A stretch of 64,000 nucleotides of DNA from Sphingomonadales bacterium (GTDB lineage Bacteria > Bacteroidota > Bacteroidia > UBA7662), in assembly GCA_016872215.1 (NCBI GenBank), contig VHAX01000005.1:29363-93362 (forward strand), in the 5' to 3' direction. Below are positions 1 to 64,000 of this stretch, one piece after another; position 1 is the first letter of the stretch, and each line of letters opens with the position of its first letter. The translations under genes were made by a program, and so were the position numbers. The notes under the pieces are model-generated. The model did no database searches, was not told the DNA's origin, and saw only the letters and a list, made by a program, of their open reading frames with translations.

Positions 1-1
1 G

Positions 2-175
2 GAGGGACAAGCCGCACGGCAGATTGCACGGGATTATGTAAGAAAATTTAATAGACATGTACAGGATCTCGTTTCGGAACACGATCTGCAGGCCTTCTAC
101 CGGGTGAGCGATGCCATTCAGCGGGTGGTGCAACAGACCCTGCTCCCCGATACCATCCTCCAATCCCAACTTTGA
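2..175 (+). CDS. C-terminal fragment of an ORF truncated by the window edge (possibly a MarR-type regulator)
   Basis: Open frame from base 2 to TGA at 173-175: ...RDYVRKFNRHVQDLVSEHDLQAFYRVSDAIQRVVQQTLLPDTILQSQL*. MarR identity is only a guess from context upstream of a fad operon. Confidence 0.45.
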   Translation, partial: EGQAARQIARDYVRKFNRHVQDLVSEHDLQAFYRVSDAIQRVVQQTLLPDTILQSQL

Positions 176-189
176 ACCCCTTCCCAGCC

Positions 190-2574
190 ATGAAATATTC
201 CATAAACCATGCCACCGTGCTCGGATCGGGCATCATGGGATCACGCATCGCTTGTCACCTTGCCGGCGTGGGCATACCAGTTCTTCTACTCGACCGCGTG
301 TATGAAGCCGCTCCGGATGCGCCAGCCGGCATCCCCGTCAACCGAAACCAGATTGTTGAGGACTCTCTCCAAGCCGCCATCAAGAGCAGCCCCTCCCCGC
401 TTTATCACTCTTCATTCGCCAAACGCATACAAACCGGCAATTTTGAAGATAATTTGGGGGGAATCGGTCAGAGTGATTGGATTGTTGAAGTCATCGTAGA
501 GCATCTTCCGGCCAAACAGCAGTTGTTTCATAAAATCGAGCCCCATCGTAAGGCAGGGAGCATCATTTCATCGAATACCTCCGGCATCCCCATACAATTG
601 ATGAACGCCGGAAGAACAGAGGATTTCCGTCGTCATTTCTGTGGAACCCATTTTTTCAACCCGCCCCGCTATCTGAAGCTGCTGGAGATTATTCCTGGTC
701 CGGATACCGACCCATGGGTGGTCGACTTTATGCTGGATTTTGGATCACGCATTTTGGGAAAGACAACGGTTCTTGCCCGCGATACGCCCGCATTCATCGC
801 TAACCGTATGGGTGTGTTCGGTATAATGGCTCTGCTTAATACTATGGAACGGACCGGGCTCAACATCACAGCGGTCGATCAATTGACCGGACCCCTTGCA
901 GGGCGCCCCAAGTCGGCCACCTTCCGCACCTGTGATGTGGTGGGCATCGACACCCTCGCACGGGTGGCCAAAGGGGTCGCTGAGCATTGTGCAGACGACC
1001 CTGACAAACATCTGTTTTCCTTCCCGCCATTCCTCGAACACATGCTTGAACAGCAGTGGCTGGGGGATAAAACGGGACAGGGTTTCTACAAAAAAACGCG
1101 CTCAACCGATGGCGGAAAGAAAATTCTGGCCCTGAACCTGAAGTCACTCGAGTACGAGGAACAAGCCAAAACCAAGTTTCCCCTGCTCGACCCGATCCGA
1201 CAGGAAGAGAACCTGACCAAACGACTGCCATTATTGGTACAGATGCCGGACCAGGCAGGCGAATTCTACCGCATCAATCTATCGCATATGTTTCGTTATG
1301 CTTCGCTGCACGCCATGGAAGTGGCGGAAGAATTGTATCGCATTGACGACGCTATGATGGCTGGATTCGGCTGGCAAATGGGGCCCTTTGCGAGTTGGGA
1401 CGCCGTTGGGGTGCAGCAAATGATTCAGCTGATGAAACTCTACGGCACTCCCCCCGCTATATGGGTCGATGAAATGTTGGACAGGGGATGTGATACCTTT
1501 TATCGTTTCACAGCGGAGGGCAAGGAGGTATACCAACCCTCCGCGGGAAGCTACTTGCCCGTCCCCGGAAGTCGCAGTGTCGTGCGCCTCGAGCTGCTGC
1601 GTGGCACAAATACCCTGTGGAAAAATGCAGGATGCAGTGTAATCGACATCGGCGAAGGCATATTAAATCTGGAGTTCCACACCAAGATGAATACCCTAGG
1701 CAGTGAGATCATTTCGGGTTTTCACCAGGCTGTTAACCGTGCCGAAAAGGATTTCAGGGGATTGGTGATCGGCAACGAAGGAGAAGTATTTTCGGCTGGA
1801 GCCAACCTCGGAATGGTATTTATGCTGGCTGTAGAGCAGGAATACGAAGAATTGGACATGGCGATCCGGGCATTTCAGCAATTCACCATGCGCGCCCGCT
1901 ATAGTTCCATTCCGGTTGTGGTGGCCCCGAGGGGACTCACACTGGGTGGGGGTTGCGAATTGACGTTGCACGCGGATGCGGTACAGGCCGCGGCCGAGAC
2001 CTATATCGGACTCGTGGAATTGGGAGTTGGTGTCATTCCGGGAGGCGGGGGTACCAAAGAAATGGCGCTTCGGATCTCGGACCGCCTGCAAACCGGAGAA
2101 GTGCCCTACGCGCCCCTCCAAAAGGCCTTTATGAACATCGCCACCGCCAAAGTGGCCACTTCTGCCTATGAGGCATTTGACCTCGATTATCTGCGAAGGG
2201 GCGACCGGATTTCAGTGAATGAGCGCACCCACCTGACGGAAGCCCGTCAGCTGGCCATCGATCTGGCGGAAGCTGGCTACTGCAAGCCAGCGCCACGCAA
2301 GGATGTAATGGTGCAGGGACGAGGCGGAATGGCGCTCTTCATGGCGGGAATCAATGGAATGAGAATGGGAAATTACATCTCCGATCACGACCGCAAGGCA
2401 GCTACCAAGCTGGCCTATGTCATTTGCGGTGGAGATTTGTCGCAGCCCCAGCCGGTCTCCGAACAATACCTCCTCGATCTCGAAAGAGAAGCCTTCCTAT
2501 CACTGCTCGGTGAAAAAAAGACCCTCGAACGCATACAATCCGTACTCAAAACTGGCAAACCTCTCCGAAACTAA
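190..2574 (+). CDS. 3-hydroxyacyl-CoA dehydrogenase / enoyl-CoA hydratase fusion (FadB-like)
   Basis: ATG at 190 (MKYSINHATVLGSGIMGSRIACHLA, Rossmann motif), HFFNPPRYLKLLEIIPG, C-terminal crotonase part LGGGCELTLHADAVQAAAETYIGLVELGVGVIPGGGG. Confidence 0.93.
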   Translation: MKYSINHATVLGSGIMGSRIACHLAGVGIPVLLLDRVYEAAPDAPAGIPVNRNQIVEDSLQAAIKSSPSPLYHSSFAKRIQTGNFEDNLGGIGQSDWIVEVIVEHLPAKQQLFHKIEPHRKAGSIISSNTSGIPIQLMNAGRTEDFRRHFCGTHFFNPPRYLKLLEIIPGPDTDPWVVDFMLDFGSRILGKTTVLARDTPAFIANRMGVFGIMALLNTMERTGLNITAVDQLTGPLAGRPKSATFRTCDVVGIDTLARVAKGVAEHCADDPDKHLFSFPPFLEHMLEQQWLGDKTGQGFYKKTRSTDGGKKILALNLKSLEYEEQAKTKFPLLDPIRQEENLTKRLPLLVQMPDQAGEFYRINLSHMFRYASLHAMEVAEELYRIDDAMMAGFGWQMGPFASWDAVGVQQMIQLMKLYGTPPAIWVDEMLDRGCDTFYRFTAEGKEVYQPSAGSYLPVPGSRSVVRLELLRGTNTLWKNAGCSVIDIGEGILNLEFHTKMNTLGSEIISGFHQAVNRAEKDFRGLVIGNEGEVFSAGANLGMVFMLAVEQEYEELDMAIRAFQQFTMRARYSSIPVVVAPRGLTLGGGCELTLHADAVQAAAETYIGLVELGVGVIPGGGGTKEMALRISDRLQTGEVPYAPLQKAFMNIATAKVATSAYEAFDLDYLRRGDRISVNERTHLTEARQLAIDLAEAGYCKPAPRKDVMVQGRGGMALFMAGINGMRMGNYISDHDRKAATKLAYVICGGDLSQPQPVSEQYLLDLEREAFLSLLGEKKTLERIQSVLKTGKPLRN

Positions 2575-2580
2575 CCGATT

Positions 2581-3756
2581 ATGAATGCTTATATAGTAGC
2601 AGGATTCCGCACCGCTGTTGGCAAGGCCGGCAAGGGTGGATTTCGATTTATGCGGCCGGATGATCTTGCCGCAAAGGTCATTCTACATCTCCTCGCCGAA
2701 ACTCCCGAGCTTGATCCACTTCGGGTAGACGATCTCATTGTTGGAAACGCTGTTCCAGAGGCTGAACAAGGCATGCAAATGGGCAGAATGATTGCCTTGT
2801 TGTCGCTGCCAAGGGAAGTGCCGGGAATGATAATCAATCGCTATTGCGGGTCGGGATTAGAAGCAATCGCCTTGGCCTCTGCCCGCATTCATTCGGGACA
2901 GGCCGACTGCATCATCGCCGGTGGCACCGAATCGATGAGCCTGGTGCCTGTTATGGGGTGGAAAACGGCCCTCAACTACGACATCGCTGCATCGCACGCC
3001 GATTACTACACTAGTATGGGACTCACCGCAGAGGAGGTTGCCCGGGAGTACGGCATTGCCCGGGATGAACAGGATCAATTCGCGCTGGAATCGCACCGAA
3101 AGGCTATTGAAGCAATCGAATCAGGACGTTTTCGGCAAGAAATTGTGCCTGTAGAGGTGGAGGAAATCTATGTGGACGAGCGTGGTCGCAAGAATCGTCG
3201 TAGTTGGGTGGTGGATACTGATGAAGGTCCGAGAAAGGATACGACCACCGAAGCACTGGCGCGCTTGAAGCCTGCGTTTGCTCAGGGTGGTACAGTCACA
3301 GCAGGGAATTCATCGCAGACCTCCGACGGTGCCGCCTTCGTGATCCTGATGTCGGACCGGATGGTGAATGAACTCAACCTCAAACCCGTGGCACGCATGT
3401 TGTCGTATGCAACACGGGGAGTGGAACCCCGACTAATGGGCATGGGACCGGTGGCGGCTATCCCTCTGGCACTGAAGCAAGCCGGTCTGAGTCTACAAGA
3501 CATTGAACAAATTGAACTGAATGAAGCCTTCGCAGCCCAAGCCCTCGGTGTAATTCGTACGCTGGATCTGGATACGAACCGCATCAACCCCAACGGTGGT
3601 GCCATTGCTCTTGGCCATCCACTGGGTTGCTCCGGTGCGAAGCTGAGCATTCAGTTATTCAATGAAATGCGGCGACGCAAACAACGCTACGGGCTGGTAA
3701 GTGCCTGCGTGGGCGGTGGTCAGGGCGTAGCCGGCGTATTCGAGCGACTCTCATAA
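2581..3756 (+). CDS. acetyl-CoA C-acyltransferase (thiolase, FadA-like)
   Basis: NRYCGSGLEAIALA active Cys, NEAFAAQALGVIR, NPNGGAIALGHPLGCSGA, CVGGGQG. Confidence 0.95.
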   Translation: MNAYIVAGFRTAVGKAGKGGFRFMRPDDLAAKVILHLLAETPELDPLRVDDLIVGNAVPEAEQGMQMGRMIALLSLPREVPGMIINRYCGSGLEAIALASARIHSGQADCIIAGGTESMSLVPVMGWKTALNYDIAASHADYYTSMGLTAEEVAREYGIARDEQDQFALESHRKAIEAIESGRFRQEIVPVEVEEIYVDERGRKNRRSWVVDTDEGPRKDTTTEALARLKPAFAQGGTVTAGNSSQTSDGAAFVILMSDRMVNELNLKPVARMLSYATRGVEPRLMGMGPVAAIPLALKQAGLSLQDIEQIELNEAFAAQALGVIRTLDLDTNRINPNGGAIALGHPLGCSGAKLSIQLFNEMRRRKQRYGLVSACVGGGQGVAGVFERLS

Positions 3757-3769
3757 ACTTACAATACCC

Positions 3770-5593
3770 ATGGAACCTGTTAAAACCCCCAAAACATCCC
3801 CCAAATCCGTCCGTGTGGGCGGCTCCTTTTTGTTCCACACCCCCGCCCCAGCGGATGTATTCATCCGTGAAGATTTTTCCGAGGAGCAGCTGATGATGCT
3901 CCAGGCCACCCGCGATTTTATGAAAACCGAAGTGGAGCCACACCTGGCACGCTTTGAGGAAAGCGACTACCCGCTGGTGGAGGCGCTGATGAAGAAGGCG
4001 GGTGAACTCGGCTTGTTGTCGATCAGCGTGCCCCAGGCATATGGAGGTTTGGGAATGGGTTTCAATACAGCTATGCTCGTATGTGAAGAAATCAGCAGCC
4101 TGACAGGTTCATTGGCCACGGCTTTCGGTGCGCATACCGGTATCGGCACCCTTCCTGTTCAGTATTACGGAAGCGATTACATCCTCCAAAAGTTCCTGCC
4201 CAAGGTGGCAAGTGGGGAATGGATTTCATGCTATAATCTCACCGAGCCCAACGCGGGCAGCGATGCCAATTCAGGCAAGACACAGGCTGTTCTGAATGCA
4301 GCGGGCACCCACTATGAGATAACTGGACAAAAAATATGGATCAGCAACGCCGGGTTTGCAGATGTATTTATTGTGTTTGCGCGTATTGAGAATGATAAGA
4401 ATCTGACAGGATTTGTCTTTCATAAGGATGAGGTGACGGGTTTAACCCTCAACCAGGAAGAGCACAAACTGGGCATTCGGTCCTCATCAACGCGACAGGT
4501 ATTCTATGACAAAGTATCGATTCCGGTAGACCAGATGTTGGGGCCGCGTGACGGGGGTTTCAAGATTGCGGTGAATGTACTGAATGCGGGGCGCATCAAA
4601 TTGGGTGCCGCCGTGTTGGGGGCCTGCTTTAAGGTAATCGGTTTCGCCGCTGCCTATGCCAATGAACGCAGGCAGTTTGGCAAGCCCATATCGCGCTATG
4701 GGGCCATACAGCAGAAGTTTGCCGATATGTCGATGCTCGCATATGGTGCCGATTCGGCTTTGTATAGGGCTGGACAGGATATCGAGGATCTGCAAAATGA
4801 ACTTATGGCGTCGGGTATGGACGAGGCTACCGCCAAATTAAAGGGTATGGAACAATACGCCGTGGAGTGCGCGATTTTGAAGGTATTTTGTTCGGAGGCC
4901 ATTGCCCTGGTGGTTGATGAGGGGGTTCAGATTTATGGGGGTATGGGCTACTCGGCCGACACACCCATGGAGGCGGCCTACCGCGATGCCCGCATCAGCC
5001 GAATCTACGAGGGTACCAATGAAATCAATCGTATGCTGATTGTGGATATGCTGATGCGAAAGGCCATAAAGGGGGAACTAAACCTGTTCGGGGCTGCGAA
5101 GAAGGTGGCTGCGGAACTGATGGAAATACCCGATTTTGGCGCCACATCTCCGGAAGGTTATTTAGAGGACGAAATGCAGGTGTTGGAGAAGCTCAAAAAG
5201 GCGGTGCTGATGGTGGCTGGCGCTGCGGCACAGAAGTATCAGGCCAAACTGGCCGATGAGCAGGAGATTTTGATGCACCTGGCGGATATGGCCATTGAGA
5301 TTTATGTGTTGGAATCAGCACTGCTGCGCACCATCAAATTACAGGAGCGCTGGGGCGCAGAAGTTTGTGCCGAACGATATGGCATGACAATCTGCCTGCT
5401 GCACCGTGCGGCAGATTCTTGTAATCGCCACGGCCGTGAAGTAATTTATGCGTTATCCGAGGGCGATGAGCAGCGGATGATGCTGTTGGGCCTCAAGCGT
5501 TTTTCTCGTGTGGAGCCTGTTGATTTGAGGACCCTGCGCCGCAAAGTTGCCGAAGTTGTCTTGTCGCAGAATAAATACCCCTTCGCCACATAG
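3770..5593 (+). CDS. acyl-CoA dehydrogenase (long form with C-terminal extension)
   Basis: LTEPNAGSDANSGKT, EEHKLGIRSSSTRQVFYD, QIYGGMGYSADTPMEAAYRDARISRIYEGTNEI. Confidence 0.93.
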   Translation: MEPVKTPKTSPKSVRVGGSFLFHTPAPADVFIREDFSEEQLMMLQATRDFMKTEVEPHLARFEESDYPLVEALMKKAGELGLLSISVPQAYGGLGMGFNTAMLVCEEISSLTGSLATAFGAHTGIGTLPVQYYGSDYILQKFLPKVASGEWISCYNLTEPNAGSDANSGKTQAVLNAAGTHYEITGQKIWISNAGFADVFIVFARIENDKNLTGFVFHKDEVTGLTLNQEEHKLGIRSSSTRQVFYDKVSIPVDQMLGPRDGGFKIAVNVLNAGRIKLGAAVLGACFKVIGFAAAYANERRQFGKPISRYGAIQQKFADMSMLAYGADSALYRAGQDIEDLQNELMASGMDEATAKLKGMEQYAVECAILKVFCSEAIALVVDEGVQIYGGMGYSADTPMEAAYRDARISRIYEGTNEINRMLIVDMLMRKAIKGELNLFGAAKKVAAELMEIPDFGATSPEGYLEDEMQVLEKLKKAVLMVAGAAAQKYQAKLADEQEILMHLADMAIEIYVLESALLRTIKLQERWGAEVCAERYGMTICLLHRAADSCNRHGREVIYALSEGDEQRMMLLGLKRFSRVEPVDLRTLRRKVAEVVLSQNKYPFAT

Positions 5594-5711
5594 GGGAAAC
5601 TATTTAGGCAGTGCATGGGCTTTGGAAAAACCCTTGTGATTGCGTTTTTTGTGTTAGAATATGGAGGGAATAGTTGTGCCCACTTGTGTGAATGGAGCAA
5701 GCTTGACCAAA

Positions 5712-6812
5712 CTATGATTTCGAACGCGCTCTGGAAGTTACACTGAATTGGTGGGTGGTGCCCGACAAAGTGTGGGCCGTGCGGCTGTAGTCGAGCCGAA
5801 ATCGCTTGGTATGCAATGCAAATCCCCATGCAAATCCGCTGCTTCCGGAGCGCATGGGCAGGGTCAATTCCTTACGGCGCTGATGGTTGTAGGAGAACTG
5901 GAATTGCAGGTTTTTGGAGAGTAGCAACTCGCTTTGCAGCACGAAGTGACGAAATGTTTCGTCAAGCCAGGGTGTGCCGCTTTTTTGGGATTCTGCCTCC
6001 TCGGTAAATAAAAGCTGCGGGTTGTACCAGGTGTCGGACGGATCAGAATAGCGTAGATTCCAGTTGTGCAGGTTATGCATAACTAACCCCCAACGTAAAG
6101 GCATATGTTCAAGTCGGTTGGATATACTAAGTTGAACGTCTGATGGAAGTCTGCCATTGGTTGAAAGTGGGGAATATGACCACAGCGTGGTACCAAAATT
6201 TCTGAATTGAAGAGCCAATTGGGTACGGCCGGAGGTGTCCTGCCAGCTGGCACCCATGTCGAGGGCTACCCCACCGGAGGAATAGCTGTAGAGGAATGAT
6301 CCGATGTATTTGACCGAACCCCCTGCAGTGAATTGTTTCGCGAAACGGGTTCCCCATCCCCCTTGCAAAACAATTTCGTTGGCACTGAATTGGCCAAGGG
6401 AATTGCCAGTAGGATCAGTTCGTTCGAGTGAGCCGTAGTTGATGAATCCTGCAGAGTATAGAAATTTTCCCCTTGTTTTGGGTGATTCGCGTAGGGTCAC
6501 AGCCTGACCGGCCCGGATATCGGATACGTAGTTAACCACGCTCAACCCAAGAAGTCCGGTTGGAGCGTCGGCAATGAGGGATGGGTGCCATGCCGAAAGG
6601 TGCACTTCGCTTTGGCTGACCGCTGGAGCCACGCCACCCAATGCATTCAGGCGGGCACTGGTGGGTAGATTCAGAAAAGTAAAAACGGTCGGCCTATTGG
6701 GTTGCCCTGCAACGGTTGAGACGTTCAATAAGCCGGTGAGGAGTAAGGCACAACCAAAAATGGAATATTGTATGAACTTTGGAGATGTAGATTGCCTTAT
6801 AGTTTGCCTCAT
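5712..6812 (-). CDS. porQ: type IX secretion system protein PorQ-like outer-membrane protein
   Basis: 366 aa, signal peptide; FTFLNLPTSARLNALGGVAPAVSQSEVHLSAWHPSLI followed by beta-barrel repeats, as in PorQ. Confidence 0.75.
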   Translation of the reverse strand: MRQTIRQSTSPKFIQYSIFGCALLLTGLLNVSTVAGQPNRPTVFTFLNLPTSARLNALGGVAPAVSQSEVHLSAWHPSLIADAPTGLLGLSVVNYVSDIRAGQAVTLRESPKTRGKFLYSAGFINYGSLERTDPTGNSLGQFSANEIVLQGGWGTRFAKQFTAGGSVKYIGSFLYSYSSGGVALDMGASWQDTSGRTQLALQFRNFGTTLWSYSPLSTNGRLPSDVQLSISNRLEHMPLRWGLVMHNLHNWNLRYSDPSDTWYNPQLLFTEEAESQKSGTPWLDETFRHFVLQSELLLSKNLQFQFSYNHQRRKELTLPMRSGSSGFAWGFALHTKRFRLDYSRTAHTLSGTTHQFSVTSRARSKS

Positions 6813-6813
6813 A

Positions 6814-7290
6814 TCAGGGTGCTTGTACTGGAATGGGGCCGAGTGTGAGTATGTTCGAGAAATTCCCCTTACGGTCGCGAAGACGAAGTGTTAGGCGGGC
6901 TGTGTCGACCACTACGCCCGGGCGGCGGTAGGTGGGCACAACTTTCAGATTTATTTCCCCGTATATCTGTTTTTTTTGTCCGGGCGGTGTCACATCGGGT
7001 AGTGAGAAGGGGTACACAACAGGTGGAAAAACCGGTACTCCCTGTCGTGTGTCGGTAACAGTAAAATCCGTATCGCCTGCTGCCTTTCCCAGATCGCCGT
7101 CACCATCCTCGTAATAGACCTTGAGGTATAGAGTATCCACACCCTCGCGAAGACTATCGGGATAAACTTCGAGCAGTCGAATGGCAGGCACTTCATCGAA
7201 ATAGCCCGCTGGGTCGCAGGAATTGAACGCAATCAGTACCAGAACGGCCCATACTGTTCGTGGGAAACGAAATGTATATGAAAACGACAT
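6814..7290 (-). CDS. hypothetical lipoprotein upstream of porQ
   Basis: MSFSYTFRFPRTVWAVLVLIAFNSCDPAGYF lipobox-like signal; 'YYEDGDGDLG' motif. Stop abuts the porQ start. Confidence 0.65.
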   Translation of the reverse strand: MSFSYTFRFPRTVWAVLVLIAFNSCDPAGYFDEVPAIRLLEVYPDSLREGVDTLYLKVYYEDGDGDLGKAAGDTDFTVTDTRQGVPVFPPVVYPFSLPDVTPPGQKKQIYGEINLKVVPTYRRPGVVVDTARLTLRLRDRKGNFSNILTLGPIPVQAP

Positions 7291-7325
7291 CTTCGGAATT
7301 CTACCGAAAAAATGAGACATAAGCA

Positions 7326-7333
7326 CAAAACTA
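7326..7333 (-). promoter_or_regulatory. Bacteroidota -7 element TAGTTTTG upstream of the lipoprotein/porQ pair
   Basis: Plus-strand CAAAACTA at 7326-7333 = TAnnTTTG on the minus strand. Confidence 0.4.
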
Positions 7334-7356
7334 CAACTGCGGTAGTATTATTGCGC

Positions 7357-8397
7357 ATGCCCGAATCAAAATCAGGTAGAAATGGCTTACCGAATGAAGG
7401 GGTCGCTTGTATCGCCGTTTTGGAGCAATTGATTGACGGGTATCATTCGCCCACAAATCAGGAGGTGCTGAGCCTCTTCCGATTTCAAGCGCTGCACAAC
7501 CGTGTTTATTCGGCTTATCTGAAGGCACTCAAGCTCAATCCCGAAGAGGTGCGCACTGTGAATGAAATCCCCTGTCTACCCGTATCCCTGTTTCGCAACC
7601 ACCGGGTGAAGAGTTGGAATTTTCGAAGCGATGCAGTCTGGAACAGCAGCGGCACCTCTTCCCAAATCCCGGCCCGACATTTTGTGGATTCTTTGTCGCG
7701 CTTCCATCGGATCAGTCGCCGCATTTTTGAACAATGCTACGGCCCCTGTGTGGATTGGATTTTCATCGCCTTGCTCCCCTCTTATCTGGAGCGCCATAAT
7801 TCGGGGCTGGTTTGCATGGTTGATGGACTCATGGCAGCGGGTGGTCACCCCTTGAATGGGTATTTTTTGTATGATCATCAATTATTGGCAGAACAGTACC
7901 GCCGGGCGTGCGATAGCCATCGGAGGATCATGCTATTTGGAGTGGGATTCGCCTTGTTGGATTTGGCCGATCGCAATTTGATCGAGATGCGGCCCAATGA
8001 TGTGGTGGTTGAGACCGGGGGCATGAAAGGTCGCGGACAGGAATTGGTGCGTGAGGCGCTCCACGACCGCCTTTGTAAGGGCCTCAAAACAGAACGGATT
8101 CACACAGAATATGGGATGACGGAGCTTAGCTCATCCACTTACTCCTGTGGTTCGGGAAGGATGAGTCCCCCGCCATGGATGAAAATTCGTATACAAAATC
8201 TGCACGATCCGCTGCAGAGTCTGGCCCCGGGCAAAACAGGAACAATAGATATTATTGACTTTGCAAACGTTCACAGTTGTAGTTTTATCAAAACTGATGA
8301 CCTGGGTTGGGCGGAACCAAATGGTAACTTCCATGTGTCAGGTCGACGTGATGAAAGCGAATGGAGGGGGTGCAATCTGCTTTACCAGCTGGAATAA
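7357..8397 (+). CDS. LuxE-family acyl-protein synthetase / acyltransferase
   Basis: NSSGTSSQIPARHFVDS, VETGGMKGRGQELVREALHDRL, HTEYGMTELSSSTYS. The longer frame starts at 7312; ATG 7357 preferred because of TATTATTG at 7346-7353. Confidence 0.7.
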   Translation: MPESKSGRNGLPNEGVACIAVLEQLIDGYHSPTNQEVLSLFRFQALHNRVYSAYLKALKLNPEEVRTVNEIPCLPVSLFRNHRVKSWNFRSDAVWNSSGTSSQIPARHFVDSLSRFHRISRRIFEQCYGPCVDWIFIALLPSYLERHNSGLVCMVDGLMAAGGHPLNGYFLYDHQLLAEQYRRACDSHRRIMLFGVGFALLDLADRNLIEMRPNDVVVETGGMKGRGQELVREALHDRLCKGLKTERIHTEYGMTELSSSTYSCGSGRMSPPPWMKIRIQNLHDPLQSLAPGKTGTIDIIDFANVHSCSFIKTDDLGWAEPNGNFHVSGRRDESEWRGCNLLYQLE

Positions 8398-8504
8398 GGC
8401 TATTTTGTATGAATCGTGTAGGGGAACCTCCGCCTGGCGACATCTAGCAACTCTTATTTGGTCATAATGACGTGCATGGTTATTTTTGACCGAGTTAAAA
8501 GGCT

Positions 8505-9857
8505 ATGAAAAAAATTATCATGCTCGGAATTGCAACCGTATTTGCTTTGTCTGGTTGCGAGACCACACCCCCTGCCGAGCCCCTGCCGACACCTTCACTC
8601 GAAAAAACGGTGATGTATGAAATTTATGTCCGAAATTTCTCGCCGGAGGGCACGTTCAGTGGGATTGTTCCGCGGCTTGACTCCCTGAAAGCGATGGGTA
8701 TCAACACCGTTTGGCTGATGCCCATTCACCCGGTGGGTAAGGAACGTCGGAAGGGTACATTTGGGTCGCCCTATTCTATACAGGACTACTACAAAGTGAA
8801 TCCCGAGTTTGGAACCGAACTGGATTTTAAAGCACTGGTAGAGGCTTGTCACAACCGCGGCATGTATCTGATCATCGACCTGGTGATCAACCACACGGCG
8901 TGGGACCACCCCTGGATAAAGGAACATCCTGATTGGTACACCCGCGGTGCTGGCGACACCATCATTCCGCCTGTGCCCGACTGGTCGGATGTGGCTGATC
9001 TCAATTTTGAAGAGTCTGCACTTCAGGATGAACTCATCCGGATGATGAAGTTTTGGATTAAGGAGTACAACATCGATGGCTACCGTTGCGATGTTGCTAT
9101 GATGGTGCCCGATGCATTTTGGCGTAAAAGCATCGCGAAAATCAGGAAAATCAAGCCATTGATCATGTTAGCGGAGGCCTCTGGCAAGGAGTTTCATGAG
9201 GCTGGTTTCGATTTTTCCTATGGCTGGGAATTGTACAAGACAATGAAGGATATTTATAAACTCGACTCCTCGGCTTCCTTGTTTGCAGAAACTGCAATTG
9301 TTGAGGGGTCGAAGGCGGTAAACAATGGTCGAATTCTGCGGTTCGTGACGAACCACGATGAAACGTCATGGGACGATGTGCCCTTGAATTTGTTTGGAGG
9401 CCCAGAGGGTTCACTCACAGCCTTCACGGCCAGTTGCATGCTGCCGTCTGTTCCCCTGTTGTATAACGGACAAGAAGTGGGGCATTCCACGAAAATGAAT
9501 CTGTTTGAACACAGTCCCATCGACTGGAGGGCGAACCGGGATGTCACCCTCGAATACACACGTATATTGGATTTGTTCCGCACCCACCGGGTTCTTCAAG
9601 ATAAGGCACTGCGTTTTTGGTTATCCGATCACCCAGATGCGGTGGGGTATACCAGAGGCAGCGGCAACGAGGCGGTGCATGTTCTGGTGAACTTTCGCAA
9701 CCGGGCAGTGGAGGTGGCTCTGCCTTCGGAATTGTCGACCAGCAGCTGGAAACTTTTGTTGGGCTCAACTCCTGCGTCTTCACCAGACCCGGCAGTTTCA
9801 CCAACTCGTGTGACCCTTCCTCCCTATGCCAGATGCGTTTTTCAAACGGGTTCATAA
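8505..9857 (+). CDS. alpha-amylase family GH13 lipoprotein
   Basis: Lipoprotein signal MKKIIMLGIATVFALSGCE; GH13 regions DLVINHTAWDHPW, DGYRCDVAMMVPDAFW, MLAEA, FVTNHDE. Confidence 0.9.
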   Translation: MKKIIMLGIATVFALSGCETTPPAEPLPTPSLEKTVMYEIYVRNFSPEGTFSGIVPRLDSLKAMGINTVWLMPIHPVGKERRKGTFGSPYSIQDYYKVNPEFGTELDFKALVEACHNRGMYLIIDLVINHTAWDHPWIKEHPDWYTRGAGDTIIPPVPDWSDVADLNFEESALQDELIRMMKFWIKEYNIDGYRCDVAMMVPDAFWRKSIAKIRKIKPLIMLAEASGKEFHEAGFDFSYGWELYKTMKDIYKLDSSASLFAETAIVEGSKAVNNGRILRFVTNHDETSWDDVPLNLFGGPEGSLTAFTASCMLPSVPLLYNGQEVGHSTKMNLFEHSPIDWRANRDVTLEYTRILDLFRTHRVLQDKALRFWLSDHPDAVGYTRGSGNEAVHVLVNFRNRAVEVALPSELSTSSWKLLLGSTPASSPDPAVSPTRVTLPPYARCVFQTGS

Positions 9858-9939
9858 GACTTATTTGGTTTTCATTCGAAAATTTGATTAATAATGTTCA
9901 ATTTTAATTAAATAAATTTTTAATGTTATATTAATATAT

Positions 9940-12369
9940 ATGAGGCAAAAATGCCAAACTTTTCGGAAATTAGGAAACGCCGAGGAGATAGATGTTTCCG
10001 GTAGTCAACTGCGTATTGCAACGGACTGGGCCGAATTGTGGATTGAATCGCAGTGTCCTGAAATCATCCGTCTGCGCGCCGGGGAAAAGAACACAGAATG
10101 GCTGGATGGGGCAGATTATGCCCTGGTTGACCAAAAGACCCGGTCGGTGCCGGCGGGAAGATGGGTTGAGGAGGACAAGATTATGACTTTTACCACTTTA
10201 GAATTGAGGGTTGAAGTCCGGCTCAACCCAATTTCCCTTCGCTTGTTCAACCGCAGTGATTGTATGTTGTCGACCGACGCCGAGGATTTGGGCATGGGAA
10301 AGATGGGAAATACGTGGTACTACTATCGCAATCTTCCCATTGAGGAAAAAAACATCGGTTTGGGTGAGAAGACCGGAACCACCCTACGCAGAGGTCAGCG
10401 TTTCGTGCACTGGAACACAGATGCATTCATGTATGGAGCAGATGCCGACCCGCTTTATGTGTCGACCCCATTCTTTATGGGTGTACTGGACGGCGGAACC
10501 TATGGTCTGTTTTTGAATTCTTACGGCCGCACAGTATTTGATTTTGGCGCGGGTGATGCACGCCACAGTTGTGTGCAAAATGATCGCGGAGGTTTGGACC
10601 TGTTTTTTATGGTGGGTGACACACCGGCGGATGTACTGAGATCCTACATGCAGTTGACTGGACTGCCTCCGCTCCCACCACGCTGGGGCTTGGGCTACCA
10701 GCAGTGCCGCTACAGCTATTACCCAGACCGGAGGGCGTTGTCGGTGGCGTCGACCTTCCGCGCCAAAAAAATTCCGTGTGATGTGTTGTACCTCGATATA
10801 CACTACATGGATCAGTACAAAGTCTTCACCTGGAGTGAGCATGATTTTCCAGACCCATCAGGATTTGTTGACCAATTGCGCGGAATGAATTTTCGCACCG
10901 TGGTTATTCTCGACCCGGGTATTAAGGTTGATCCAAATTATCCGGTGTATCAAAGAGGCCTCGCAAATGATGTGTTTGTTTGCTACCCAAATGGTCAGGC
11001 CTATTCGGGAGATGTGTGGCCGGGAACCTGCCATTTCCCTGACTTTACCAAACCTGAAACGCGCAGATGGTGGGGGGAAGAGATCAGAATATTGACTTTG
11101 ATCGGTATTTCGGGTTATTGGAACGACATGAATGAACCCGCCACCTGGGGAAAACACCTTCCCGATACCCTGATTTTTGATCTGGAGGGCCAACATGGTA
11201 CTCACCTCGATGCCCACAATGTCTACGGCATGCAAATGGCCCGTGCCACCGCCGAGGGCGTGCGCAGGGCAATGCCCGGGGAACGTGCTTTTATCCTGAC
11301 CAGAGCTGGCTTCAGCGGAATACAACGTTATGCTGCGGTGTGGACAGGCGACAATACGGCCAGCGAGGAGCATATGCTGCTGGGGGTTCGGTTACTGAAT
11401 TCTATGGGGCTCGCCGGTATTTCCTACTGTGGAATGGACATCGGGGGCTTCGTGGGCGAAGCATCCCCTGAATTATTTATTCGCTGGATGCAAATAGGAT
11501 CGTTTTCTCCTCTTTTCCGCGGGCATAGTATGATCAATAGCCGCGACAGCGAGCCCTGGTCGTATGGTGAAAAGGCAGAAGAGATCAGCCGAAACTTCAT
11601 TCGTTTGCGCTACAAGCTCTTGCCCTATTGGTATTCCTTATTTGAGGAAGCATCGCAATCAGGGCTACCGGTGTTACGAAGTCTCGTACTCACCCACCCG
11701 AACGACCCAAAAGTGTATGAATCAGAATGGACGCACCAGTTTATGGTGGGTCCGCATTTGTTGGTGGCCGCCGTAGGTTGTGAGCATCCATATCAAAAAG
11801 TGTACTTGCCTGAAGGACAGTGGCACCACCTTTTTGATGGCAGCATCTGGCAGGGTGGGCTAGAACATATTGTGGCAACTCCCATCGAGATTTTGCCCGT
11901 TTGGGTGCGTGCTGGCGCGATACTAACCCTACACTCCGCGGGTCAACACACCGAGGACCTCCCCGACTCCATCATGTATCTATATGTTTGGGGACGAACA
12001 AACGATCGGTGCATTACCCATTGGTATACCGACGATGGTTGCACTTTTGAACATGAAAGCGGGGTTTTTAAGCGTCGCGCAATTGAGCATGACGGGGTGC
12101 AGCGATGCCTTACCCTTTCAGCATCTGTAGGTTCGTTTTTGCAACCCTATTCCGATTTGCGCATTTATTTTCACGGGATTGATGATGCAAAACCCATGGC
12201 GGTGAACGGATTCACTACACATCAGGGAACTGAAGGTGTTCGCATGATCGACCCACTTCGGTCGTATGATCCTTTTAGTCCTGCCGACCCCCCGTTTCCC
12301 TGGCAACACCAAGATGTGCCATATATTCAAATTCCCTGGACTGATGACGCTATTGAAATTCGGTACTGA
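9940..12369 (+). CDS. glycoside hydrolase family 31 (alpha-glucosidase)
   Basis: WGLGYQQCRYSYYPD, GYWNDMNEPATW, ILTRAGFSGIQRYAAVWTGDNTASEEHM, FSPLFRGHSM. Confidence 0.93.
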   Translation: MRQKCQTFRKLGNAEEIDVSGSQLRIATDWAELWIESQCPEIIRLRAGEKNTEWLDGADYALVDQKTRSVPAGRWVEEDKIMTFTTLELRVEVRLNPISLRLFNRSDCMLSTDAEDLGMGKMGNTWYYYRNLPIEEKNIGLGEKTGTTLRRGQRFVHWNTDAFMYGADADPLYVSTPFFMGVLDGGTYGLFLNSYGRTVFDFGAGDARHSCVQNDRGGLDLFFMVGDTPADVLRSYMQLTGLPPLPPRWGLGYQQCRYSYYPDRRALSVASTFRAKKIPCDVLYLDIHYMDQYKVFTWSEHDFPDPSGFVDQLRGMNFRTVVILDPGIKVDPNYPVYQRGLANDVFVCYPNGQAYSGDVWPGTCHFPDFTKPETRRWWGEEIRILTLIGISGYWNDMNEPATWGKHLPDTLIFDLEGQHGTHLDAHNVYGMQMARATAEGVRRAMPGERAFILTRAGFSGIQRYAAVWTGDNTASEEHMLLGVRLLNSMGLAGISYCGMDIGGFVGEASPELFIRWMQIGSFSPLFRGHSMINSRDSEPWSYGEKAEEISRNFIRLRYKLLPYWYSLFEEASQSGLPVLRSLVLTHPNDPKVYESEWTHQFMVGPHLLVAAVGCEHPYQKVYLPEGQWHHLFDGSIWQGGLEHIVATPIEILPVWVRAGAILTLHSAGQHTEDLPDSIMYLYVWGRTNDRCITHWYTDDGCTFEHESGVFKRRAIEHDGVQRCLTLSASVGSFLQPYSDLRIYFHGIDDAKPMAVNGFTTHQGTEGVRMIDPLRSYDPFSPADPPFPWQHQDVPYIQIPWTDDAIEIRY

Positions 12370-12478
12370 TGGGAATGGTGACAGCAGGCGGTGGGATTAA
12401 GCTATTATTTGGCTTTATTCGTGTCGTACAATCTTCTTTATTTTCAACGTCTGAAAAAGGCGATAATCCCTCACAATC

Positions 12479-13813
12479 ATGCAAAAGCCCAAACTCAGCT
12501 TTTGGAACATCTGGAACATCAGCTTTGGATTTTTCGGTGTTCAGATCGGATTTAGTTTGCAAGGTGCCAACACCAGTGGCATTTTTTCGGCCCTGGGTGC
12601 CGATCCGCACCAGCTCCCCCTCTTTTGGCTGGGCGCTCCGCTAGCGGGATTGGTGGTACAGCCCATTATTGGACTGATGAGCGATAAAAAATGGGTACGA
12701 ATAGGTTATGGAATTTCAGTAGTAGGTCGCAGGATTCCGTTTATTTTGCTGGGGGCGGTAATTTCCATGATTGCCATGTTTCTGATGCCGAATGCGGAAC
12801 ATGTGGCCCATTGGATGTCGCCCCTCTTATTTGGGGCTTTGATGTTGCTGCTGATGGATACCTCATTTAACATTACCATGCAGCCATTTCGTTCGCTAGT
12901 GAGCGATATGTTGCTCGATGAGCAGAAGAATTTGGGCTACAGCATACAGAGTTTTCTCATAAATCTGGGGGCGATCATGGGATTCCTGTTGCCCTTCGTT
13001 CTGAGTTGGGCGGGCGTGTCCAATCAGCCCGATGCGGACGGTAAAGTGGCTGATTCGGTGATTTGGTCCTATTATTTCGGGGGAGCGGTATTGCTATTGG
13101 CCGTGTTGTGGACCGCCTTTCGCACCCGTGAATATCCACCTGAGGAATACGGACGCTACCATTCTAAGGAGGGCGCTGCACAGGCCGGGGAACGCCCAAC
13201 TTTGGGTAGTGTGTTGTCGGGGATGCCCAGAGCCATGATTCAATTGGGTTTCACCCAATTTTTTTCATGGTTTGCCTTGTTTGTGATGTGGGTATACACA
13301 ACCGATACAATAGCGGTACAGGTTTGGAAGGCCACAGACAGCACTTCATCGGACTACAACGAAGCCCGTAATTGGACCGGGGTTATTTTTGCGGTGTATA
13401 GTGTGGTGGCCGCTTTGTACTCCCTGGTAATTCCTTCGCTAGCCCAGCAAATTGGGCGCAAAGGGGTTTATGCATTGTCATTGGCTACGGCGGGCGTGGG
13501 ACTCGCTTCGATGCGCTGGATTCATGACCCAAATTTGCTTTTCGGGGCCATGTTGGGTGTGGGTGTGGGATGGGCTGCGATTCTTGCCCTGCCTTATGCA
13601 ATTTTGTCTTCGAGATTACCGCCTGCTCAAACCGGTATGTATATGGGCCTGTTCAACGCCACAATTACCCTGCCTCAAATTGCCGCAAGCTTGTTTGGTG
13701 GCCTGCTTTTTCAGTTATTGGGTAGTAGTAGTCCCAACATGATGGTAGTGGCGGGTGGCAGCATGCTCATGGCTGGAATCGGTGCATGGTTAATCGTTAA
13801 AGACCAAGACTGA
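12479..13813 (+). CDS. MFS sugar transporter (SLC45/GPH-like, probable maltose/maltodextrin)
   Basis: SFWNIWNISFGFFGVQIGFSLQGANTSGIFSALGAD..., VQPIIGLMSDKKWVRIGYGISVVGRRIPFILLGA; multiple TM segments; follows GH13 and GH31 genes. Confidence 0.82.
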   Translation: MQKPKLSFWNIWNISFGFFGVQIGFSLQGANTSGIFSALGADPHQLPLFWLGAPLAGLVVQPIIGLMSDKKWVRIGYGISVVGRRIPFILLGAVISMIAMFLMPNAEHVAHWMSPLLFGALMLLLMDTSFNITMQPFRSLVSDMLLDEQKNLGYSIQSFLINLGAIMGFLLPFVLSWAGVSNQPDADGKVADSVIWSYYFGGAVLLLAVLWTAFRTREYPPEEYGRYHSKEGAAQAGERPTLGSVLSGMPRAMIQLGFTQFFSWFALFVMWVYTTDTIAVQVWKATDSTSSDYNEARNWTGVIFAVYSVVAALYSLVIPSLAQQIGRKGVYALSLATAGVGLASMRWIHDPNLLFGAMLGVGVGWAAILALPYAILSSRLPPAQTGMYMGLFNATITLPQIAASLFGGLLFQLLGSSSPNMMVVAGGSMLMAGIGAWLIVKDQD

Positions 13814-13821
13814 ACCTTAAG

Positions 13822-14649
13822 ATGCTCAGTTATATTCACTGGAATCTGAATCCTTATGTTCTGCCTGGCGTTTTGCCGGTGCGCTGGTATGGTCTTTTGT
13901 TTATGTCCGGTTTCGTTTTCGGTTATTATATCATACAAAGCATGTATAGGCGGGAAGGGAAGGACTTGGCCGCCCTCGATAATTTGTCGCTCTATGTGGG
14001 TTTGGGTACGATCCTTGGCGCCCGTTTGGGCCATTGTTTGTTTTATGAGCCTGCCTACTACCTCAGTCATCCTATGCAAATGTTGTATATATGGGAAGGG
14101 GGATTGGCCTCCCATGGAGCCGTAATAGGCATCTTGCTCAGCACCTTTTTATATGGTCGGCGATATCCCCAGACCGATTTTTGGTTTGTGACCGATCGGT
14201 TGGTGGTTGTCATTGCCCTGGCCGGTAGCCTGATTCGTCTTGGTAATTTAGCCAATTCAGAAATATATGGATTGCCCACCTCGGTACCTTGGGCTTTTGT
14301 GTTCGAACGTCTGGGCGATGGGGTTCCACGTCATCCTACTCAATTGTATGAGTCGTTCTACTACATGATTTGCTTTTTTGTCTTGTATAATATCTATAGG
14401 GAAACCGATAAAGCGCAACAAAAGGGTTTTCTTTTGGGCCTGTTTATGGTGATGATTTTTGGATTCAGATTCATCATCGAGTTTTGGAAGGAGAATCAGG
14501 TGCCCATGGAAGTCGGATTTACTCTCAATATGGGACAAATGCTGAGCATTCCGGTGGTACTGGTGGGATTAGGGCTGATGTTGAGAAGCCGTGAATTCGC
14601 GTCCGAAAAGCCAACGAATACACTTAAAAAGGACGCAATACAAAAGTGA
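13822..14649 (+). CDS. lgt: prolipoprotein diacylglyceryl transferase
   Basis: VRWYGLLFMSGFVFGYYI, GARLGHCLFYEPAYYLSHP, WEGGLASHGA, RLGNLANSEIYG, PRHPTQLYES. Confidence 0.95.
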   Translation: MLSYIHWNLNPYVLPGVLPVRWYGLLFMSGFVFGYYIIQSMYRREGKDLAALDNLSLYVGLGTILGARLGHCLFYEPAYYLSHPMQMLYIWEGGLASHGAVIGILLSTFLYGRRYPQTDFWFVTDRLVVVIALAGSLIRLGNLANSEIYGLPTSVPWAFVFERLGDGVPRHPTQLYESFYYMICFFVLYNIYRETDKAQQKGFLLGLFMVMIFGFRFIIEFWKENQVPMEVGFTLNMGQMLSIPVVLVGLGLMLRSREFASEKPTNTLKKDAIQK

Positions 14650-14660
14650 TCAGCAGACCA

Positions 14661-16130
14661 TTATGATTTTGGGAGTGTGACTAGCAGTCCACGCAGGAAG
14701 TCGGACGAGGCGCGCATGTCGACCGACAAAATCCGGTCGCCATTGAGTGTCGGGACCACCATTCGATAGGATTGACGGATTCGTTCGAGTGCTGGTGCGG
14801 TGGTGGTTCTACGCTCATCAATTGCCTGCGCGGCGGTCATCCACTCAACCCCCAGAATGATCCATAGGTTATCGATAATTTTGTGTAGGCGGACACCCGC
14901 GTTGGCGCCCATACTCACATGGTCTTCCTGTCCGTTGCTGGATGTTACGTTGTCGATGCTCGCCGGGATGGCCAATTGACGGTTTTGGCTTACCAATGAG
15001 GCCGCTGTGTACTGGGGAATCATAAACCCGGAATGTAGACCCGAATCGGCAGCCATAAAGGGAGGCAACCCCCTGGTACCCGATAACAGCTGAAAAGTAC
15101 GCCGCTCGCTAATGGAGCCCAGTTCAACGAGAGCCAGAGCCAGATAGTCGAGAGCCAGAGCCAGAGGCTGACCATGGAAGTTCCCGCCACTTATAATGAG
15201 TTGCTCGTCGGGGAAAATAAGGGGGTTGTCGCTCACCGACCGACATTCAATTGCGAAGACCTTTGTAACATGATCCAATGCGTCACCCGAGGCTCCATGG
15301 ACCTGGGGAACACAACGAAAAGAATAGGGGTCTTGAACGCTGGCTGGAATGCGATTGTGGATTTCACCACCCTCCAGCCACAATATTATTTCTCTGGCTG
15401 TAGCGATCTGACCATGATGAGGCCTGACCCGATGCAGGGCCGGATGAAAGGGCTGCAAATTTCCATCGAAGGCATCGAGCGACAGAGCGGCACACATATG
15501 AGCAACTGAAAGCAGTTTTCTACCTTCAAGTATGGCCCATAAACCCAGTGCTGACATATACTGAGTGCCATTGAGAAGGGCCAGACCTTCCTTTGATTGT
15601 AGTTTGACCGGCACCCACCCCAATTCTTTCCAGGCCTCAGCCGTGGGCATTTTTCTGCCTTTCCACACAACCGCTCCCTCTCCCATTAAGGGGAGGCACA
15701 AATGAGCCAAGGGGGCGAGGTCGCCCGACGCACCCAGTGAGCCCATCTCATATACAACGGGCAACACATCCTGGTTGTAGAGGTCGACCAAACGACTGAT
15801 GGTAGCGCGGCTCACACCGGAATGGCCCTGAATGAGAGACAGGATTTTCAGTGCCAACATTAGTCGCACGACTTCGGGTCTGCATTCCGCGCCTACTCCA
15901 CAGGCATGGGACCGAACGAGATTTTCCTGAAGGGCTCCCAGTTGGGTATCAGGAATGCGCACCTGGCACAGGGCTCCGAATCCTGTGTTTATGCCATAAT
16001 ATGCATGATCGCTTTCCTGCAAAAGCTTGTCGAGATAGAGCCGGCTTTGAGATGCCTTTTTATACACGTCTTCCGATACTCTTAGGGTTCGGCCGGGGTT
16101 GGCCAAATCGATGAGTACATCCAGTTGCAT
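14661..16130 (-). CDS. hutH: histidine ammonia-lyase
   Basis: YYGINTGFGALCQVRI, MIO motif GSLGASGDLAPLAHL, ALLNGTQYMSALG, QDPYSFRCVPQVHGA; 'LVRSHACG' (SH) fits His rather than Tyr/Phe specificity. Confidence 0.9.
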   Translation of the reverse strand: MQLDVLIDLANPGRTLRVSEDVYKKASQSRLYLDKLLQESDHAYYGINTGFGALCQVRIPDTQLGALQENLVRSHACGVGAECRPEVVRLMLALKILSLIQGHSGVSRATISRLVDLYNQDVLPVVYEMGSLGASGDLAPLAHLCLPLMGEGAVVWKGRKMPTAEAWKELGWVPVKLQSKEGLALLNGTQYMSALGLWAILEGRKLLSVAHMCAALSLDAFDGNLQPFHPALHRVRPHHGQIATAREIILWLEGGEIHNRIPASVQDPYSFRCVPQVHGASGDALDHVTKVFAIECRSVSDNPLIFPDEQLIISGGNFHGQPLALALDYLALALVELGSISERRTFQLLSGTRGLPPFMAADSGLHSGFMIPQYTAASLVSQNRQLAIPASIDNVTSSNGQEDHVSMGANAGVRLHKIIDNLWIILGVEWMTAAQAIDERRTTTAPALERIRQSYRMVVPTLNGDRILSVDMRASSDFLRGLLVTLPKS

Positions 16131-16138
16131 ATGCCTAT

Positions 16139-17548
16139 TTACTGGGTGTTCCATGGCTTATTTCCTTGAACCCAGTCCTGAATCTCTTGTGGCTTCACTT
16201 GAATGTGTGCGGAATCAGTTAACCTTTTGAGGACAAACTGTAATTCGCGCTCAGCTTTTGTCTTAAGTATAGCCACAACAGGAATTTGGCGGGCCTCTGC
16301 GTATTGAAAAATCTTCTTTGGCTTGGGATCACCGGCATACAGATCCGTTTTGATACCCTGCGTTCTCAGTTCCTGAGCGCAGGCCAACAAATTATGCATG
16401 GAATCGGGTTCTGTAGTGGCCATTAGTACCTTTGCAGCGGGTATCGGTATGTCGCCAAACAGGTTCTGTTCGATCATCAGATCCAGAATTCGTTCTACTC
16501 CAAAGGAAATCCCTACACCGCTAAGGCCGTCTACACCGAAGGATGCGGTTAGGTTGTCGTAGCGCCCGCCCCCGCCCACACTGCCCATGCCTTTGACTCC
16601 GGAGTCGACCTCGAAGATAAATCCCGTATAGTAGTCGAGTCCACGCGCGAGAGACAAATCAAAGCGATAAAATGACGACGGTACACGGAGTGCCTCAATA
16701 TAATGAGTGAGGGTTTCTAATTCGGTCATTATGGAGGCAGGCAGATCCGATTGGGTAATCGAGGAAAACTGCAGCAGCAGAGCCAACAACTCGGGCGGAG
16801 CCGGCTGTGCCTCAATGAGGATCCACCACGCTTTCTGCACTTCGGTCGACACACCCTGTTCCGTGAGGTAGGTCGACATAGATTCCTTTCCGGACTTGTC
16901 GAGTTTGTCGAGTTGCACCATAAACGCACGCGACTGTGACGAGAGTCCCAGCGCCTCTGCCATAAAGGAAAGAATTTTGCGGTGACTGATCCGAACGCAT
17001 GCGGATGGGAAACCGAGCTGCCCCAGTACTTCTGCATATAGAGCCACCATCTGCGCCTCCGATGACAAACATTCGGAGCCGATAAGGTCGGCATCGCACT
17101 GATAAAATTCACGATAGCGGCCGCGCTGTGGACGGTCGGCCCGCCAAACCGGCTGCATTTGAAAGCGCTTGAACGGGAAGACCATGTTCCCCCGGTTCAT
17201 CGATACATAGCGGGCGAAGGGAACAGTGAGATCAAATCGTAGCGCTTTTTCAGTGACCAGACGGGTGAAGCGATTGATTTGGCCGGATCGAGCCGCAGTC
17301 CAATCTTCATCCGTGAGCGATTCGAGGTATTGACCCGAATTGAGGATTCTGAAGATGAGGCGATCACCCTCCTCACCATACGCCCCTTGCAGGGTTTGAT
17401 TCAGTTCGATGGCCGGGGTTTCCAGGGGTAGAAATCCATAACGCATGAATGCCTCTTCCAATTGTGAAAAGAGCCACTTTCGGCGGTTCAAGAACTCTGG
17501 GTCAAAGTCCCGTACCCCTCTTGCCAGCTGTGCCTTAACGGTGGCCAT
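16139..17548 (-). CDS. hisS: histidyl-tRNA synthetase
   Basis: RGVRDFDPEFLNRRKWLF, LRFDLTVPFARYVSMNRG, REFYQCDADLIGSE, LARGLDYYTGFIFEV, GGGGRYDNL. ATG at 17548 chosen (MATVKAQL). Confidence 0.95.
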   Translation of the reverse strand: MATVKAQLARGVRDFDPEFLNRRKWLFSQLEEAFMRYGFLPLETPAIELNQTLQGAYGEEGDRLIFRILNSGQYLESLTDEDWTAARSGQINRFTRLVTEKALRFDLTVPFARYVSMNRGNMVFPFKRFQMQPVWRADRPQRGRYREFYQCDADLIGSECLSSEAQMVALYAEVLGQLGFPSACVRISHRKILSFMAEALGLSSQSRAFMVQLDKLDKSGKESMSTYLTEQGVSTEVQKAWWILIEAQPAPPELLALLLQFSSITQSDLPASIMTELETLTHYIEALRVPSSFYRFDLSLARGLDYYTGFIFEVDSGVKGMGSVGGGGRYDNLTASFGVDGLSGVGISFGVERILDLMIEQNLFGDIPIPAAKVLMATTEPDSMHNLLACAQELRTQGIKTDLYAGDPKPKKIFQYAEARQIPVVAILKTKAERELQFVLKRLTDSAHIQVKPQEIQDWVQGNKPWNTQ

Positions 17549-17565
17549 ATTCGGCAAGCGGGGGT

Positions 17566-18996
17566 TCAGAGGGTTGAAATTTTTATTTTCTTTTGAATTT
17601 CGTCGAGTTGACCCCTGAATCTGCGGTCGGTATCCATTAGATCCTCTACCGCCTGGCAACTGTGAATGACGGTTGAATGGTCGCGTCCGCCGAAGGAATC
17701 GCCAATGCTCTTGAGGCTTTGTTTGGTGAATTTTTTGGCCAGAAACATCGATATTTGACGGGCCTGTACCACTTCACGTTTGCGTGTGCGGCCGCGGAGC
17801 ATCTCGACCGGAAGACCGAAATATTCACAAACCATAGTTTGAATGGTTTCGAGGGATACATCCGGATTTACATTTCTGACAAAATTCCGCATCACCATTT
17901 TGGCCAGATCCAGGTCGGGGTTCTTTTTATTGAGTGTGGTGTAGGCCATGAGTGAAGTGAGGGCACCTTCCAGTTCCCGAACGTTGGTATTGCAGTTTAG
18001 GGCAATAAAATCGATCACGTCGTCGGGCAGTTCTATGCCGTCGGAATACATCTTCATGTGCAGAATCGCCACACGTGTTTCGAAATCGGGGAAACTCAGG
18101 TCTGCACTGAGGCCCCATTTGAAGCGTGAAATAAGCCGTTCTTCCAGTCCCTTCAAATCCTTGGGTGATTTATCGCTTGTGAGTACGAGTTGTTTGCCGC
18201 TCTGGTGCAGGTGGTTAAATATATGGAAGAAGACGTCTTGTGTTTTCTCTTTTCCGGCCAGGTTATGCACGTCATCTATTATAAGTACATCAATCAACTG
18301 ATAGAAATTCACGAAATCGTTGGCTGAATGATTTTTGAGGGCATCGATGAACTGTTGGGTGAATTTCTCCGCAGTTACGTATAAAATGGTCCGCGAGGGA
18401 AAAAGGGTTCGGGTTTGGTTGCCCATGGCCTGTACGAGGTGGCTCTTCCCAAGTCCCGTGGGACCGTAAATCATTAGGGGGTTGAATGAAGTGCCCCCGG
18501 GCTTGGAGGCAACGGCCTGTGCAGCATTTCGAGCTAATCGGTTGCAATCACCCTCAACAAAATTTTCGAAGTTGTAACGTGGATTGAGTTGGGGGTCGAC
18601 CTGAATTTTACGCAGTCCGGGTATGATGAAGGGATTCTTGATGTTGCTCCCAATATTGACCCCAAGCGATACGTCCTGCTGCTTGCTGCGGCCCGGAGAA
18701 CCCGGAACACTTACCGTATAGGGTTCCTGTCCATTGTAATGGCCGTCCATCAGGATGTTGTACTCAAGCCGCCCGTCAGGACCCAATTCCCTTCGAATTG
18801 TTTTGTGCAGCAGGTTTACATAGTGTTCTTCGAGCCATTCATAAAAAAACTGACTCGGAACCTGAATGGTGAGCACACCCTCCTGCAGGCGAACCGGTTG
18901 TATGGGTTCGAACCAGGTTTTGTAGCTTTGCTGCGTCACATTATCACGGATCACTGACAAGCAACCCCCCCAAACTTCTTCCTTGGTTTTCTGCAT
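17566..18996 (-). CDS. dnaA: chromosomal replication initiator protein DnaA
   Basis: YNFENFVEGDCNRLARNAAQAVA, MIYGPTGLGKSHLVQAMGN, VLIIDDVHNLAGKEKTQ, GRDHSTVIHSC. The ORF extends to 19200, but the N-terminus is probably MQKTKEEVWGGCLSV (18996). Confidence 0.95.
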   Translation of the reverse strand: MQKTKEEVWGGCLSVIRDNVTQQSYKTWFEPIQPVRLQEGVLTIQVPSQFFYEWLEEHYVNLLHKTIRRELGPDGRLEYNILMDGHYNGQEPYTVSVPGSPGRSKQQDVSLGVNIGSNIKNPFIIPGLRKIQVDPQLNPRYNFENFVEGDCNRLARNAAQAVASKPGGTSFNPLMIYGPTGLGKSHLVQAMGNQTRTLFPSRTILYVTAEKFTQQFIDALKNHSANDFVNFYQLIDVLIIDDVHNLAGKEKTQDVFFHIFNHLHQSGKQLVLTSDKSPKDLKGLEERLISRFKWGLSADLSFPDFETRVAILHMKMYSDGIELPDDVIDFIALNCNTNVRELEGALTSLMAYTTLNKKNPDLDLAKMVMRNFVRNVNPDVSLETIQTMVCEYFGLPVEMLRGRTRKREVVQARQISMFLAKKFTKQSLKSIGDSFGGRDHSTVIHSCQAVEDLMDTDRRFRGQLDEIQKKIKISTL

Positions 18997-19098
18997 ATAA
19001 AATTGACGTGGAACAGCGATGGGAATCCACAGACGAGGCAACGAAAATCGAACGAAAAAAGCAAACAGAAAAAATTTTGTTAAAAAATTAACAGGCGT

Positions 19099-19107
19099 TG
19101 TGGATAA
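19099..19107 (-). promoter_or_regulatory. consensus DnaA box TTATCCACA upstream of dnaA
   Basis: Plus strand TGTGGATAA at 19099-19107, about 100 bp upstream of the dnaA start, next to AT-rich DNA containing gttaaaaaattaac. Confidence 0.6.
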
Positions 19108-19196
19108 CGGTGGAAAAGGACAATGAGGAGGCACGTGGAATAAGCAAAAAAAAAAATAGAACGAAGGAAACAATCGGCGGAACCTATGGCAATCCG

Positions 19197-20150
19197 TCAA
19201 CCTACATTCAACCGCTCACCTACAGGGATTAAAGATGCATCTGTAGGAGCTGCCTCAGTCGTTCTTCCTAATTTGATTTCCCAGTCGACCCTTCCCAATC
19301 GAAGGCCGCTGTGACCCGCCTGCACCACATACACGGCACGACCCTCCGGGTTGTAGTGTACCTCGGGTATATCCAGAAAACTGTGGGTATGTCCACCCAC
19401 GATCAGATCGATGCCCGACACTTCAAGAGCCAGACGCCGGTCGCTGGGACGTTCATCCGCATAGCTCAGTCCCAGATGGGAAAGACAGATCACTATATGG
19501 CAGCGGTGGATCATTCGTAAGCAGCTGACCTGACAGCGTGCCGCTTCAAACGGATCGCCCCAGCTTAGCTGAGGCACAAATGCCGGTGGAATGAGTCCCG
19601 CTGGCTTGATTCCCAACCCGAAAACCCCAATTTTCAGCGGGTCCCGACGAAGGATGACCGATGAAGCACATCTCTGAGCCAAACCGTGTCGGCCAAAACG
19701 ATAATTGGCGGATACCACGGGAAATCCGGCTTTCTGAAGCTGCAGCAACAGGTTGTCCATCCCCCCATCAAAATCATGGTTGCCCAGCGTAGCGGCATCG
19801 TATCCCAACTGCTGCATGGCACGAATCTCAACCTCACCGTTATAGAAATTGAAATACGGCGTGCCCTGAAAAAAATCGCCTGCATCGAGCAAGATACTAC
19901 GTGAGGCCCGATCGCGAATGCTCCTGATCAGCTCCATTCGGGCGGCCACTCCTCCCTGTCCGGCCAACGCACTGCCGGCGGGGTATGGATCAATCCGGCT
20001 ATGAGTGTCATTGGTGTGCAGTATACTGATTGGGTAGGTGGTCCCTTTTGCCTGCAAATATGTGGGTAGGGCGCCCGCCACCCCTATTCCAGCTACCGAA
20101 GCGCCCAATGCACGGATGAAATCGCGCCTATCGTATCCGAATTCTGCCAT
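19197..20150 (-). CDS. metallophosphatase (catalytic half of UshA-type 5'-nucleotidase) with Tat-type signal
   Basis: DRRDFIRALGASVAGIGVAG (Tat-like), ISILHTNDTHSRIDPYP, LLDAGDFFQGTPYFN, TLGNHDFDGG, CLSHLGLSYADE, IVGGHTHSF. Confidence 0.88.
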   Translation of the reverse strand: MAEFGYDRRDFIRALGASVAGIGVAGALPTYLQAKGTTYPISILHTNDTHSRIDPYPAGSALAGQGGVAARMELIRSIRDRASRSILLDAGDFFQGTPYFNFYNGEVEIRAMQQLGYDAATLGNHDFDGGMDNLLLQLQKAGFPVVSANYRFGRHGLAQRCASSVILRRDPLKIGVFGLGIKPAGLIPPAFVPQLSWGDPFEAARCQVSCLRMIHRCHIVICLSHLGLSYADERPSDRRLALEVSGIDLIVGGHTHSFLDIPEVHYNPEGRAVYVVQAGHSGLRLGRVDWEIKLGRTTEAAPTDASLIPVGERLNVG

Positions 20151-20976
20151 CGGTTTGGCTCTTTAAGAGTTCTCCACTTTTCCCCATGGTCTCCAGATGC
20201 CGGGCAACCAGATCCGTGATCCGGTGGGCACCCCGTTGCACACGGCTTCCAATCAAAAATGAACATCCATCTCCCCCGTCCACCAGATAATCGGGCAAGG
20301 CCACGTGATAGGAATGTTTCTGCTGAAGGGGGTCATCTCCCACCCATACATCCGCGGCCTTGCCCTCAATTATGGACATGCGCATGCCCGAAAGCGCTAT
20401 TCCGCCCTTCCCCGCCCAATGGTCGAGCAATTGTTGAAGTTCTGTCCCCGACAGGGTGATTTTGTCGAGGTGATTGGGAAAGGGAAGCACCTCCATCACA
20501 TGCAAAAGCCGGAGTGTGTCGGCCGGAAACTCAGCCCGAATACCACCCGGGTTTAGCAGGGATATGTGCACCGTATCCCAAATACTGCGCGATTCTATCA
20601 GCAATATGTCAGCCAATAGGTTGGTGAGTTCCGATTCGGGCATGGATTTGATGAGTGCTTTAGGTGACCATAACAGGGGCTTATTAGTAAACTGATTTTG
20701 CAGGTTTCGGAATGAGTCGACCCAGGCAAATGACTGAGAAACCCTCCCTTTCAGGAGACTATCGCTGTTCAGGGTATAACTGTTGTATGCCTGATAAACC
20801 GAACTCGCCTTTTGCGTACGATTCGGTTTTCGAAGGGTGGTGTCGGACGGGTATGGAAATTCAAAATTTTGCTCAAAAAAATATTGCTCATATGGGGGCC
20901 CGGCGATCCTGTTCGTTCCCGAAGCAAGATTAGTCCAACAGAACAGCAACGCCCATAAAAGCAGAGATAACCGCAT
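20128..20976 (-). CDS. secreted protein with 5'-nucleotidase C-terminal domain
   Basis: Sec-type signal; ISLLNPGGIRAEFPADTLRLLHVMEVLPFPNHLDKITLSGTELQQLLDH...VALPDYLVDGGDGCSFLI. Confidence 0.83.
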   Translation of the reverse strand: MRLSLLLWALLFCWTNLASGTNRIAGPPYEQYFFEQNFEFPYPSDTTLRKPNRTQKASSVYQAYNSYTLNSDSLLKGRVSQSFAWVDSFRNLQNQFTNKPLLWSPKALIKSMPESELTNLLADILLIESRSIWDTVHISLLNPGGIRAEFPADTLRLLHVMEVLPFPNHLDKITLSGTELQQLLDHWAGKGGIALSGMRMSIIEGKAADVWVGDDPLQQKHSYHVALPDYLVDGGDGCSFLIGSRVQRGAHRITDLVARHLETMGKSGELLKSQTDGRIRIR

Positions 20977-20978
20977 GA

Positions 20979-21452
20979 TTAGGGTCGTTTTTGATGCAAA
21001 ATACGCAGGGCGCGGTTGCAGGCCGTCAAGCCACTTTCGGAGGCAAGATGCAACAAACGCTGTCGGAATAGAGTACCAGAATCGGAGGCAGAAGGGTCTG
21101 CAGTGGCTGAATGGATCAACCGGATGACCTCATCGCGCGCTGCGGATGCGGCGAGCCAAACAGTGGGGTCTACATAGAGTTGCTGACTCAGATTATGCTC
21201 CCATTCGATGTTGATGCCCGCCAGCAAGGCATGCCGAATTTGCTCTTTTGAATCACCGGCCGTTGGGGTTCGCATTAACAACCCCTCCGGTCTGAGTCGC
21301 TCCACAAACAGAAGAAGTCGCTCGTAGGCCTGAATTTCGAGCGGCAGCATAACTCGCTGACGCTGTAGGTGGCGGAACATAAAGAAGATGATAAACGATA
21401 CGGCCAGTGTCAACAGAAGCAGGGCTATGGCCAAAGCGAAATAGGTTTGCAT
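20979..21452 (-). CDS. hypothetical single-pass membrane protein
   Basis: MQTYFALAIALLLLTLAVSFIIFFMFRHLQRQR N-terminal TM; immediately upstream of the nucleotidase pair. Confidence 0.65.
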   Translation of the reverse strand: MQTYFALAIALLLLTLAVSFIIFFMFRHLQRQRVMLPLEIQAYERLLLFVERLRPEGLLMRTPTAGDSKEQIRHALLAGINIEWEHNLSQQLYVDPTVWLAASAARDEVIRLIHSATADPSASDSGTLFRQRLLHLASESGLTACNRALRILHQKRP

Positions 21453-21544
21453 GATGCGAAAATACGCACAGTGGCGGCTTGCGATAATCCCAAAACTGCG
21501 CATCCCTTATATTTGTATGTTTAAACAACTCATCGCGATCGATT

Positions 21545-21940
21545 ATGAATACATCCAACGGGTCTGAATTTGAAGATAAATCTGAAAACGGTCGACCAGC
21601 AGAATCCACACCGGCCTTCCCTACGATTCGGATTAGTCCCCGCGCACAGCAGGAATTGGAACGGTTATCAGCCCATTATCAAGACGGACAAATTACCCGT
21701 TTAGGCGTGAAAGGAGGTGGCTGTTCGGGCTTATCTTATATTTTGGAAGCCGGAAATCGTAAGGAGGACGATTATATTGTAAAATTTGAATCAGTAACAT
21801 TGGCTATAGAGCCTGTTCATGCCTTGTATTTAGACGGACTTCACCTGGATATCGGTGAGGGGTTGAGCAACCGGGGATTTATTTTCGAGAATCCTAATGC
21901 CGGAACTACATGTGGCTGCGGTACATCGTTCTCCCTGTAA
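21545..21940 (+). CDS. HesB/IscA-family iron-sulfur cluster assembly protein
   Basis: IRISPRAQQELERL, VKGGGCSGLSYIL, NPNAGTTCGCGTSFSL. TATATTTG at 21508-21515 as candidate -7. Confidence 0.9.
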   Translation: MNTSNGSEFEDKSENGRPAESTPAFPTIRISPRAQQELERLSAHYQDGQITRLGVKGGGCSGLSYILEAGNRKEDDYIVKFESVTLAIEPVHALYLDGLHLDIGEGLSNRGFIFENPNAGTTCGCGTSFSL

Positions 21941-22047
21941 GGCAGTGCTGAAAATTCCGGCTATTTTAAGTTCCGGATTAATCACAAACATTTATTGCAT
22001 ACATTCCACCAAACTACCTGCCGTAAAGCGAACCTCTATCCTACCCC

Positions 22048-23742
22048 TCAGCGCTTCCAACCACCTTTTCGCGGCGATTCTGTGCGGGATGAGTGATGGC
22101 GCGGACGACGTGCGCCTTGTTCGCCCGTTTTTTCAACCCGGATTCTGCGCCCGCGAAATGCTCCGCCATCAAATGTTTCGATGATTGCCGACATATGCGC
22201 CTCCTCAACCTCCACAATCGTGCGTGTGTCGCCCAGATCGATACGCCCAAGGTCAGCTTTCTTCAGTCCAGAATGGTCGAGCAAAAACTGCAATATGCTG
22301 GCCTTGTAGAAACCATCTCGGATTCCGAGGTTGATAAACAACCGCGACATAGGCCCTCCGGCCTCGCCCCGATCACCGCTCTGAACGTTCAAACCCTTAC
22401 GACCATGATCCGGTGTGGAAGGATTCAAATCGATTGCATCCTTGTAGTATTTCATAAAACGCTCAAATTCGAGCGCCACAATTCGTTCCAGCAAATCCTC
22501 CCTGGAAACGTCCGACAAACGGGCAAACAAGGGATCCAAAAACTCCTGGTAGTCGTAATCGCCCACAGGGGCGCTCGCGATTTTTTCCAGAAAATGGGAA
22601 AACTGTTTACGGGTGATTTCAGGGCCGTTCGGGATTGTACCCCGCTCCGGTACGGATGACAGGAGTCGGGCAATGTGTCGGATGCGGGTTTGTTCGCGGG
22701 GGGTTACCAAACTCAGACATTCACCTGTTTTTCCGGCCCGCCCAGTGCGTCCGGAACGGTGGGTGTAGACCTCAGGCTCGTCGGGAAGAGAGTAATTGAT
22801 GACATGGGTGAGGTCACTCACATCGATACCCCGAGCAGCCACATCGGTAGCAATCAGCAGCTGCAAACTACGGTCACGGAATCGACCCATCACGCGGTCG
22901 CGTTGTTGTTGCGTCAGATCACCATGGAGAGCCTCGATATCATAGCCTTCACGGATCAGCCTTTCGGCAATTTCCTGGGTTTCGGCGCGGGTGCGGCAAA
23001 AAATAATAGCATACATGCCTGGATGGAAGTCAACCAACCGTTTCAGGGCCTCAAACCGGTCGCGCTGTTGTACAACGTAGAATTTATGGCTGATGTTGGC
23101 CGCGGCTATATTGCGCGTTCCGGCGGAAATTTCCTCCGGATTCGACATATAATTGCCCGATATTTGTCGCACCGCATCCGGCATTGTAGCCGAAAAGAGC
23201 CAAGTCGATTGCCGCGAAGGGGTATTCTGGAGTATGTAATCGATGTCGTCGCGGAAGCCCATGTTGAGCATTTCGTCGGCCTCATCGAGCACGATATAAC
23301 GCACCGTGTCGAGACGTGCAGCCTTGCGGTCGATTAGATCGATTAGACGACCGGGGGTGGCCACGATGATCGCCGGGCGATCGCGCAATTCCTTGATTTG
23401 GGCCTGAATGCTGCTGCCTCCATATACAGCACACACTCCGATGTCGGGCAATGCGCTGGTAAACAATTTGAGGTCGGCCGTTATTTGCAGGCACAACTCA
23501 CGGGTGGGACTCAAAACCAACACCTGTAGTTCCGAGGGGTTCTCCATGCACATTTGCACGGCGGGCAGTCCGAACGCCGCGGTCTTGCCAGTTCCGGTTT
23601 GCGCCAGAGCCACCACATCGCGGATGCCTGAGGTGAGAACAGGGATTGTGAGTTTCTGAATAGGTGTCGGCTCGGTGAAACCTAAACGAGATACAGCGGT
23701 GCAGAGGGCCTGATGCAGACCAAGGGTTTCAAAGGCAGACAT
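22048..23742 (-). CDS. DEAD-box RNA helicase (DeaD/CsdA-like)
   Basis: ALAQTGTGKTAAFGLP, PTRELCLQI, TPGRLIDL, LDEADEML, FSATMP, HRSGRTGRAGKTG; C-terminal DbpA-like RNA-binding region. Confidence 0.95.
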   Translation of the reverse strand: MSAFETLGLHQALCTAVSRLGFTEPTPIQKLTIPVLTSGIRDVVALAQTGTGKTAAFGLPAVQMCMENPSELQVLVLSPTRELCLQITADLKLFTSALPDIGVCAVYGGSSIQAQIKELRDRPAIIVATPGRLIDLIDRKAARLDTVRYIVLDEADEMLNMGFRDDIDYILQNTPSRQSTWLFSATMPDAVRQISGNYMSNPEEISAGTRNIAAANISHKFYVVQQRDRFEALKRLVDFHPGMYAIIFCRTRAETQEIAERLIREGYDIEALHGDLTQQQRDRVMGRFRDRSLQLLIATDVAARGIDVSDLTHVINYSLPDEPEVYTHRSGRTGRAGKTGECLSLVTPREQTRIRHIARLLSSVPERGTIPNGPEITRKQFSHFLEKIASAPVGDYDYQEFLDPLFARLSDVSREDLLERIVALEFERFMKYYKDAIDLNPSTPDHGRKGLNVQSGDRGEAGGPMSRLFINLGIRDGFYKASILQFLLDHSGLKKADLGRIDLGDTRTIVEVEEAHMSAIIETFDGGAFRGRRIRVEKTGEQGARRPRHHSSRTESPRKGGWKR

Positions 23743-23821
23743 GTGGATGCGTGGGGATAGACCCCAAATGGCCTGCGAAATTACTACAAAATTGGCCGAT
23801 GGGTTTGCCTATTTTTGCAAT

Positions 23822-24511
23822 GTGAAAAAAGCACCTATCATAGCGTTAGACGGCTATTCTGCCTGTGGCAAGAGTACCCTGGCCAAGCAATTGGCTTGTG
23901 CACTGGGTTTGGTTTACGTTGATTCGGGTGCGATGTACCGAGGCGTCACGCTTTATTTTCTTCAAAACGGAATCGATCCGGCGTCCACCCTACAGGTAAA
24001 TTCTGCGCTGGATTCTGTGAACCTCGAATTTCGAAAGTCGGCCTTGGGCGATGAAAATGAATTGTGGTTGAATGGGGTGCGCATAGAGGATGAAATACGT
24101 GGTCCGGCCGTTTCTTCCGCCGTTAGTCGGGTTGCTGCCCTACCCGAGGTGCGCCGGAAACTCGTGGAAGCCCAGCGCATGCTGGGAGCACAGGGTGGTG
24201 TGGTGATGGATGGGCGCGACATCGGCACACATGTATTCCCGAAGGCCGACCTCAAGATTTTCATGACAGCCAGTCCGGAGATTCGCGCCTTGCGAAGGAA
24301 GGCTGAATTGAAACAGAAAGGGGAATTCTGGAGTTTGGCGGAGATTCTTCAGAATCTTGCAGAGCGTGACCATATCGACACCACCCGGGCAGACCAGCCA
24401 TTGCGACAAGCTGAAGATGCGGAGGTGCTCGATAATTCACACATGTCGCGAGAGGAACAGTTGGAATGGGCCCTGATGCGCGTGAAGGAGCGCGCGGGCA
24501 GCACCTGTTAA
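23822..24511 (+). CDS. cmk: cytidylate kinase
   Basis: IALDGYSACGKSTLAKQLA, YVDSGAMYRGVTL, VMDGRDIGTHVFPKAD, RDHIDTTRADQPL. GTG start at 23822 preferred. Confidence 0.92.
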   Translation: MKKAPIIALDGYSACGKSTLAKQLACALGLVYVDSGAMYRGVTLYFLQNGIDPASTLQVNSALDSVNLEFRKSALGDENELWLNGVRIEDEIRGPAVSSAVSRVAALPEVRRKLVEAQRMLGAQGGVVMDGRDIGTHVFPKADLKIFMTASPEIRALRRKAELKQKGEFWSLAEILQNLAERDHIDTTRADQPLRQAEDAEVLDNSHMSREEQLEWALMRVKERAGSTC

Positions 24512-26304
24512 CTCGATTTTCTACGGCGGTCGGTCTCGCGGAGTATGATTTTTCTCAGGCGCATCGATTTCGGAGTGATTTCGATGTACTCATCGACTTG
24601 TATGTACTCCATTGCGTCTTCTAATGAGAACACCCGGCGCGGCGCGATCCGGGTGTTGTCGTCCTTCCCGGCGGCACGCATGTTTGTGAGCTGCTTGCCT
24701 TTCACCAGATTAACCACCAAATCGCCCGGACGGTTGTTCTCTCCCACTACCTGCCCTTCGTAGACCGACTCGTTAGGATCCACGAAAAATACGCCGCGGT
24801 CTTGCAGCTTATCGATGCTGTATCCGGTGGTCATACCAGTTTCCATACTCACAAGTGAGCCATTGATTCGGCCGGGGAGCTGTCCTTTGAAGGGTTCATA
24901 GCATTCAAACCGGTGCGACATGATGGCTTCGCCCTGTGTTGACGTTAACAGATTGGAACGCAATCCGATCAATCCACGCGAGGGAATGGCAAATTCGAGG
25001 TGCACCATATCCCCTTTGGGTTCCATAATCAGCATTTCCCCTTTGCGCTGGTTGACCTGCTCGATTACCTTGCCTGCGTGTTGCTCTGGCACATCCACCA
25101 CCAGTTGTTCGATAGGCTCACAAGTTTGTCCGTCTACTTCCTTCATAATAACTCTGGGCTGGCCCACCTGCAGTTCATAGCCCTCGCGGCGCATGGTCTC
25201 AATCAGCACGGAAAGGTGTAGAATTCCCCTGCCGAATACCTGAAGGCTATCGGAAGAATTAGTCTCTGCGAGTCGCAAGGCGAGGTTTTTTTCGGTTTCT
25301 TTTTCCAGCCGCTCGCAGAGGTGACGGGAGGTTACAAATTTCCCTTCTTTTCCGAAAAAGGGCGAGTTGTTGATGGTAAACAACATGCTCATGGTGGGTT
25401 CGTCGACCGTAATGGGGGGCATGCCCTCAGGCCGCTCCATGTCGGCCACTGTATCCCCAATTTGAAAATCCTCAAGACCTACCACCGCACAAAGTTCGCC
25501 CGCTTGCACAGATGCGACTTTTTGTCGACCCAACCCTTCAAACACATACAATTCTTTCACACGTCCCCGTGTTTGTCCGCCCGCGTTGCGCACCAGCGTA
25601 ACGGGCATGCCCTCGGCGAGGATGCCGCGACTCAGCTTACCGATGGCAATACGACCCACATAACTGCTGAAGTCGAGCGAGGTGATCTGCAATTGGGGCG
25701 TGCCTTCCGAAACCAAAGGCGGGGGCACGTGTTCCAGGATGGCTTCGAGTAAGGGAGTGAAGTCGTCGGAGTGCTTTTTCCAGTCGGTCGACATCCATCC
25801 CTGCTTTGAGGAACCATATAGGGTCGGGAAGTTGAGCTGCTCTTCGGTGGCATCGAGGTGGAAAAACAGATCGAATACGGCGTCGTGTACTTCGTCGGGT
25901 CTGCAGTTTTCTTTGTCGACTTTATTGATAATCACGATCGGACGGAGCCCCAGTGCGAGCGCTTTCTGCAGCACGAAGCGGGTTTGGGGCATGGGTCCCT
26001 CAAAGGCATCAACCAACAGAAGTACACCATCGGCCATGCGGAGTACGCGCTCCACTTCTCCCCCGAAATCGCTGTGCCCCGGGGTGTCGATAATGTTGAT
26101 TTTGGTGTCCTTGTAACATACCGCTACATTCTTGGAAAATATAGTGATTCCCCTTTCACGCTCCAGATCGTGGCTATCCAGAATTAAGTCGCCCACTTTC
26201 TCATGTGCCTTAAATTGATTGGTTTGGAACAGTATTTTGTCGACCAGCGTGGTTTTGCCGTGGTCGACGTGGGCGATAATGGCCAGATTGCGCAGTGCTT
26301 TCAT
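24508..26304 (-). CDS. typA: ribosome-associated GTPase TypA/BipA
   Basis: NLAIIAHVDHGKTTLVDKIL, ERGITIFSKN, IDTPGHSDFGGEVER, VINKVDKE; full BipA-like C-terminus. Confidence 0.95.
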   Translation of the reverse strand: MKALRNLAIIAHVDHGKTTLVDKILFQTNQFKAHEKVGDLILDSHDLERERGITIFSKNVAVCYKDTKINIIDTPGHSDFGGEVERVLRMADGVLLLVDAFEGPMPQTRFVLQKALALGLRPIVIINKVDKENCRPDEVHDAVFDLFFHLDATEEQLNFPTLYGSSKQGWMSTDWKKHSDDFTPLLEAILEHVPPPLVSEGTPQLQITSLDFSSYVGRIAIGKLSRGILAEGMPVTLVRNAGGQTRGRVKELYVFEGLGRQKVASVQAGELCAVVGLEDFQIGDTVADMERPEGMPPITVDEPTMSMLFTINNSPFFGKEGKFVTSRHLCERLEKETEKNLALRLAETNSSDSLQVFGRGILHLSVLIETMRREGYELQVGQPRVIMKEVDGQTCEPIEQLVVDVPEQHAGKVIEQVNQRKGEMLIMEPKGDMVHLEFAIPSRGLIGLRSNLLTSTQGEAIMSHRFECYEPFKGQLPGRINGSLVSMETGMTTGYSIDKLQDRGVFFVDPNESVYEGQVVGENNRPGDLVVNLVKGKQLTNMRAAGKDDNTRIAPRRVFSLEDAMEYIQVDEYIEITPKSMRLRKIILRETDRRRKSS

Positions 26305-26332
26305 TGATGGGTACGGGGAGATTTTGTGGGCA

Positions 26333-26340
26333 CAAAAGTA
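26333..26340 (-). promoter_or_regulatory. -7 element TACTTTTG upstream of typA
   Basis: Plus strand CAAAAGTA, 29 nt upstream of the typA ATG. Confidence 0.45.
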
Positions 26341-26415
26341 GGACTTTGCGGCTTGTCGTTCATTTTTTTACTGAATTGTGAACGGGTGCCTATTTGATTT
26401 CTTGTTACTAACCCG

Positions 26416-26423
26416 TAATTTTG
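26416..26423 (+). promoter_or_regulatory. -7 element TAATTTTG for tRNA-Asp
   Basis: TAnnTTTG match 12 nt upstream of the mature tRNA 5' end, with a TTG at a plausible -33 distance (tatTTGattt). Confidence 0.5.
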
Positions 26424-26435
26424 CAGCGTTCTAAA

Positions 26436-26512
26436 GGTTCGGTAGTTCAGTCGGTTAGAATACATGCCTGTCACGCATGGGGTCGCGGGTTCGAGTCCCG
26501 TCCGGACCGCCA
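26436..26512 (+). tRNA. tRNA-Asp (GTC), CCA encoded
   Basis: Acceptor GGTTCGG/CCGGACC, anticodon arm CATGC-CTGTCAC-GCATG, T arm GCGGG-TTCGAGT-CCCGT, 3' GCCA. Confidence 0.97.
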
Positions 26513-26518
26513 AATTTT

Positions 26519-26549
26519 CCCTATTTCTGTAATGGAAACAGGGATTTTT
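26519..26549 (+). terminator. hairpin plus T-tract downstream of tRNA-Asp
   Basis: CCCTATTTC-tgtaatg-GAAACAGGG (8 of 9 pairs) followed by ATTTTT. Confidence 0.6.
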
Positions 26550-26699
26550 AGTTTAATAGGGTTCACTTTCTGGCCTTGCCCTATTGCGTGATTTAAATTG
26601 TTTCCAATCTAACTGTAGGAATGGGATGAGAGTACGACACCGGATTATGTATAGAGGCTTCTGACGGCGTGCATCAACCTAAATGTTTGCCAAACAATG

Positions 26700-26772
26700 A
26701 GCGGGAAACGAGGTTCGAACTCGCGACCCCGACCTTGGGAAGGTCGTACTCTACCAACTGAGCTATTCCCGC
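26700..26772 (-). tRNA. tRNA-Gly (TCC), CCA not encoded
   Basis: Reverse complement GCGGGAATAGCTCAGTTGGTAGAGTACGACCTTCCCAAGGTCGGGGTCGCGAGTTCGAACCTCGTTTCCCGC; anticodon loop TTCCCAA. Confidence 0.97.
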
Positions 26773-26784
26773 CTGATCAAGACG

Positions 26785-26792
26785 TAAATATA
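26785..26792 (-). promoter_or_regulatory. near-consensus -7 element TATATTTA for tRNA-Gly
   Basis: Plus strand TAAATATA, 7 of 8 to TAnnTTTG, 12 nt upstream of the tRNA 5' end. Confidence 0.35.
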
Positions 26793-26812
26793 ATGAAGTT
26801 TTGGATTCGTCT

Positions 26813-27277
26813 TCAGCGGGTATCCACCCATCCGTTGACCCAGCTATCATCGAATCCGGCCTTAAATTTACGATAAAAGTTCAGGGCCGGCTCGTTCCAG
26901 TCGAGCACCTGCCAGCAAACCCGGGGGAAACCCTTCAGTTTCGCCAGGCAAACGACTTTTTCAAATAGCAATCGTCCTATACCTTTTCCACGCATGGATT
27001 CCGTAACCACCAGGTCTTCCAGGTAGCACAACCGCCCTTTCCAGGTTGAATAGCGGGTGTAGCACAGGGCGAAACCAACAATCGCCGATTGATGCTCGGC
27101 CACTACAGCCCACCAAACCGGGTCGGGGCCGAACCCCGCCTGCTCGAAATGATGATCATGAACGGTGACCTCACCTGGTGCGCGTTCGTAGACTGCGAGT
27201 TCGCGGATGAGCGTCATAAGAGCGGGGCAATCCTCGCGCAGGGCGACTCGGATGCTTATGTTTTTAGGTGTATCCAT
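26813..27277 (-). CDS. GNAT-family N-acetyltransferase
   Basis: IRVALREDCPALMTLIRELAVYERAP, YLEDLVVTESMRGKGIGRLLFEKV, WQVLDWNEPALNFYRKFKA; start at M30 of the ORF. Confidence 0.88.
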   Translation of the reverse strand: MDTPKNISIRVALREDCPALMTLIRELAVYERAPGEVTVHDHHFEQAGFGPDPVWWAVVAEHQSAIVGFALCYTRYSTWKGRLCYLEDLVVTESMRGKGIGRLLFEKVVCLAKLKGFPRVCWQVLDWNEPALNFYRKFKAGFDDSWVNGWVDTR

Positions 27278-27398
27278 TATAGCAGGAAACGAAATATGTA
27301 TGAACTTATTTGTCAACAACTCTTTCGACAAGGTAACAATATTATCTATTTTTTTGGAGGCCAAAAACTATATTTGGTCGGTCGAAAACGTCAAACGA

Positions 27399-28664
27399 AT
27401 GACATATACCCCTATTCAGAACAACCGACATGTTTATTTGGCAGTATTGGTGGCTGCCCTGGGCTATTTCGTCGACATCTACGACCTGATCCTGTTCAGC
27501 ATCGTTCGGGTCGACAGCCTCAAAGCACTGGGATGCACAGACACGGAACTGGAGCGCAATGGGGTGCTGATCCTGAACATGCAGATGCTGGGCATGTTAT
27601 TGGGTGGTGTTTTTTGGGGGATTCTGGGTGACAAGAGGGGGCGCTTGTCGGTACTTTTCGGAAGTATCCTGCTCTATTCGCTGGCCAACATTGCCAACGC
27701 ATACGTACAGAACGTCACCCAATACGCACTGGTGCGCCTGGTGGCCGGATTCGGACTAGCAGGCGAGTTGGGTGCGGGCATAACCCTGGTGGGTGAGTTG
27801 ATGAGTCGTGAAAAGCGGGGCAACGGCACCACTGTGGTGGTGACGGTCGGTGCAGCAGGGGCCATCTTCGCCGGTATGTTGGCTCAGGTGGTGAGCTGGA
27901 GGACAGCCTATCTGTTGGGGGGAGGATTGGGACTTTCACTTCTCGTTCTTCGGGTCGGCATCCGCGAATCGGGTATGTTTAAGAGCATGCACCAACGCAG
28001 CGAATTGGTTCGGGGCGATTTTCGGCTCCTATTGTCGGACCCCCGCCGCGCCCGCTTGTTTTTGCACAGCATTCTCATCGGAATTCCAATTTGGTTCTGT
28101 GTGGGTATCCTCATCACCTTTTCACCCGAATTGGGCCGGGAACTTCAACTTAAGGAATCTGTCCTTCCCGCCGTGGCGGTGATGAGCGCATATGGCGGAC
28201 TCGTTTTCGGGGATTTTGTGAGTGGATTGGCCAGTCAGTGGTTCCGCACCCGCAAAGGTGTCGTGCGCACATTCCTATGGGTTACCCTGGCCTGTATACT
28301 GTTTTATTTGTATGGGGGCATCCACAGACTTCGTTATTTCTACATACTCTGCTTCGTACTGGGTTCGGCCACCGGATATTGGGCCGTGTTTGTGACTATG
28401 GCCTCCGAGCATTTTGGTACAAATTTCCGCTCGACCGCCACCACCAGCATCCCCAATTTCGTTCGCGGTTCCGTGCTGCCCATCACCTTTCTCTACACTG
28501 GACTTCAGTCGGTTGTGCCCCGAATTGAATCGGCCCTCATCACCGGCCTTTTGTGCGTGGGCGTGGCCCTTTGGTCACTCACCCATCTGCACGAAACCTG
28601 GGGGCGAGATCTGGATTTTTTTGAGGGGGGTGAGAGGACCGATAATGGAAATAGCCACGCCTGA
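27399..28664 (+). CDS. MFS transporter
   Basis: MTYTPIQNNRHVYLAVLVAALGYFVDIYDLILFSIVR, GDKRGRLSVLFGSILLYSLANI; TATATTTG at 27369-27376 upstream of this ATG. Confidence 0.85.
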   Translation: MTYTPIQNNRHVYLAVLVAALGYFVDIYDLILFSIVRVDSLKALGCTDTELERNGVLILNMQMLGMLLGGVFWGILGDKRGRLSVLFGSILLYSLANIANAYVQNVTQYALVRLVAGFGLAGELGAGITLVGELMSREKRGNGTTVVVTVGAAGAIFAGMLAQVVSWRTAYLLGGGLGLSLLVLRVGIRESGMFKSMHQRSELVRGDFRLLLSDPRRARLFLHSILIGIPIWFCVGILITFSPELGRELQLKESVLPAVAVMSAYGGLVFGDFVSGLASQWFRTRKGVVRTFLWVTLACILFYLYGGIHRLRYFYILCFVLGSATGYWAVFVTMASEHFGTNFRSTATTSIPNFVRGSVLPITFLYTGLQSVVPRIESALITGLLCVGVALWSLTHLHETWGRDLDFFEGGERTDNGNSHA

Positions 28665-28743
28665 TGCTACGCCCCTTTTATTTTGTTTTGCATTACATAT
28701 GATTGCCTTGTATTTTTACTAATTGTATTCAAACCACCCCGTT

Positions 28744-30891
28744 ATGCTTCGTCTGATACCCAATCTCCGTTTTCTTTTGATAGCATTCACTTGCTTCTTT
28801 TGTACATCGCCATTATTTGCCCAAATCCAGGGGCGAGGTGGACCCGACCTCTACGGTTACACCTGGCGCGATTCGTATGATTCCGTTGGTCCGCTCTACA
28901 ACTGGGTCAACATCACCTCTTCCGGAACTCAGGTATTGGGGTTGGCTGATGATAATGTAATCGGCCCCTTCGCCATCCCGAATGAGTTTCAGTACTACTG
29001 GTATTTCCCCAAATTGGTTTGGATTGGTTCGAATGGCTATATCACCTTCAACTCCGACAACATAGCATCGCCCTTTCCGATGATTCCGAATGTAGGGGGT
29101 GCCCATAATTTTATCGCAGCCCTGTTGAGTGACCTCAACTTTGCCGGCACGGGCAATCCGGGCAGCTGCTATTACTATGCTACCCCCGATACCCTCGTAT
29201 TCAGTTGGATCAACGTGCCCTTCTGGACCTCAGTTCTACCCTATTATACCGGGCAAAACTCTTTCCAGATTGTTATGAACCGGGTCGACAAAAGCATCAC
29301 GTTCAATTACAAGCGACAAATTGGGTTTACCATGAGCAATGACATTACTATAGGAATTGAAAATATCAATGGTGCCATCGGATTGCAACACAGTAAAAAT
29401 GTTTACCCCGACACCAACTACAGTGTACGCTTCTATTATCCGGATACGGTGACGTATCAGGTGACGGATGCGGGCATCGACTGGAATCAAAGTCCGTTCA
29501 ACCAGGGCATCTTCACCCTCATGCAGCGACCCTGTCCGCTCACGTCATATGTCAAAAACTACGGTAATCAACCACTCGGAAGCTTCAGTATCCGCAGTGC
29601 AGTCAGCAGCTTCAATCTCACGACCCCCCAGCGCGATACAGTTCCCATTACCTCACTACCCGTTGCAGTTGATACAGTGGTCAATTTTGACCCAATCACC
29701 CCTTTGGCCGCCGGAATATATGATATGCAGACTGATTTGGCTGGGGTCACCAACGATATGGTGGCCTTCAACAATCAAATACGCACGAAAATAGTGGCCA
29801 TCGACACCACGCAGACCGATGTACCCCTCGATTATTCCGACGGGGTTCCTGATGGTTTCGGTATTTCCTGGTCGAGTGGTAATGCGGGGATGGGTTATTA
29901 TATGGTGCCGCCCTTCTTCCCCTACCGCATTACACAATATCGACTGATCATCACAGGCGATCCAACCCTACAGGGTTGCTTCTTGAAGATCTATGCGGAT
30001 GATGGACCGAACGGGGGACCGGGCACTCTACTCGACTCCACCTGGGCCGATCCCGCATCGACCCCCTCTGGATTTTTGTCACTCGTGCCCCTCTCTACGC
30101 CGGTAACCCGAAACGCGGGTGGATTTTATGTCTTGTGGGAGATGCCCTCCGGATCCAATATTTCTTTGGCGCGTGACCTCACGCCGCCCATTTCCTGTCG
30201 CACTATGGAGGTCATACAGGGCGCGTGGGCCGGTTACCGCAGTCGGTTAACGGAGGATATGGTGCTCGGGGTCATTTCCCGTCCCTTGCGGAACATCGAT
30301 TTGGCCGTGGATCCGCCCGTTTTCCCGATTGCAGGAGATGTGGTGAATACGCCGATTCGTCCGCGCCTGCGCATCCGTGGTATTGGAACCTATCCCCACG
30401 GCACAGCCACGGTTTCCTACCGCTTTGGCAACCAGCCGGTGGTCACCGAAACCCTGCCTGCTGGTAGTCCCGTTCCGGGCGGTAGCTTTGTTTATGAATT
30501 CACCACCCCGCTCAGTTCCCCCACATCACAGGGTGCCACGCTTTGTCTTTGGGTCCGTCATACCGATGATGTCAACCGTGCCAACGACACCACCTGCATA
30601 CCCCTCAATTTTTTCTATACAGGAATTGAGGAGCAAGTCAATGGGCCATCCGTCAAGATTTGGCCGAATCCGAGCGATGGTAAGAAATTTTTCGTTGAGA
30701 CCCTGTCGATGGGTCGCGTGGATGAGATCATAGTTTTTGATGCACTGGGACGACTCCTAGCGCGTAACCCGGGAATCTTTCCTGAAGATGGCCGCTATGA
30801 GTTTGTAGTGGAAGGGTGGTCGCCCGGCCTCTACACTATCCGCGTACAGGGCGAACGGGGCATTGTCACCGCTCGCCTGGTCAATCCATAG
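28744..30891 (+). CDS. secreted protein with T9SS type A (Por) C-terminal sorting domain
   Basis: Signal MLRLIPNLRFLLIAFTCFFCTSPLFAQ; C-terminus VKIWPNPSDGKKFFVETLSMGRVDEIIVFDALGRLL...WSPGLYTIRVQGERGIVTARLVNP. Confidence 0.87.
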   Translation: MLRLIPNLRFLLIAFTCFFCTSPLFAQIQGRGGPDLYGYTWRDSYDSVGPLYNWVNITSSGTQVLGLADDNVIGPFAIPNEFQYYWYFPKLVWIGSNGYITFNSDNIASPFPMIPNVGGAHNFIAALLSDLNFAGTGNPGSCYYYATPDTLVFSWINVPFWTSVLPYYTGQNSFQIVMNRVDKSITFNYKRQIGFTMSNDITIGIENINGAIGLQHSKNVYPDTNYSVRFYYPDTVTYQVTDAGIDWNQSPFNQGIFTLMQRPCPLTSYVKNYGNQPLGSFSIRSAVSSFNLTTPQRDTVPITSLPVAVDTVVNFDPITPLAAGIYDMQTDLAGVTNDMVAFNNQIRTKIVAIDTTQTDVPLDYSDGVPDGFGISWSSGNAGMGYYMVPPFFPYRITQYRLIITGDPTLQGCFLKIYADDGPNGGPGTLLDSTWADPASTPSGFLSLVPLSTPVTRNAGGFYVLWEMPSGSNISLARDLTPPISCRTMEVIQGAWAGYRSRLTEDMVLGVISRPLRNIDLAVDPPVFPIAGDVVNTPIRPRLRIRGIGTYPHGTATVSYRFGNQPVVTETLPAGSPVPGGSFVYEFTTPLSSPTSQGATLCLWVRHTDDVNRANDTTCIPLNFFYTGIEEQVNGPSVKIWPNPSDGKKFFVETLSMGRVDEIIVFDALGRLLARNPGIFPEDGRYEFVVEGWSPGLYTIRVQGERGIVTARLVNP

Positions 30892-30950
30892 CGTTACAAT
30901 TGCGTTCAATACCCGAGAGGTTCATTGCACGAACCAACCGGGACATATCG

Positions 30951-33899
30951 TTATTTCAGTCCACCACCCCATGGGCCCCGCGTCGGAGGTTCGGGGCGCT
31001 GACCAAAATGACGAAGGTTATAGGTGAAGGTGAACATATGAAAGCGCTGAAGTAGTCGCGTCTCTACATCCTCTACATAGGTTTCGGTGGCATTTCGGGT
31101 GATGCTGCTGTTTTGTCCTAGCAAATCGAAAACAGACCACCGCAATTCACCTCTGCGGTCTTTGAGGAATCTGTATCCCGCGCCCACATTCCAAAGCCAG
31201 ATTTGCTGGTTAAAATCCGTTCCTAAACCTGAAAATGAATTCACCATCAAATCGGAACTCAGTATGAGAGCGGGTACGGGAATGTAATTGAAGCGAAATG
31301 TGCCCGAATGGGTAAAGAAATCACTGTTTTGGTTGGGCAGCAGACTATAGCGAACCCGGTTGTAGTTGATTGTGTATCCCACGGAAAAATCCAGTTCTCG
31401 GCTGATGTTTGAATTAAGGCTAAAACCTGAATTATAATTGGTGTTGAGCGCGCGGTTCTCTACCCCATTAACCAGACTAGGCGTAATACCCGTTGTAGTA
31501 CCTGCATTTATATTCAGATTTGATTTGAGAGACTTCACCGGGCGACTATAATTGAGGAATACACGGAAGTTGCGGCCACCATCTCGATTCACGGGTTGAA
31601 TGAGCTGGGCACCCCGACCCAGAACTATGGGTAATCTGTTCTGATTGTCGAGGATGGTGTCTCTCAGAGCGAGGGTGGTGCTGTTCACGATCTGGTCAGT
31701 GAACACATTGAGCATGGCAAACAAAAAGTAGGAAACCCCCTGGACAGGTTTTGCCTCCCGGATTCGTCCGCCAATTGTGTGGCTCACGGTTTGCCGCAAA
31801 TCGGGGTTGCCGCGGCGCAACTGCAGGGGGTTTGAAACATCCACCAGGTTTTGGAGTTGACTCAGTGAAGGGAATTGGGCATTCGTACGATAGAAAAAGC
31901 GCAAATTCGCCGTTTTGGTAATGTTGTAACGAATCATGGCCGACGGCAGCCAGTTGTAGAAGGCAACCGGAATATCCTGATTGAAAGGATAGGTTTGCCT
32001 ACTCCGCATATCGGCCATCTGGTAACGGGCTCCGAAGGTCCATTCCAAACGCTCTACATTGTAGCGGTAGCGCAGTGTACCCCCATGGACCACCACCCGA
32101 TTATCGAACTCATTCGATAACACGCTGTCGCGGTTCTGATACTGACCGGTCAATACATCTTTTCTATCGGCCCACTGAAAGGCGTTCGATTCCGTAATTC
32201 TTGGGGCATAACTCATTTCAATCAGTCCATTTTTCCCTACAGGCTCTGTGTAGGCCAAATCCAGGTCAATCCGATTCTGACCATTACCGATATCCGTAAA
32301 CCGGTCAATGAGCGAGTCAGAATAGCCAAATGCCATCCAAATCCGATTTTTGCTTTCAAAGCCCCGAACGGCGTCTTGTTGCGACAAATCCCCGTTTAAT
32401 GTAAACGAGAATGTTCGCCCACGCACAGGGAATTTGTAACGCCACACCAATTCACCATTCAACCCGAGGTTGTAGCTGGTGTCGAGCTGCTTCACATCCG
32501 TGCGGCTAATGCTGTCGACTGGAGCTCCAATGGCTCCAGCCCCCAGGTTAAGGCCTGAAAAATCTTGTGTGTTGCGGCGTCGGCTTGCGTTGAAGCGTGG
32601 ACTAATTACAATGGAGTTGGACGTATCGGGATTGTACTCTATGCGCATCGACAAGCGGTGACTGAGCGTTGCCGAATTGTTCTGGCCTTTTTCCTGATAT
32701 TGTTGTTGAATGCCGTCTTGCACAAAAAAATTGCGGGCAAGCCGGGTGTCCTGATTATTGAGCCCGTCGCTGAAAAAGTAACTTGCACTCATTTTTCCTT
32801 TCTTTTCCCAATTGTCGCTGAAATTGACACCAAAAGAGCGAGTCTCACTGATCCCTCCCTGCTGGCTGCTCTGAAAATTAGCGGCAGCACCGCCTCCACC
32901 CCCCATCATACCCCGGCCAAATCCGCCTGGCATCGCATTACCAATCATAGTTCTCCATGGCATAGGGTCGGGCTCTGAAAGCGAACTCAAATCCTGAGAC
33001 GAGAAATTCTGCTGGTTGATGTTGTTGGCCAATCCCAGCAGAGTCACCCTCTTCTTGCCCTTGAACAGGTTCACGCTGTAACCCGACATATAGCGGCGCG
33101 ATGGTTCAATCGGACCTGAATCGGTACCCACTCCGGCATACGTTTTTCCGAATCGGCTATTGTCGAGCCCCGTTTTGGTGATGATGTTTAGGGTTTTCTC
33201 TGTGTTGCCGTCGTTAATTCCGGTGAACTGAGCACGGTCGCTCATCCGATCAATTATCTGGATTCGGTCGACCACATCTGCCGGTAGACTGCGGAGCGCG
33301 GCCGTTGCATCATTGCCCATAAATTCCTGTCCGTCGAGCATAACCCGTTTCACTTGTTCACCTTGCGCCTGTATCTGACCATTTTCAATTGTGATACCGG
33401 GCATTTTTCGTACGAGTTGCTCTGCATCAGCATATTCCGCTACTTTGTAGGAATCCGCCCGAATATCGGTGGTATCGCCTTTTTGCTCCACGGGTGCGGC
33501 CCACTCATTCACCGTAATTTCCGATAGCTGCCCGATTTGCCGGGGTAAACGCAGATTCCCTAATGATAACTCAGAATCCTTCCATTGCGACTGCGTGATG
33601 CTACGCAATATGGGACGGTAGCCCACAAAGCTGATTCGGATTTCCACAATTTGTTTGCCACTTATCGTAATTTCAAAACGTCCGTCATTATCCGTGCTGG
33701 TGCCTTGAATGGGGGTCGTGGGATCTTCGGGGTTCCGAAATGAAACATTCACGCCCATAAGAGGGGTGCTGTCTGTCGAATCGATAACCCGTCCGGACAA
33801 CCTTCGTCCTTGTGCGAATGCATCGGACGTGAATTGAGCTATTAAAAGAAAAAGAACGACCGGGAAGAATTGGGGCGTAAAGAGAGAAAAAATGCGCAT
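30951..33899 (-). CDS. outer-membrane beta-barrel protein with N-terminal carboxypeptidase-regulatory-like domain (TonB-receptor-like)
   Basis: GRVIDSTDSTPLMGVNVSFRNPEDPTTPIQGTSTDNDGRFEI; plug-like YADAEQLVRKMPGITIENGQIQAQGEQVKRVMLDGQEFMGND; long beta-barrel. Confidence 0.88.
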   Translation of the reverse strand: MRIFSLFTPQFFPVVLFLLIAQFTSDAFAQGRRLSGRVIDSTDSTPLMGVNVSFRNPEDPTTPIQGTSTDNDGRFEITISGKQIVEIRISFVGYRPILRSITQSQWKDSELSLGNLRLPRQIGQLSEITVNEWAAPVEQKGDTTDIRADSYKVAEYADAEQLVRKMPGITIENGQIQAQGEQVKRVMLDGQEFMGNDATAALRSLPADVVDRIQIIDRMSDRAQFTGINDGNTEKTLNIITKTGLDNSRFGKTYAGVGTDSGPIEPSRRYMSGYSVNLFKGKKRVTLLGLANNINQQNFSSQDLSSLSEPDPMPWRTMIGNAMPGGFGRGMMGGGGGAAANFQSSQQGGISETRSFGVNFSDNWEKKGKMSASYFFSDGLNNQDTRLARNFFVQDGIQQQYQEKGQNNSATLSHRLSMRIEYNPDTSNSIVISPRFNASRRRNTQDFSGLNLGAGAIGAPVDSISRTDVKQLDTSYNLGLNGELVWRYKFPVRGRTFSFTLNGDLSQQDAVRGFESKNRIWMAFGYSDSLIDRFTDIGNGQNRIDLDLAYTEPVGKNGLIEMSYAPRITESNAFQWADRKDVLTGQYQNRDSVLSNEFDNRVVVHGGTLRYRYNVERLEWTFGARYQMADMRSRQTYPFNQDIPVAFYNWLPSAMIRYNITKTANLRFFYRTNAQFPSLSQLQNLVDVSNPLQLRRGNPDLRQTVSHTIGGRIREAKPVQGVSYFLFAMLNVFTDQIVNSTTLALRDTILDNQNRLPIVLGRGAQLIQPVNRDGGRNFRVFLNYSRPVKSLKSNLNINAGTTTGITPSLVNGVENRALNTNYNSGFSLNSNISRELDFSVGYTINYNRVRYSLLPNQNSDFFTHSGTFRFNYIPVPALILSSDLMVNSFSGLGTDFNQQIWLWNVGAGYRFLKDRRGELRWSVFDLLGQNSSITRNATETYVEDVETRLLQRFHMFTFTYNLRHFGQRPEPPTRGPWGGGLK

Positions 33900-33964
33900 A
33901 AGTTATTATAAGATGCCGCAAAGATGATAAAAGTTTAAACATATAAATGCAAGAAAAGGCTGCG

Positions 33965-33972
33965 TAATTTTG
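33965..33972 (+). promoter_or_regulatory. -7 element TAATTTTG upstream of the thioesterase-like gene
   Basis: TAnnTTTG match 32 nt upstream of ATG 34005. Confidence 0.45.
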
Positions 33973-34004
33973 CAGGCATATTCCGATGCACCCCTTTTGC
34001 ATTT

Positions 34005-34508
34005 ATGTCTACCCACCTCCATCCACACCCCCTTGTCCTAAAAAATTGGCAAATTCTGTGGATGATGCGTTTGTTTCCCCCACTCCTGTTTAACCGAATC
34101 CGCACAGAGTATTTGTCGCCCGACCTCATGCATTGCCGGGTGCGCATCGCCCATTCTTTTATGAACCGAAACCTTCAGGGTTCGGTGTTTGGAGGCACGC
34201 TATTCAGCGCTCTTGATCCGTTTTTACCCGTGATGATGTGGCAAATTTTTGCTCGGAGGGGACAAAAACTTGAGGTCTGGCTGAAGAAAGCGGAGATTGA
34301 CTACCTGAAACCCTCGTCCACCAAGATGTACATAGACTTTCGCCTAAGGGAAATCGATCTTCAAGAGGCCGGGCAATCTCTCGCCGAAAAAGGCAAATTC
34401 GAAAAATGGCTCCCCGCCGAAGCGATCGATCAAAACGATGTGGTCTGCGTGCAGGCCCGGCTATTGGTGTATCTGCGAACCTACAAAGGCCATTCGGCTA
34501 ATTTCTGA
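34005..34508 (+). CDS. DUF4442-like / acyl-CoA thioesterase-like hot-dog protein
   Basis: HCRVRIAHSFMNRNLQGSVFGGTLFSALDPFLPVMMWQIFARRGQKLEVWLKKAEIDYLKPSSTKMYIDFRL. Confidence 0.65.
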   Translation: MSTHLHPHPLVLKNWQILWMMRLFPPLLFNRIRTEYLSPDLMHCRVRIAHSFMNRNLQGSVFGGTLFSALDPFLPVMMWQIFARRGQKLEVWLKKAEIDYLKPSSTKMYIDFRLREIDLQEAGQSLAEKGKFEKWLPAEAIDQNDVVCVQARLLVYLRTYKGHSANF

Positions 34509-34687
34509 ATACATGATTAAAGAGACGTACAATGAAGCTATACAATATATAAATTTATTATTAATCTGTTAATCACCATAATTTACTATGATAAATCAGA
34601 CTCCACGGTCTGTCTATTTGATAAGTTCGCACAACCTCTTGATTAGATCAGTTATCTCATTCAACTCATAAAACATTACATCGCAAC

Positions 34688-35938
34688 ATGAAGCCATCCA
34701 CAGAACTGATCGACGGGCATTACCTTCCCTCTAATTCGCGCAATGCGGTCAAAATGCCCCTGTACCTGAGTTCAAATTATGTGTTCAATAGTGCACAGGA
34801 GGCGAAGGAGCTGTTCCAACAGAAAGGGGTGCAGTCCGAAGAAAACGATAACGACCATGAAAAGCCAGCGGGCATGATCTACAGCCGTCTTGAGCATCCC
34901 AATCTGATACTCGCCGAATCCCGCCTGGCTGCATATGAGGGGGCCGACGCTGCTTTGTTTTTCGAAAGTGGAATGGCGGCCATCAGTACCTTGTTTATGG
35001 GTATGCTCGCACCGGGCGACACTGTTCTCCATACCTCACCCCTTTATGGGGGAACCGACCAACTATTGAGGGGATTGTTGCAACGGTGGGGGGTGCATCT
35101 GATGGAATATGCACCACATGAGTCGATGGAAGAGATCATCGCCCGAATAGAGGGCATGAAAAACACCCCTTCCATCCGTATGATCTACGTAGAAACACCC
35201 GCCAATCCCACCCTGCAAACAGTCGATTTCGGGCAGGTAATGGAATTGAAAGCAAGAATCGGACGTTTGACGAGCCGATTGCCGGTGACCTCATGCGACA
35301 ACACCCTACTGGGGCCTGTATTTCAAAAGCCACTCCAGCACGGCATTGATATTGGAATTTATTCGGCCACCAAATTTTTGGGCGGTCACAGCGATCTCAT
35401 CGCCGGAGCTTTGGTCTGCAGCCGCGATACAGCCAACTTGCTACGGGGCGTTCGCAGTCAAATGGGCGGCACGGCGAGTCCGCATACCTCCTGGCTCATC
35501 ACCCGAAGCATGGAAACGCTGGAACTGCGCATGGAAGCATCACAACGCAACGCCGTTCAAATTGTAGAATTTCTAAAAGGGCAACCCCAGGTGCAACAGC
35601 TTTTTTATCCGGGACTACTTCCGGCAGATCATCCCCATCACGGACAGGCTAGCGGCAATGGTTCCTTGTTGTCGTTTGAGTTGAGGGGTGGACAGACAGC
35701 AGCATTTCGATTTTTGGATTCTCTGGGATTGATCCGGCATGCGGTGAGTTTAGGGGGCACAGAGAGCATGGCGTGCCATTCAGCCACTACGACCCACAGC
35801 AACGTTCCGGCCGAAATTCGACAGATTTATGGGGTGAGCGACGGACTCATTCGCTTATCGGTAGGAATCGAACATGTGGAGGATCTCATCGCCGATTTGC
35901 GTCAGGCGCTTAAAGCAGCCAATACTGGGGCACATTAA
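34688..35938 (+). CDS. Cys/Met metabolism PLP-dependent enzyme (cystathionine gamma-synthase / methionine gamma-lyase family)
   Basis: YSRLEHPNLILAESRLAAYEGADAALFFESGMAAIST, YVETPANPTLQTVD, YSATKFLGGHSDLIAGALV, LGGTESMACHSATTTHSNVP. Confidence 0.9.
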   Translation: MKPSTELIDGHYLPSNSRNAVKMPLYLSSNYVFNSAQEAKELFQQKGVQSEENDNDHEKPAGMIYSRLEHPNLILAESRLAAYEGADAALFFESGMAAISTLFMGMLAPGDTVLHTSPLYGGTDQLLRGLLQRWGVHLMEYAPHESMEEIIARIEGMKNTPSIRMIYVETPANPTLQTVDFGQVMELKARIGRLTSRLPVTSCDNTLLGPVFQKPLQHGIDIGIYSATKFLGGHSDLIAGALVCSRDTANLLRGVRSQMGGTASPHTSWLITRSMETLELRMEASQRNAVQIVEFLKGQPQVQQLFYPGLLPADHPHHGQASGNGSLLSFELRGGQTAAFRFLDSLGLIRHAVSLGGTESMACHSATTTHSNVPAEIRQIYGVSDGLIRLSVGIEHVEDLIADLRQALKAANTGAH

Positions 35939-36053
35939 TTAATTCAATAATTCTGCTTCCTTATTTGATTAAATTTATTAATCTGATGCAACAGATGAGA
36001 CTTGTCGACGCAGATAGAATGCTGTCTCATTGAATCGAAATAGCTAATTTCAT

Positions 36054-37253
36054 TTAGAGGCGAACGAGAACTGCGCCGAAAAGCACATCGCCACCTTCTG
36101 CGGATGCCTGTTCGTAGCCCAACTCGCGACATTGCCACCCGTAAGCGGTACACAGACGCTCCACAACCCTTTCGTTTTCGTCGGCATAGAGCGAGCAGGT
36201 AAGGTAGATGAGTCGCCCCCCTTCGCAAACATACGGGAGAAGATTGCCAGCCAAACGAAACTGACGATCGGCAAAATCGGCCAACCGATGGTTGTCGAAC
36301 CGGGATAGCCAGTCGGGTGTGGCCAACCAGGTTCCTGAACCCGAACAGGGGACATCGGCCAAAACCGCATCAAAATGGCGGGGAAAGCTGCCTGCCTGCT
36401 CAAGAGGGTCACGCTGATCGAGATTCACACAATACCGGCTATAGGATCGAATGCCGGCCCTGCTGAATCGTTCGTGCAACTGATGCAATGTGGTTTGACG
36501 CTCATCAGTTGCAAATAGACGTACACCCGGCTCACGGTCATGCAACAATAAACTTTTGCCGCCTGAGCCGGCAAAAGCATCCCACCAGCTCTCCCCTGCT
36601 ATCGGATTCATAAATCGAAAGGTGCGCTGAGAGGCTAGATCCTGCACTTCGAAGGAGCCGTTCATATAATTCGCCAAAATATCGAGGGGCCGACCCGGCT
36701 CCACCCAGCGGGCGTTTGGTGTCGGATCGGACTTTCCCCATACCCATCCCTTGGCTGTCCATTCATTCTCCACCTCTCCTTCCCTACCCGAGCGCACACG
36801 CACCCAGGTTCTGGGCGCCATCAGGAATCCATTCAGCAGTTCATGAGTATCCACATGAGGTGAGATTCGATCTTGGGCCGGAAACCAATCAGCCTCTCGA
36901 AACAAATGGCCTGACTGAGCCCAAGATCTACAAACAGCCAGAGCATCCATGTCCATTCCAGGCAAGGCAGGCATGTGCCATCCACTGCGGGTTGAGCCGT
37001 ACCTAACAAACTCTGAATCCACTCCTGCCGTGAACACCTGTCCCATGCCGATTTGCTGTTCCACTGTCGCTTCAGGAAAAAGCCGGGCCATGCGCACTGC
37101 GCCGTAAACCAGGGAACGTAATTCGCGGCGGTCGCGGCTGCCCATGGCTGGGAAACCCTTCATATAGGTTTTCAGCCAGCTGTTCAACTCCTCACGATAG
37201 CGGTAGGTACCCAAGGCTGCCACCGCCTGCTTCATACGCACCTCAGCAATCAC
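36054..37253 (-). CDS. RsmB/NOP-family RNA m5C methyltransferase
   Basis: DAFAGSGGKSLLLHDREPGVRLFATDER, FDAVLADVPCSGSGTWLATPDWLSRF, LIYLTCSLYADENERVVERL. Confidence 0.88.
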   Translation of the reverse strand: MIAEVRMKQAVAALGTYRYREELNSWLKTYMKGFPAMGSRDRRELRSLVYGAVRMARLFPEATVEQQIGMGQVFTAGVDSEFVRYGSTRSGWHMPALPGMDMDALAVCRSWAQSGHLFREADWFPAQDRISPHVDTHELLNGFLMAPRTWVRVRSGREGEVENEWTAKGWVWGKSDPTPNARWVEPGRPLDILANYMNGSFEVQDLASQRTFRFMNPIAGESWWDAFAGSGGKSLLLHDREPGVRLFATDERQTTLHQLHERFSRAGIRSYSRYCVNLDQRDPLEQAGSFPRHFDAVLADVPCSGSGTWLATPDWLSRFDNHRLADFADRQFRLAGNLLPYVCEGGRLIYLTCSLYADENERVVERLCTAYGWQCRELGYEQASAEGGDVLFGAVLVRL

Positions 37254-37351
37254 AACTACGCCTATTTATAATTCCTCTATACCGTAAAGCATTCGGTTCT
37301 GGCTTTCGGGCATGAATCGCAAAGACCATGGAAATAAATTTTGAAAACGGG

Positions 37352-38875
37352 TTATTCCCATTCTATGGTGGCTGGTGGCTTGGAGCTGATGTCATATACC
37401 ACCCGATTTATCCCCTTGACCTGGTTGATGATGTCGTTCGAAATTTGCGCCAGCAAATCATATGGCAGATGGACCCAATCGGCCGTCATACCATCCACGC
37501 TGTGCACAGCCCTCAGGGCCACCACTTCTTCGTAGGTACGCTCATCGCCCATCACCCCCACGCTCCGCACTGGCAGCAGAATTGCTCCAGCCTGCCAAAT
37601 GCGGTCATACCAGCCCGAATCTTTCAGGTGCTGAATGTATAGTGCGTCGGCTTCCTGCAAAAGGGCTACGCGATGGGCATCGACAATACCCAGAATCCGG
37701 ATGCCGAGGCCCGGACCGGGGAATGGGTGTCGACCCAAGAACATCGGGCTGATGCCCAGGGCGGCTCCCACATGGCGAACCTCATCCTTGAACAGGGTTC
37801 TGAGTGGCTCCAACAGGGAGAGTTTCATGTATTCCGGCAGACCCCCCACATTGTGGTGCGATTTAATCGTAGCTGAGGGCCCCATGACCGACACCGACTC
37901 GATCACATCGGGGTATATCGTTCCTTGTCCGAGCCATTGTATGTTGGTGAGTCGATGTGCCTCGCGATCAAACAACTCAATGAAGGTGCGGCCTATAGCC
38001 TTGCGTTTGGCCTCCGGCTCAGATAGTCCATCGAGTGCCTGGTAGAATTCTTCGCGGGCATCTACCCCTGCCATGTTCAAATCCAACTGCCGGTAGTCGT
38101 GGAGTACCTGATCGAACTCGCCCTTGCGCAGCAATCCGTTGTCAAAGAAGATTCCGCGGAGGCGATGCCCAATGGCTCGATGAATCAGCATAGCCGCCAC
38201 AGTGCTGTCGACCCCGCCGCTGAGTCCCATCACCACCTGTCCATCGCCGACCTGTTCCCGGATCGCCGCCACGCTTTGCTCAATGAAATGCTCTGCCGTC
38301 CAGTCCTGCCGGCATGCGCAGATGTCAACAACAAAATTCTTGAGAAGTAGCGCCCCATGCTGTGAGTGCGTAACCTCAGGATGAAACTGTATGCCATACA
38401 GGGGGTATTCGCCAACCTGATAGGCAGCGTTGTCGACCGTTTCGGTGCTTCCCAGCAAACGCACGTCTGCTGGCAGGGCGGCGATCGTGTCGCCGTGCGA
38501 CATCCATACTTCGCTATCCGGGGTAAATCCGGCGAAAAGTCGGTTCTCAGATCGAATCGACAAACGGGCGCGCCCATACTCGCGGATGGTGGCGGGCAGG
38601 AGTTCTCCCCCGGTTTGTTGAGCGAGCAATTGGGCACCGTAACAAATCGCAAGTAGCGGTCGGCCGGCCGATAGGGAGCGGATGTCGGGACGGGGAGCGC
38701 CTTCCTGGCTGGTGCTGTAGGGGCTCCCCGACAAGATAATCCCCTTGATTTCCGGATCATCATCAATTGGGCGATTCCAGGGCTGTATTTCGCAATAAAC
38801 CTGCAATTCCCGAACTCGCCGGGCGATCAGCTGCGTGTATTGAGATCCGAAATCGAGAATGATGATTTTGTCCAT
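37352..38875 (-). CDS. guaA: GMP synthase (glutamine-hydrolysing)
   Basis: [85 protein letters not shown]. Confidence 0.97.
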
Positions 38876-38957
38876 TGATACATTTGTTATGGCTACGTAT
38901 TCCACATGGTCGAATTAACCACGGTTTTTTCTATTTAGGTTGATGCAATAGAAGGAT

Positions 38958-40433
38958 TCAAAAGAGTTTTTGGTCAGATAAATATTCAATCCGGTGAGTC
39001 GGCGTAAAAACAGCCTCAAACCGATCGACCGGGACTGCCTCGCACAGAATCGATCCGTCCGACTCAACAGAGGAGAGTTCAATTGGCATAATACGATTTA
39101 CCCACAGCGGGTCGTAGGGAACCGCCACCCTCAGATAATTGTCGGTATAGCCCTGCATCAACCCACCCTTCCTTTCCTGCTCAAAAAGCACAGGCCTCAC
39201 ACTGCCCAAGTGTGTTTGAGCAAAGTCTACCCGTTTGCGTTGACCGAGGTGGGTGAGCAAACGATTGCGGTCGCTCCTGCGGCCATTGGGTACCCGGCCT
39301 TTCATTTCGGCAGCCTCCGTTCCGGGGCGCTCCGAATAGGTAAATACATGCAAATAAGAAACGTCTAGTTCGTTGATGAAATCATGTGTTTCCGTGAAAA
39401 TTCTATCCGTTTCACCTGGAAAGCCCACAATCACATCCAGCCCAATGCAGGCGTGGGGCATGGCCGAACGAACCGCTTGCACACGATTGGCATAGGCGGC
39501 CGAACGATAGCGCCGCTTCATCCTGGCCAGCAAAAGGTCGCAACCCGACTGCAGGGGCATATGTACGTGGGGCATGATCCTCGGATGACTAGCCATCAGT
39601 TGGATGATTCGGTCGGTCAGCAGATTGGGCTCGATGCTGGAAATACGCAGGCGTTCCACCCCACTTTCATCGGCCAAACGTTCCATCAGATCCCCAAAAT
39701 TTCCCAAGGGTCTCACGGGACCGCGATTCAAATCTCCACCCTTCCATCCATAATCGCCAGTGTTCACGCCGGTCAGCACAATTTCCCGCACCCCTGAGGC
39801 TACCAAATCACGGGCTTGGCGGAGTAAATCTTCGGGATCACCGGATCGACTCGCACCTCTGGCTCCTGGGATCGTGCAAAATGTACATGAGTAGTCACAT
39901 CCATCCTGCACTTTCAGAAACGAACGTGTTCGGTTTCCCTGCGACCAGGAGGGTTCGAAGGTGGTGAGAGTACGCGTTTCGCCATGGTGGATATCAACAG
40001 TCGACCCCCTAAAATCTTTCATGTTCAGTTTTTGCAGAATCCTAAACTTGTCGGCCCCGCCTACCACCAAATCCACACCAGGTATCTGAGCCACAGCACC
40101 TGGTTGTAACTGGGCAAAACATCCGGTCACCACAACGCGGGCGTGGGGTGAGCAGCGACGCGCTTGCTTCACGAGGTTTTTGCATTTGCGATCAGCGTGG
40201 TCGGTCACCGAACAAGTATTGATAACGTATACCTCGGCCTCATTATCAAACTCTACCAACCGATAACCGCGGTTAATGAATTGACGGCTGATGGTGTCAC
40301 CTTCAGAATAATTGAGTTTACACCCCAGGGTATGCACTGCCACCCGCGGTTCATTACCGGATTCCGGTAATTCAAACGCGGTATCTGCGTCCGATTGACT
40401 GACCCGCGAAAAATCGGTAGTCAGCGTCCCCAT
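38958..40433 (-). CDS. mtaB: tRNA (N6-threonylcarbamoyladenosine) methylthiotransferase MtaB
   Basis: VAVHTLGCKLNYSEGD, YVINTCSVTDHADRKC, FLKVQDGCDYSCTFCTIPGARG, MPLQSGCDLLLARMKR. Confidence 0.92.
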   Translation of the reverse strand: MGTLTTDFSRVSQSDADTAFELPESGNEPRVAVHTLGCKLNYSEGDTISRQFINRGYRLVEFDNEAEVYVINTCSVTDHADRKCKNLVKQARRCSPHARVVVTGCFAQLQPGAVAQIPGVDLVVGGADKFRILQKLNMKDFRGSTVDIHHGETRTLTTFEPSWSQGNRTRSFLKVQDGCDYSCTFCTIPGARGASRSGDPEDLLRQARDLVASGVREIVLTGVNTGDYGWKGGDLNRGPVRPLGNFGDLMERLADESGVERLRISSIEPNLLTDRIIQLMASHPRIMPHVHMPLQSGCDLLLARMKRRYRSAAYANRVQAVRSAMPHACIGLDVIVGFPGETDRIFTETHDFINELDVSYLHVFTYSERPGTEAAEMKGRVPNGRRSDRNRLLTHLGQRKRVDFAQTHLGSVRPVLFEQERKGGLMQGYTDNYLRVAVPYDPLWVNRIMPIELSSVESDGSILCEAVPVDRFEAVFTPTHRIEYLSDQKLF

Positions 40434-40434
40434 T

Positions 40435-41205
40435 CTACGATGCGTCGAGGGCGTTAAGCCGGATCCGGGTGATGATTTTTTTCGTGTAGGCCGGAAAATC
40501 ACCGTCCATCATCCACTGATAGTAGCCATTATCACGCGCAAACACGTCGGCTACGGGTTGTCCTTTGTACTTCCCAAAAGAAAAAACCTCCCGCCCCTGG
40601 GCATCACGGACAATTCTTCCTGCCAAATCCACCGATTGATTGTTGCGGATGGTGTAGCGATGAAGGAAATCTACGTCCCCCTTCAATTCGGGATACCGAT
40701 TCAGTTGTCCCAACAACACCTCATAGGTGGCCTGAATATCGGCTTCGGCCGAGTGAGCGCCTTCCATGTCTTTGTCGCAATAAAACCGATAGGCTGCCTT
40801 CAGGTCACGTGGCTCATTTTTATGAAAAATGGTTTGTACATCGACCATCCGAATGTCCGACCAGTCAAAATCATGGCCCGTGCGCATCAGTTCCTCCGCC
40901 AACATCGGCAGATCGAAATACCCCGAATTATAGCCGGCAAAATCACAATTCTGCATAAAGGCCATCAGGCGGGGTGCAAATTCCCGGAACGAAGGCTGAC
41001 TGGCTACATCTGCATCGGAAATGCCGTGTATTTTGGTAACCTCGGGCGGGATGGGTATACCCGGATGAATGCGTTGGGTGAGGGACTGGGTCGTGCCGTC
41101 GGGCATCGCCTTAAGAACGGATATTTCCACGATTCTGTCACTGCTGATGTTCAATCCGGTGGTTTCCAAATCAATAAATGCGAGTGGACGTGTCAGTTGC
41201 AGCAT
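40435..41205 (-). CDS. DnaQ-like 3'-5' exonuclease
   Basis: PLAFIDLETTGLNISSDRIVEISVLK, AGYNSGYFDLPMLAEEL, HSAEADIQATYEVL. Confidence 0.9.
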   Translation of the reverse strand: MLQLTRPLAFIDLETTGLNISSDRIVEISVLKAMPDGTTQSLTQRIHPGIPIPPEVTKIHGISDADVASQPSFREFAPRLMAFMQNCDFAGYNSGYFDLPMLAEELMRTGHDFDWSDIRMVDVQTIFHKNEPRDLKAAYRFYCDKDMEGAHSAEADIQATYEVLLGQLNRYPELKGDVDFLHRYTIRNNQSVDLAGRIVRDAQGREVFSFGKYKGQPVADVFARDNGYYQWMMDGDFPAYTKKIITRIRLNALDAS

Positions 41206-41221
41206 AGGGTGGATTCGTTGG

Positions 41222-42574
41222 TTATGATTCGTTAGTTAATAATGTGTCGGTCGATAAACCCCCGAAGGTGGCCGAGCTCATCAGCAAGAGTACACCATTT
41301 CGCTGCGCTTTATGCGACTCCTCGACTATGGCGCCTGGTTCTGTTCGTACTTCCAAATCTGATCGACCGAAGAATTTGCGTAATTCAGTCACATCAGGTA
41401 CTTGCAGTCCCCTCTCCGACGCGAGTGCAGGCTGGTAAAATACCACGGCACGGTCAGCCAGATTCATCGAATCACGGTATTGGGGCAGAAAATCGCGACG
41501 AAGGCTCGAAAATGTATGTAGTTCCAATATCGCCGTCAAAAACAATTCCGGGTGCTGCTCACGAACCGCCCGAACACTCGCCCGAACCTTGGAAGGGGCA
41601 TGGGCAAAATCGCGATACACCGCGTGATCTTTATGATGTCCCACCCGTTCGAGGCGACGGTCGGCCCCGGGAAACGAAGCGACCGCCTGATAAAAATCCT
41701 CCTTGGGAATACCTGCCTCCGCGGTCAGAAAACGCGCCGCTGCTATGTTCTCTACATTGTGTCGGCCAAAAACCAACAACGGAATTTTACCAAGGGAGGT
41801 CTTTAAAAATCCGTATCCGTCTTCTACCACATATTCGGCCGGTTTGTAGGACCGCACGGCTAATGTGTCACTGAAAGGTGTGCAGAGCGCCTCCAACTCG
41901 GTGTCGCCCTCTGGGTAGCCCACCCGCGCACCCGGGCTGAGGGTCAACAATAGCGTACGGAATGCCTCCCGATAAAGCTCCGGGGTGGAAAACACATTGG
42001 CGTGGTCCCAGGCAATTCCGGAAATCACCAACACCTGTGGTGCATAATGCAGAAACTTGGGTCGCAGGTCGAGACAAGAACTCAGGTACTCATCACCTTC
42101 AATGACCACCACAGGTGCGTTGTCGGTAAGCCGCACCATCACATCGAATCCTTTCACGCCGCTTCCTACTAAATAGTCGAACTGCCTCTTGTGAAAACGC
42201 AGCACATGCATCACCATGGCGGTGATGGTGGTCTTACCATGGCTGCCGGCGACGACCAGCCGCAACTTGCCCGCGGTTCTTTGGGCCACATACTCCGGGA
42301 ATGACAGAATTTTCAGTCCCAGTTCCTGCGCACGTATGAGTTCGGGATTGTCGGCCTTTGCGTGCATTCCAAGAATCACCAGGTCAATTTCGCCCGATAA
42401 TTGGCCGGGGAACCATCCCGTTTGCTCAGGCAGCAAACCCGCTTTTTTCAGGCGACTCCCGGATGGCTCTTCGAAACGGTCATCGGACCCGCTTACAAGA
42501 TGGCCCTCAGCCGCGAGCGCCAAAGCTAAATTGTGCATCACGGCACCTCCAATAGAAATAAGGTGTATCCTCAT
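41222..42574 (-). CDS. mpl: UDP-N-acetylmuramate:L-alanyl-gamma-D-glutamyl-meso-diaminopimelate ligase (Mpl-like Mur ligase)
   Basis: MRIHLISIGGAVMHNLALALAAEGHLVSGSDD, VAGSHGKTTITAMVMHVL, VIEGDEYLSSCLD, DFAHAPSKVRASVRAV. Confidence 0.85.
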   Translation of the reverse strand: MRIHLISIGGAVMHNLALALAAEGHLVSGSDDRFEEPSGSRLKKAGLLPEQTGWFPGQLSGEIDLVILGMHAKADNPELIRAQELGLKILSFPEYVAQRTAGKLRLVVAGSHGKTTITAMVMHVLRFHKRQFDYLVGSGVKGFDVMVRLTDNAPVVVIEGDEYLSSCLDLRPKFLHYAPQVLVISGIAWDHANVFSTPELYREAFRTLLLTLSPGARVGYPEGDTELEALCTPFSDTLAVRSYKPAEYVVEDGYGFLKTSLGKIPLLVFGRHNVENIAAARFLTAEAGIPKEDFYQAVASFPGADRRLERVGHHKDHAVYRDFAHAPSKVRASVRAVREQHPELFLTAILELHTFSSLRRDFLPQYRDSMNLADRAVVFYQPALASERGLQVPDVTELRKFFGRSDLEVRTEPGAIVEESHKAQRNGVLLLMSSATFGGLSTDTLLTNES

Positions 42575-42694
42575 ATCAACCAAATGATCCAGCCTCCAAA
42601 TCAGCGTGCAATATCCGAATTTGTGGGCGAAGACGGGCATACTTTAAACCTTGATCAATCAGTCTAAAGAAAATTCACCTATTTTTCGAACGCA

Positions 42695-43537
42695 GTGGAA
42701 GTAATCAGCATCAATACCGGTTTTTTCAAGCTCGATGGCGGGGCCATGTTCGGCGTGGTACCCAAGACGCTATGGAGTCGCCATATGCAACACGACGCTA
42801 ATAATTTATGCACCTGGGCGATGCGCTGCCTGCTGGTTTCCGATGATTCGCGCCTGATTCTCATCGATACAGGCCTTGGAGATAAGCAATCCGCCAAGTT
42901 TTTTAGTCACTACGAACCCCATGGCGATGCTACCCTACTGGGCAGCTTGTCCGCCAGAGGTGTGCAGCCAGGCGACATCACCGATGTGGTGCTCACCCAC
43001 CTGCATTTCGACCACTGTGGAGGTGCTGTTTGCAAACATCCCGACGGCCACAGATGGGCACCCACCTTCCCCAACGCCACCTATTGGATCGGAGGCGACC
43101 AATTCAATTGGGCCTATCCACAGCCCAACGCCCGCGAGAAAGCCTCTTTCCTCCCGGAGAATTTCGTTCCACTATTTGAAGAGCAACGCGTACAACTGGT
43201 GAAGCGAGGCGAACAGGCAGCCGGATTGGATGTTCTGATGGTCGACGGCCACACCGATGGTATGATGCTTCCGCTGTTGGAGATAAGCAGACAAAAAATT
43301 CTATATTGCGCCGACCTCCTGCCTTCAGTTGCTCACCTGCCCATTGCCTGGGTAATGGGATATGATACCCGACCCCTGCTCACACTTCAGGAAAAAGCGG
43401 ACATTCTGTCACGCGCGGCCAACGAAAACTGGCTGCTATTCTTCGAACACGACCCCATCCACGAAATATGTTCGCTACGCAAGAGTGAAAAAGGCGTGAT
43501 CGTTGGAGAGACTTTCACCCTTCAAGAGGCGTTCTGA
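42695..43537 (+). CDS. MBL-fold metallohydrolase
   Basis: LILIDTGLGDK, DVVLTHLHFDHCGGAV, DGHTDGMMLPLL, YCADLLPSVAH; GTG start. Confidence 0.9.
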   Translation: MEVISINTGFFKLDGGAMFGVVPKTLWSRHMQHDANNLCTWAMRCLLVSDDSRLILIDTGLGDKQSAKFFSHYEPHGDATLLGSLSARGVQPGDITDVVLTHLHFDHCGGAVCKHPDGHRWAPTFPNATYWIGGDQFNWAYPQPNAREKASFLPENFVPLFEEQRVQLVKRGEQAAGLDVLMVDGHTDGMMLPLLEISRQKILYCADLLPSVAHLPIAWVMGYDTRPLLTLQEKADILSRAANENWLLFFEHDPIHEICSLRKSEKGVIVGETFTLQEAF

Positions 43538-43926
43538 TGACCATCGCGATAGATTTCGATGGGGTAATCCACGCCTACAGCCGAGGCTGGCATGGGGGCG
43601 AACTCTATGACCCACCTGTGGAAGGAGCCCGCGAGGCGCTCACCGCACTGCGTGCCAATGGTTGGAAAATCTATATATTCAGTACACGCACTAATAAAAT
43701 ATACCACAAGAATGATCATCCGCCGCAGGAAGAGCGGATGAAAGACTACCTAAACGAACATGGGATTCCATTCGATAAGATCTGGAATTTCGGTAAGCCT
43801 ATGGCCGATATTTATTTGGATGATCGGGCTCTCACCTTCCGTGGTAATTGGCCGGATTCCCTTAACGAAATCGAACATTTTCAAGTTTGGAACCGCGCTT
43901 CTGCAGAGCCCGATAGCCAATCCTGA
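43537..43926 (+). CDS. HAD-like hydrolase
   Basis: MTIAIDFDGVIHAYSRGW (DxD-like N-terminus), IYIFSTRTNK, MADIYLDDRALTF; starts within the last codons of the MBL gene (TGATG). Confidence 0.75.
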   Translation: MTIAIDFDGVIHAYSRGWHGGELYDPPVEGAREALTALRANGWKIYIFSTRTNKIYHKNDHPPQEERMKDYLNEHGIPFDKIWNFGKPMADIYLDDRALTFRGNWPDSLNEIEHFQVWNRASAEPDSQS

Positions 43927-44000
43927 GTGTGTTCCCACCTTGCATGGTCAACTTCCCGCGTCTTATGGCACTTAAATTGCAATGACGTGACTTCTTTTCG

Positions 44001-44019
44001 GTCTGACAAGCTGTCAGAC
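44001..44019. promoter_or_regulatory. inverted repeat GTCTGACA-agc-TGTCAGAC upstream of lon
   Basis: Perfect 8-bp arms with 3-nt spacer, ending 18 nt before the lon ATG (44038). Confidence 0.6.
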
Positions 44020-44037
44020 ACCCCTACCCATTGGCCC

Positions 44038-46542
44038 ATGAGCAAAAGAAACCCATCAGCACCCTTCGAACATATGCACGGCTACGATGACGATGCCGAT
44101 ACCGACTCCGATTTCTTCCCCATTTCGACCCCGGCAGAGGAAGACGATGAATCAGGCGAGGTGCTGCCCGATGAACTTTCGATTCTGCCCCTACGCAATA
44201 CGGTTTTGTTTCCAGGCGTGGTCATCCCAATTACGGTGGGGCGCGACAAATCCATAAGGCTCATCCGGGATGCCAACAGCGGAAATAAAATCATCGGCGT
44301 ATTATCGCAAACCGATGTATCCGTAGAAGAACCCGGAGCGGGTGACCTGCACAACATCGGTACGGTGGCCCGGATCCTGAAAATGCTGCGCATGCCCGAC
44401 GGAAACACCACCGTGATCATACAAGGCCGACAGCGTTTCCGACTCGAAGAAATCACCACCACCGAACCCTACCTAAAGGCGCGGGTGACCCCACACCGTG
44501 ACGTAAAGCCCCGCAAGAACGACAAGGAATTCGAGGCCTTAATTGGATCCATGAAAGATATGGCGCTGCAGATTATTGAGCAGTCACCCAATATCCCCAG
44601 CGAGGCCGCCATTGCCCTGCGCAACATCGAAAGCGCAACATTCCTCATTAATTTCATAGCCAGCAATCTCAATACCGATGTGGCCGAGAAGCAGCGACTG
44701 TTGGAAATGGAGGGACTCAAAGACCGAGCAACCGATGTGCTCACCCAACTGCACAAAGAGCTGCAGATGCTGGAGCTCAAAAACCAGATTCAGAGCAAGG
44801 TGAAGGTCGATATCGACAAACAACAGCGCGAATATTTCCTGCACCAGCAACTCAAAACCATTCAGGAAGAACTGGGCGGGGCTACTCCCGACCTTGAGGC
44901 CCAGAACCTGAGGGAGCGTGCCAAAAAGAAACAGTGGAGCGCACAGGTGCGGCAGCACTTCGAAAAAGAAATCGACAAGCTACAGCGCATGAACCCGGCG
45001 GCGGCCGACTACAGCGTGGTACTCAATTATGTTGAACTGATGCTCGATCTTCCCTGGGATACGTACAGCACGGACCGCTTCGACCTGAAAAGGGCCCAAA
45101 AAATATTGGACCATGACCACTACGGGCTCGATAAGGTGAAGGATCGGATCATGGAATTCCTAGCCGTTTTGAAGCTCAAGGCCAATATGAAGGCTCCCAT
45201 TTTGCTGCTGGTCGGTCCTCCGGGCGTAGGTAAAACCTCATTGGGCAAGAGCATAGCGCGGGCAATCGGGCGAAAATATGTACGTATGAGTCTAGGCGGT
45301 GTCCACGATGAAGCCGTTATTAGGGGACACCGAAAAACCTACATCGGCGCCATGCCAGGCCGCATCATCCAAAGCCTCAAAAAGGCCGGAAGCAATAACC
45401 CTGTGATGGTACTCGACGAAATCGACAAGGTAGGCAGCGATTATCGGGGTGATGTCTCCTCTGCCCTGCTCGAGGTGCTGGATCCGGAACAGAACAGCAC
45501 ATTCTTCGATCACTATCTGGAGATCGACTACGACCTCAGTAAGGTACTCTTTATTGCCACGGCCAACAACCTGTCGACCATGCAGCCCGCCTTGCTCGAT
45601 CGTATGGAGGTAATCGAAATCAATGGGTATACTCTGGAGGAGAAGCAGGAAATCGCTCGCAAATACCTCATTCCCAAACAACTGGAGGAGCACGGTCTTA
45701 CAAAAATTGATTTTTCCATCAACGCAGCAATGACCCGGTACGTCATAGAGCGGTACACCCGCGAGTCGGGCGTACGCAGCCTCGACAAGAAAATTGCGTC
45801 GATTGTGCGCGGATTTGCCCGTCACAAGGCGATGGAAACCCCCTACCGCGTGCAGGTGAATCGGGAGGATTGCCATAAAATCATGGGTGCGCCTATTTTT
45901 GACCCCGATGAGTACGAAGGCAACCAGATCGCAGGGGTGGTAACGGGCCTCGCGTGGACCTCAGCCGGGGGCGACATACTATTCATCGAAACGAGTTTGA
46001 ATCGCGGCAAGGGAAAGGTGAACATAACGGGAAACCTCGGGGAAGTGATGAAGGAATCGGCCTCGATAGCACTGGCCTATGTGAAGGTTCATGCCAGCGA
46101 TCTTGGGATCGACCACCGCCTGTTCGATGCGGTCGATATGCACATTCACGTTCCGGAGGGAGCCACACCCAAAGACGGGCCTTCAGCTGGGATCACCATG
46201 CTCACCAGCATCGTTTCGGCCTTCACCCAGCGTAAAATCCGCCAGAAGCTGGCCATGACGGGTGAAATCACTCTAAGGGGACGGGTGTTGCCGGTCGGGG
46301 GCATCAAGGAGAAAATCCTCGCTGCCAAAAGAGCTGGGATTGGTCATATTGTGCTGAGCAAGCAAAACCGCAAAGACATTGAGGAGATTCGCCAAGATTA
46401 CATCCGTGATCTCGAGTTCCATTATGTCGACCGCATCTCGGATGTCTTATCGCTTGCCCTGCTCCCGGAAAAAGTGCATAAGGCGGTTGACTTAATAGGC
46501 ATGATAGAGCCGTCTACCGGTAGTCAAGCCACTCCTAACTGA
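44038..46542 (+). CDS. lon: ATP-dependent Lon protease
   Basis: [72 protein letters not shown] catalytic Ser, [14 protein letters not shown]. Confidence 0.97.
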
Positions 46543-46543
46543 G

Positions 46544-46551
46544 TAGATTTG
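46544..46551 (+). promoter_or_regulatory. -7 element TAGATTTG immediately upstream of rsgA
   Basis: TAnnTTTG ending 5 nt before ATG 46557. Confidence 0.45.
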
Positions 46552-46556
46552 CAGAT

Positions 46557-47474
46557 ATGATAGGAATTGTCACCAAGTCTACCGGCAGCTTGTATGAGGT
46601 GGATGCGGGACAAGGCCAGACGCTGAAGTGCAGGTTGCGGGGCAAGATTCGACTCGACGACACCGGCAAGACGAATCCTGTTGCGGTGGGCGATCACGTG
46701 CGGATTCACCTCAATAATCATGAAGAAACCGTGATTACAGAGATTCTTCCCAGAACCAATCACATCATACGAAAGGCCACAAACCTGAGCCGACAACACC
46801 ATGTTTTGGCCGCCAATATCGATCAGGTTATGATTGTGGCCAGTTTGTCTCGGCCCCGTGTTTCACCCGGTTTCATAGATCGCTGTCTGGTAACTTGTGA
46901 AGCGTATGGAATCGATGCGGTTTTGGTGTTGAACAAGGTTGACCACTGGACACCGAAGGAGTGGGAACAGGCACAAGAACTGACGGCCACTTATTTAAAT
47001 GCCGGGTATCCGGTAATTTGTACCTCAGCACTCAGGGGCGATGGCCTCGAAACCATGCGCGAACATCTGCAATCTAAAATCACGCTCGTTAGCGGTTTTT
47101 CAGGGGTGGGTAAAAGCAGCCTCTTGAACCGGCTGTTTGGTGATCTCAACCTGAGGACTGGCGAAATCAGCAAATTCTCGAGTAAAGGCACCCACACCAC
47201 CACTTTCGCGCAGATGTTCACCCCCGAACCCGGATTGAGGATCATCGATACACCGGGAATAAAGGAATGGGGACTCGCCGAAATAGAAGGCTATGAACTG
47301 AGTCACCATTTTCCGGAGTTTCGCAAGCATATCCCCCACTGCCACTTCCACACCTGCACCCACACCCACGAACCGCAATGTGGGGTGCGAGAGGCGGTTG
47401 AAGTTGGACAAATTCCACAACAGCGCTACAAAAGTTACCTGAGCATGCTACTCAACGACAACAACCGTTCCTGA
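46557..47474 (+). CDS. rsgA: ribosome small-subunit biogenesis GTPase RsgA
   Basis: VLNKVDHWTPKEWEQAQ, LVSGFSGVGKSSLLNRLFG, GTHTTTFAQMF, IIDTPGIKEWGL, CHFHTCTHTHEPQCGVREAV. Confidence 0.95.
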   Translation: MIGIVTKSTGSLYEVDAGQGQTLKCRLRGKIRLDDTGKTNPVAVGDHVRIHLNNHEETVITEILPRTNHIIRKATNLSRQHHVLAANIDQVMIVASLSRPRVSPGFIDRCLVTCEAYGIDAVLVLNKVDHWTPKEWEQAQELTATYLNAGYPVICTSALRGDGLETMREHLQSKITLVSGFSGVGKSSLLNRLFGDLNLRTGEISKFSSKGTHTTTFAQMFTPEPGLRIIDTPGIKEWGLAEIEGYELSHHFPEFRKHIPHCHFHTCTHTHEPQCGVREAVEVGQIPQQRYKSYLSMLLNDNNRS

Positions 47475-47519
47475 TGAATCGCTATTTTCGTTGGTCTTAT
47501 TATCCACCGCTCCCCACTA

Positions 47520-47972
47520 ATGAAAACCATCACCCAACGCGTGCATTCCGCTTCTGTAACGGTTGAAGGTGAAACAATCGGGAACATAGGTCATGGACTA
47601 CTTGTATTCGCCGGATGGGCCCAGGGCGAAACTGAACAGGATCATTTGTGGGTGGCGTCGAAGCTCATCAACATGCGAATTTTTCCCGATGAATACGGGC
47701 AAATGAACCAATCCCTAATCGATGTGGGTGGCGAAATACTTCTGGTGAGTCAGTTTACCCTCTTCGCATCCACCAAAAAAGGCAACAGGCCTGGATTTTC
47801 TCTTGCCGCAGCACCCGCAGAGGCCATTCGATTGTATGAGCATTTCCTCAACACGCTCAACGAGCTGCTCCCCGGACGTGTACAAAGTGGCCGTTTCGGC
47901 GCTGACATGCTGATCCGATGCGAGAATTATGGGCCGGTTACCATCCCCATCGACACCCAAAACAAATTATGA
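47520..47972 (+). CDS. dtd: D-aminoacyl-tRNA deacylase
   Basis: ITQRVHSASVTVEGETIGNIGHGLLVFAG, LLVSQFTLFASTKKGNRPGFSLAA, RFGADMLIRCENYGPVTI. Confidence 0.95.
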   Translation: MKTITQRVHSASVTVEGETIGNIGHGLLVFAGWAQGETEQDHLWVASKLINMRIFPDEYGQMNQSLIDVGGEILLVSQFTLFASTKKGNRPGFSLAAAPAEAIRLYEHFLNTLNELLPGRVQSGRFGADMLIRCENYGPVTIPIDTQNKL

Positions 47973-48337
47973 CTACAACTCCCAAACCCGATACCGCAGG
48001 ACTATCTGAATCCCTCACCCTTAACGAACTGCAAAAACAAGTCGATGCCTGGATCCATACTGTGGGCGTCCGGTATTTCAACGAACTTACGAATACGGTC
48101 ATTCTGATGGAGGAAGTCGGTGAAGTTGCGCGCATTATAGCCCGATCCTATGGTGAGCAGTCGTTCAAGGAGGGAGAATCAGCCCCGGAACTAGCCGATG
48201 AATTAGCCGATTTGCTCTGGATCTTACTCTGCCTCGCCAACCAAACCGGCGTGGATCTGGAGGATGCCTTCAGGAAGAACTTGCAGAAGAAGTCAACTCG
48301 CGACGCCCAGCGGCACCTCAGAAACCCGAAATTGTAG
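47969..48337 (+). CDS. MazG-like nucleotide pyrophosphohydrolase
   Basis: TNTVILMEEVGEVARIIARSYGEQ, LADELADLLWILLCLANQTGVDLEDAF; ATGA overlap with dtd. Confidence 0.85.
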   Translation: MTTTPKPDTAGLSESLTLNELQKQVDAWIHTVGVRYFNELTNTVILMEEVGEVARIIARSYGEQSFKEGESAPELADELADLLWILLCLANQTGVDLEDAFRKNLQKKSTRDAQRHLRNPKL

Positions 48338-48342
48338 GCAGA

Positions 48343-49221
48343 TTAGTTTGTAGCGACTTTCAGCCTGGAACGCGACCAAAACACCAATAAAAGCGCCGTC
48401 CCAAACATCATAAGGCTGTAGATGGCCCCCGGGATTCCCGCTGCCGGCTGGTTGAGCATAGCCGGACTCAACGCGATGCCTAATGCCAGTGTCCCATTTT
48501 GAATTCCTGTTTCAATGGAGATCGTAATGCGTTGACCCAACGGAAGGTCCAAAGCAGCACCAACGCCAATGGCCAATAGCATGGAGGCCCCATTTAAAAT
48601 GAGAGCGGGCACACCAGCCTCCTGAAAATAGGGAACTATTTGAGTCCGTTCTTTAATAATAGCTGAAGCCAGTATCACCACAAAAAAGGCTGCTGAAATC
48701 AAATTAACAGGCTTCGCCATTTTTTTTGTGAATTCAGGCTTAAAACGATGGATGAGCATGCCAATAGCCACTGGAACCAGGGTTACGACTACAATTTGCA
48801 GTGTGGTTTTCAAGATGGGTAGTTGAACGGCCTGCTCCCCGCCGGTATAGGCATAGAGCGCAAGATTCAACAGAAACGGGATACTCAGGTTGCACAAAAC
48901 TGAACTGATAGCCGTGAGGGTAACCGAAAGTGCCAAATCCACACCTGCCAAATGGCTGACCAGATTTGAAGTGGCGCCACCCGGACAAATCGCAAGCAGT
49001 ATGAGTCCAACCGCCAGGTATCCTTGTAGTCCAAACAGGCTCACAATCCCAACACCCAACAAAGGCAACATGAGCATTTGGCAGGCCAATCCCGCCAATA
49101 CCGCCTTTGGGAATTGTACGACCCGTCTGAAATCGCCGGGGGTCAGGCTCATTCCCATGCCCATCATGATGATGCCCAGCGCCAAAGGCAAGAACAATGA
49201 TGTAATCAGGTTATCTTCCAT
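48343..49221 (-). CDS. bile acid:sodium symporter (BASS) family transporter
   Basis: LGIIMMGMGMSLTPGDFRRV, LLAICPGGATSNLVSHLAGVDLALSVTLTAIS, ISIETGIQNGTLALGIALS. Confidence 0.9.
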   Translation of the reverse strand: MEDNLITSLFLPLALGIIMMGMGMSLTPGDFRRVVQFPKAVLAGLACQMLMLPLLGVGIVSLFGLQGYLAVGLILLAICPGGATSNLVSHLAGVDLALSVTLTAISSVLCNLSIPFLLNLALYAYTGGEQAVQLPILKTTLQIVVVTLVPVAIGMLIHRFKPEFTKKMAKPVNLISAAFFVVILASAIIKERTQIVPYFQEAGVPALILNGASMLLAIGVGAALDLPLGQRITISIETGIQNGTLALGIALSPAMLNQPAAGIPGAIYSLMMFGTALLLVFWSRSRLKVATN

Positions 49222-49351
49222 TGCGCCAAATTAACAAACAACTTGCAAATTGAAGACAAATGAACAAATCCCGAACAACCAAAGTCTAAATAAGTGCCAG
49301 CAACTAATAGGTAGAGCTAGATCAAGAATCAGAAATCAACTAACGTGGAAA

Positions 49352-50065
49352 TTAGGGAATAGCCACTAATTCCCCGTCAATCAATACCGGAACAGTGGTG
49401 TATAAGTCCCTTTTCAAACAAAAAGCAATTTCATCAGTCAGCCCCTTACCCGCCAATCGAAGGTAATGAGAGGAACCCATGACCGCCTGGCCGATGCTGT
49501 TTTCATGAGCCTGATATAAATCTAAAGCCGCAATAGCTGGATCACCTGTAATAATTATATATTTATGTAAATCAAATAAAAGACTTCCGGCACTTAATGT
49601 GTCTTCTAAACTAAATTGTCCCTTCCAACCCGCACAGAACAAGACCACATCGCCCGGGAACTGCAGAATTCTCTGAACCACTGCTTTTTGATTGAGAAAA
49701 CCAGCAACGATAATTTGTTTGGCCGCCATTGTAAGCAAAATCGCACGTGTGCCGTTGGTGGTTGTGAGCGCCACTTTTTGTCCGGCCCATTGACCCTCTT
49801 GATATGAAAAAGGAGAATTGCCCAGATTAAAACCCTCTGCTACTTGTCCACCCCGCTCCGCCGCTGGCACGTATCCTTTACCAGCCCAATAGAGCGCATC
49901 CGCGGGCTCTGCGACCGGACGAAAAGCCTGAACACCGTGAGAAAGGCCAGTGATGATGGCTGAACTGGCGCGCAGCACGTCGATAATCACCACACATTTT
50001 CCTGAAAAGTCATGGCACCCTGCCAGGAGTGGACTCAAGCAAACCTCGATGTTGCGTCTAGCCAT
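49352..50065 (-). CDS. 2-phosphosulfolactate phosphatase (ComB family)
   Basis: VVIIDVLRASSAIITGL, AAERGGQVAEGFNLGNSPFSY, TTTNGTRAILL, CAGWKGQFSLEDTLSAGSLL; start coupled to the gcvT stop (TGATG). Confidence 0.87.
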   Translation of the reverse strand: MARRNIEVCLSPLLAGCHDFSGKCVVIIDVLRASSAIITGLSHGVQAFRPVAEPADALYWAGKGYVPAAERGGQVAEGFNLGNSPFSYQEGQWAGQKVALTTTNGTRAILLTMAAKQIIVAGFLNQKAVVQRILQFPGDVVLFCAGWKGQFSLEDTLSAGSLLFDLHKYIIITGDPAIAALDLYQAHENSIGQAVMGSSHYLRLAGKGLTDEIAFCLKRDLYTTVPVLIDGELVAIP

Positions 50066-51153
50066 CACACGAAGGGCAATTTCACCACCTTGGCCTTCAG
50101 GCTTCTTCCCCGGATGTTGATCCAAAGAGAGGAACCCTCGTTTTGGTGGTCTGAATCAACAAATCCCAAGCCGATCAGCTTGCCAGTCGACGGAGATTCC
50201 GAGCCCGAACTCACCACTCCTATTTTTTGTCCCGACTCGTTCATTATGTCGAAATCATGGCGTGGAATTCCCTTGTCGACCATCTCAAAGCCCACCAGAT
50301 AGCGATCACATCCCCCGGTCTTTTTACTGAGATACAAGTTTTTGTGTATGAAGTCCTTGTTGTACCTGACAATCCAGTCAAGGCGCGCCTCAACGGGTCC
50401 GCTCGAATAGCTCAATTCATATCCGTTCAGACAATAACCTTTTTCCAAACGCAACGTATCCCGGGCGCCCAGTCCACAGGGCAACAATCCATACACAGCC
50501 CCCGCTTTCATTAGGGCGTCCCATATTTTTACCGCAGATGCACGGGGGATATACAGTTCAAATCCGCCCGCACCCGTGTAGCCTGTGGCCGAAATTAGGA
50601 TACCCTCCACCCCATCCACGACACCCGTGACGAAGTGGTAGTAGGCCAATTCGCGAACCGCCTCAGTTGTGCATGCCTCCAAAATATCAACGGCCATCGG
50701 CCCTTGCAAGGCCAGGAGAGCTGTTTCCTCCGAAATATTGAGGATTGAGCAGTCGGCTCCGGCATAGGCATGTAATACATCCGCCACTTCATCCACCCGT
50801 GATGCGTTCACCACCAGCATATACTGCTGTTCTGCAAGCCGATACACCAAAAGATCGTCGACAATACCCCCGTCCGGGTGAGGAATGCAGCTGTATTGAG
50901 CCTGTCTGATCTTTAGTCGCGCGACGTCATTAGTTGTGATGTGTTGCAAAAAGTTCAAAGCCCCGCCGCCCTCGACCCTAAATTGACCCATATGCGAAAC
51001 ATCAAACAAACCACAGGCGTTGCGCACGCTAAGGTGCTCGTTGCGGATGCCCGAATAGCTTAACGGCATATCGTAGCCCGCAAACGGCATCATCCGCGCA
51101 CCCAATTGGATATGTACGGGGTGTAAAGGAGTGAGTAAAAGTGCTTTTTCCAT
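50065..51153 (-). CDS. gcvT: aminomethyltransferase (glycine cleavage T protein)
   Basis: PFAGYDMPLSYSGIRNEHLSVRNACGLFDVSHMGQFRV, ILISATGYTGAGGFELYIP, GLGARDTLRLEKGYCLNG. Confidence 0.95.
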   Translation of the reverse strand: MEKALLLTPLHPVHIQLGARMMPFAGYDMPLSYSGIRNEHLSVRNACGLFDVSHMGQFRVEGGGALNFLQHITTNDVARLKIRQAQYSCIPHPDGGIVDDLLVYRLAEQQYMLVVNASRVDEVADVLHAYAGADCSILNISEETALLALQGPMAVDILEACTTEAVRELAYYHFVTGVVDGVEGILISATGYTGAGGFELYIPRASAVKIWDALMKAGAVYGLLPCGLGARDTLRLEKGYCLNGYELSYSSGPVEARLDWIVRYNKDFIHKNLYLSKKTGGCDRYLVGFEMVDKGIPRHDFDIMNESGQKIGVVSSGSESPSTGKLIGLGFVDSDHQNEGSSLWINIRGRSLKAKVVKLPFV

Positions 51154-51157
51154 GCCG

Positions 51158-51165
51158 CAAAATTA
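51158..51165 (-). promoter_or_regulatory. -7 element TAATTTTG immediately upstream of gcvT
   Basis: Plus strand CAAAATTA, separated from the gcvT ATG by 4 nt. Confidence 0.45.
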
Positions 51166-51187
51166 CGACTTATCGCCGCCGAAGCCT

Positions 51188-51195
51188 ATTTTTGT
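51188..51195 (+). promoter_or_regulatory. -7 element TATTTTTG upstream of the lpxD-like gene
   Basis: TAnnTTTG match 15 nt before ATG 51211; divergent with the gcvT promoter. Confidence 0.45.
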
Positions 51196-51210
51196 GGTCG
51201 TCACTTTTGT

Positions 51211-52161
51211 ATGCAACTGCCCCGCCCCATTACCCTAGAGGAGGCCGCTCATTTCCTCCAATGCCGCTACATCGGCCCCGCTGATGCCTCCATAACCGGC
51301 CTGAATGAGATTCACAAAGTCAGATCTGGCGACCTCACTTTCGTGGATTTTCACAAATACTACCAGAAGGCGCTTAACTCCGCTGCTGATGTTGTGCTGA
51401 TCGATCAGGAACCGGATAACAGAAATCATAAATCATTGCTGATCAGTCCACGACCATTCGATGATTTCAACCGATTGATTCATCGCTACCACCAGCCCAC
51501 GCCTATTATCGGGGGGCGCTTCTACAGGGGTGCCGACGTTCAAATTGGAAAGGGTACGCGCATCATGGAACAGGTAGTGCTCGGTGATGGTGTGGTCGTG
51601 GGACGAGATTGCCTGATCTACCCAAATGTGGTGATTTATCCAGACACCCGAATCGGTGATCGGGTAACCATCCACTCCAATACGGTGATTGGCCAGGATG
51701 CTTTCTACTTCAAACGTAAACCAGAGGGCTACGACAAACTATTATCGTGCGGGCGCGTGCTCATTCAAGACGATGTGGAGATCGGCCCATGCTGTACTGT
51801 TTCGCGTGGTGTGAGCGGCGACACCATCATCGGGTCGGGCACCAAATTCGATGCACAGGTGCATATTGGCCATGGTGTAGAAATGGGTAAAAATTGCCTT
51901 ATGGCGGCCCAGGTGGGCATAGGCGGTAAAACCATCATCGGAGATGAAGTGAAGTTCTGGGGGCAGGTAGGCGTTCAAAAAGACATCCGTATTGGCGACG
52001 GAGCGGAGGTGCTCGGGCAATCTGGCATCACCAAATCCATTGATGGAGGAAAGGTCTATTTTGGAACTCCGGCTACCGATGTGCTACAGGTGTACCGCGA
52101 AATGGCCTGGCTCCGTTCACAGGCTCGCTCGAAAAAGCAATCATCAGAAACGGAAGAATAA
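51211..52161 (+). CDS. LpxD-like UDP-3-O-acylglucosamine N-acyltransferase
   Basis: Left-handed beta-helix hexapeptide repeats (GTRIMEQVVLGDGVVVGRDCLIYPNVVIYPDTRIGDRVTIHSNTVIGQDAF...); N-terminal LpxD-like domain. Confidence 0.87.
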   Translation: MQLPRPITLEEAAHFLQCRYIGPADASITGLNEIHKVRSGDLTFVDFHKYYQKALNSAADVVLIDQEPDNRNHKSLLISPRPFDDFNRLIHRYHQPTPIIGGRFYRGADVQIGKGTRIMEQVVLGDGVVVGRDCLIYPNVVIYPDTRIGDRVTIHSNTVIGQDAFYFKRKPEGYDKLLSCGRVLIQDDVEIGPCCTVSRGVSGDTIIGSGTKFDAQVHIGHGVEMGKNCLMAAQVGIGGKTIIGDEVKFWGQVGVQKDIRIGDGAEVLGQSGITKSIDGGKVYFGTPATDVLQVYREMAWLRSQARSKKQSSETEE

Positions 52162-52178
52162 CGAATGGCGACTGGTAC

Positions 52179-52793
52179 TCATTCCCCAAAGTCCAATAAA
52201 AGCTGCTGCGTATTGTAGCGAAAACTTCGCCTGTGTAGGGGCGATGGTCCGTGTTGACCGATTAAAGTGCGGTGTTCCTGTGTTGGGTATCCCTTGTTCA
52301 ATTCCCAATCGTATTGGGGGTATCGCTTATGGTAGACCAGCATCAACGCATCCCGATAGGTTTTGGCCAAAATGCTGGCCGCTGCAATGCACGCCACCTT
52401 ACCATCACCACCCACAACGCAGGTGTGGGGAATGGAGGGATGCGGCACGAAATAATGACCGTCGATCCACAAACGAGAGGGCTTTATTTCCAATTTCTCA
52501 ACGGCACCCATCATGGCCCGCATCGACGCCTGTAGTATGTTGATGCGGTCAATTTCCTCATTGCAGCAACTGCAGACCGACCAGGCGGAGGCATTTTCTT
52601 CGATGTACTTGCGCGCTTTATTGCGGGATTGTGCCGACAACTGCTTGGAGTCTGCCACCCGGCTTAAGTCGAACCTTTCGCCCAAAATGACCGCTGCTGC
52701 CACTACTGGACCGGCCAGGCATCCTCTTCCTGCCTCATCACAACCCGCATCCCAAATGGGCACCGACATCCATTCAGTTCGAATTTTGGACAT
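52179..52793 (-). CDS. rnhB: ribonuclease HII
   Basis: AGCDEAGRGCLAGPVVAAAVIL, DSKQLSAQSRNKA, ASILAKTYRDALM, WELNKGYPTQEHR. Confidence 0.95.
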   Translation of the reverse strand: MSKIRTEWMSVPIWDAGCDEAGRGCLAGPVVAAAVILGERFDLSRVADSKQLSAQSRNKARKYIEENASAWSVCSCCNEEIDRINILQASMRAMMGAVEKLEIKPSRLWIDGHYFVPHPSIPHTCVVGGDGKVACIAAASILAKTYRDALMLVYHKRYPQYDWELNKGYPTQEHRTLIGQHGPSPLHRRSFRYNTQQLLLDFGE

Positions 52794-52892
52794 GCATCAA
52801 ATCTACGTTCATTCCGGCAGAAGATTAACATGTGCCCGTAAAAGGAACTATGAGAAATCCATCCTGCGTGTTAAAATGGTTGCCTCTAACGA

Positions 52893-53357
52893 TTAGTAAG
52901 GTCCGATCAGCACCGCAACCAGGGAATATTTCATGATGCCGTCCACTGTAGCGATGCAGTCGGAGTAACTGGTTGAATTTCCTCTGTACACCTTTTTTCC
53001 TTCCACAGTCAACAAACAATCGGAATAACTGCTCGAATTACCCCGGTAAATCTTACCATCGCCAATGGTATATAGACAATCAGAATAGGAAGTTGAGTTG
53101 CCACGATAAATTTTTTTGCCACTAACGGTGAACAGGCAGTCGGAGTAGCTCGTGGAGTTGCCTTTGTAAACCTTTCCGCCATCAAAAGTGTATCGGCAAG
53201 CAGAATAACTTGTTGAATTGCCCTGGTAAACTTTTTCTCCATCCACAGTAAACAAACAATCGGAGTAACTCGTGGAATTGCCCTTAAAAATCTTTGTTTG
53301 CGCCATGGCGATAATAGAGTTAATACATAAAAAAGCCAATAGGAGGATTTTTTTCAT
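52893..53357 (-). CDS. secreted six-fold 20-aa-repeat protein of unknown function
   Basis: Signal MKKILLLAFLCINSIIAMAQ followed by six repeats of K[IV][YF]xGNS[ST]SYSxC. Confidence 0.8.
   Translation of the reverse strand: MKKILLLAFLCINSIIAMAQTKIFKGNSTSYSDCLFTVDGEKVYQGNSTSYSACRYTFDGGKVYKGNSTSYSDCLFTVSGKKIYRGNSTSYSDCLYTIGDGKIYRGNSSSYSDCLLTVEGKKVYRGNSTSYSDCIATVDGIMKYSLVAVLIGPY
52935..53294 (-). repeat. six tandem 60-bp (20-codon) coding repeats
   Basis: KIFKGNSTSYSDCLFTVDGE / KVYQGNSTSYSACRYTFDGG / KVYKGNSTSYSDCLFTVSGK / KIYRGNSTSYSDCLYTIGDG / KIYRGNSSSYSDCLLTVEGK / KVYRGNSTSYSDCIATVDGI. Confidence 0.93.
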
Positions 53358-53401
53358 AATACGGCGTTCAATAAGGGTTTTGTAAGAAAAATTTGATGTT
53401 C

Positions 53402-53409
53402 CAAATATA
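53402..53409 (-). promoter_or_regulatory. -7 element TATATTTG upstream of the repeat protein
   Basis: Plus strand CAAATATA, 44 nt upstream of the ATG. Confidence 0.45.
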
Positions 53410-53412
53410 ATA

Positions 53413-53434
53413 CAAATCCGGGATCGCGGATTTG
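53413..53434. promoter_or_regulatory. 22-bp near-perfect palindrome CAAATCCGGGATCGCGGATTTG
   Basis: 20 of 22 positions symmetric (only the pair at positions 9/14 mismatches), centred on GATC, adjacent to the -7 box. Confidence 0.6.
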
Positions 53435-53720
53435 GCTAAAAAACCCTACGTTGACGGGATTCGACGTTTCCACGAAGTGGGTCATCTGCCTTCCAAGTGA
53501 AATCAGGAAATCATCAATTTTCTTCAATATTATTTGCAAAAAAACCACATAAGCACGTTTAAAACCTCCTGCTCACCGACATCCCCACCTGAAAATGCAA
53601 TATAAATATAATAAAAATACAATATGGAAATGCACCACAAACAACTGGTTACCGAATCGTTGTTTTGGATAACGATGAATGATCACCTCATATACCTGCA
53701 GAAAATTTCTCATGTCTCGC

Positions 53721-54437
53721 CTATATATCACCTAAAATAGGCCGCACCAATAGTTCCTCCACTATGGCGTTTGGGGAAACCTTCCACGAAGTCCAAATCA
53801 GTTCGGCCAAATCCTCTGCTGGCATGAAACGATCTTCGGGCATACCACTCCCCGACCAACTCGATGTGTAGGTTGGACCAGGCAAAATAGCGGTCACCCC
53901 CACTCCTGCGGGCATCAGCTCCTGTCTCAGACTGCGCGCCAATCCGAGGAGTGCGTGCTTACTCACGGCATAGGCCCCGCCTGCCGGATAGGCTTTTATC
54001 GAGGCAGTTGAGCACAAAAAAAACAAGTGGGCGCCACGGCTGCCTTTGATGAGGTCGGCCAAGTCGCGCGTCAGGTAGTAGGCCGACATAACATTCACCT
54101 CTAAAAGCGACATGAGTTGACCATCAGGCTCATCCAGCAAAGTGCCTGGCAAAAACTCCCCGGCATTGTGCACCAGTAGGTCGAGCCCGCCTCCGCATAC
54201 TTCTCGAATCCAGGCGGAGCAGGCAGCGGCATCATCTCTTTTGCCCAAATCGAAGGGTGCACAGGAAAATTTCTGCTTGGGGTACTGCGATTCCAGTTCC
54301 TGACGAAGCATCTGAAGTTCGGAGTCCGTTCGGGCGGTAAAAAGCACCGAACAACCTCCCTGGGCCAATCGGCGAACAATGGCTCTTCCAATACCCCTTC
54401 CGGCACCGGTCACTACAGCTATACTTTTGTGAGACAT
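53721..54437 (-). CDS. short-chain dehydrogenase/reductase
   Basis: AVVTGAGRGIGRAIVRRLA, LVHNAGEF, YAVSKHALLGLARSLRQEL, ILPGPTYT. Confidence 0.92.
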   Translation of the reverse strand: MSHKSIAVVTGAGRGIGRAIVRRLAQGGCSVLFTARTDSELQMLRQELESQYPKQKFSCAPFDLGKRDDAAACSAWIREVCGGGLDLLVHNAGEFLPGTLLDEPDGQLMSLLEVNVMSAYYLTRDLADLIKGSRGAHLFFLCSTASIKAYPAGGAYAVSKHALLGLARSLRQELMPAGVGVTAILPGPTYTSSWSGSGMPEDRFMPAEDLAELIWTSWKVSPNAIVEELLVRPILGDI

Positions 54438-54462
54438 CCCCCAAATATGGCGGATAAAACCG

Positions 54463-54470
54463 TATTTTTG
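54463..54470 (+). promoter_or_regulatory. -7 element TATTTTTG upstream of mlaE-like gene
   Basis: TAnnTTTG match 21 nt before ATG 54492. Confidence 0.4.
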
Positions 54471-54491
54471 TCGACCTACCCACCTATCCCT

Positions 54492-55229
54492 ATGTTTTTT
54501 TTCTACCATCTGGGCCGATATTTGATGCTTTTGCGCAGGCTTTTTAAGAGGCCGGAAAATCGAGTGTTATATACCAGGGAACTCATTCGCCAGATGTATA
54601 CCATCGGTGTAGGCTCCATTGGAATTGTTATCATAATTGCAGTTTTTTCGGGTGCCGTAACGACCATCCAAACGGCCTACCAGCTGATTGCCAGTTGGAT
54701 TTCTAAATCGGTGATTGGCGCCATTGTTAGCGACAGCAGTCTTCTCGAGCTGGGCCCCACTATCACCTCATTGGTATTGGCAGGTAAAATCGGCTCCAGC
54801 ATCGCCTCCGAAATCGGAACCATGCGGGTAACCGAACAAATCGATGCCCTGGAAATCATGGGCATCAACGCACCAGGATACCTCATCGGCCCAAAGATAT
54901 TGGCCGCCTTGCTCACCATACCGCTCCTGATTGTTCTCAGCATTGGCCTCTGCACAGCCGGAGGAATGGTCGTGGGCGAACTCACCGGCATTATTACATA
55001 CAGACAGTTTGTGGAAGGGGCTCGCTCCTCTTTTCAAGCCTATAACTTGTTTTTTTCGATGACCAAAGCCATTACGTTCTCCTTTTTAATCTCTTCCATT
55101 TCGGCCTATCAGGGTTATTATGTGGAAGGCGGATCGCTGGAGGTGGGCAAGGCTAGTACACAAGCCGTAGTGTATAGTTCCGTCGCCATTCTGGCGGCCG
55201 ACTACATTCTGGCTCAACTGCTTTTGTGA
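54492..55229 (+). CDS. MlaE-family ABC transporter permease
   Basis: GAVTTIQTAYQL, LELGPTITSLVLAGKIGSSIASEIGTMRVTEQIDALEIMGINAPGYLIGPKILA. Confidence 0.92.
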   Translation: MFFFYHLGRYLMLLRRLFKRPENRVLYTRELIRQMYTIGVGSIGIVIIIAVFSGAVTTIQTAYQLIASWISKSVIGAIVSDSSLLELGPTITSLVLAGKIGSSIASEIGTMRVTEQIDALEIMGINAPGYLIGPKILAALLTIPLLIVLSIGLCTAGGMVVGELTGIITYRQFVEGARSSFQAYNLFFSMTKAITFSFLISSISAYQGYYVEGGSLEVGKASTQAVVYSSVAILAADYILAQLLL

Positions 55230-55230
55230 T

Positions 55231-55989
55231 ATGATCGAAATACTTGACATAACCAAGCAATTCGGACAAAAAACCGTTCTGCATAGTCTTTCGGCACGCT
55301 TCGGGCCGGGAGAGGTGAGCATGATCATCGGTTCCAGCGGCAGCGGGAAATCGGTCCTTATGAAAATACTTGTGGGACTCTTCGCACCCGATGTGGGTAA
55401 AGTTTGCTACGGAACGAGCGATTTTTTTAGTCTGGATATCGGGGGGAAAACAGAAATCCGTAAGCAAATCGGTATGCTTTTTCAAAATTCCGCTTTATTC
55501 GATTCCTTGAACGTGGAGCAAAACGTTTTGTTTCCGCTTCAGATGTTTGGCAAACAATCGGTCCGGCAGCAGCTCGAACGGGTCAATCACTGCCTCGAAC
55601 GGGTGGGCCTTTCCGGCACAAACGCCATGCATACGAGTCAGCTCAGTGGAGGTATGCGCAAGAGGGTCGGAATTGCCCGTGCAATCGCTCTGGAACCCAG
55701 GTATTTGTTCTGTGACGAACCCAATTCCGGATTAGATCCGTTAACCTCCATCAAAATTGATGAGTTGATCCGGGAGATTACATTGGAATCGGGCATAACT
55801 ACAATCGTCAATAGCCACGACATGAACTCTGTGATGGAAATTGGCAATCACATTTGCTTCCTTTTTCGGGGTAAGATTCTGTGGACAGGGAGCAAATCCA
55901 ATATTATGAAAACGGATTGTCGGGAATTGAATGATTTTGTGTTTGCAACGGCCTTTCTGAAACAACTCCGCACCCTCAACACGGATTGA
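55231..55989 (+). CDS. ABC transporter ATP-binding protein (MlaF-like)
   Basis: MIIGSSGSGKSVLMKILVGL, QLSGGMRKRVGIARAIALEPRYLFCDEPNSGLDPLTS. Confidence 0.93.
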   Translation: MIEILDITKQFGQKTVLHSLSARFGPGEVSMIIGSSGSGKSVLMKILVGLFAPDVGKVCYGTSDFFSLDIGGKTEIRKQIGMLFQNSALFDSLNVEQNVLFPLQMFGKQSVRQQLERVNHCLERVGLSGTNAMHTSQLSGGMRKRVGIARAIALEPRYLFCDEPNSGLDPLTSIKIDELIREITLESGITTIVNSHDMNSVMEIGNHICFLFRGKILWTGSKSNIMKTDCRELNDFVFATAFLKQLRTLNTD

Positions 55990-56123
55990 ATCATCCGCAT
56001 TTTACATCGCCAGGGGATGCTCATCTATCATTTTTACCGACCTTAGCGGCACATTTCGCACATTGCCTGCATTCATACAACATTTGTGAATAGAGCCTGC
56101 AATTATCAAAAAATCACGTTGAT

Positions 56124-56999
56124 ATGAGCATATTGGTCAACCGAAACTCACGCATTTTGGTTCAGGGTTTTACGGGCAACGAAGGAACGTTCCACGCCGA
56201 ACAAATGACTGCCTATGGTAGTGGGGTCGTTGGGGGTGTAACACCAGGCAAGGGGGGACAACAGCACCTCGGGTTACCAGTTTTTGATACCGTTTCTGAG
56301 GCCCGGGAACAAACCGGAGCCAATACCTCGATTATTTTCGTGCCACCAGCTTTCGCCGCAGATGCTATTATGGAAGCAGCTGATGCTGGTGTGGAGGTAA
56401 TTGTTTGCATTACAGAGGGGATTCCAACCCGCGACATGATTGCAGTGCGCGAATACCTGCGTTCCCGAAACAGCCGATTGATTGGGCCTAATTGTCCGGG
56501 AATCATCACACCCGATGAAGCCAAAGTGGGTATTATGCCCGGTTTTGTGTTTAAAAAAGGAAATATTGGTATTGTTTCACGTTCGGGTACTCTCACCTAT
56601 GAGGCGGCCGATCAGGTGGTGAAAGCTGGTATGGGCATTTCAACAGCCATCGGCATCGGCGGTGATCCGGTCATCGGCACCACCACCCGTGAGGCGGTCG
56701 AGTTGTTTGCTGCCGACCCGGAAACGGAGGCTATTGTTTTGATTGGAGAGATCGGCGGACAAATGGAAGCGGATGCGGCACGCTGGATCCGTGATACGCA
56801 TTTGAGCAAGCCTGTGATCGGGTTTATAGCCGGACAAACTGCGCCTCCCGGACGGAGAATGGGCCACGCGGGTGCGGTTGTAGGAGGTACGGAAGACACA
56901 GCAGCCGCAAAAATGCGCATCATGGAAGAGTGTGGATTGCATGTGGTGGCTTCACCCGCCGATATCGGGCGAACCGTACGTGAAGCACTGGCTAAGTAA
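56124..56999 (+). CDS. sucD: succinyl-CoA ligase alpha subunit
   Basis: [72 protein letters not shown]. Confidence 0.96.
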
Positions 57000-57003
57000 G
57001 CGC

Positions 57004-58302
57004 TCAGAATCCGATCAGCATCCCGGCAATTGTGGCATTCAACAGAGATGCCGCAGTTCCTGCGATCAGTGCCTTCACACCCAATTGCGAAAACAGAGTC
57101 CGGCGTTGGGGCACCAAACTCCCTATTCCCCCTACCTGTATCCCAATAGAGGCCACATTGGCGAATCCACACAGGGCATAGGAGGCCATCACAATGGTGC
57201 GTTCGGATGTGAATGCTCCGCTTGCTTTCAATTCCGATAGGCTGGAGAAAGCCACAAATTCATTTAGAATCGCCTTTTCCCCAAGTAGTTGTCCTATCAA
57301 CAATACATCCTCGCCCCGAACTCCCATGAGCCAGGAAATGGGGGCAAACATCATACCCAACACGAGTTGAACACTCAATCCATCGTAGCGGCCCCCGCTC
57401 ACTTTTGTAATGAGGGTATTGAAACCGGTCCAGCCCCCCACCCAATGTTGTAGCATATAGTTGAACATAGCCATGAGGGCCATAAATACAAGCAGCATTG
57501 CCCCTACATTAACCGCTAGTTTTACACCATCGGTGGTGCCAGTTGCAACCGCTTCAAGTACATTGTCGCCCATGGTTTCACGAGGCACGCTCAAATCGGA
57601 TAAAAATTCTTCAGTCTCGGGCACGAGCATTTTGGCTGCCAAAATTCCCGCCGGGGCTGCCATAACCGATGCGGTTAGGAGGTGGCGGGCAAACAGTGCC
57701 TGCGTATGAGGGTCGTTGCCTCCGAGGAACCCAATGTATGCGGCCATAACCCCTCCAGCTATAGTGGCCATACCACCCGTCATCAGTGCCATAATTTCCG
57801 AGCGGGTCATCCGGTTCAGATATGGTTTAATAAGCAGCGGCGCTTCGGTCTGACCCATAAAGATATTAGCGGAGGCGGCTAAACTCTCAGCACCGGAAAT
57901 CTTCAGGAGGTGATTCATGACCCAGGCAAAGCCAAATACGATGCGTTGTAGAATGCCCAGATAAAACAGAAGGCTGGTGAATGCTGAAAAAAATATTATG
58001 GTAGGCAACACCTGGAAGACAAAGATAAATCCATAGGTGTCGACCGAGGTTACGAGGCCGCCAAATAAAAATTCTGCCCCCCTGCGCGAAAAACCGAGCA
58101 ATTCCACGATAAAGCCACTCACAACAGAGAATACCTGACCCACCAGCGGCACTTTCAACACCATTACCGCCAAAGCAAGCTGGAGTCCAAGCGCAGGCAG
58201 GATGGTACGCCAGGAAATTCTCCTGCGGTTTTCAGATAAGAGATATAGAAGTCCCAACAAGGAACATAATCCGATTAGTCCGTTCAGTAATGCCATCATC
58301 AT
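57004..58302 (-). CDS. concentrative nucleoside transporter (NupC family)
   Basis: FVFQVLPTIIFFSAFTSLLFYLGILQRIV, GQTEAPLLIKPYL, MTGGMATIAGGVMAAYIGFLGG, LCGFANVASIGIQVGG. Confidence 0.94.
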   Translation of the reverse strand: MMMALLNGLIGLCSLLGLLYLLSENRRRISWRTILPALGLQLALAVMVLKVPLVGQVFSVVSGFIVELLGFSRRGAEFLFGGLVTSVDTYGFIFVFQVLPTIIFFSAFTSLLFYLGILQRIVFGFAWVMNHLLKISGAESLAASANIFMGQTEAPLLIKPYLNRMTRSEIMALMTGGMATIAGGVMAAYIGFLGGNDPHTQALFARHLLTASVMAAPAGILAAKMLVPETEEFLSDLSVPRETMGDNVLEAVATGTTDGVKLAVNVGAMLLVFMALMAMFNYMLQHWVGGWTGFNTLITKVSGGRYDGLSVQLVLGMMFAPISWLMGVRGEDVLLIGQLLGEKAILNEFVAFSSLSELKASGAFTSERTIVMASYALCGFANVASIGIQVGGIGSLVPQRRTLFSQLGVKALIAGTAASLLNATIAGMLIGF

Positions 58303-58356
58303 AGTTCAAACCTAATGAAAAGTACGGTAAGTGTATATGAAAAAGAGTGTTCGGCT

Positions 58357-58974
58357 TTAAATGATTCCCCTTTTCTTCAGTTCATCGCGAATCAACGCAG
58401 CTTCCTCATAGTTTTCCCCTTCAACTGCCTGCTGCAGTCGCTCCTGCAATTCAGCAAAACCCAATTTTCGATAGGGAGACGGTTTGTACTCAGTCTTTTT
58501 AGACAAAACTTCATCCGATTTTTCCAAATCGGAATGAGTACCTGTTAAGTCCTGGATTTTATCGGAATCCAGGATCACGCCACCCGAATCCAGAACGTGC
58601 GCGAAAGTGTAGACCGGACAACCGAACCGAACTGCAAGCGCCAACGCGTCTGAGGTACGTGCATCAATCTGTCGTACTTCGTTGCCCTGCCGGCAATGCA
58701 ATCGACTATAAAAGATTCCCTCCCTCAAATCTGCTATGACTACTTCCTCAATCTCAATATCAAATTCACCCGCAAAATTCCGAAATAAATCATGCGTCAG
58801 AGGCCTGGCCGGCTTCATATTCTCTAATTCGATCGCTATGGCCTGTGCTTCGAAGCCACCGATTATGATTGGCAACTTTCGTCCACCACCCTTCTCTCCC
58901 AAGATGAGGGCATAGGAGTTGGCCGAGGTGTTGCTGTCCGAAAGAGCAATTATTTGCAGTTCAATTTTCTTCAT
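58357..58974 (-). CDS. bifunctional nuclease-domain (DUF151) protein with C-terminal UVR motif
   Basis: LPIIIGGFEAQAIAIELE, IDARTSDALALAVRFGCPVYTFAHVLDSGG, LQQAVEGENYEEAALIRDELKKR. Confidence 0.88.
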   Translation of the reverse strand: MKKIELQIIALSDSNTSANSYALILGEKGGGRKLPIIIGGFEAQAIAIELENMKPARPLTHDLFRNFAGEFDIEIEEVVIADLREGIFYSRLHCRQGNEVRQIDARTSDALALAVRFGCPVYTFAHVLDSGGVILDSDKIQDLTGTHSDLEKSDEVLSKKTEYKPSPYRKLGFAELQERLQQAVEGENYEEAALIRDELKKRGII

Positions 58975-59948
58975 TAGACGTGGGCGGCTCTAAACCGCTG
59001 TACGGCTTCCGTTAGGCGAGGTAATACATCGAATGCATCCCCAACAATCCCATAATCGGCCACCTTAAAAAGGGGGGCCTCCCTGTCGGTGTTGATGGCC
59101 ACAATCACTTTACTGGAACTCACACCAGCCAGATGTTGAATCGCTCCTGATATGCCAATTGCAATGTACAAATCCGGTTTGATGGTGATTCCGGTTTGTC
59201 CGACATGCTCCTCATGCGGGCGCCAGTGCATATCGCTTACCGGCTTTGAACATGCGGTGGCGGCATCGAGACTCGAGGCCAACGATTCCACCAAATGCCA
59301 GTTTTCAGGGCCCTTCAACCCGCGACCAGCCGAAACCACGCGCTCCGCCTCGGTCAACGGTATTTTACCCGCCACCCGATCCACCCTGTTCAGGCGAATT
59401 TTACCTTCCTGTGCACCCTTTGCAACAACCATATGCTCGGTTTTCATTTCCCCCGAAGGATGGCTTTCGGTTGCGAAAGAATTGGGGGTAATCGATATGA
59501 CACAGGAATTACCCTGCACCTGTAGATTTGCGTATCCCTTGTTTGAAAATACGGAGCGACGAACCTCCCAACCGGTTTCTGAGGCTTGCGGAAAATCGAT
59601 CACGCCCGATGCCAGGGGAATACCCATACGCACAGCCAGCCGTGGGGCCACTGACTTACCCATGTAGGTGTTTGAAACCACGATTTGTTGCGCTCCGCAA
59701 CTTGCTGCCGCCTGCGCCATATAATACGTTACCGAATCGGAATCCGATAAGTCGTGATCGACGCGGTAGTTCACTGAAACGCCTAAATCCAAAAGCTGTT
59801 TAACGGTATCAGCAGATGCGCTGGCCGAACAAAGTACACTACAGACTGATTGCCGACTACGGGCCAACCTTACCCCGAACGACACGGCTTCTAGAGCCAC
59901 TTTTTTCAGGATACCACCCTGAACGGGTGCAAAAACGAGTACAGACAT
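58974..59948 (-). CDS. etfA: electron transfer flavoprotein alpha subunit
   Basis: VVSAGRGLKGPENW, VGQTGITIKPDLYIAIGISGAIQHLAGVSSSKVIVAINTDREAPLFKVADYGIVGDAFDVLP. Confidence 0.95.
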   Translation of the reverse strand: MSVLVFAPVQGGILKKVALEAVSFGVRLARSRQSVCSVLCSASASADTVKQLLDLGVSVNYRVDHDLSDSDSVTYYMAQAAASCGAQQIVVSNTYMGKSVAPRLAVRMGIPLASGVIDFPQASETGWEVRRSVFSNKGYANLQVQGNSCVISITPNSFATESHPSGEMKTEHMVVAKGAQEGKIRLNRVDRVAGKIPLTEAERVVSAGRGLKGPENWHLVESLASSLDAATACSKPVSDMHWRPHEEHVGQTGITIKPDLYIAIGISGAIQHLAGVSSSKVIVAINTDREAPLFKVADYGIVGDAFDVLPRLTEAVQRFRAAHV

Positions 59949-59982
59949 TCTATTTTTCTATGGTTTTGTTAGGGGTAGTTCA

Positions 59983-60723
59983 TTAAATTACCTTGGACTG
60001 TTCGTGTAATAAGGTCACCAATTGATCCATGTCGGCAGGATCTACAAAACGGCAACCAGATTTGGCCGGGGGAAGATCAAAACGGGATACCTGGGTAGGG
60101 CCTGAATCGGTCTCGGCCGAAACAACCTCCAATGGCTTGGTTCGGGCCATCATGATGCCCCTCATGTTGGGGATTCTGGGCTCTGTGAGTTCCTTTTGAC
60201 AGGTAGCCACAAACGGATGCGAAACCTGCGCAAAAGCACGTCCGCCATCCACATCAAAGGAAACTTCAGCGTCTTTGCCATTGCTACTCATGGACGTCAT
60301 AATGTTGATAAGTGGCAAACCCAACAGCTCAGCAAGCAAACCTCCAACCACGCCCCCGTTGTAATCGATCGACTCCCTGCCACAGAGTATCAGGTCATAA
60401 TTTCCCTTAGTTGCCACGGCTTTTAGTTCACGTGCCACCTGTATGGAGTCTGTGGCATCCGCATCCACCCGAATGGCTTTATCGGCCCCGATCGCCATGG
60501 CTTTCCTCAGATTGGATTCTGAGTCAGCCCGGCCGACATGAACCACGGTTACGCTGCCTGAGCCCAATGCCTCATTCAATTCAAGAGCCTTGGTGAGGGC
60601 CAACTCATCGTAGGGATTAATGATAAACTGAACCCCACTTTTGTCGAGAGACTTACCATCGGCTGTAAACACGATGCGCGTTGTGGTGTCCGGCACCTGG
60701 CTCAGACATACCATTATGTTCAT
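59983..60723 (-). CDS. etfB: electron transfer flavoprotein beta subunit
   Basis: MNIMVCLSQVPDTTTRIVFTADGKSL, INPYDELALTKALEL, LILCGRESIDYNGGVVGGLLAELLGLP. Confidence 0.93.
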   Translation of the reverse strand: MNIMVCLSQVPDTTTRIVFTADGKSLDKSGVQFIINPYDELALTKALELNEALGSGSVTVVHVGRADSESNLRKAMAIGADKAIRVDADATDSIQVARELKAVATKGNYDLILCGRESIDYNGGVVGGLLAELLGLPLINIMTSMSSNGKDAEVSFDVDGGRAFAQVSHPFVATCQKELTEPRIPNMRGIMMARTKPLEVVSAETDSGPTQVSRFDLPPAKSGCRFVDPADMDQLVTLLHEQSKVI

Positions 60724-60754
60724 ATTTTTGAGAAATGAAGTGCGAGATAAAATG

Positions 60755-60762
60755 CAAAAATA
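60755..60762 (-). promoter_or_regulatory. -7 element TATTTTTG upstream of etfB
   Basis: Plus strand CAAAAATA, 31 nt upstream of ATG 60723. Confidence 0.4.
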
Positions 60763-60769
60763 AGGATAA

Positions 60770-61117
60770 ATGACGCATGAAAGTAGAGGGATCGAGCGAA
60801 TGGAACGACTCAAAATGCTCACGCAACAAAATCCACTGGATCCCTTTCTCCGGTATGCACTCGGACTCGAATGGGAAAAACATGCTCATTGGCAAAAGGC
60901 CGAACAAATATGGCGGGATTTGCTGCTGAAACACCCCAACTACTTGCCAGCACTCCACCGATTGGCCGAACTGCTGTTCGCGCAACAAAAATTTACGGAA
61001 GCGCATGCCTTTGCGTCAGATGCCCTTCGTTGTGCCGAAAGTGAGGCCGATGAGCACGCAAAGCAGGTAGCACACGGATTATTGGCTCAAATCGAGGAAG
61101 AAATGAATCTGGAATAA
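60770..61117 (+). CDS. small TPR-like protein
   Basis: NPLDPFLRYALGLEWEKHAHWQKAEQIWRDLLLKHPNYLPALHRLAELLFAQQKFTEAHAFASDAL. Confidence 0.7.
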   Translation: MTHESRGIERMERLKMLTQQNPLDPFLRYALGLEWEKHAHWQKAEQIWRDLLLKHPNYLPALHRLAELLFAQQKFTEAHAFASDALRCAESEADEHAKQVAHGLLAQIEEEMNLE

Positions 61118-61130
61118 GATACGGATTCGA

Positions 61131-62636
61131 TTAAAAGCGCATGCCTAAACTCAACAATAGTTCGGTGCGGTATTGCCTGATGGATGCACCAAAATTGGGG
61201 GAAGGCGGCGACAAAGTATAGGGTTCGCGGTAGATATCCCGGGAACGATTCGATACACACAAATCCACCATATAGGGATCTTTGCGGTAACCCGCGCCCA
61301 ATGAAACTTCACGTTGAACACGGTTGCCCCCACCCGTGTTCAGTTCGCGCAGAAAGGGCGATGTTGTGTAGGCCATACCGACCCGAAACGCGTAGGGTCC
61401 CAGCAGGCCTTCTCCCCCCAGGCGGAAGGTGCCGGTCGACGAAAACAAAGCGTTTACGTCGCTGTTCACCCCTCTGGCCCATTCCGATGTTCCGGCGTCG
61501 AGACCTTCGGTACGAACCCGCATGCGCTGAAACGACATATGGTCGTAGCCCGCTGTGATCAGGCCCTTGTTGCGGACCACCACGGCAAGACCCACGCTGG
61601 TGCGTGCCGGTCTTCGAAATTTATACTCAAATGGTGCAAAAACCGGAGAGGAAGCGTACGCATAAGTGGGCACCGAATCGAGGGTGGCTTCCAAATCTGT
61701 TTGAAAATCCTCCTCTACTGTCAGTCGTGACGGGGGAACGTACGAAAAGCCCAGACGTAAGGCTTCTGTGGGCTTGAAAATGGCTCCGAGCTTCAATTCA
61801 AACCCATCAGCCACTGTATATATGCTTTGTATGTAGCGCAATGACTTAAATTTGAGAATGGTATCGGCCTCATCCGTTTCCGAAAACTCGGTTACCCGAT
61901 CGAACCGTGCACTGAGGATGCTGAGTGATACCCCAAAATGCAACCTATTTTGCCAGTTTCCAGCCAGTGTAAATTGATAGTCCGACATTTGTCCGCCGCT
62001 CCGGGCCTCTTCCTTCTGCCGTACTCCTCCCCCGGAAACAATCGAAAAATAATATGAGGTACTGTCACCCGGACTCTGGGGATAAATGAGTCCGGTTCGT
62101 GCTGCAAGTGCAGCGGTAAACGGATACTGTGCAGCCACAAAAGCCACTCCCGAATTAGCCTCTTCCTGAAAATAGTTGACCAGGCTCGTTTTCAGATTGA
62201 GTCCATTGAGCTGCCAGCGACCCGAATACACCGCAGTCTGATTGAGCGTGAAACCGAAATGAACCCGCCTCCATCCGGAACCGCTCTCTTGGGGCTTTTC
62301 TGCCACCACGATTCCGAGCGACGGGATACGTACGTCTCCCCGACCGCTTCGAACGCTGTTGCTCAGGTATTCAGAACGAGCCCCTTCCGACCCTAATGAG
62401 GCAGATAACCCAAGCACCGAGGTGTGAAAGCCCGCTAAACCGGCCGGATTCATGGTCGCGCCCCCCCAGTCGGCACCCAAAGCTGCAAATGACCCGCCCA
62501 ATGCAGTGAATCGAGCCGAACCCACCGGCTGAAACTGACTCAGTTGCAACATATCCAGAGCATACTGAGCATGTACTGCGCCCGAAAAAAGCAGACCGCC
62601 GGCAACCATGAAAGAGAGGATAATTGTTATCCTCAT
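61131..62636 (-). CDS. FadL/OmpP1-like outer-membrane protein
   Basis: Signal peptide; ALDMLQLSQFQPVGSARFTALGGSFAALGADWGGATMNPAGLAGF; beta-barrel. Confidence 0.78.
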   Translation of the reverse strand: MRITIILSFMVAGGLLFSGAVHAQYALDMLQLSQFQPVGSARFTALGGSFAALGADWGGATMNPAGLAGFHTSVLGLSASLGSEGARSEYLSNSVRSGRGDVRIPSLGIVVAEKPQESGSGWRRVHFGFTLNQTAVYSGRWQLNGLNLKTSLVNYFQEEANSGVAFVAAQYPFTAALAARTGLIYPQSPGDSTSYYFSIVSGGGVRQKEEARSGGQMSDYQFTLAGNWQNRLHFGVSLSILSARFDRVTEFSETDEADTILKFKSLRYIQSIYTVADGFELKLGAIFKPTEALRLGFSYVPPSRLTVEEDFQTDLEATLDSVPTYAYASSPVFAPFEYKFRRPARTSVGLAVVVRNKGLITAGYDHMSFQRMRVRTEGLDAGTSEWARGVNSDVNALFSSTGTFRLGGEGLLGPYAFRVGMAYTTSPFLRELNTGGGNRVQREVSLGAGYRKDPYMVDLCVSNRSRDIYREPYTLSPPSPNFGASIRQYRTELLLSLGMRF

Positions 62637-63982
62637 CGTGGACGACCAGATGAGGTGGGTCTGCTTCCGTTTGATGTAGGTGTGGAAGGTCGCGAATATC
62701 CGGAGGATCCACTTCTCGAAGAAGCCGAAGGCGTGGAGGAACCCGAAGAGCGCGGCGAAGAATACGATCGAGATGGTGTCGATGACCCTGAGGGTGAGTA
62801 TGATCTCGATGGAGTGCTGGACGACGAAGATTTCGGGGTGTAGGTTCCCAAAGAACCTGACGAACCCGGGCGCGATGGGGTATATGAACGGGAAGGCGTG
62901 TACGAGCCGAAGGAACCCGACGAACCCGAGCGCGGTGGGGTATAATAGCGAGTGGATGTATGGGAACCCTTCACCTCGGCCTCTTCGGGAATACCGGTGC
63001 CAGGAGTAGCGTACGGAAAGCGTACTTCGTTTCGTTGTGGGACTTCCGCTGACCGTAGGCTGCGGGAAACCCTACCTTGTGAAGAGCCAAATATGGTAGA
63101 TTCTGTACCGGCCAATCGACGCGTTTGAGTCCTCCGGGAGCTCCCACCCGTCTCCGTCGTATTGGATGGCAATGTACCTGACGATAAATTTTGACTACCT
63201 GCGCCCGAAATACGACCTGAAAAACCACCGCCAGCCAGTGCATTGGGCTGCCGGGTCGGAGCACGGGTTTTCCCGCGTTGAACAAACCCGGGCAAGGAAG
63301 ACCCAGGCAAAGTGGCACGGGTTGGTGAAGGCTTAAGCGCGGGGACCGACGAAACCCAGATGCCCGAACCCCCATGATTCCATCCGTTCCATCCATTATT
63401 CCACCCGTTGTTCCATCCCCAATACGAATTCATGCCCCAATTGTTACACCACGGACTGCTCCAAGAATTCCATCCCCATGGATCGTATCCACCCCACCCC
63501 ATTCCGCCATACATCCAAGGATCATAGCCCCACGAACGATTTATGCCATATGGGGAACCCCAACCCATAGAAAAACCCGGGTTCATGCCCCAATAAGGGG
63601 GTAAAAATGGGTTGTAGAGCATATAGCTCCTACAGCCATAAAATCCACCCATTCCATAATTCCAGCCCGGATTGCTCCAGAGGGGGTTTCCGAACCGACC
63701 GGCCCAGCCCAGATCGGGATCATAGCGATTCAAACGGCCCGAGCGCGACAAACGCCGAACACTACGCCCGTCAGACAGGTAATCGTTGTACGGATCGCTG
63801 TCCGAATTTGGCCTGATAAAGTTTCCCGACTGACCCGCACCAGCATCGGTGTACAAATCATCGCTAAAACTCATCCGTTTCAACCGGGTCATTTCATAGG
63901 ATGAGCAACCCGTGAACACAACACTCAAGATCACCAGTGCGACAAAAGAAGACCTTCGGAAAGCTGAAAGCAGGTTCAACAT
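62633..63982 (-). CDS. low-complexity lipoprotein (W/G/N/Y-rich then S/P/R/T-rich)
   Basis: Lipobox VFTGCSS; WNNGWNNGWNGWN segment; C-terminal YTPSRSYTPSRPGSSGS repeats; 4-nt overlap with the downstream OMP gene. Confidence 0.75.
   Translation of the reverse strand: MLNLLSAFRRSSFVALVILSVVFTGCSSYEMTRLKRMSFSDDLYTDAGAGQSGNFIRPNSDSDPYNDYLSDGRSVRRLSRSGRLNRYDPDLGWAGRFGNPLWSNPGWNYGMGGFYGCRSYMLYNPFLPPYWGMNPGFSMGWGSPYGINRSWGYDPWMYGGMGWGGYDPWGWNSWSSPWCNNWGMNSYWGWNNGWNNGWNGWNHGGSGIWVSSVPALKPSPTRATLPGSSLPGFVQRGKTRAPTRQPNALAGGGFSGRISGAGSQNLSSGTLPSNTTETGGSSRRTQTRRLAGTESTIFGSSQGRVSRSLRSAEVPQRNEVRFPYATPGTGIPEEAEVKGSHTSTRYYTPPRSGSSGSFGSYTPSRSYTPSRPGSSGSLGTYTPKSSSSSTPSRSYSPSGSSTPSRSYSSPRSSGSSTPSASSRSGSSGYSRPSTPTSNGSRPTSSGRPR
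62636..62947 (-). repeat. degenerate S/P/R/T-rich coding repeats at the C-terminus
   Basis: YYTPPRSGSSGSFGSYTPSRSYTPSRPGSSGSLGTYTPKSSSSSTPSRSYSPSGSSTPSRSYSSPRSSGSS...; DNA shows near-repeat 'gacgaacccgRgcgcgRtggggtat'. Confidence 0.75.
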
Positions 63983-64000
63983 GACGTCATTTTTAAGACA

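Follow-up and report, generated by a model that had tools for sequence, protein, structure and literature searches.

A small gene in the 64,000-nucleotide stretch of DNA analysed here (the window; contig VHAX01000005.1 of the Sphingomonadales bacterium assembly GCA_016872215.1) encodes an apparently exported protein of six exact 20-residue repeats, which is almost certainly a member of the Pfam family PF21786 (Bflower_3, '6-fold beta flower protein') and very probably adopts the beta-flower fold that modelling predicts for it. The repeat is real, was correctly read in the initial annotation and is already explained at the family level, and no new system is established; the group of members that carry a cysteine in every unit is a modest addition to a known family.

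Family identity

The PF21786 model matched the window protein once, over model positions 1-124 of 125, with E=3e-39 and 134.2 bits, about 100 bits above the curated cut-off of 34 bits, and the same model was matched by all 18 diverse homologues tested. The initial annotation had offered a beta-flower and a MORN-like strand ladder as alternative folds; the former was right, and the latter is not supported, no MORN model having been matched in the Pfam search at E<=1. Membership in PF21786 confirms the structural guess and at the same time removes novelty at the family level, since the beta-flower fold was described from predicted models and the family was added to Pfam in 2023 (Durairaj et al., PMC10584680); the novelty that the initial annotation implied was thus not borne out. 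The authors of that description reported that the tip of the hairpin carries a semiconserved [DNEQ]XXG motif, which the Pfam cut-off does not require (PMC10584680). This motif occurs nowhere in the window protein and is absent from 12 of the 18 Pfam-matched members, the other six having one to six copies, and it is therefore not defining for PF21786. A search of the source genome with the 5-fold beta-flower model gave no match, and neither did the control for that search.

Gene layout and export

The open reading frame runs along the minus strand, a point missing from the initial annotation, and the plus-strand frame at the same place is interrupted by several stops (Table 1). In the protein, MKKILLLAFLCINSIIAMAQ is followed by the six units and then by IMKYSLVAVLIGPY. 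A Cys at residue 11, within the signal peptide, precedes six others that are spaced exactly 20 residues apart, so that the arrangement first noticed, six exact units with one Cys each after a signal peptide, is confirmed; the repeat span of 22-141 given at that time has the same period as the 21-140 frame used here. The signal peptide is probably cut before Gln20, as judged from its sequence. Some PF21786 members carry lipoprotein attachment motifs according to the published description (PMC10584680). For the window protein a lipoprotein was considered and rejected: Leu, not Gly, Ala or Ser, precedes Cys11, and the congeners have no Cys11, and the signal peptide is therefore not a lipobox. Upstream of the gene, a Bacteroidota-type promoter-like motif, TAnnTTTG, is found at -52, with no convincing -33 box.

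Table 1. Coordinates in the window of the beta-flower gene and its parts
Feature	Position	Strand	Basis
Exported 6-fold beta-flower gene, 154 aa	52893..53357	-	ORF; Pfam PF21786 E=3e-39; conserved in 3 congeners
Signal peptide, residues 1-19, MKKILLLAFLCINSIIAMA	53301..53357	-	Sequence and comparison with congeners
Unit 1, residues 21-40, Cys34	53238..53297	-	
Unit 2, residues 41-60, Cys54	53178..53237	-	
Unit 3, residues 61-80, Cys74	53118..53177	-	
Unit 4, residues 81-100, Cys94	53058..53117	-	
Unit 5, residues 101-120, Cys114	52998..53057	-	
Unit 6, residues 121-140, Cys134	52938..52997	-	
Hydrophobic C-terminal segment IMKYSLVAVLIGPY, residues 141-154	52896..52937	-	AF2 short helix; ending kept in close relatives

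Predicted fold

Structure prediction, which the initial annotation had proposed as a check, agrees with the family assignment. When AF2 was given a two-row alignment of the mature protein and one congener, one of the five models was confident (mean pLDDT 86.1, pTM 0.76) and the remaining four had a mean pLDDT of about 30, and the full-length protein run as a single sequence gave a pLDDT of 37.4, which is not confident. The confident model contains 12 strands and a C-terminal helix at mature residues 126-132, where the pLDDT is only about 50-64. Many PF21786 members are described as having such a hydrophobic helix lodged in the channel. In a Foldseek search of the PDB with this model, the top match was the Tubby-C-like entry 1zxu (Arabidopsis AT5G01750; probability 1.00, E=1.3e-3), with a modest TM-score of 0.48/0.42, and all other entries were at E>=0.2. 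The same entry is the one to which the fold-defining paper likens the beta-flower (PMC10584680), and closure of the 12 strands into a ring would be expected from the Foldseek match. A search of a viral structure library gave no match at E<=0.001.

Age and maintenance of the repeat

Tandem Repeats Finder reported a single tandem array in the whole window, that of the beta-flower gene (period 60, 5.4 copies, 64% matches, score 165). Between the units of this gene the mean pS is 0.86, which is near saturation, and the mean pN is 0.21 (ratio 0.24), indicating that the repeat is old and has been held by selection at the protein level, as the initial annotation had argued from synonymous differences. 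In addition, when the window gene is compared with three congeners, every unit is closest to its positional counterpart, and this position-by-position orthology gives no indication that units have turned over inside the genus. The protein keeps its length of 154 aa across the four genomes examined from the genus, with 79-85% identity to the window copy, and a comparison of the window gene with its congeners gave a pN of 0.05-0.09 and a pS of 0.70-0.81; conservation across the genus with pN far below pS excludes a chance ORF. Taken at the sequence level, the array is old and is kept by selection on the protein, and its copy number is stable among members of the genus. A different history is suggested for one relative (L024 155-619, genome G718), whose six units are 87% identical at the DNA level vs 65% in the window gene and may have been re-amplified or gene-converted recently, with the count kept at six.

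A cysteine-type group within the family

Six Cys-type proteins, which span two bacterial families, have Cys at unit position 14 in 36 of 36 units, whereas the same position is Val or Ile in 32 of the 36 units of six other regular members. Two further members (L025 and L031) have this Cys in some units only. The Cys ladder described in the initial annotation, six Cys 20 residues apart, is thus real, but it had been given no explanation, and it is restricted to a small group and is not a family trait. Unit positions 14 (C/V/I), 16 (Y/F) and 18 (I/V/F) share the same parity and hold hydrophobic or aromatic residues, which suggests that the Cys probably point into the barrel; the six would probably form an inward-facing ring near the long-loop mouth of the barrel. 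No match to DsbA, DsbB, VKOR or Thioredoxin_4 was found in the genome, which is 99.3% complete, and control genomes did give matches; core thiols or a soft-metal site are therefore likelier than disulfides, and the Cys are more likely to be free, buried or soft-metal-bound thiols, to judge from gene content. In genome G505, a Cys-type beta-flower gene lies in two frames, the second piece having two TAA stops (L052 about 7040-7480; also L029), and this gene is apparently a broken copy.

Distribution and gene surroundings

Relatives were found at E<=0.001 in 31 of the 395 genomes of the class and in 25 of its 196 genera, a patchy distribution in which the genome count takes in a small number of weak hits within long ORFs, probably not true flowers. 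By its nearest named relative, a metagenome-assembled genome (L022), the source genome belongs to the Bacteroidota. Outside the genus, the closest relative of the window protein (L023, 67%) comes from another bacterial family, a placement consistent with patchy loss or with transfer. An apparent signal peptide is present in many members and absent in some (L018, L026). In one locus (L030 1507-2781), a 425-aa ORF has a beta-flower domain at its start, with no signal peptide, and a type IX secretion sorting domain at its end; this arrangement is odd, since a signal peptide is expected on a secreted cargo.

The neighbouring SDR, PhoU-like and rnhB genes are kept together only in the genus, with no consistent neighbour beyond it among the loci compared across the class, and the surrounding genes give no hint of a lipid or ligand. 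The PhoU-like gene is intact between the SDR and beta-flower genes of congeners (L022 5270-5947, L065 6484-7170); in the window, a C-terminal remnant of it lies in two frames at 53438-53586 on the minus strand, and the rest is missing.

A mobile-element gene was considered and rejected, as there was no plasmid match and the lone 'phage' record reads like a bacterial chromosome. This record (L046; MT837148.1, 'Bacteriophage sp.') encodes a 6-fold flower at 6484-6910 and has ORFs that, judged by eye, resemble ferritin, DsbD and cysteine synthase. Viral scans for further members returned one locus. On the 116-kb IMG/VR contig IMGVR_UViG_3300021255_003058, the gene at L066 2980-3453 encodes a 6-fold beta-flower that apparently has a signal peptide; it is surrounded by small genes of unknown function, and from its setting it is apparently a beta-flower carried by a phage.

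Proposed role and competing explanations

We propose that the protein would be exported by a signal-peptidase-I type route as a six-fold beta-flower, in which the six 20-aa units would be six two-stranded petals that together close a shallow barrel of 12 strands, and the short hydrophobic C-terminus, the low-confidence predicted helix, may plug the central channel. In the Cys-type members, six Cys would take the place of Val/Ile on every second strand and form a thiol ring. The protein would be located beyond the inner membrane and might serve as a small envelope module, periplasmic or outside, that binds a hydrophobic or lipid-type ligand at the channel; this role, the likeliest active one, is drawn by analogy with the Tubby-C-like fold, and we put it forward as a tentative possibility. 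On the question of function its main rival is a purely structural or adhesive envelope repeat module that binds no ligand and in which the Cys are simply well-packing core residues, a serious contender that falls somewhat short of probable. Cys for Val/Ile would be a conservative swap in a core, the fusion to a type IX secretion tail indicates that flowers can sit in surface proteins, and the lack of a conserved gene partner outside the genus also fits; however, Cys in every one of the 36 units across two bacterial families, at a position where other members use either Val or Ile, exceeds what packing commonly requires, and the units are free to drift independently yet do not. A more specific reading of the Cys-type subfamily, that six symmetry-equivalent inward thiols bind a soft metal (e.g. 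Cu(I), Zn) or a cofactor where the channel opens, seems to us rather improbable; if true, such a site would be the first biochemical activity for any beta-flower.

Three disulfides between adjacent petals, locking the ring, would suit an even number of Cys in equivalent places of an exported protein, but the genome matches none of the four oxidative-folding models named above, and the geometry of a 12-strand barrel is expected to hold equivalent positions on alternate strands beyond disulfide distance, which makes this arrangement quite unlikely. Far less credible still is a repetitive beta-solenoid of the choline-binding or clostridial-toxin (CROP-like) kind, acting as a cell-wall or glycan binder. 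A single-sequence phmmer search weakly matches solved toxin repeats (best 9.9e-06), and the repeat period is similar; however, the PF21786-type profile built from 18 family members matches no PDB chain at E<=0.01, Foldseek gives such entries a probability of 0.08 or less, and the match to the Pfam beta-flower model exceeds its cut-off by the margin given above. The resemblance to CROP repeats is most likely one of composition and period.

The literature searched gave no function for the beta-flower fold and no functional work on beta-flower proteins after the 2023 description. The Cys-type members offer a concrete handle, as a small, soluble-looking protein suits thiol and metal assays, and such assays could yield the first testable biochemistry of the family.

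Comparison with known systems

With the choline-binding and CROP repeats, the window protein shares a period of about 20 residues and a composition rich in aromatic residues and in Gly, Asn and Ser, but those repeats form an open solenoid. The Tubby C-terminal-like and LURP-one-related proteins (1zxu, clan CL0395) share with it a 12-stranded barrel around a central helix, as predicted here; in contrast to them, the prokaryotic flower is built of an exact internal repeat, is shorter and has its helix at the C-terminus. Tubby C-terminal domains are associated with phosphoinositide binding or scramblase activity, and the likeness of the window protein to them is one of fold. The closest comparison is with PF21786 itself, also bacterial, which the window protein resembles in its full-length match, its six hairpin units and its C-terminal hydrophobic segment, and from whose published members it differs in the invariant Cys of every unit, an ordinary signal peptide and the absence of the hairpin-tip motif.
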